A DNA stretch of 23,576 nt from a virus. The notes beneath the pieces are model-generated. The model worked only from the letters and a program-made list of their open reading frames with translations, had not been told where the DNA came from and ran no database searches. Both the position numbers and the translations under genes were made by a program. Positions 1-23,576 of this stretch are shown here, in pieces. The stretch covers positions 1 to 23,576 of IMG/VR virus record IMGVR_UViG_3300023179_000521. One strand, written 5' to 3'. How positions within the stretch are numbered: the first letter of the stretch is position 1; each line of letters starts with the position of its first letter.

Positions 1-71
1 ATGGTAGAGTAAAAGCAACTAAAATAGAAGTTTATGAACACGAAAGAAACTCAGCTAGCTATGGAGAATAA
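1..71 (+). CDS. queD: QueD (6-carboxytetrahydropterin synthase), C-terminal end only
   Basis: Only the last 22 codons lie in the window, read from position 3 to the TAA at 69-71. The peptide ends with IEVYEHERNSASYGE, which resembles the C-terminus of the QueD/6-pyruvoyl-tetrahydropterin synthase family, where a strand of the form VxVxET is followed by a short polar tail and an aromatic residue. QueD turns dihydroneopterin triphosphate into 6-carboxytetrahydropterin, the substrate of QueE. Direct evidence is thin because the zinc-binding histidines lie outside the window. The call gains weight from queE close downstream and folE further on, the flanking steps of the same pathway. The fragment could be another T-fold protein. 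Confidence 0.55.
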   Translation, partial: GRVKATKIEVYEHERNSASYGE

Positions 72-128
72 TTATTATACAACAACCACCACTTTTGGTG
101 ACATTAAATTTACATATATTTTAATAAA

Positions 129-377
129 ATGAAAGAAATACTTTATTTTAGTGCAACATGGTGTAACCCATGTAAACATTTTAGACCTATTATGGAACAA
201 GTTAGTCGTGAACTACCTGTAAAATTTATTGATGTAGATGTAAATCCTGATATAGCTACAACTTATGGTGTACGAAGTGTTCCTACATTAATATTTTTAA
301 AAAATGGAAAATTAGCTGCTAAACAAGCAGGAGTTTTAACTGAATCACAAGTAAAAGGTTTATGGGATCAAAATTAG
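129..377 (+). CDS. Minimal thioredoxin-like protein
   Basis: An 82-residue thioredoxin-fold protein. The redox motif WCNPC is at residues 11-15 (Asn replaces the usual Gly of WCGPC). The cis-proline motif SVPT has its Pro at residue 52, and the C-terminal strand FLKNGK is followed by a Gly. It lacks the first strand and helix of ordinary thioredoxins of about 105 residues, so it starts almost directly at the catalytic strand, as in other short phage thioredoxin-like proteins. The likely role is disulfide reduction in the host cytoplasm, for example for ribonucleotide reductase, but no such gene is in the window. It lies between queD and queE and its 3' end overlaps the start of queE by 16 nt. 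The start follows an A-rich leader without a Shine-Dalgarno sequence. Confidence 0.88.
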   Translation: MKEILYFSATWCNPCKHFRPIMEQVSRELPVKFIDVDVNPDIATTYGVRSVPTLIFLKNGKLAAKQAGVLTESQVKGLWDQN

Positions 378-673
378 GAAGAATAGAAGATTATAACAAA
401 GTTTTACCAATCGTAGAACTATATCGTTGCGTCCAAAGCGAGGGATCACGTTTTGGACGCCCAACAATTGCAGTTCGTACAACAGGTTGTACTCATCGTT
501 GCTACTTTGGTGAAGGTGGATGGTGCGACAGCTGGTATACTTCAATCCACCCAGAAAAAGGAACATTTACTTTTAATGATATCATTAAAATATATGACGA
601 AAATCCACACATCAAAGAAATGATGTTAACAGGAGGTTCACCTACAATGCATCCTAAATTAGTAATGAATTAA
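362..673 (+). CDS. queE: QueE (7-carboxy-7-deazaguanine synthase), N-terminal part of a frameshifted gene
   Basis: QueE is the radical-SAM enzyme that converts 6-carboxytetrahydropterin to 7-carboxy-7-deazaguanine on the route to preQ0. This frame holds the N-terminal half: the substrate loop QSEG (residues 25-28, compare the usual QGEG), the cluster cysteines C43, C47 and C55 (spacing C-x3-C-x7-C, an expanded loop compared with CxxxCxxC; QueE is known to vary here), and the SAM-binding stretch MLTGGSPTMHP (88-98). The frame then stops at 671-673, while the matching C-terminal half continues in another frame from about 664. Restoring one A in GTAATG near 664 gives the expected HPKLVNELTHFAYERG junction and a protein of about 260 residues. 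The ATG at 362 overlaps the thioredoxin gene and leaves 14 residues before the first strand. Confidence 0.85.
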   Translation: MGSKLGRIEDYNKVLPIVELYRCVQSEGSRFGRPTIAVRTTGCTHRCYFGEGGWCDSWYTSIHPEKGTFTFNDIIKIYDENPHIKEMMLTGGSPTMHPKLVMN

Positions 674-1143
674 CACATTTTGCATATGAAAGAGGTATTA
701 TTGTTACTCTTGAAACTGAAGGATCTCATTTTATTGCTACTGATCGTCCTATAGGTCTTATATCTCTTAGCCCTAAGTTTTCTAATTCTGTTCCTGTATT
801 AGGGGCTACTACTCCACAAGGTGCTACTGTTGATCAAAAAATGATTGACCAACATAATAAACATCGTTTAAATCACGATGCTATACGACAAATGTTAGCC
901 TATTATACAGATTACCATTACAAACCAGTTTGGGATGGCACTGAAGAAAATTTAAAAGAAATTGAGGATTTTAGAGTACTGCATGATATCCCAAAAGCTA
1001 AAACCTTTATCATGCCAGCAGGTGATACAAGAGAAGAACTCATTAAAATGTATCCGCTAGTTTTTGAAATGTGTGCTGAAAAAGGATATAATATGACTGG
1101 TAGAGATCATATAATTGCTTTTGATACAAAAAGAGGAGTTTAA
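658..1143 (+). CDS. queE: QueE C-terminal part, out of frame with the N-terminal part
   Basis: This frame is open from 658 to the TAA at 1141-1143 and has no usable start before the ATG at 841, so it is best read as the rest of queE after a one-base loss. It begins NELTHFAYERGIIVTLETEGSHF, which matches the helix and strand that follow the TGG(E/S)P motif in QueE, where the strand ends in an ET(E/N)G loop. It continues with ISLSPKF, the usual strand before the substrate pocket, and ends with a segment containing TFIMPAGDT followed by a helical tail. Translation from ATG 841 alone would give a 100-residue piece without the cluster or the SAM site, and it would be inactive. No canonical -1 slippery heptamer was seen at the junction. 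Confidence 0.75.
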   Translation: MSNELTHFAYERGIIVTLETEGSHFIATDRPIGLISLSPKFSNSVPVLGATTPQGATVDQKMIDQHNKHRLNHDAIRQMLAYYTDYHYKPVWDGTEENLKEIEDFRVLHDIPKAKTFIMPAGDTREELIKMYPLVFEMCAEKGYNMTGRDHIIAFDTKRGV

Positions 1144-1169
1144 TTTGCTTTTTTTTTATTTCTTTGACA

Positions 1170-1184
1170 TATGTATAATAAAAG
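1170..1184 (+). promoter_or_regulatory. T4-late-like promoter element before the beta-helix fibre gene
   Basis: TATGTATAATAAAAG, with the TATAATA core starting 17 nt before the ATG at 1191. It resembles the T4 late promoter TATAAATA recognised by gp55. The same extended form recurs before 2296, 14962 and 21827. A T-rich run (1149-1159) lies just upstream. Confidence 0.55.
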
Positions 1185-1190
1185 AAACAT

Positions 1191-2267
1191 ATGTCTAACC
1201 CTTATATTTTTACAACTAGAAACATAGGCCCCAATGCAAAAGGGTCAGCTTTAACAATTGATGAATTAGATAATAGTCTATTATTTCTTTCAGCTTCTCT
1301 TATATCTTCAGGATCTATAACAGATCTTTCACAATCATTAAGTCTTCTTTCAGGATCTGTTGTTTCATTAGAAAATGAAGTACTAATCCTTTCACAATCT
1401 ATCAATAATATTGAATTTCATCCTTTATCAGGATCAAATTATATTTTTGTAGAAGCAAATGGAACACCAATTCAAAACGCAAATTATCTAACAGCTTCTT
1501 ATGACATAGCTAAATTATCTACCCCAACAGGATCTAATCGTTTTTCAGTTTTACTAGGACCTGGAAAATATGAATTTAATTCTGATTTTGTTATTGATAC
1601 TCCTTATATAGATGTTGTATCTCTTACAGGTGATAGAGATGTGTACATTACAGGTAGCGGTAGTATTGTAATTGGAACTGATAATGTATATGTAAAAGGA
1701 ATTGATGTATATGATAAAAATTTCACTATAACAAGTAGTTTTCCTAACACAATAATTAAAAATTGTAAAGGTGGAGATGAAAGTTTTGGAGGATATGCTT
1801 CACTTTCTTCAAGTTATATTATAGGTAGTACTTTTATTGACTGTGAAGGAGGTGATTATAGTTTTGCAGGAGGTGGTGGATATGCTTATGGTACATTTAT
1901 AAATTGTATAGGAGGAGAATATTCTTTTGGTCAATATTGTGATGGTACATTTACAAACTGTGTTGGTGGTGATAATAGTTTTGCACATCAAGGAAATATT
2001 GAAGATGGAATTTTTGAAAACTGTACTGGAGGTGAAGAAAGCTTTGCATTTCAAGGAGATATAGGATCAAATCTTGGAACTCCAATTATGAAAAATTGTA
2101 CTGGCGGATATGGCAGTTTTACAGGAGGAGGAACTATATATGGACTATTACAAACTTGTAAATTTACTAGCCCATCAGACGATTTTAGTAATCTAACAGC
2201 AAGTATTCAACCTGGTGGAGCTATAAGAGAATGTCTTAATGCTAATAATATTGCTATAAATTCTTAA
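1191..2267 (+). CDS. Tail-fibre-like protein with Cys-containing beta-helix repeats
   Basis: A 358-residue protein. Residues 1-75 include a Ser/Leu-rich stretch (28-71) that could form a trimeric coiled coil. Residues 85-185 look like the entry of a right-handed beta-helix, with PGKYEF and regularly spaced short strands. Residues 188-323 hold about six tandem units of 18-26 residues with the pattern N/D-C-x-G-G-x-x-S-F; the cysteines are at 192, 218, 239, 257, 278 and 303, with a degenerate seventh at 323. Such repeats usually stack as a beta-helix with aligned side chains. The likely role is a fibre or spike that contacts the host surface. It is the first gene of the virion block and follows a late-type promoter element. 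There is no signal peptide and no visible catalytic site. Confidence 0.7.
   Translation: MSNPYIFTTRNIGPNAKGSALTIDELDNSLLFLSASLISSGSITDLSQSLSLLSGSVVSLENEVLILSQSINNIEFHPLSGSNYIFVEANGTPIQNANYLTASYDIAKLSTPTGSNRFSVLLGPGKYEFNSDFVIDTPYIDVVSLTGDRDVYITGSGSIVIGTDNVYVKGIDVYDKNFTITSSFPNTIIKNCKGGDESFGGYASLSSSYIIGSTFIDCEGGDYSFAGGGGYAYGTFINCIGGEYSFGQYCDGTFTNCVGGDNSFAHQGNIEDGIFENCTGGEESFAFQGDIGSNLGTPIMKNCTGGYGSFTGGGTIYGLLQTCKFTSPSDDFSNLTASIQPGGAIRECLNANNIAINS
1752..2159 (+). repeat. Coding tandem repeat, NCxGGxxSF units
   Basis: Six imperfect coding units of roughly 54-78 bp inside the fibre gene. Each encodes a strand, then N/D-C-x-G-G-x-x-S-F and a variable Gly-rich turn. Unit length varies at the turn, while the Cys, Gly-Gly and Ser-Phe positions are kept. 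Confidence 0.8.
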
Positions 2268-2274
2268 TAAATTT

Positions 2275-2289
2275 TTTTATAATAAAAAC
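2275..2289 (+). promoter_or_regulatory. T4-late-like promoter element before the 1271-residue virion gene
   Basis: TTTTTATAATAAAAA in the short gap between two virion genes, with the TATAATA core starting 18 nt before the ATG at 2296. It shares the extended form and spacing of the elements before 1191 and 21827, but the T-rich context makes a chance match easier. Confidence 0.42.
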
Positions 2290-2295
2290 AAAAAT

Positions 2296-5200
2296 ATGAC
2301 AAATTATTTATCAATACGATATGATGTTATAAATAGTATAATGAACTATTTACCAGCCCCTACCCCAGGATTAGCTGATTTACTAAGTGGAATAAATTTA
2401 TATGATAATGATATTAGAGAATCATTACAAAGTCTTAAATTAGATAGTAAAATACCTGTTTCTCAAGATATTTACGATGATATAGTAAATTTTTTAATTA
2501 CTCTTCCTGAAATTAATTTAAATAATTCTAAAACTATTATATTAAAGTTTAAATTTGAAGATGATGAAACAATAGAAAATGTAGAAATAATTGTTAAAGA
2601 TATAGAAGGAAAAAAAACATATGTGACTAAAGGTGGTCCATTAGTACCAATAAAACCTTGGCCTATTATATATCCATTATTAGGTACTTGTCAAGACTGT
2701 TTAAAACTTACTTTTCAAACAGACAATAAATATAATTTTACAGGTAATTTAGGAGGAAGTTGGTTAGGTAATTATAGAAATGGACAAAAACAATATCAAT
2801 TTTTTCTTCCTGATTTTTCTCAAGCTGCTGTAACAGCTGGAAATTATGGGGTTGCTACACAATATATAATTTATTGGCAACCTTCAGTTAATACTGCTTA
2901 TGTGGACATAAATGGCCAAGTTCAAGTTGTTACAGGTAATAGATGGACTGCTGTTTTGTCATCATCTATTGGTACCCCTCAAGCACAATATAATACATTT
3001 TATCATAAAAATACATTTATAAACGGAAGTACTATTGAAAAAGCTGCTTGCCCTTATTATAAAAATACTCCTACATATTGGAATTTTGGAGGAACTAATG
3101 GAAATTTTCGTGTACAATCAGTTATCTTACCTGCACCTCCACCAAGTTATGAAGGTACTTATAGACCACCATGCCCAACATATAGACCAACAACAGGAAG
3201 TGTAATTTGGGGATATAGTTGTAACCAACAATCTGCATGTTTGCCTGCACCTTCAGGTTCAGCTCAATACTTAACTATAGAACAATGTGAGGCAAATTGT
3301 ATAAACCCAACAAGTTCACAAAACACAGGTAGTTATGGATGGACATGTATTAATCCTTACCCTGGATATTCAACTTGTATTTCCGTTACATCATCTTATA
3401 CTGGAGGAACTGTATATCCTACTCAACTAACTTGTTTAGAAAATTGTGCTCCTACTTATGGATATAATTGTGATAACTTTACAGGCCAATGTATCCCAGG
3501 AACTCCTTCAAATACTGGTTCATTTAATACTTTAATTGATTGCCAAGAAGCAAATTGTGGAGGCCTTCTTCCTCAACCTACTACTTGCTCTTGTGACCCA
3601 TTAACAAGTGTAGTAAATAATAATTTCCCTAATGGCCCTTCAGGATTTTATGCATTTCCAAGTTCAATAGGTACTTGGACTTTTAATTTAGGATATGCTC
3701 AAGGTACTACTACAACTCAATTTAATACTAATAGTGCTGGTTTTGCTGAAACTTCAAGTATGTTTTTAGGAAAAGGTGAAGTACTTAATGTTAGTTGTTC
3801 ATACAGTTTATGTTTTCAAGCATGGCAAACTACTGATGTTCCTTCTTCAACTATAATTTTTGACGGTTCAGCTCCATATCCTTTTCAACCTTCAACAGGA
3901 ACTTATCCTGTTCCTAATGCTCAAATATTTACTGGTCTTACAAGTGTTCCTACAGCATATACATGTAATTTTGTTGCTGGATCCCCTAATTTTAGATTTT
4001 ATTTGGGAGTAGCCGCAGGTGCTGTTGGAAGAATTAATATTGATAATGTTTGTATAACTTTAATAGGATGTCCTCCTACAGCATCAGATTGCACTATATC
4101 AGGATCTGCATATTGTTATGAAAATGTTGAATACCCTTGTTTATGTCCTGTAGGATATACTGCTAGTTTAAATGGTAATTGTGTCCCTACAGGATCTATA
4201 ACTGTACCACAAATTATAACTGGCCAAGCATTCCCCAATACCCCAACAAATCATCAACAGTGGGGCTATGGGTGCCCTAATTTATATTATTCATATGGTA
4301 CAAATGGAATATCTCCAACATGGCCTGCAGGGCAATCTTCTCCAAATTTTGGTAATCCTAATGTTTTTAATACTACAAGACAATTTGATATATTAAGACA
4401 CCCATGGTGGCGCCAACCTTTTAGTCCTACCTATCCTTATTCTACCGCCCCAGGATATCAAAATAGATTTATGAACCAAAACATGATTTATCTTCCTTTA
4501 TCAAATACATTTTTAGGAGGCGGATCATACATTAATGTTTCAGCTTCTAAAACAATGTATGCTTGTATTGCTGCTGATGATGGGTTTAGATTAAAATTAA
4601 ATGGTACTACTCTTGTTTCAATAGGTACTTCTACTGCAATAACACCATTTAATTCTCAACATTTTCAAGCTCGATTTACAACTTCTAACCCTTACATAGC
4701 ATCAGATTTTTACACTCCTGGGAATTATACTTATACATCATGGCATCTATTCCCAATTACTATGCCTTCAGGGTGTAATGCTATAACATTAGAAGGTATA
4801 GATATAAACAATGTTGCTTCTGGTTTTGCAGGTTTAATACTTGATAATACTGCTACTGAATTAATAAATGCTACAAGTGAAAATGATTTAAACATTATAT
4901 GGAATGCTAAAAATGATTTAATTTATAATCTTAATGCAGGTATTACAGCTTCATGCCCTCCAAATACTACTCCTTTAGGCCCTGACCCATGTGACTTATG
5001 CATATCAGGATTACCCCCAATTCCATGTGGTGATTGCATTGAATGTTTTAATGGAATAATTTATAATGGGTATGTAGTTGATGCTGGAGGATACACCCAA
5101 CTAGGACGTGGGTCAGGTGGTCTAGTTAATACTAATCCTTTAGATAATCCAATTAACACTTGGGAAATTCCTAATGAAGCCGCTTGGAATACATTAATAA

Positions 5201-6111
5201 CTTATTTAAATGGTGGTGTAGCTCCATTAGCAACAACAGGTAGTTTAGGAACAGTTGCTGGTGGAAAAATGAAAGACTACACTAGAGATATAAATGCATC
5301 TTGTTGGACTTTCCCAAATGCTGGTGCTCAAAATAATTCTAATAGCAGCGGATGGGCTGGTATAGGATCAGGTAAAAGAAATAATTTAGGAATTTACTCT
5401 GGATTTGGAACTGATGGATATTGGTGGAGTGCTAATTCTTCACCTAGTATAACTCAATTAAATACTCGAGAATTAAAACATTGGTCATTTGATGTTTATA
5501 AAAACACATATACTAAAAATCATGGTCATTCTATTAGATTAGTTCGTCCTGCTGTTGCTGGTGAAGTTAATGGATCTACAATATTTAATGCTTATAAAGG
5601 TAACAATGGTGTATTATATGATGGTATAGTTATTGGAACGCAAGTTTGGATTAATAAAAATTTAGCTGAAACAAAATACAATACGAACACTAATATTAGT
5701 GTTACTACCCCTAATGCTCTTTGGACTTCAGCTACTACAATCCCAGTATTATCTACTTCATGTTTTTATAACAATATTATAAATAACACTAGTAGTTTAG
5801 ATGGAAATATCAACCCAGCAACAGGATTATGTTATGAATACCCATCTTTTTATATTTACCAAAAATGTGGAAAAACTGAAACTTTAATTCAAGAAGTTTC
5901 AGGTAGTACTACAACTCCTGGGAAAATACAAAAAGCACCTGATGGTACTTGTTGGTCATTTGTACAACAACTTAACACTAATCCTACTATTAGTGCTTCT
6001 ATCTATAGCACAACAAATTATTTTTCAGGAAGTAACTATGTATACGATGATTGTGATGAATGTAATGCTATTCATACTATTTATACTAGATTTAATACTA
6101 AAAATTGTTAA
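2296..6111 (+). CDS. Large modular virion protein with Cys-rich repeats and FISUMP-type segments
   Basis: A 1271-residue protein, probably a fibre or adhesin. Residues 1-120 are a helical and beta N-terminal part that may attach to the virion. Residues 306-422 hold three Cys-rich units of the form G-Y/W-x-C...C...C-x3-C. About 435-595 resemble a jelly-roll carbohydrate-binding module ending in INIDNVCI. About 745-870 contain AADDGFRLKLNG, as in PA14-like or other sugar-binding modules. From about 915 there are two FISUMP-type pieces. The first has WEIPNEAAW, GGKMKDY, GYWWSAN and GHSIRLVRP, normally the C-terminal half of that domain. The second has DGIVIGTQVWINKNL, normally the N-terminal half. 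FISUMP domains are known mainly from Bacteroidetes and Fibrobacter surface proteins. The function is inferred from modules and context, and no enzyme signature was seen. Confidence 0.65.
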   Translation: MTNYLSIRYDVINSIMNYLPAPTPGLADLLSGINLYDNDIRESLQSLKLDSKIPVSQDIYDDIVNFLITLPEINLNNSKTIILKFKFEDDETIENVEIIVKDIEGKKTYVTKGGPLVPIKPWPIIYPLLGTCQDCLKLTFQTDNKYNFTGNLGGSWLGNYRNGQKQYQFFLPDFSQAAVTAGNYGVATQYIIYWQPSVNTAYVDINGQVQVVTGNRWTAVLSSSIGTPQAQYNTFYHKNTFINGSTIEKAACPYYKNTPTYWNFGGTNGNFRVQSVILPAPPPSYEGTYRPPCPTYRPTTGSVIWGYSCNQQSACLPAPSGSAQYLTIEQCEANCINPTSSQNTGSYGWTCINPYPGYSTCISVTSSYTGGTVYPTQLTCLENCAPTYGYNCDNFTGQCIPGTPSNTGSFNTLIDCQEANCGGLLPQPTTCSCDPLTSVVNNNFPNGPSGFYAFPSSIGTWTFNLGYAQGTTTTQFNTNSAGFAETSSMFLGKGEVLNVSCSYSLCFQAWQTTDVPSSTIIFDGSAPYPFQPSTGTYPVPNAQIFTGLTSVPTAYTCNFVAGSPNFRFYLGVAAGAVGRINIDNVCITLIGCPPTASDCTISGSAYCYENVEYPCLCPVGYTASLNGNCVPTGSITVPQIITGQAFPNTPTNHQQWGYGCPNLYYSYGTNGISPTWPAGQSSPNFGNPNVFNTTRQFDILRHPWWRQPFSPTYPYSTAPGYQNRFMNQNMIYLPLSNTFLGGGSYINVSASKTMYACIAADDGFRLKLNGTTLVSIGTSTAITPFNSQHFQARFTTSNPYIASDFYTPGNYTYTSWHLFPITMPSGCNAITLEGIDINNVASGFAGLILDNTATELINATSENDLNIIWNAKNDLIYNLNAGITASCPPNTTPLGPDPCDLCISGLPPIPCGDCIECFNGIIYNGYVVDAGGYTQLGRGSGGLVNTNPLDNPINTWEIPNEAAWNTLITYLNGGVAPLATTGSLGTVAGGKMKDYTRDINASCWTFPNAGAQNNSNSSGWAGIGSGKRNNLGIYSGFGTDGYWWSANSSPSITQLNTRELKHWSFDVYKNTYTKNHGHSIRLVRPAVAGEVNGSTIFNAYKGNNGVLYDGIVIGTQVWINKNLAETKYNTNTNISVTTPNALWTSATTIPVLSTSCFYNNIINNTSSLDGNINPATGLCYEYPSFYIYQKCGKTETLIQEVSGSTTTPGKIQKAPDGTCWSFVQQLNTNPTISASIYSTTNYFSGSNYVYDDCDECNAIHTIYTRFNTKNC
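3211..3561 (+). repeat. Three Cys-rich coding repeats
   Basis: Three units beginning at 3211, 3337 and 3460 encode G-[YW]-x-C-x(5-9)-C, a Gly/Ser/Thr-rich spacer, then C-[QEL]-x-N-C (C-x3-C). Each unit keeps four cysteines, which suggests two disulfides per unit in an extracellular structure. Confidence 0.7.
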
Positions 6112-6132
6112 TAATTAAAAAAACAAAATAAA

Positions 6133-8070
6133 ATGGCTTTTGAATATAAAGATGAAATAAAAAATATCCTTTTATCAATGTCCCTTGATGAACGATTCCC
6201 TGCAGGAGCATGGGTAGGATATGGATTTGAAATGGGATACAGTGCTTCATCAGCAGCTTCAGCTTCAATTAACTTAGCATGTGTTTCTTCTAATGTAACA
6301 ACTACAGGTTCAGGTTCACTTAATATAAATGGAATTACTTTATATTATACTGGATCTAATGTTGCTAACAATTCAACTACAATTTTTATAAATACTTCAT
6401 CATTTGCAAATAGTACAATAAATAGTTTTATTGTTACTTCTTCTATTATATTTAATGTAAGTAAATCTATAGCACCTTATAGTGCTTCTTTACAATATAT
6501 AACAGCAAGTGTTGGATCATTATTAAACTTAACTTCAACTACTCCTGTAGGAACTTTAGGAAATAATTTTTACTATGTATCCTGTTCTTCAGCTCCAACA
6601 GTATATTTTGAAGGAGGAACTAACCAAACAGGCTCAGTACTTGGAGCAGTAGCAACATATGATGAAAATATTTATTCTACAGGAATTGCTACTTTACAAC
6701 TTTATATTCCTTCTTCTTCATATTTAGATAGTGGATCAGAAATATCTTCTTCAATAGCAACAATAGTAAATAATTATACTAATTTTATTTGGTCAGGAAG
6801 TGATAATTTTATTTCAACTCAAATTGTAGCTACTGTTGGAGAAGTAAATCCATTAATTTGCAATAATGTAAGTTGTTATACTGCTGATAATGGGTATTGG
6901 ATTTATGGTCCTCTTCCAAGTCCATTAACTTTAAGTAATTTTACTCCTAATTCAAGTTTTGGAATAGGTCTTGGTAATAGACAAATGAGAAGGCCAATTG
7001 TAGGAGGAGTATCAATTACTTCAACTTCTAAAATTGGGAGTGTTGGCACAATGGGACTAGTTTGCCAAGACTCAGCCTCAGGAGCATTAGTTGGGTTAAC
7101 TAATAACCACGTAATAATTAGAGATCCATTTTATACTAATCAAAGAACATTTGTTAGCCCACAAAATGAATATGATCTTCTTGATGCTAACTCTACCCCA
7201 GACTTAGTTTACCAAGATGGAGAAAACACTGCCCTTTTATCCCCAGGAACTAATAGAGAAGTTGGTAAAGTATTAAGATATGTACCTTTATATACATCTG
7301 CTTCTACAATAATTAATCCTCTATCTACTAATAGAGTAGATGGAGCTATATTCTCTTTATATTGTACAGCTAGTGATGGAGGCCAAATTTTAAGTTTTAC
7401 TTCTTCTTTATCTAATACTGGATCTTTTCAACAATATGGGTTAGCTTATACTTCATCTATGCCTTTTGCTACTACAGCTGAAATAAATAACCTTTTTACT
7501 ACTAACCCAGTTATTTATAGCTCAGGTAGGACTTCAGGAGCAAAAGGAAACAACCCATGTCCTTTAAGGTTTACAGGATTTGTAAATTCAACTATAGCAT
7601 ACCCATTGCAAGGAGTAAACACTCCAGCTTATATGCAAGATTTAATTGCATTTGTTAAACCTCAAAATAGTGCTTCTTGGAGCCCTGGAACCCCAAATAC
7701 TCCAGCTAATCTTTGCCCATTCCCAGCTTGGTATGGAGATTCAGGATCTACTTTAATAGCTAATATTGGTGGAGTATGGAAAATTATTGGTTTAGTATTT
7801 GCTGGGAATTCATCTTCATTTACCCCAATTGTTGTAGGTGGAGTTTTAATTAATTTATTTTATGCTTCTGATCAAGGATACGCTTGTAGAATAGATCATG
7901 TAGCAAATGAATTAGGGATTAAAGCTTGGACTGGAAGTATTGCACCTGTAGTAGATAATAATAGTATTACTTATGTTACAGTTTCAGGAAGTAATGATAC
8001 TAAAATTTTAAATTGTAGTGGTTCAAATTATTGGCAAGTTGGACTTACTACTCGACATAAATTTTGTTAA
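6133..8070 (+). CDS. Virion-associated protein with a trypsin-like serine protease domain
   Basis: A 645-residue protein. Residues 1-270 are Ser/Thr/Asn-rich and beta-like, resembling a fibre or attachment region. From about 290 a chymotrypsin-fold peptidase can be read. MRRPIVGGVSI and GTMGLVC form the opening strands, LTNNHV carries the likely catalytic His (H326), RVDGAI the likely Asp (D403) and WYGDSGSTL the likely Ser (S537), followed by the strand WKIIGLVFAG. The order and context match bacterial proteins with TNNHV/GDSG motifs. All three triad residues are present, so activity is plausible. It sits inside the virion block, and the same AT-rich style suggests it is a virion component. 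It could digest host surface proteins or process neighbouring fibres; which is unknown. A non-catalytic binding role cannot be excluded. Confidence 0.72.
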   Translation: MAFEYKDEIKNILLSMSLDERFPAGAWVGYGFEMGYSASSAASASINLACVSSNVTTTGSGSLNINGITLYYTGSNVANNSTTIFINTSSFANSTINSFIVTSSIIFNVSKSIAPYSASLQYITASVGSLLNLTSTTPVGTLGNNFYYVSCSSAPTVYFEGGTNQTGSVLGAVATYDENIYSTGIATLQLYIPSSSYLDSGSEISSSIATIVNNYTNFIWSGSDNFISTQIVATVGEVNPLICNNVSCYTADNGYWIYGPLPSPLTLSNFTPNSSFGIGLGNRQMRRPIVGGVSITSTSKIGSVGTMGLVCQDSASGALVGLTNNHVIIRDPFYTNQRTFVSPQNEYDLLDANSTPDLVYQDGENTALLSPGTNREVGKVLRYVPLYTSASTIINPLSTNRVDGAIFSLYCTASDGGQILSFTSSLSNTGSFQQYGLAYTSSMPFATTAEINNLFTTNPVIYSSGRTSGAKGNNPCPLRFTGFVNSTIAYPLQGVNTPAYMQDLIAFVKPQNSASWSPGTPNTPANLCPFPAWYGDSGSTLIANIGGVWKIIGLVFAGNSSSFTPIVVGGVLINLFYASDQGYACRIDHVANELGIKAWTGSIAPVVDNNSITYVTVSGSNDTKILNCSGSNYWQVGLTTRHKFC

Positions 8071-8098
8071 AAATAAAAAAAAATAAAATAATAAAACA

Positions 8099-10558
8099 AT
8101 GAATTATTCAATTTGTTTAGATCCAGCTAGTTTTAATTTAGCTAGTTTATCAGGTAATAATCTTTTAATATACACTAATGATGATAACTTTACTACCCCA
8201 GTAGCTTCAGTTCCATCTTCAGTATTGTTTCCTCCACCAACTGGAAATTGCCCTTATACAATTTCAGGGATTCCTGATGGAGCTACTCAATTATTAATTG
8301 TAGATTATTGTCTTAGTGAACTCCCAGCAGTACCTCCACCAGCTAATACTTTAACTGGTGAATGTTGTTATGCTTTAATAGATATTAATCCATCACTTTG
8401 TGGTGATTTTTGTGAAAGCTGCGGAATAGGATTTGATATTTATGCCTTAACTACTACTGGTTCTATTATAGCAGGTAATTTAACTAGTTCTTGTGGCTCT
8501 GTAACAGATTATGTTATAGGATGGTATTTAAATGGAAACTACTCATCCCCAGTTTTTACTTCAGGATTTGGCCCTCAATTTAATTATCAATCAACCCATC
8601 CATTAACCGCTTCAGCAGCACCATTAGTAGCTGCTGGTAACTGGGAAGGTATTATTCATGATGTTATTATTAATGGAACTCAATATTCTACAATTAGTGG
8701 GTCAGGAAATGGAACTAATATACCATTCCAAAGTTGTTTTGGAACAACAGTAGCTGCTCCTTTAAAATGTGATAATGGAAGTTTTCCTCTTCCATATTCA
8801 CACCAAAAAACATTTACAGCAGCTTCAAACGGAATTCCCCCAGCTCCATCAACTTTTACATATCAATTATCATCTAGTATAAATTATTTTGCTTATGTAT
8901 TTAATGGTCAACAAATATGGGATGAACTTGAAATTAAATATATAAGTGGTAATCCAAATGGAACTACTAACCCTTCTCTTTATTCTCAACCTATTTATTT
9001 AGAAAAAATTAAAATAGGAGCGAATGCTCCTTTTCCATGGTTAGGATTTAATACACCTTATATTGCTGCTTTGTCTGGATCACCTTTTTATAATTATCCG
9101 GCATCAGTTAGTGCTACATTTCTCGAAAGAGTTCTTACTTTAACTGGTTTAGAAACTAGTAGTATCCCTAGTTTGCCTGATAAATTAGAAGTAACAGTAA
9201 CTCCTAATACTGAAAGTTTTACAACAAATTGGGATCTTTACATGCAATGTTTAGAAGATTTTAATTGTACTAATTGCACTTTTGATAGTAATCCTCCATT
9301 TAAAATTTCTAACGTAACACTTGAAAGATGGACAGGAAATCCATGCTTACAACAAAAAATACGAGTAGCAGCTAGTGGTTGTAATGCTAATTCTGATTTT
9401 TTTACTTACACTGATGCTGTACAACAAAGTAATGGATTTTTTCCTATAACCCAATCTTCTCCATTTTTTGGATGGATCCAGTTAGGAGCTACTAATATAT
9501 GTAGCCAAACAAACTTTATTAACCCATCAACACCTTGTGATGTTCCTTCAAATAGTATAATAACATTTAATAAAACAAATGTTCCTTCTAATGGTATATC
9601 ATCAACAGGTCAACCTTTAGGACAAATTTATATGACTTTTAATAATGTTAATGATTTTTTACATTATAAAAATTTATTAGATGCTGAAGAAGCCTCATTA
9701 AACTCAATTTTAGGCCCTATAACATACGATTGTACTAATCAAAAGTATTACTCAGGATATTCATTACAAGTACCTTCACAAGCTGTTAATAATACTTGTG
9801 GAGACAATACTACTAGATTAACATATTATATTCCTAGAACAGCTTATCCTAATATTATTTATGTCCAAAACCCAGCTAATAATTTTTGGTCAATAACTAT
9901 TCCAATGCCTGAAGTATTAGATTGTTTAAATTTTTCAGGGTGCACTAATTGTTATGTTCCATGGAATACATATAGAACTTATAATTCTGGGATTCTTGAT
10001 AAATTTAATTCTTCTAGTTACGCTGATCCTTTTAATAATACATCATATACTAATAATTTTGGGGCTAAATATGTACAACCTTGGAGTCGTATTTATTTTG
10101 TTACTAGCTCAGCATTACCGATATCTTATTATTCTTCAAGTGTGCTTGGGTTTTGGGATACTGCTAAAGCTCAATATACATCAAGATATTCTCAAGAAAC
10201 AGTACCATTTGTACCTAATCCTTTAAATCCTGGATCTTATACTAATTTAGAACCTTTAGGAGGTGTACCTTGCCCCAATTGGACTACTAAATTTTCTAGT
10301 TCACTTTCTAATACCCAGAAGGGGCAGGGAGGAAATGCTTATTATTTCCATTATGAATATGTTTTCCCTAATCTGCAAGATAATATTAATTTTGCAGGGA
10401 ATAATGATTTTCATTTATTTACCAAAGTTACTAATAATTCAGGAGTACTTCAAACTAATCCATTGTTAATTTATTCTTATAGCCAATCTATAGCTACAGT
10501 ACATCAACCCCAATTCTTTACAGGTGGTACTCCTAGCTTAACAATTCAGTCTTTCTAA
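8099..10558 (+). CDS. Large virion protein of unknown fold, probable fibre or adhesin
   Basis: An 819-residue protein that I do not recognise. It begins MNYSICLDPASFNL and is rich in Ser, Thr, Asn, Pro, Tyr and Gly, with predicted beta character throughout. There are several paired-Cys clusters: GECCYAL and CGDFCESCG near residues 88-110, NCTNC near 390 and SGCTNC near 615. The cysteine pairs and composition resemble the two preceding proteins, so it is probably another extracellular part of the same fibre or adhesin apparatus. There is no signal peptide, transmembrane segment or recognisable catalytic motif. It is the last gene of the block, 30 nt before a strong terminator, and lacks its own late-type promoter element, so it is probably transcribed from one upstream. 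Confidence 0.6.
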   Translation: MNYSICLDPASFNLASLSGNNLLIYTNDDNFTTPVASVPSSVLFPPPTGNCPYTISGIPDGATQLLIVDYCLSELPAVPPPANTLTGECCYALIDINPSLCGDFCESCGIGFDIYALTTTGSIIAGNLTSSCGSVTDYVIGWYLNGNYSSPVFTSGFGPQFNYQSTHPLTASAAPLVAAGNWEGIIHDVIINGTQYSTISGSGNGTNIPFQSCFGTTVAAPLKCDNGSFPLPYSHQKTFTAASNGIPPAPSTFTYQLSSSINYFAYVFNGQQIWDELEIKYISGNPNGTTNPSLYSQPIYLEKIKIGANAPFPWLGFNTPYIAALSGSPFYNYPASVSATFLERVLTLTGLETSSIPSLPDKLEVTVTPNTESFTTNWDLYMQCLEDFNCTNCTFDSNPPFKISNVTLERWTGNPCLQQKIRVAASGCNANSDFFTYTDAVQQSNGFFPITQSSPFFGWIQLGATNICSQTNFINPSTPCDVPSNSIITFNKTNVPSNGISSTGQPLGQIYMTFNNVNDFLHYKNLLDAEEASLNSILGPITYDCTNQKYYSGYSLQVPSQAVNNTCGDNTTRLTYYIPRTAYPNIIYVQNPANNFWSITIPMPEVLDCLNFSGCTNCYVPWNTYRTYNSGILDKFNSSSYADPFNNTSYTNNFGAKYVQPWSRIYFVTSSALPISYYSSSVLGFWDTAKAQYTSRYSQETVPFVPNPLNPGSYTNLEPLGGVPCPNWTTKFSSSLSNTQKGQGGNAYYFHYEYVFPNLQDNINFAGNNDFHLFTKVTNNSGVLQTNPLLIYSYSQSIATVHQPQFFTGGTPSLTIQSF

Positions 10559-10584
10559 AATATTGTTAAATATTTTAAAAATAA

Positions 10585-10614
10585 TTTGGCCCCGTAAAGG
10601 GGCCTTTTTATACT
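10585..10614 (+). promoter_or_regulatory. Possible Bacteroidetes-type promoter overlapping the terminator, before folE
   Basis: TTTG (10585-10588) is followed after exactly 20 nt by TATACT (10609-10614). The same TTNG-N20-TATANT layout is found before the genes at 16221 and 19805. Overlap with the terminator hairpin and the poor -7 match make this a weak call. Confidence 0.22.
10588..10609 (+). terminator. Strong rho-independent terminator ending the virion block
   Basis: A perfect 6-bp G+C stem, GGCCCC (10588-10593) with GGGGCC (10599-10604), a 5-nt GTAAA loop, and five T residues (10605-10609). It lies 30 nt after the 819-residue virion gene and before folE. Confidence 0.92.
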
Positions 10615-10636
10615 TATTAAAAATAATTAAAGTTAT

Positions 10637-11329
10637 ATGACAGAAAACACACGTAGAAAAAAACACACAGAACTAGAATGTGTGCAAATAGGTTATGCAA
10701 ATGGAGTTGCACCTGGATTTCCACTTACTGAAAATGAAAAATGGAAAATGGTAGATGAAGCAGAAGAAGCTTATGGTAAATTTTTAGATGCTTTAGGATG
10801 CGATTGGCGAAACGATCCAAATTCAATGGAAACACCTCGTCGAGTAGCTAAAGCTTATGTATTTGATTTATGGGCAGGTAGATATACTGCAATGTCAGAT
10901 ATTACTTCATTCCCATCAGACGGATATGATGGTATTGTAATTGAAAGAAACATTCCAATTACTTCAATGTGTTCACACCACCATCAAACAATTGGAGGAG
11001 TAGTTCATATTGGTTATGTTGTAGGAAATGAAGGTAGAGTAATTGGTTTATCTAAATTAAACCGCATTGTAGAATTATTCGGCCGTAGAGGAGCTATTCA
11101 AGAACAATTAACTTCAGCTATCCATAACGCAGTAAACAAAGTATGTGAAGGAAACAGAGGTATTATCGTTACAGTAGTAGCAACCCACAATTGTGTATCT
11201 TGTAGAGGAGTAAAACACCAAGGTGCTTCAATGGTTACAACAAAAGCATCAGGTGTGTTTATGGAAAACAATAACCAAGCACGTAAGGAATTTTTCGATA
11301 GTATTAAAATCAATAATAGCGGACATTAA
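10637..11329 (+). CDS. folE: GTP cyclohydrolase I (FolE)
   Basis: A 230-residue protein of the T-fold FolE family. FolE opens GTP to dihydroneopterin triphosphate, the first step of both folate and 7-deazaguanine synthesis. Zinc ligands can be placed at C112 and H115 in SMCSHHH and at C186 in THNCVSCRG, with the catalytic H184. The conserved core is intact: VHIGYV, GRVIGLSKLNRIVELFGRR (132-151), the QEQLT helix, and the GASMVTT segment (196-202). The usual CEHH reads CSHH here. The first 40 residues are an N-terminal extension with little conservation. With queD and queE at the left end of the window, the likely role is supplying the preQ0 branch. It opens a group with the next genes and follows the terminator at 10588. 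The start follows AAAGTTAT, with no Shine-Dalgarno sequence. Confidence 0.95.
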   Translation: MTENTRRKKHTELECVQIGYANGVAPGFPLTENEKWKMVDEAEEAYGKFLDALGCDWRNDPNSMETPRRVAKAYVFDLWAGRYTAMSDITSFPSDGYDGIVIERNIPITSMCSHHHQTIGGVVHIGYVVGNEGRVIGLSKLNRIVELFGRRGAIQEQLTSAIHNAVNKVCEGNRGIIVTVVATHNCVSCRGVKHQGASMVTTKASGVFMENNNQARKEFFDSIKINNSGH

Positions 11330-11339
11330 ATTTAAAATT

Positions 11340-11567
11340 ATGGACAGAACACAATTACTCTACCAGGCTTTAGAGTCAAAATACCTAGCCCAAATTGCAG
11401 AAGCAAAAGCAACACTAGCAATTTATTTTACAAATTCAGTTGGAATTGGAGAACATCCTCAACATTTAGAAGAAATGGACAAGTTTGTATCTCAATTAGC
11501 AGATGCTGAAGATAAACTTGAAACTTTAAGACATTTAAAATTAATTGATCCAACAACCCCATTTTAA
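11340..11567 (+). CDS. Small helical protein of unknown function
   Basis: A 75-residue protein, mostly alpha-helical by composition, with two likely helices (about 1-30 and 42-66) around a loop with Gly and His. It is acidic and has no signal peptide, membrane segment or Cys. I do not recognise a family. The ATG at 11340 is chosen over an upstream open stretch beginning at 11223 because that extension runs through the end of folE in a different frame. It starts 10 nt after folE, and its last codons nearly touch the next gene, so the three are probably co-transcribed. A role in nucleotide metabolism is only guessed from the neighbours. Confidence 0.7.
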   Translation: MDRTQLLYQALESKYLAQIAEAKATLAIYFTNSVGIGEHPQHLEEMDKFVSQLADAEDKLETLRHLKLIDPTTPF

Positions 11568-11568
11568 T

Positions 11569-12186
11569 ATGAATCCACTAGAACAAAAACAAGACGAGTT
11601 AATTAAATTACTTTATTCACAAGTTATAGATTTATCTATGATGTCTAAAATTGAACTTGGAGATGATGTAATATTTAAATATAGAGAATTAACAGATGAA
11701 ATTGAACATTTAAAAGGAACTTATATACCTTTTGTGTCAGAAGTTGAAGAGTTTAATGCAGTAATGGGAAAACCCAATAATTATAATCCGGTCATTCCCG
11801 ATGAGAAGGAATGGATGTTTGTTTACAATTTCGTTTTGGAAGAACTCGAGGAATACAAACATGCGTGTAAACAAGGAGACATTGTTGAAGTTCTTGATGC
11901 TTTATGCGACATTGCCTATGTTTCCTTGGGCAACGGAACTATGCTACATGGTCTTAAGGATAAACTATGGCCCGCATATCAAGAAGTACAAGCGTCAAAT
12001 CTTAGCAAAGCTTGTTCTAGTGAGGAAGAGGCACAAGAAACCGTTAGAGTACGTTCCGCAGAACAAGAGGAACCATGTCACTATGAAAAGATTGGCAAAT
12101 ATTATATCGTCTATCGAACACGTGATAGAAAAGTAATGAAAAATGTTAATTACTTTAGACCTGATTTAACACAGTTCTTTAAGTAA
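11569..12186 (+). CDS. MazG-like all-alpha NTP pyrophosphohydrolase
   Basis: A 205-residue protein of the MazG/PRA-PH superfamily, whose members hydrolyse (d)NTPs or related nucleotides to monophosphate and pyrophosphate. The metal-binding signature is visible: EELEEY (91-96) on one helix and EVLDALCDIAYV (107-118) on the next, giving the E-x2-E and E-x2-D/D-x3-D pattern, followed by EVQASNLSKA (139-148), a common end of the domain in phage members. The C-terminal segment GKYYIVYRTRDRKVMKNVNY with FRPDL is a frequent tail in this group. The ATG at 11569 is preferred to a TTG at 11545, which overlaps the previous gene. The middle of the gene is less AT-rich than its flanks. The probable role is dNTP-pool control or host-alarmone removal beside DNA polymerase; the exact substrate is unknown. 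Confidence 0.82.
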   Translation: MNPLEQKQDELIKLLYSQVIDLSMMSKIELGDDVIFKYRELTDEIEHLKGTYIPFVSEVEEFNAVMGKPNNYNPVIPDEKEWMFVYNFVLEELEEYKHACKQGDIVEVLDALCDIAYVSLGNGTMLHGLKDKLWPAYQEVQASNLSKACSSEEEAQETVRVRSAEQEEPCHYEKIGKYYIVYRTRDRKVMKNVNYFRPDLTQFFK

Positions 12187-12202
12187 TATTTAAATAAAAG
12201 TT

Positions 12203-14932
12203 ATGTATCAAGCGGTTTTCTATAACAGATTACCCGGAGAGGATCAATGGTCATATTATCTTCGGGACGATAAAAAAGGTATACACAAGTTCCAGTATTG
12301 GCCTACAGTTTATAAACTTGATGAAGAGGGAGAATTTGAAACACTATTTGGTGAAAGATGTTCTCCCCTTCAAGGTCAATATGATAAAAAAGATCCTACT
12401 ATTTTAGAAAAAGATATTGACCGTGAAATTGTATTACTACGAGATTTGTACTTTGAAACAGATGAAACACCAGAATACCACAATACAGTTTATTTAGATA
12501 TTGAGATTGAAATTTTAGGTGCACTTACCCCCCAAACTATTAAAGAAGCAAATGCTGAAGTTACAGCAATTGCCTTAATTGATACTTCAACTAAAGAAAA
12601 AATATGCTTTATTTTAGATAAAGAAAGTAAAATTGAAGAAGCAGATATAGATGGTAAGAAAGTTATCCCTTGTATTGACGAAAACACTTTACTACGTAAT
12701 TTTTTAAACAAATGGGAGCAAATGGATCCTACAATTGTAGTAGGTTACAACAGTGATTTCTTTGATATTCCATATTTGTACTATAGAATTAAAAAACGTT
12801 TAGGAGATGATGTATATCGTTTATCTCCTATAGGTAAAATTGAAGAAGTATTATCTCAACCAAATTCTCCAATTCGTATTGGCTTAGTTAACAGTTTAGA
12901 CTATATGCACTTGCTTCGCAAGTATATGATGAAAGAAGAACCATCATACAAGTTAGGTGATATAGGTTTGAAATATGCTAAACTAGGAAAAATAGAATAC
13001 AACGGTAATTTAGACACTTTATTCAAAGAAGACCCAAACAAATTTATAGACTATAACATTCGAGACGTTGAAATTATAGAAGCGTTAGAGGAAAAACAGA
13101 AATTTATTGAATTGACTGTTTTGATTTCTCACCTATGTCACACATCATATGAATCAATTTACTATAACACTATATTGAATGAAGGTGCTATTTTAACATA
13201 TTTAAAACGTAAAAATATAATTGCACCAAACAAGCCAACAACTTCAAACCCTACTATTAGAGATTTAGAGTTAGGTGATTATGTAGTACATCAAAGAGGT
13301 ACTCCAACAATTGAAGGTACAGTATACAGTTTTGAAGATAAACAAATTATAATCAAAACAATGGCTGGAAAATATATTGCTCGTAACCCTAAAACAGTTA
13401 AGAAAAAAGACAGTTACGCAGGTGGATATTTGCTTGACCCTAACCCAGGTTTGTATTCAGATGTAAGTGACCTTGACTTTACCTCACTGTATCCTTCAAT
13501 TATTAAATCTCTTAATTTAGGTATTGAAACATTAGTAGGTCGAATTGTTACAAAAGATAATTACGAACAATACAATTCACTTGAACAGCTAAAACAACGT
13601 GATCCTGAAGAAAAAATACATATACAAAAACTCAATAAACATTCATATCAACTAAAAGATGCTACTATAGCAGTAGGTGCTTTAATTCGTTTAATTGAAG
13701 ACAATAACTGGACAATTTCAGCCAGTGGAGCGTTTTTTACAACTGATAAGAAAAGTATTGCTTGTGAAGTATTAGAGGATTGGTTTAATCAGAGAGAACA
13801 TTATCGAGCACTTAAGAAAAAAGCAGGTAAAGCAGAAGATTGGGCTAACTACAAACAATATGATTTGTATCAAATGGCATTCAAAATCTTACAAAACGCT
13901 TTATACGGTACATATGCAATTAATTCATGGCGTTTTACAGATGGATTTAAAATATGTTCTGCTGCCATTACAAACAGCGGACAGAGATTAACTCGCGAAA
14001 GTATTGATTTTGTAAACCAATACATTTCAGAACAACTTAAAATTGACCTTAGAAAATTTGTTATCGCCTCAGATACCGATTCACTTTATATGGAGTTAAC
14101 AGATTTACTTAAACATAGAAACCCTGATTTAAATTACAATGATCGTGAAGAAAAAATCAAACGATTACTTATATTAACAGAAGAACTTCAAACAGTAGCA
14201 AACGGAAACTTAAACAATATAACGCAAAATCTATTCAATATGCACGGCAAACACCACTTTGTATTAAAACAAGAGGTAATCGCTGAAAAAGCGTATTGGG
14301 CTGGTAAACGTAGATACGCTATTTACATTGTAAATAAAGAAGGTGTACCTATTGAGGAACTAGAGATGAAGGGATTAGACATTATGAAATCTAATTTTCC
14401 CCCTTACTTTAGAAACTTTGGAGAAGACCTAATCAAAAACATCCTATTCAGCAAACCGAAAGAAGATATAGACAAGGATGTAATGGATTTTAAAAATTCA
14501 ATGCAAACGGTAGAATGGATTAAGTTGCTTAAACCAACAGGACTGAAAAAAATGGGTGAATATATTGAACGTAAACCTATGGCTGGTGAATTGTTCTCTA
14601 AATTGAAGCTAAAATGTCCTATTAATACTAAAGCAGCTATAATTTACAATGACTTTTTACGTTACAAGAAACTTAATGTAAAGTACCCTGAATTTACAAT
14701 TGGAGATAAAATGTATATAGCCTATTTAAAACCAAACCCATACCAGATTGAGGTAATAGGTTACAATGGTTACAATGACCCTCAAGAAATTACAGATTTG
14801 ATCAACAAATATATAGACCGTGATGGTTTATTTGATAGTGTGATTCGAAACAAATTAGAGGGAGTATACAATGATATTGGATGGGTGTTAAACTTAAATC
14901 CGTTTAAAGCTAAATTCTTTAACTTTTCATAA
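12203..14932 (+). CDS. 43: Family B DNA polymerase, T4 gp43-like
   Basis: A 909-residue replicative polymerase, close in length to T4 gp43 (898). The 3'-5' exonuclease motifs are present: YLDIEIE with D99 and E101 (Exo I), YNSDFFDIP with D188 (Exo II), and DYNIRDVEII with Y284 and D288 (Exo III). Polymerase motif A is DLDFTSLYPSI with D425, motif B is KILQNALYGTY (K561, N565, Y568, G569) and motif C is SDTDS with D624 and D626. The WAGKRRYAIYI segment (699-709) matches the template-binding KKRY region. All catalytic acids are intact, so both activities are expected. One oddity is a segment of about 48 residues (355-402) just before the palm entry YAGGYLLDPNPG that looks like a small beta domain. 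The C-terminus should bind the gp45-like clamp encoded downstream. Confidence 0.97.
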   Translation: MYQAVFYNRLPGEDQWSYYLRDDKKGIHKFQYWPTVYKLDEEGEFETLFGERCSPLQGQYDKKDPTILEKDIDREIVLLRDLYFETDETPEYHNTVYLDIEIEILGALTPQTIKEANAEVTAIALIDTSTKEKICFILDKESKIEEADIDGKKVIPCIDENTLLRNFLNKWEQMDPTIVVGYNSDFFDIPYLYYRIKKRLGDDVYRLSPIGKIEEVLSQPNSPIRIGLVNSLDYMHLLRKYMMKEEPSYKLGDIGLKYAKLGKIEYNGNLDTLFKEDPNKFIDYNIRDVEIIEALEEKQKFIELTVLISHLCHTSYESIYYNTILNEGAILTYLKRKNIIAPNKPTTSNPTIRDLELGDYVVHQRGTPTIEGTVYSFEDKQIIIKTMAGKYIARNPKTVKKKDSYAGGYLLDPNPGLYSDVSDLDFTSLYPSIIKSLNLGIETLVGRIVTKDNYEQYNSLEQLKQRDPEEKIHIQKLNKHSYQLKDATIAVGALIRLIEDNNWTISASGAFFTTDKKSIACEVLEDWFNQREHYRALKKKAGKAEDWANYKQYDLYQMAFKILQNALYGTYAINSWRFTDGFKICSAAITNSGQRLTRESIDFVNQYISEQLKIDLRKFVIASDTDSLYMELTDLLKHRNPDLNYNDREEKIKRLLILTEELQTVANGNLNNITQNLFNMHGKHHFVLKQEVIAEKAYWAGKRRYAIYIVNKEGVPIEELEMKGLDIMKSNFPPYFRNFGEDLIKNILFSKPKEDIDKDVMDFKNSMQTVEWIKLLKPTGLKKMGEYIERKPMAGELFSKLKLKCPINTKAAIIYNDFLRYKKLNVKYPEFTIGDKMYIAYLKPNPYQIEVIGYNGYNDPQEITDLINKYIDRDGLFDSVIRNKLEGVYNDIGWVLNLNPFKAKFFNFS

Positions 14933-14947
14933 TATGTATAAATAAAA
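14933..14947 (+). promoter_or_regulatory. T4-late promoter element (exact TATAAATA) before 14962
   Basis: TATGTATAAATAAAA contains an exact TATAAATA (14937-14944), the T4 late promoter consensus, 25 nt before the ATG at 14962. It lies in the 29-nt gap between DNA polymerase and a gene with the leader seen in two other late-type genes. Confidence 0.62.
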
Positions 14948-14961
14948 TAAAATTAAATAAA

Positions 14962-15351
14962 ATGAACAAAGAACAATTACGTATGCAAATGTTAGCTGGT
15001 ATCCTTACAGAAGGACAATATAAAGCTATGTTAAATGAAAATATGGAAGATCCAAATTATATTGCTCAATATATAGCTGGGGGGTTTGACACCTATATCA
15101 TCCCGGGATCACCTAAATTCACTTATGGTCCTGATGATGACGGGACTTATCATTTAGAATTTCAATTAGGATTTGATGATTTAGATTATGATACCCCCGA
15201 AGAAGAAGAAGAAGAACTAGAAAGACAAATAGGTGGCTATTATAGTGGAGGCCCAGGACAAGCTTTTAGCCGAACTCGTGTATCATATGAGGGTGAAAAC
15301 AATGGAAAGTACATATTCTCTGTTTATAAAAGAGGAGGATATGATGTTTAA
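14962..15351 (+). CDS. Predicted internal virion protein with conserved leader (family member 1)
   Basis: A 129-residue acidic protein that I cannot assign to a known family. The first 26 residues contain LRMQMLAGILTE (6-17) and YKAMLNE (20-26), nearly identical to the starts of the proteins at 21827 and 23381. Both segments end in L-x-E, like the L/I-x-E sites cleaved by the T4 prohead protease gp21. The rest contains an Asp/Glu-rich stretch (about 70-88, a run of GAA codons) and Gly/Tyr-rich segments. It stands alone between a late-type promoter element and a terminator, so it is probably a single-gene late transcript inserted among replication genes. The inferred role is a protein packaged into the capsid or trimmed during head maturation. 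Confidence 0.6.
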   Translation: MNKEQLRMQMLAGILTEGQYKAMLNENMEDPNYIAQYIAGGFDTYIIPGSPKFTYGPDDDGTYHLEFQLGFDDLDYDTPEEEEEELERQIGGYYSGGPGQAFSRTRVSYEGENNGKYIFSVYKRGGYDV

Positions 15352-15376
15352 TTAATTTTTAAAATATTTTTTATAG

Positions 15377-15403
15377 AAAAGCTTGCCTACCAGCAGGCTT
15401 TTT
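15377..15403 (+). terminator. Rho-independent terminator after 14962 gene
   Basis: A 10-bp stem with one G-T pair, AAAAGCTTGC (15377-15386) with GCAGGCTTTT (15393-15402), a 6-nt CTACCA loop, and a T run overlapping the 3' arm. It separates the late-type gene from the clamp gene. Confidence 0.85.
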
Positions 15404-15417
15404 CTTATCTTTAACAT

Positions 15418-16152
15418 ATGGTTAATAAAATAGTTCTACAATCGGTTATAAACAAATACTACTTAGGCGAAAACGAATCCGTCAAATGGAGTATTAAAGA
15501 CAAAACCCTTACTATAGACTTTATGTCTGTAAATAAAGAGGTAATAGGTAAAATTGTTCACAACAATATTGACATTGAAGATAGTGAATTAGCTATCTTT
15601 GATACTAAAAAACTACTTAACCTATTAGGTATTACTCAAGGTGATTTAATGTTTTCCTTAGAAAAAGGTAAAAGCGTTTACACTAAAATGCATTTTGCAG
15701 ATGCTTCCTTTAACTTAACTTATGCACTTGCTGATCCTTTATTGATTGGAAAAGTAGGTTCTGTAAGTGAACCAGAATGGGATGCATGTTTGCCTTTAGA
15801 AAAAGAATATGTCGACAATTTAGTTAAAGCTAAAAACGCTTTAACGGGTATTGGCTCAATGACACTTTCCATTGATATAGATTTAAATGGAGACAATATG
15901 TGCTTATTTACATTTGGAGACGAGCAAGGTCACAACAACAAAATTACCTACCAAATGTATGGTACAATTAAACAGGAAAAAGTTGAAATACCATTTAATT
16001 CAGACATGTTTAGAAACATTTTGAAAGAAAACAAAGACCTAGAAAGCGGAAATATCTATTTGAGCTACCAGGGCCTAATAAAACTTGAATTTAAATCCGA
16101 AGATACAACTAGCACTTACTATATGGTACGTAAAGAAGAAAGTAGTTTTTAG
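15418..16152 (+). CDS. 45: Sliding clamp, T4 gp45-like
   Basis: A 244-residue protein, close to T4 gp45 (228). It has the two-domain beta pattern of trimeric clamps. The N-terminal region has YYLGENESVKWSIKDKTLTI and an AIFDTKKLLNLLGI helix-strand (about 60-73), and a second domain starts near 125 with VDNLVKAKNAL. It ends in YYMVRKEESSF, matching the gp45 C-terminal strand and tail (YVVALEADSTHDF). The clamp tethers the gp43 polymerase; in T4 it also activates late transcription through gp33 and gp55. Its loader subunits are at 19805 and 21162. It starts directly after a terminator, so its promoter must lie in or downstream of that hairpin or transcripts must read through; none was clearly seen. 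Confidence 0.85.
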   Translation: MVNKIVLQSVINKYYLGENESVKWSIKDKTLTIDFMSVNKEVIGKIVHNNIDIEDSELAIFDTKKLLNLLGITQGDLMFSLEKGKSVYTKMHFADASFNLTYALADPLLIGKVGSVSEPEWDACLPLEKEYVDNLVKAKNALTGIGSMTLSIDIDLNGDNMCLFTFGDEQGHNNKITYQMYGTIKQEKVEIPFNSDMFRNILKENKDLESGNIYLSYQGLIKLEFKSEDTTSTYYMVRKEESSF

Positions 16153-16167
16153 TATGTATAATAGAAT
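16153..16167 (+). promoter_or_regulatory. Late-like TATGTATAATAGAA element after the clamp gene
   Basis: TATGTATAATAGAA begins at 16153, directly after the clamp stop codon. It matches the late-type elements elsewhere, but its TATAATA core is 64 nt before the next ATG rather than 17-25. Confidence 0.35.
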
Positions 16168-16197
16168 TTGATAATTCAAAATAGTTTTCGTATATTG
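16167..16197 (+). promoter_or_regulatory. Candidate host-type promoter for the GRP protein-groES-groEL operon
   Basis: TTTG (16167-16170), 20 nt, then TATATTG (16191-16197), close to the Bacteroidetes TTTG/TAnnTTTG promoter layout. It can also be read as sigma-70 type TTGATA-N17-TATATT. The next ATG is at 16221. The same TTNG-N20-TATATT form precedes the clamp-loader gene at 19805. Confidence 0.45.
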
Positions 16198-16220
16198 TGG
16201 TTATAAATTTAAATTTAGTT

Positions 16221-16573
16221 ATGGAAGAAACTAAACGACGCGGTCGTCCCGCTAGAGACGAGAATGACACCCAATCAAACTTATGTACAATTAAAGATCC
16301 AGCAATGGAACCTTTCTACATTGTAAAAGATACTACAAACTTTACAGTTATAGAAAGATCTGTTGCTACAAGAGGATTTGGGGGTAAACAAGCATCCGGT
16401 AAAGAAGTTGAAAAAATTGTAGGATACTACAGTAGCTTTGGAAATGCTGTAAATCGCATTGCAAAGGAAAAGTTTTATCAAAATGAAGGTGAATACCAAA
16501 CTATTCAAGGATATATCAACACCTGGAAAGAAGTAAAAGATGGAATGGAATCAATGTTAAATAAATTAGAAAT

Positions 16574-16577
<4 letters not shown>
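16221..16577 (+). CDS. Phage protein of unknown function with an AT-hook-like GRP motif
   Basis: A 118-residue protein. Residues 5-11 read KRRGRPA, which contains the RGRP core of AT-hook DNA-binding motifs and suggests binding to AT-rich DNA. The rest is a compact domain with FYIVKDTTNF, GKEVEKIVGYYSSFGNA and a helical tail containing WKEVKDGMESML. I believe similar proteins occur in other T4-like phages, but I cannot name a family. The ATG at 16221 is preferred over a GTG at 16197 that falls within the candidate promoter. Its stop overlaps the groES start by 4 nt (ATGA), so it is translationally coupled to the chaperonin genes. A role in replication, regulation or chaperonin function cannot be settled from sequence. 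Confidence 0.72.
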
Positions 16578-18503
<1,926 letters not shown>

Positions 18504-18504
18504 T

Positions 18505-18768
18505 ATGAAAGTAGAAAAAGTAGAATACAACGAACTTATCGCAACGCGAGTACCTCCAGGAGATTCCTGGGTACTCGTAAACGATAAAAATAAAGTGATT
18601 CACAAGTCACTTACCGACGCTTTAGAAGCATGGTTTGAAATAAACCAGGAAAAAGCAGAATTCCGTTTAGCTCCTTTAGATAGTAAAATTTATGTTATTC
18701 GGAGTGAGGAAAAGGAAATTCAACCTGAACCAATCAAACGATTTAACATTTACGGAGACCCTCAATAA
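18505..18768 (+). CDS. Small protein of unknown function after groEL
   Basis: An 87-residue protein that I do not recognise. Residues 1-45 look like a beta-rich part (VEKVEYNELIATRV, SWVLVNDKNKVIH), followed by a helix (SLTDALEAWFEINQ) and a strand pair (AEFRLAPL, KIYVIRS), with a charged tail ending in IYGDPQ. There is no Cys, signal peptide or membrane segment. It starts one nucleotide after the groEL stop codon and is probably the last gene of the chaperonin operon. The terminator hairpin begins inside its last codons, and its TAA lies in the hairpin loop. The function is unknown. Confidence 0.72.
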   Translation: MKVEKVEYNELIATRVPPGDSWVLVNDKNKVIHKSLTDALEAWFEINQEKAEFRLAPLDSKIYVIRSEEKEIQPEPIKRFNIYGDPQ

Positions 18769-18784
18769 CGGAGTCTCTTTTTTT
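18755..18784 (+). terminator. Rho-independent terminator overlapping a stop codon
   Basis: GAGAC (18755-18759) pairs with GTCTC (18773-18777) and is followed by seven T residues (18778-18784). The stop codon TAA of the preceding gene (18766-18768) is in the loop. The stem is short and the loop long (13 nt), but the T run is good. Confidence 0.6.
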
Positions 18785-18798
18785 AGATATTTATAATT

Positions 18799-19767
18799 AT
18801 GAAATTAATGGATTTTTTATTTGAAAACGAGGAAGAAGATAACAGAAAAAGATCATACACCCCTCAAGAATACTTTATAGCTACTAAAGAAACCCCAATA
18901 GAACAAGTTAAAGATGCTTTAGACGATTTAAATAACTATAAAGATGCTGGGTATGGTCAATATATAACTTACCAAAGACAAGCAGATCCATCCATTAACC
19001 CGGCAATCCAAAAAGCATTCGGACCTGGTGGTGGACCAAACATGAAGACCCCAGCTAATAGAAAAGAATGGAATTCAGCTAGTACTGAATGGAGACTTAA
19101 AAAAGCTAAAGATATTCAATTAAGAACTGGTTTAGATATTACAGGATGGGAAGATTTAAGTTTTGATCAATTACCAAAAGAAGCTACTGATTGGAAAGTA
19201 TTTTATCCTCAATCTAGTATTGAAGCTATGGTTCCTATTATTTTGGATATTACTCAAAAATCCAACATATTAAATTGGGTTGAAGAAAATGGATTAATAG
19301 TATTTCCTCGAAAAGATAATAAAATTGTTCCTAATGATGAAACATTAGAAAAAGTACTTAGAACAGTAATGAAAAATGCTGGGATAAAAGATTTTATTAT
19401 TAGTAAACAAGATGCTAATTTTGAAAAAAAACCAAAAGATAAAGCTAAAGAAAAAGAAACACCATCTATTTCATCATATAATATTCTTAAATCACCTGAT
19501 GGTTCAATTTTAACTATTGAAGATGCTGAAGACTTAAAAGATGATTTAGAATCTAAAATCTTAGATTTAAACCCTAAAACATCAGATTTAAAAGTTAAAG
19601 TAATCCCATCTAAACAAGACCCAAACAATGCTATATTACAAATTTCAGGATTTAAAAGTAATAAAGAAAGAGGTACTATTCAACAAAAAGTTCAAGACTA
19701 TATGAATAGATTATATGAACGTAAACTTAAAAAATCATTTCAAGTTCGAGCGGGCATTATAAAATAA
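18799..19767 (+). CDS. Probable late virion-associated protein, unknown family
   Basis: A 322-residue hydrophilic, charged protein without recognised domains. It starts MKLMDFLFENEEED. The LFE at residues 7-9 has the L-x-E form of T4 prohead-protease sites, and the start resembles T4 capsid-targeting leaders (MKTYQEFIAE). Residues 30-100 are helical, with a GPGGGPN turn. About 205-220 are a Lys/Asp/Glu-rich linker (KKPKDKAKEKE). The last third looks alpha/beta, with VKVIPSK and NAILQISGF. It ends in FQVRAGIIK, almost the same as the C-terminus of the 23134 protein (LQIRAGIIK). It stands alone between a terminator and a candidate promoter. A late, capsid-related role is inferred only from these terminal motifs. 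Confidence 0.6.
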   Translation: MKLMDFLFENEEEDNRKRSYTPQEYFIATKETPIEQVKDALDDLNNYKDAGYGQYITYQRQADPSINPAIQKAFGPGGGPNMKTPANRKEWNSASTEWRLKKAKDIQLRTGLDITGWEDLSFDQLPKEATDWKVFYPQSSIEAMVPIILDITQKSNILNWVEENGLIVFPRKDNKIVPNDETLEKVLRTVMKNAGIKDFIISKQDANFEKKPKDKAKEKETPSISSYNILKSPDGSILTIEDAEDLKDDLESKILDLNPKTSDLKVKVIPSKQDPNNAILQISGFKSNKERGTIQQKVQDYMNRLYERKLKKSFQVRAGIIK

Positions 19768-19768
19768 A

Positions 19769-19799
19769 TTAGTTTTATTAAAAGGTTTTTAGTATATTA
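19769..19799 (+). promoter_or_regulatory. Candidate host-type promoter for the clamp-loader operon
   Basis: TTAG (19769-19772), 20 nt, then TATATTA (19793-19799), six nt before the ATG at 19805. The spacing and -7 element match the candidate before the chaperonin operon, and both have a GTTTT run just upstream of the -7 element. The very short leader is a weakness. Confidence 0.38.
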
Positions 19800-19804
19800 A
19801 AGTT

Positions 19805-20713
19805 ATGAAAGAAAATACATTATATGTAGAGCGTTTTCGTCCTACCGAACTGAAATATTATGTTGGTAACGAAAATGTTAAAGACACAATACAAAAGTAC
19901 CTAAACCAAGGTGATATCCAAAACTTTATCTTCTATGGCCCTGCAGGTACAGGTAAAACTACCCTAGCAAAAATCATCGTTAAAAATCTAGATTGCGATT
20001 ATCTTTATATAAACGCATCCGATGAAAACGGAATTGATACTATTCGAGAGAAAGTAAAGGGATTCGCTAGTGTTGCCTCTTGGAAAGGAATTAAGGTAGT
20101 AATCCTAGATGAAGCAGATTTCATTACAATCCAAGGACAAGCCGCTTTACGAAACGTAATTGAAACATTTTCTCGCTCAACTCGATTTATTTTAACTTGT
20201 AACTTTATAGAGCGAATCATTGATCCGCTCCAATCACGTTGCCAAGTACTTAAAATTGTACCTCCAACTAAAATGGATGTGTATAATTATTTAACTTATA
20301 TTTTAGCTGATCAATTGTCTTTATCCTATAAGCAGGAAGATATTAAAAACCTAATAATGAAATACTATCCTGACATGCGTAAAATGTTAAATGTTTTACA
20401 AATGTCTGTAAAAGATGATGCTATTGTACTTGATGAAACAGTTTTGACCTCAAACAACTACATCAAAGAAGTATTGAAAGAACTAGCAGGTAAGAAAAAC
20501 TGGCTTACTATTAGACAAATCATTGTTGATTCGAATACAAAGGACTTTGAGGAGCTATATCGCTCACTATTTGAATATAGCTCAAAATACGCTCCAGGTA
20601 AGGAAGGATCTATTGCAATTATATTAAATGAGCACTTATACCAAGCAAATTTTCGAATAGATAAAGAAATTAATATAGCTTCTTGTATAGCTAAAATTAT
20701 AGAAGTATTATGA
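19805..20713 (+). CDS. 44: Clamp-loader ATPase subunit, T4 gp44-like (AAA+)
   Basis: A 302-residue RFC/gp44-type AAA+ ATPase (T4 gp44 is 319). It starts with the typical YVERFRPTELKYYVGNE. Walker A is GPAGTGKTT (45-53), Walker B VVILDEAD (98-105) and sensor 1 ILTCN (129-133), with N133. The SRC motif (144-146) in PLQSRCQ provides the arginine finger acting in trans. A lid domain follows, with the sensor 2 region near PDMRKMLN (about 195), then a C-terminal helical collar. With gp62 it opens the gp45-like clamp and loads it on primed DNA using ATP. It overlaps the next gene by 4 nt and shares an operon with the gp62-like gene two genes downstream. Confidence 0.95.
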   Translation: MKENTLYVERFRPTELKYYVGNENVKDTIQKYLNQGDIQNFIFYGPAGTGKTTLAKIIVKNLDCDYLYINASDENGIDTIREKVKGFASVASWKGIKVVILDEADFITIQGQAALRNVIETFSRSTRFILTCNFIERIIDPLQSRCQVLKIVPPTKMDVYNYLTYILADQLSLSYKQEDIKNLIMKYYPDMRKMLNVLQMSVKDDAIVLDETVLTSNNYIKEVLKELAGKKNWLTIRQIIVDSNTKDFEELYRSLFEYSSKYAPGKEGSIAIILNEHLYQANFRIDKEINIASCIAKIIEVL

Positions 20714-20922
20714 AACATTTCCTAAAGTACACTCTTTCGTGGGTATCAAGTAATTTGTCCGTACCTTTTTGGACAGTAGGGCATATTCACTTAATGACAT
20801 CTGTTTATGCTGATTTACATGAACTACTAATGTCATTTGGAATGAACATAATTGTAGCAGCAGGGTTTATCCATGATTTTATAGAATATAGAAAAGAAAA
20901 AGTAACCAATAAAAACAAATAA
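20710..20922 (+). CDS. Small hydrophobic protein, probable membrane segment
   Basis: A 70-residue protein starting in an ATGA overlap with the clamp-loader gene. It is rich in hydrophobic and aromatic residues. The first part (LKYTLSWVSSNLSVPFW) has little charge, and residues 42-57 (SFGMNIIVAAGFIHDF) could cross a membrane. It is followed by a charged tail, EYRKEKVTNKNK, consistent with a cytoplasmic C-terminus. There are several His residues (22, 24, 37, 55), but no recognised motif. I do not know the family. Its tight coupling between two clamp-loader subunits is unusual for a membrane protein, so a soluble hydrophobic role cannot be excluded. Confidence 0.62.
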   Translation: MKHFLKYTLSWVSSNLSVPFWTVGHIHLMTSVYADLHELLMSFGMNIIVAAGFIHDFIEYRKEKVTNKNK

Positions 20923-20923
20923 A

Positions 20924-21169
20924 ATGCAAGAACAACCAAGATTAAACATTGACTTTAAAAACACAACAGCCGTAACAGGTTTTGATGGTGGTCATTTATT
21001 TGGGCAAGCAATCATTGTCCGTAAAGTATCTAAATTTTTAGTTGGAGCTGAAGAGGATTCACTCATTCCAATCCCAGTTTTCTATGATATGGAAAGCAAA
21101 AAAATTCTACCTGATTCACTTCCACCAGATCTTCGTGACGAATACAAAGATATTACTTTAGATGTCTAA
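20924..21169 (+). CDS. Small protein of unknown function between loader subunits
   Basis: An 81-residue protein, beta-rich, with FDGGHLFGQAIIVRKVSKFL and IPIPVFYDMESKKILPDSLP as its main segments. The pattern of two strand-turn units around RKVS...G...PIPVF resembles small phage proteins that I recall having zinc-ribbon cysteines at the two turns. Here the turn positions read GFDGG and DMESKK with no Cys, so if the relation is real the zinc site has been lost. This link comes from memory and is uncertain. It overlaps the gp62-like gene by 8 nt and starts 1 nt after the membrane-protein gene, so it belongs to the clamp-loader operon. The function is unknown. Confidence 0.68.
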   Translation: MQEQPRLNIDFKNTTAVTGFDGGHLFGQAIIVRKVSKFLVGAEEDSLIPIPVFYDMESKKILPDSLPPDLRDEYKDITLDV

Positions 21170-21590
21170 GAAGCAAATAAAAGATTTATGGGGGTGGTTA
21201 AATGAAATCACCCTCTATAAAACTCCTATTGAAGATATTTCGGAAGAATCATGGGAAAAATGGAACTCCTATATGACTCATAGATATTTATCAATGGATA
21301 TACGTTTTGTTGAATTAGCAAACTATGTTCAAACTCTACCATACGAGAACAAGCAACAAACATATACAATTTATAGAGAGATGGTTCCAAAAACTAAAAC
21401 GTTCTTGAAGTATGTTAAGTCAAGAACAAAGAGACAGCCTGCTACTTTGGTAGAGTATGTAGCAAAACATTTTGAATGCAGTTTAGGCGAAGCTGAAGAA
21501 TATATTGACATTTTACGTGAAAGTGGTGTGCGTTCTATTTTATTTAAAATGGGGGTAGAAGATAAAGAAATAGAAAAGTTATTAAAGTAA
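21162..21590 (+). CDS. 62: Clamp-loader small subunit, T4 gp62-like
   Basis: A 142-residue, mostly helical protein. It matches the layout of gp62 in T4-like marine phages (about 130-190 residues): an N-terminal segment with LWGWLNEITLYKT, a central helix pair with YMTHRYLSMDIRFVELANYV, a basic segment PKTKTFLKYVKSRTKR, and a C-terminal helical hairpin containing EYVAKHFECSLGEAEEYIDIL. No enzymatic motif is expected, because gp62 is a structural partner that joins the gp44 tetramer and contacts the clamp. Family assignment relies on pattern and context: the gp44-like gene is in the same operon and the gp45-like clamp and gp43-like polymerase are upstream. Sequence identity to T4 gp62 itself is low. 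Confidence 0.72.
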   Translation: MSKKQIKDLWGWLNEITLYKTPIEDISEESWEKWNSYMTHRYLSMDIRFVELANYVQTLPYENKQQTYTIYREMVPKTKTFLKYVKSRTKRQPATLVEYVAKHFECSLGEAEEYIDILRESGVRSILFKMGVEDKEIEKLLK

Positions 21591-21805
21591 TGAATAGAGA
21601 AATTAAGGTTACAGATTCAGTTGTAGATTCAATCATTGACCAGTTTGTTTCAAGAGCCATATTTGGTAAAACAAAATATGGAGTTGATTTAGACCGTGAA
21701 GATTTAAGTGTTTTAGAATGGATCGAACACGCTAAACAAGAACACATGGATGCTATTTTATATTTAGAAAAATTAAAAAAAATTGTAGAGATCAAAGGAC
21801 TATAA
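21590..21805 (+). CDS. Small MazG-like nucleotide pyrophosphohydrolase-type protein
   Basis: A 71-residue protein with FGKTKYGVDLDREDLSVLEW followed by IEHAKQEHMDAILYLEKL. The segment KYG-x-D-x-x-R-x-D-L, then EWI-x-H-x-x-x-E-x-x-DA-x-x-YL, is a recurring small phage protein type with the E-x2-D helix signature of all-alpha NTP pyrophosphohydrolases. It is far shorter than a complete MazG domain, so it could act as an oligomer or have another role. It overlaps the gp62-like gene by one nucleotide (TAATG) and is the last gene before a late-type promoter element. The fuller MazG-like enzyme is at 11569. The function is inferred only from motif resemblance. Confidence 0.55.
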   Translation: MNREIKVTDSVVDSIIDQFVSRAIFGKTKYGVDLDREDLSVLEWIEHAKQEHMDAILYLEKLKKIVEIKGL

Positions 21806-21820
21806 TATTTATAATAAAAT
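21806..21820 (+). promoter_or_regulatory. T4-late-like promoter element before 21827
   Basis: TATTTATAATAAAAT immediately after the stop codon of the preceding gene, with the TATAATA core (21810-21816) starting 17 nt before the ATG at 21827. This is the same spacing as the element before 1191. Confidence 0.58.
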
Positions 21821-21826
21821 ATCAAA

Positions 21827-23134
21827 ATGAATAAAGAAACTTTACGTATGCAAATGCTAGCTGGTGTGATCACAGAAAGTGAATATAAAGCCAAACTAGA
21901 AGAAGCAGAACCAGGTAATTTAATGTTAAGCAATGCTGCTAAACAGATTTATCAATATATTAAATCTAACAAGTATGATGCAATGCTTCAAATTGATGGA
22001 AAAGTAATAGGAGCTAATAAAAATGCTCCATTTACTCTTTATAGTGATAGTAAAAGTGGCAAAATCAGTGTTAGAGGAATTGGTTCTGATCAAAATACTG
22101 TTAAAGATACAATGACTAAATTACAAAATTTAATTTTAGGTCACTTTAACTTTCTAGAAAAAGATGGAGAAATCCAAGTTAATTTTGACGGAATGAAAAA
22201 CGCTAGCCTTGGAAGTTTTGCTCTCCGCATTAAACCAGATATGCTTAAAAAAGGTGAGGTTACTGAAGCACTTAACGAGCATTATGTTGCAGGTGGAATT
22301 GTAGGAATTGGAGCAATCAATCAAATCCCACCTCGTAAAAAAGCAGTTTACGAAGATGCATTTGAACATTTCTTAGGTCAAAAATATGGTATTAATGAAG
22401 CTGAAGCCAACATTGACCCAGCAATTAAAAACAACCCAGCTTTTGGCAAATTAGTAAGCTACCTTAAAGCTAATCCTGATGAAGCTGAAGAGTTAAAAGA
22501 TAAAGAAGATGAAATTGGAGATGTTCTTCAAAATGTAAATGAAGCCTTTAGAAAAAATGGTAAATTTTACAGTGAAAATGCTTATGGAGATGTAAAAGAA
22601 GTAGATTTTAAAACTTATTTGAAAGAAAAAGGAATTAGTATAGGCCTACCAGCCGCTGCTCTTGGTTTGCTTGGAGCATTAATAGCTGGACCTTTAGGTA
22701 CTAATACTCCTAATGAAATTATAGATGCAGTTTTAGTTGCTTCTGGAATTGGAGCTACTGTAGGTGCTATTTTTCGTGAAGATAAAGAAGTAAATGAAGC
22801 TAAAATCTCCCCAGATAATGCAGTTGCTTACCTTGAAAACACATTAGAACATGTTTGGAACATGGGTACTGGTAAAAATAATATTGATCTTCAATCATTA
22901 GCCCAATCAATAGCTCAAGATTTAGGTTTAATTGAAGATTTAGAAGAAGGTAAAAAACCAGGTACATTTAAAGAACGTTCTGCAATGGCTAAAAAAGCAA
23001 GAGCAGGAAAAGACATTGGTGAAAAAGGTAAAAACTTTGAAAAAATTGCCAAATCAGCTGCTAAAAAATATGGCTCAGAAGAAGCAGGTAAAAAAGTAGC
23101 AGGTGCAGTAATGTACGGAAAACTAAATAAATAA
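21827..23134 (+). CDS. Predicted internal virion protein with conserved leader and repeated cleavage-like sites (family member 2)
   Basis: A 435-residue protein. The leader LRMQMLAGVITE (6-17) and YKAKLEEA (20-27) is shared with the proteins at 14962 and 23381. Further I/V/L-x-E sites, mostly followed by Ala, are at VTE-A (145-148), INE-A (189-192), VNE-A (237-240) and VNE-A (322-325), each at the edge of a segment. This is what a substrate of a T4-like prohead protease would look like. Residues 270-316 contain two hydrophobic Gly/Ala-rich stretches (SIGLPAAALGLLGALIAG and AVLVASGIGATVGAIF). Residues 375-435 are Lys-rich and helical, possibly DNA-binding. The inferred role is an internal head or scaffold-type protein, processed during maturation. 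The function is not established. A late-type promoter element precedes it, and its stop codon overlaps the next ATG by 1 nt. Confidence 0.68.
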   Translation: MNKETLRMQMLAGVITESEYKAKLEEAEPGNLMLSNAAKQIYQYIKSNKYDAMLQIDGKVIGANKNAPFTLYSDSKSGKISVRGIGSDQNTVKDTMTKLQNLILGHFNFLEKDGEIQVNFDGMKNASLGSFALRIKPDMLKKGEVTEALNEHYVAGGIVGIGAINQIPPRKKAVYEDAFEHFLGQKYGINEAEANIDPAIKNNPAFGKLVSYLKANPDEAEELKDKEDEIGDVLQNVNEAFRKNGKFYSENAYGDVKEVDFKTYLKEKGISIGLPAAALGLLGALIAGPLGTNTPNEIIDAVLVASGIGATVGAIFREDKEVNEAKISPDNAVAYLENTLEHVWNMGTGKNNIDLQSLAQSIAQDLGLIEDLEEGKKPGTFKERSAMAKKARAGKDIGEKGKNFEKIAKSAAKKYGSEEAGKKVAGAVMYGKLNK

Positions 23135-23367
23135 TGAACCAAAGAGACACAATCACATTAGACGTCCCTCTATTTATTCGTTTACTCGAATACGCTAGAG
23201 AAGATGCTCAAACCGATATGGACCTACACAACGTAGCAGAAAACGCAATCGGCTTAGCACTTTCAGGAAAAGTATTGACTATGAAAGACTATGATATGAT
23301 TGTTGGTTCTCCTGAAGACATTGAAGAAATTAAAATGCTCCAAATACGAGCAGGTATTATAAAATAA
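23134..23367 (+). CDS. Small phage protein of unknown function with C-terminal RAGIIK motif
   Basis: A 77-residue protein that starts in a TAATG overlap with the preceding gene. It begins RDTITLDVPLFIRLLEYARE, then has DMDLHNVAENAIGLALSGKVLTM, a helical arrangement found in small phage proteins that I recall only as unknown (names such as DUF5661 are possible but not verified). The last nine residues, LQIRAGIIK, almost repeat the C-terminus of the 322-residue protein at 18799 and resemble the leader core MQMLAGIIT of the next gene. It lies in the same late-type operon as the predicted internal protein upstream. The function is unknown. Confidence 0.72.
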   Translation: MNQRDTITLDVPLFIRLLEYAREDAQTDMDLHNVAENAIGLALSGKVLTMKDYDMIVGSPEDIEEIKMLQIRAGIIK

Positions 23368-23380
23368 AAATAAAAATACA

Positions 23381-23576
23381 ATGAAACAAGAACTATTACG
23401 TATGCAAATGTTAGCTGGTATTATCACAGAGAGTCAATACAAAGCTAAATTAAATGAAGCTTCTAACACCATGTTTAATGACAGAAATAAAGCACTTGGG
23501 ATATTATTTAGAAAAAGAACTCCTGAAGATCTTTATGATGACGACTATGAATATCTATGGATTCATGAAAATGTAG
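23381..23576 (+). CDS. Predicted internal virion protein with conserved leader (family member 3), cut by the window end
   Basis: Sixty-five codons are visible, and the frame is open to the window edge. The start LRMQMLAGIITE (6-17) and YKAKLNEA (20-27) is nearly identical to the leaders at 14962 and 21827, with the same two L/I-x-E sites at residues 15-17 and 24-26. After the leader the sequence diverges into a charged segment with FRKRTPEDLYDDDYEYLW. It starts 13 nt after the preceding gene with an A-rich spacer and no late-type element, so it is probably co-transcribed with the two genes before it. The inferred role is as for the other leader proteins; the body matches nothing I know. Confidence 0.7.
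   Translation, partial: MKQELLRMQMLAGIITESQYKAKLNEASNTMFNDRNKALGILFRKRTPEDLYDDDYEYLWIHENV

Follow-up and report, generated by a model that had tools for sequence, protein, structure and literature searches.

The closest described relatives of the protein analyzed here are rice NARROW LEAF 1 (NAL1), an intracellular plant protease, and the bacterial NAL1-like peptidases, which are represented in Pfam by NAL1_N (PF25608) and Nal1_C (PF25819) and elsewhere by PHROG_20754, annotated as "protease". Our literature search found neither a described role for the bacterial members nor any account of a tail protease of NAL1-like or trypsin-like type. Among phage proteins, peptidase S74 is a known tail-fibre autoprotease. 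We examined a stretch of viral DNA of 23,576 nucleotides (IMG/VR record IMGVR_UViG_3300023179_000521, positions 1 to 23,576; hereafter the window), one gene of which encodes a protein that is, judged by profile comparison and structure prediction, a PA-clan serine peptidase of the NAL1-like family. This gene is a member of a four-gene cassette located between queE and folE, with the following features.

1191 to 2267, + strand: first cassette gene, encoding P358 (358 aa), which has NCxGGxxSF repeats, looks beta-helix-like by eye and gave no family match.
2296 to 6111, + strand: second cassette gene, encoding P1271 (1271 aa) with Cys-rich repeats and a Fib_succ_major (FISUMP) domain, identified by PF09603 and conserved synteny.
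6133 to 8070, + strand: gene of the NAL1-like serine peptidase (645 aa), a single uninterrupted ORF, assigned with the AF2 model and Foldseek.
6133 to 6249, + strand: first part of the N-terminal domain, residues 1-39 (helix 7-17, strand 27-36 in the AF2 model), conserved in all close relatives.
6250 to 6627, + strand: window-specific insertion, residues 40-165, absent from L001-L004, L013 and L015.
6628 to 6975, + strand: remainder of the N-terminal domain, residues 166-281, matched by columns to the N-terminal domain of other phage homologues.
6976 to 7947, + strand: predicted PA-clan (NAL1-like) peptidase domain, residues 282-605, delimited by hhalign to the cellular NAL1-like profile and by pLDDT.
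7108 to 7110, + strand: codon of the predicted catalytic His326, aligned with the His of NAL1 TN(H/R)HV.
7339 to 7341, + strand: codon of the predicted catalytic Asp403.
7741 to 7743, + strand: codon of the predicted catalytic Ser537 (GDSGS), present in 84 of the 86 phage-clade members listed.
7948 to 8067, + strand: conserved C-terminal tail, residues 606-645, with C628 and C645 invariant in alignment A1.
8099 to 10558, + strand: fourth cassette gene, encoding P819 (819 aa), whose N-terminal domain of ~80 aa is shared with the protease loci of other phage groups.

An alignment of close relatives (A1) matched the cellular/bacterial NAL1-like profile in hhalign (97.9%, E 5.5e-13, 224 columns), and a profile of the family matched the NAL1 chains with an E-value of 1.1e-16 and with H, D and S in register. 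The AF2 model of the window protein, for which a 68-sequence alignment served as input, has a mean pLDDT of 74.8 and a pTM of 0.79, and pLDDT exceeds 90 over most blocks of the protease domain; an earlier model built from five close sequences (pLDDT 29) was set aside. When the model was compared with the PDB using Foldseek, the best 14 matches were all rice NAL1 (E 4e-10 to 2e-7, probability 1.0). A preliminary description of this DNA had read the protein as a trypsin-like serine protease whose triad is complete. The complete triad is supported; "trypsin-like" fits the fold only. Residue 531, six positions before Ser537, reads proline where classical trypsin (S1A) has Asp189, the source of trypsin specificity, which counts against a trypsin-type preference for Arg/Lys.

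The match of the window protein to PHROG_20754 is weak (4.5e-4), and searches of Pfam and NCBIfam returned nothing, with no Pfam match at E<=1 to any model, PF25819, PF25608 and Trypsin included. Its relatives score only below or at the Pfam cut-off for PF25819/PF25608; the missed score is a matter of the library threshold and not a biological feature of the NAL1-like family. Close relatives on viral contigs (L001-L004, L013 and L015) show roughly 54-69% identity and all have the triad. Many further viral and bacterial relatives were supplied by a scan for the motif GDSGS...GLxFAG, which was used in place of a profile search of the genome contigs (A2) that gave no match.

The motifs LTNNHV, RVDGAI and GDSGS start at residues 322, 401 and 535 of the 645-aa protein, placing His326, Asp403 and Ser537 in one ORF exactly where the preliminary description had them; positions 6997-7812, on which it had focused, cover residues 289-560 and with them the core of the peptidase domain. 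Each of the three residues is invariant (68/68) in alignment A3 of phage and cellular homologues, for which H and S, but not D, were partly selected by the search pattern. Because this invariance spans phage and cellular homologues at three positions, the triad lies far beyond chance. In a second sample, picked by a different motif (SGRTTGxKG), all members whose catalytic domain is intact have H, D and S; the departures are a few partial ORFs and two second copies that are degenerate. Within the phage clade described below, 83 of the 86 distinct members listed have the full triad; two of the others are degenerate second copies and the third is an ORF truncated at a contig end. About half of these 86 were chosen by the Ser motif, and the part chosen by the other motif agrees on triad retention. 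As judged from sequence, the triad is kept under selection in the phage clade. Both L299 (ORFs at 2687 and 4032, - strand) and L354 (ORFs at 378 and 1636, - strand) have a second copy that has lost H, D and S next to an intact protease gene.

The protease had further been described as fused to a fibre-like region, following a Ser/Thr-rich N-terminus of about 270 residues. The Ser/Thr-rich region measures about 280 residues in the window protein and about 147 in every close relative. Since all close relatives lack residues ~40-165, nearly half of the long region is a window-specific insertion (~126 residues, in frame), which interrupts the N-terminal domain between its first and second predicted strands and is mostly modeled with pLDDT <50; it has no match in any locus retrieved and none in Pfam. 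Serine and threonine make up ~26% of residues 1-290 but still ~21% of the protease domain, so this content is no mark of a separate fibre. At the same place other phage members carry the N-terminal domain of the family (VGYGYK...V.KK.P..EL...TDV), and the alignment columns of the window N-terminus match it. Residues 166-281 comprise a strand (180-193), a helix (203-214), a second strand (229-234) and the pair C243/C248. The N-termini match the NAL1_N-type domain weakly in hhalign (20% over 25 columns); the strand-strand-helix-strand order of the model resembles that domain, which is clear in sister phage proteins. Minus its insertion, the window N-terminus is likely a diverged form of the family N-terminal domain. 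A fibre was rejected, as the window protein has no PHROG or Pfam fibre match and the region aligns with the family's own domain. Weak phmmer matches of the N-terminal region to ribosomal L30 among PDB sequences (E 0.0017) were judged spurious.

The term "virion-block protein", used in the preliminary description, is not supported if taken literally. By its polB gene the window's phage belongs to the T4 group. A relative of 173.8 kb (G001) encodes a gp23-type major head protein together with a portal, a terminase, sheath and tube; its head/tail genes lie at 49-68 kb and its cassette tens of kb away at 121-130 kb, again between queE and folE. The order P358, FISUMP protein, protease, P819 is kept in relatives, and P358 is present in every relative whose contig extends that far. 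The FISUMP domain of P1271 occupies residues 956-1084 (E 2.6e-10). In this protein (window 2296-6111) and its relatives there are repeats of ~35 aa (YGYNCxxNGCVxGxxxNTGxYATLxECExxC), which have no Pfam match and differ in copy number between phages. A profile of the N-terminal 100 aa of P819 matches proteins in the protease loci of other phages (E 2e-6 to 1e-3), a link that BLAST of P819 against those neighbors did not give. The ~80-aa domain (8099-8340) recurs as small ORFs or N-termini in L038, L134, L267 and L034, and is perhaps a shared attachment domain. None of P358, P1271 and P819 has detectable similarity to an annotated family whose identity would establish that they belong to the virion.

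Genes resembling queC, queD, queE and folE flank the cassette in G001 (117-131 kb; L013/L025), in L015 and in the window (10637-11329), which suggests 7-deazaguanine modification of the phage DNA. The queE-like gene of the window (7-carboxy-7-deazaguanine synthase type, 362-1143) is in two frames, split near 670, through either assembly error or decay; L013 and L015 carry it as one intact frame of 260 aa. The phage also encodes, at 16574-18503, a GroES-like protein and GroEL (TIGR02348, E 6e-200). Many unrelated proteins have a similar amphipathic start (LxxLIKEEIxxxL or NKExLRMQMLAGxxTE), for example the ORFs at 14962, 18799 and 21827 of the window and many in G001 (such as 19208, 44088, 45158, 47489, 69911 and 140443); it may direct them to the capsid, as the corresponding signal does in the internal proteins of T4. 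Rfam gave no match in the window. Signal peptides ending in ...GQ/FSQ/VAQ on G001 proteins, A-rich leaders with no obvious Shine-Dalgarno and 32% G+C in the window, and the FISUMP domain together suggest a Bacteroidota host.

In a tree of 132 sequences, 42 viral members and no cellular ones form a set (SH-aLRT 98) that includes the window protein and stands apart from the mixed cellular/viral part. When 395 Bacteroidota genomes were searched with profiles of the two tree parts, all family matches fell in the cellular part and none was a member of the virus-only clade. Two scans of uncultivated viral contigs yielded at least 86 distinct clade members (<90% identical), so the clade is common in such contigs and a protease of this kind is less unusual for a tailed phage than had been supposed. 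Queried with the window protein and with its relatives L004 and L079, the latter a clade member, tblastn found no match in 50,697 GenBank phage records.

Other phages supply the functional context. The protease is fused to Fib_succ_major in L097 (E 3e-27), to Gly_rich_2 in L125 (E 2e-20) and to DUF285 and PKD in L056 (E 1e-34); such fusions to adhesin-type domains often run through Ser/Thr/Pro-rich linkers, and C-terminal extensions of this type occur in 19 of the 79 C-terminally complete members among those listed. The strongest functional link is FISUMP, which is adjacent to the protease in the window and fused to it in L097. A tail sheath gene adjoins the protease gene in L075 and L036, a homologous gene is found in L071, tail tube lies a few genes away in L075, and a tail-collar/fibre family is located beside the protease in 10 loci. 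An association between proteases of this type and the tail and adhesin genes of other phages is supported. A large 19-locus neighbor group, joined partly by low-complexity TPT linkers, was not used.

We propose that the protein is a NAL1-like serine endopeptidase, predicted to be catalytically competent, that would work within the phage tail/adhesin module: carried on the particle beside the FISUMP-bearing adhesin-like protein, it may cleave a host-surface protein at adsorption, as tailspike depolymerases cut polysaccharide. To this reading, a particle-borne tail/adhesin protease most likely cutting a host-surface protein at adsorption, whose virion location and substrate we infer, we assign a probability of roughly 0.45. 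Counting against it are the position of the cassette outside the head/tail gene block in the window's own phage, the relatives L070 and L099, in which the neighboring genes are non-structural or belong to no identified family, and the intracellular nature of NAL1. Both functions put forward in the preliminary description, host-surface cleavage and maturation of neighbors, are plausible as putative roles. The second of them is the main rival, although we regard it as rather unlikely: the enzyme would trim itself or the adhesin/fibre proteins next to it, either while particles assemble or once they are released. It is kept adjacent to the large cassette proteins across relatives, fusion to an adhesin domain would place a cleavage site in cis, and tail-fibre autoproteases such as peptidase S74 do exist; however, the fused partner domains vary widely between phages, which fits target binding better than conserved processing, and the sheath or fibre neighbors vary between phage groups as well.

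Some of the same observations bear on a protease that cuts host proteins inside the cell during infection and is no part of the particle. The location of the gene between nucleotide-metabolism and replication genes in the window's phage, the absence of a recognisable signal peptide on the window protease and the action of plant NAL1 inside the cell would all suit it, but adhesin-type modules fused on Ser/Thr/Pro linkers and tail-gene neighbors in other phages do not, nor does the high Cys content of the cassette neighbors, which suits extracellular proteins; we consider this explanation improbable. Least probable is a domain that serves mainly as a structural or binding scaffold for which catalysis is not what matters: the triad-less copies in L299 and L354 would accord with it, but both losses sit beside an intact copy and nearly all distinct members listed retain the triad. 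Returning to a particle-borne protease, we tentatively picture the phage-specific clade as protein-cutting "tailspikes", modular virion enzymes with variable adhesin domains on flexible linkers that would target host surface proteins for cleavage. Equally tentatively, they could do for proteins what depolymerases do for polysaccharides, and be widespread in uncultivated phages, T4-like ones such as the window's included. Should the protease ride on the tail, many uncultivated phages would enter their hosts with the help of a proteolytic step at the cell surface, and the fused domains, being variable, would offer readable clues to host targets.

Compared with known systems, the protein resembles peptidase S74, the intramolecular chaperone of tail fibres, in that a protease domain is tied to phage adhesins; the catalytic site and mechanism of S74 differ, and the window protein has no match to it. 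With the prohead proteases of capsid maturation it has in common that both are phage-encoded serine proteases, but there is no prohead-protease match in the window protein and its predicted fold is that of chymotrypsin-type NAL1. A viral member of the wider family is the putative serine protease of Aeropyrum coil-shaped virus (Alphaspiravirus), annotated as trypsin-like (PMC7416610). This is an archaeal ssDNA virus, unlike the window's phage, and L063, which matches its protease (E 2e-25), groups with cellular members of the NAL1-like family and lies outside the window clade. The closest likeness is to the NAL1 family itself: the PA-clan fold, H, D and S in TNxHV, (V)DxA and GDSGS, the GRTTG strand motif and, in common with bacterial members, the GLxFAG ending. 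Unlike the cellular NAL1-like proteins, the window member has an H-to-S spacing of 211 residues, against ~130-165 in most of them, and longer loops; its N-terminal domain, probably a diverged one, bears an insertion; the protein scores below the Pfam thresholds; and it belongs to a separate virus-only clade, with which the NAL1-like family gains a viral branch in a testable setting.
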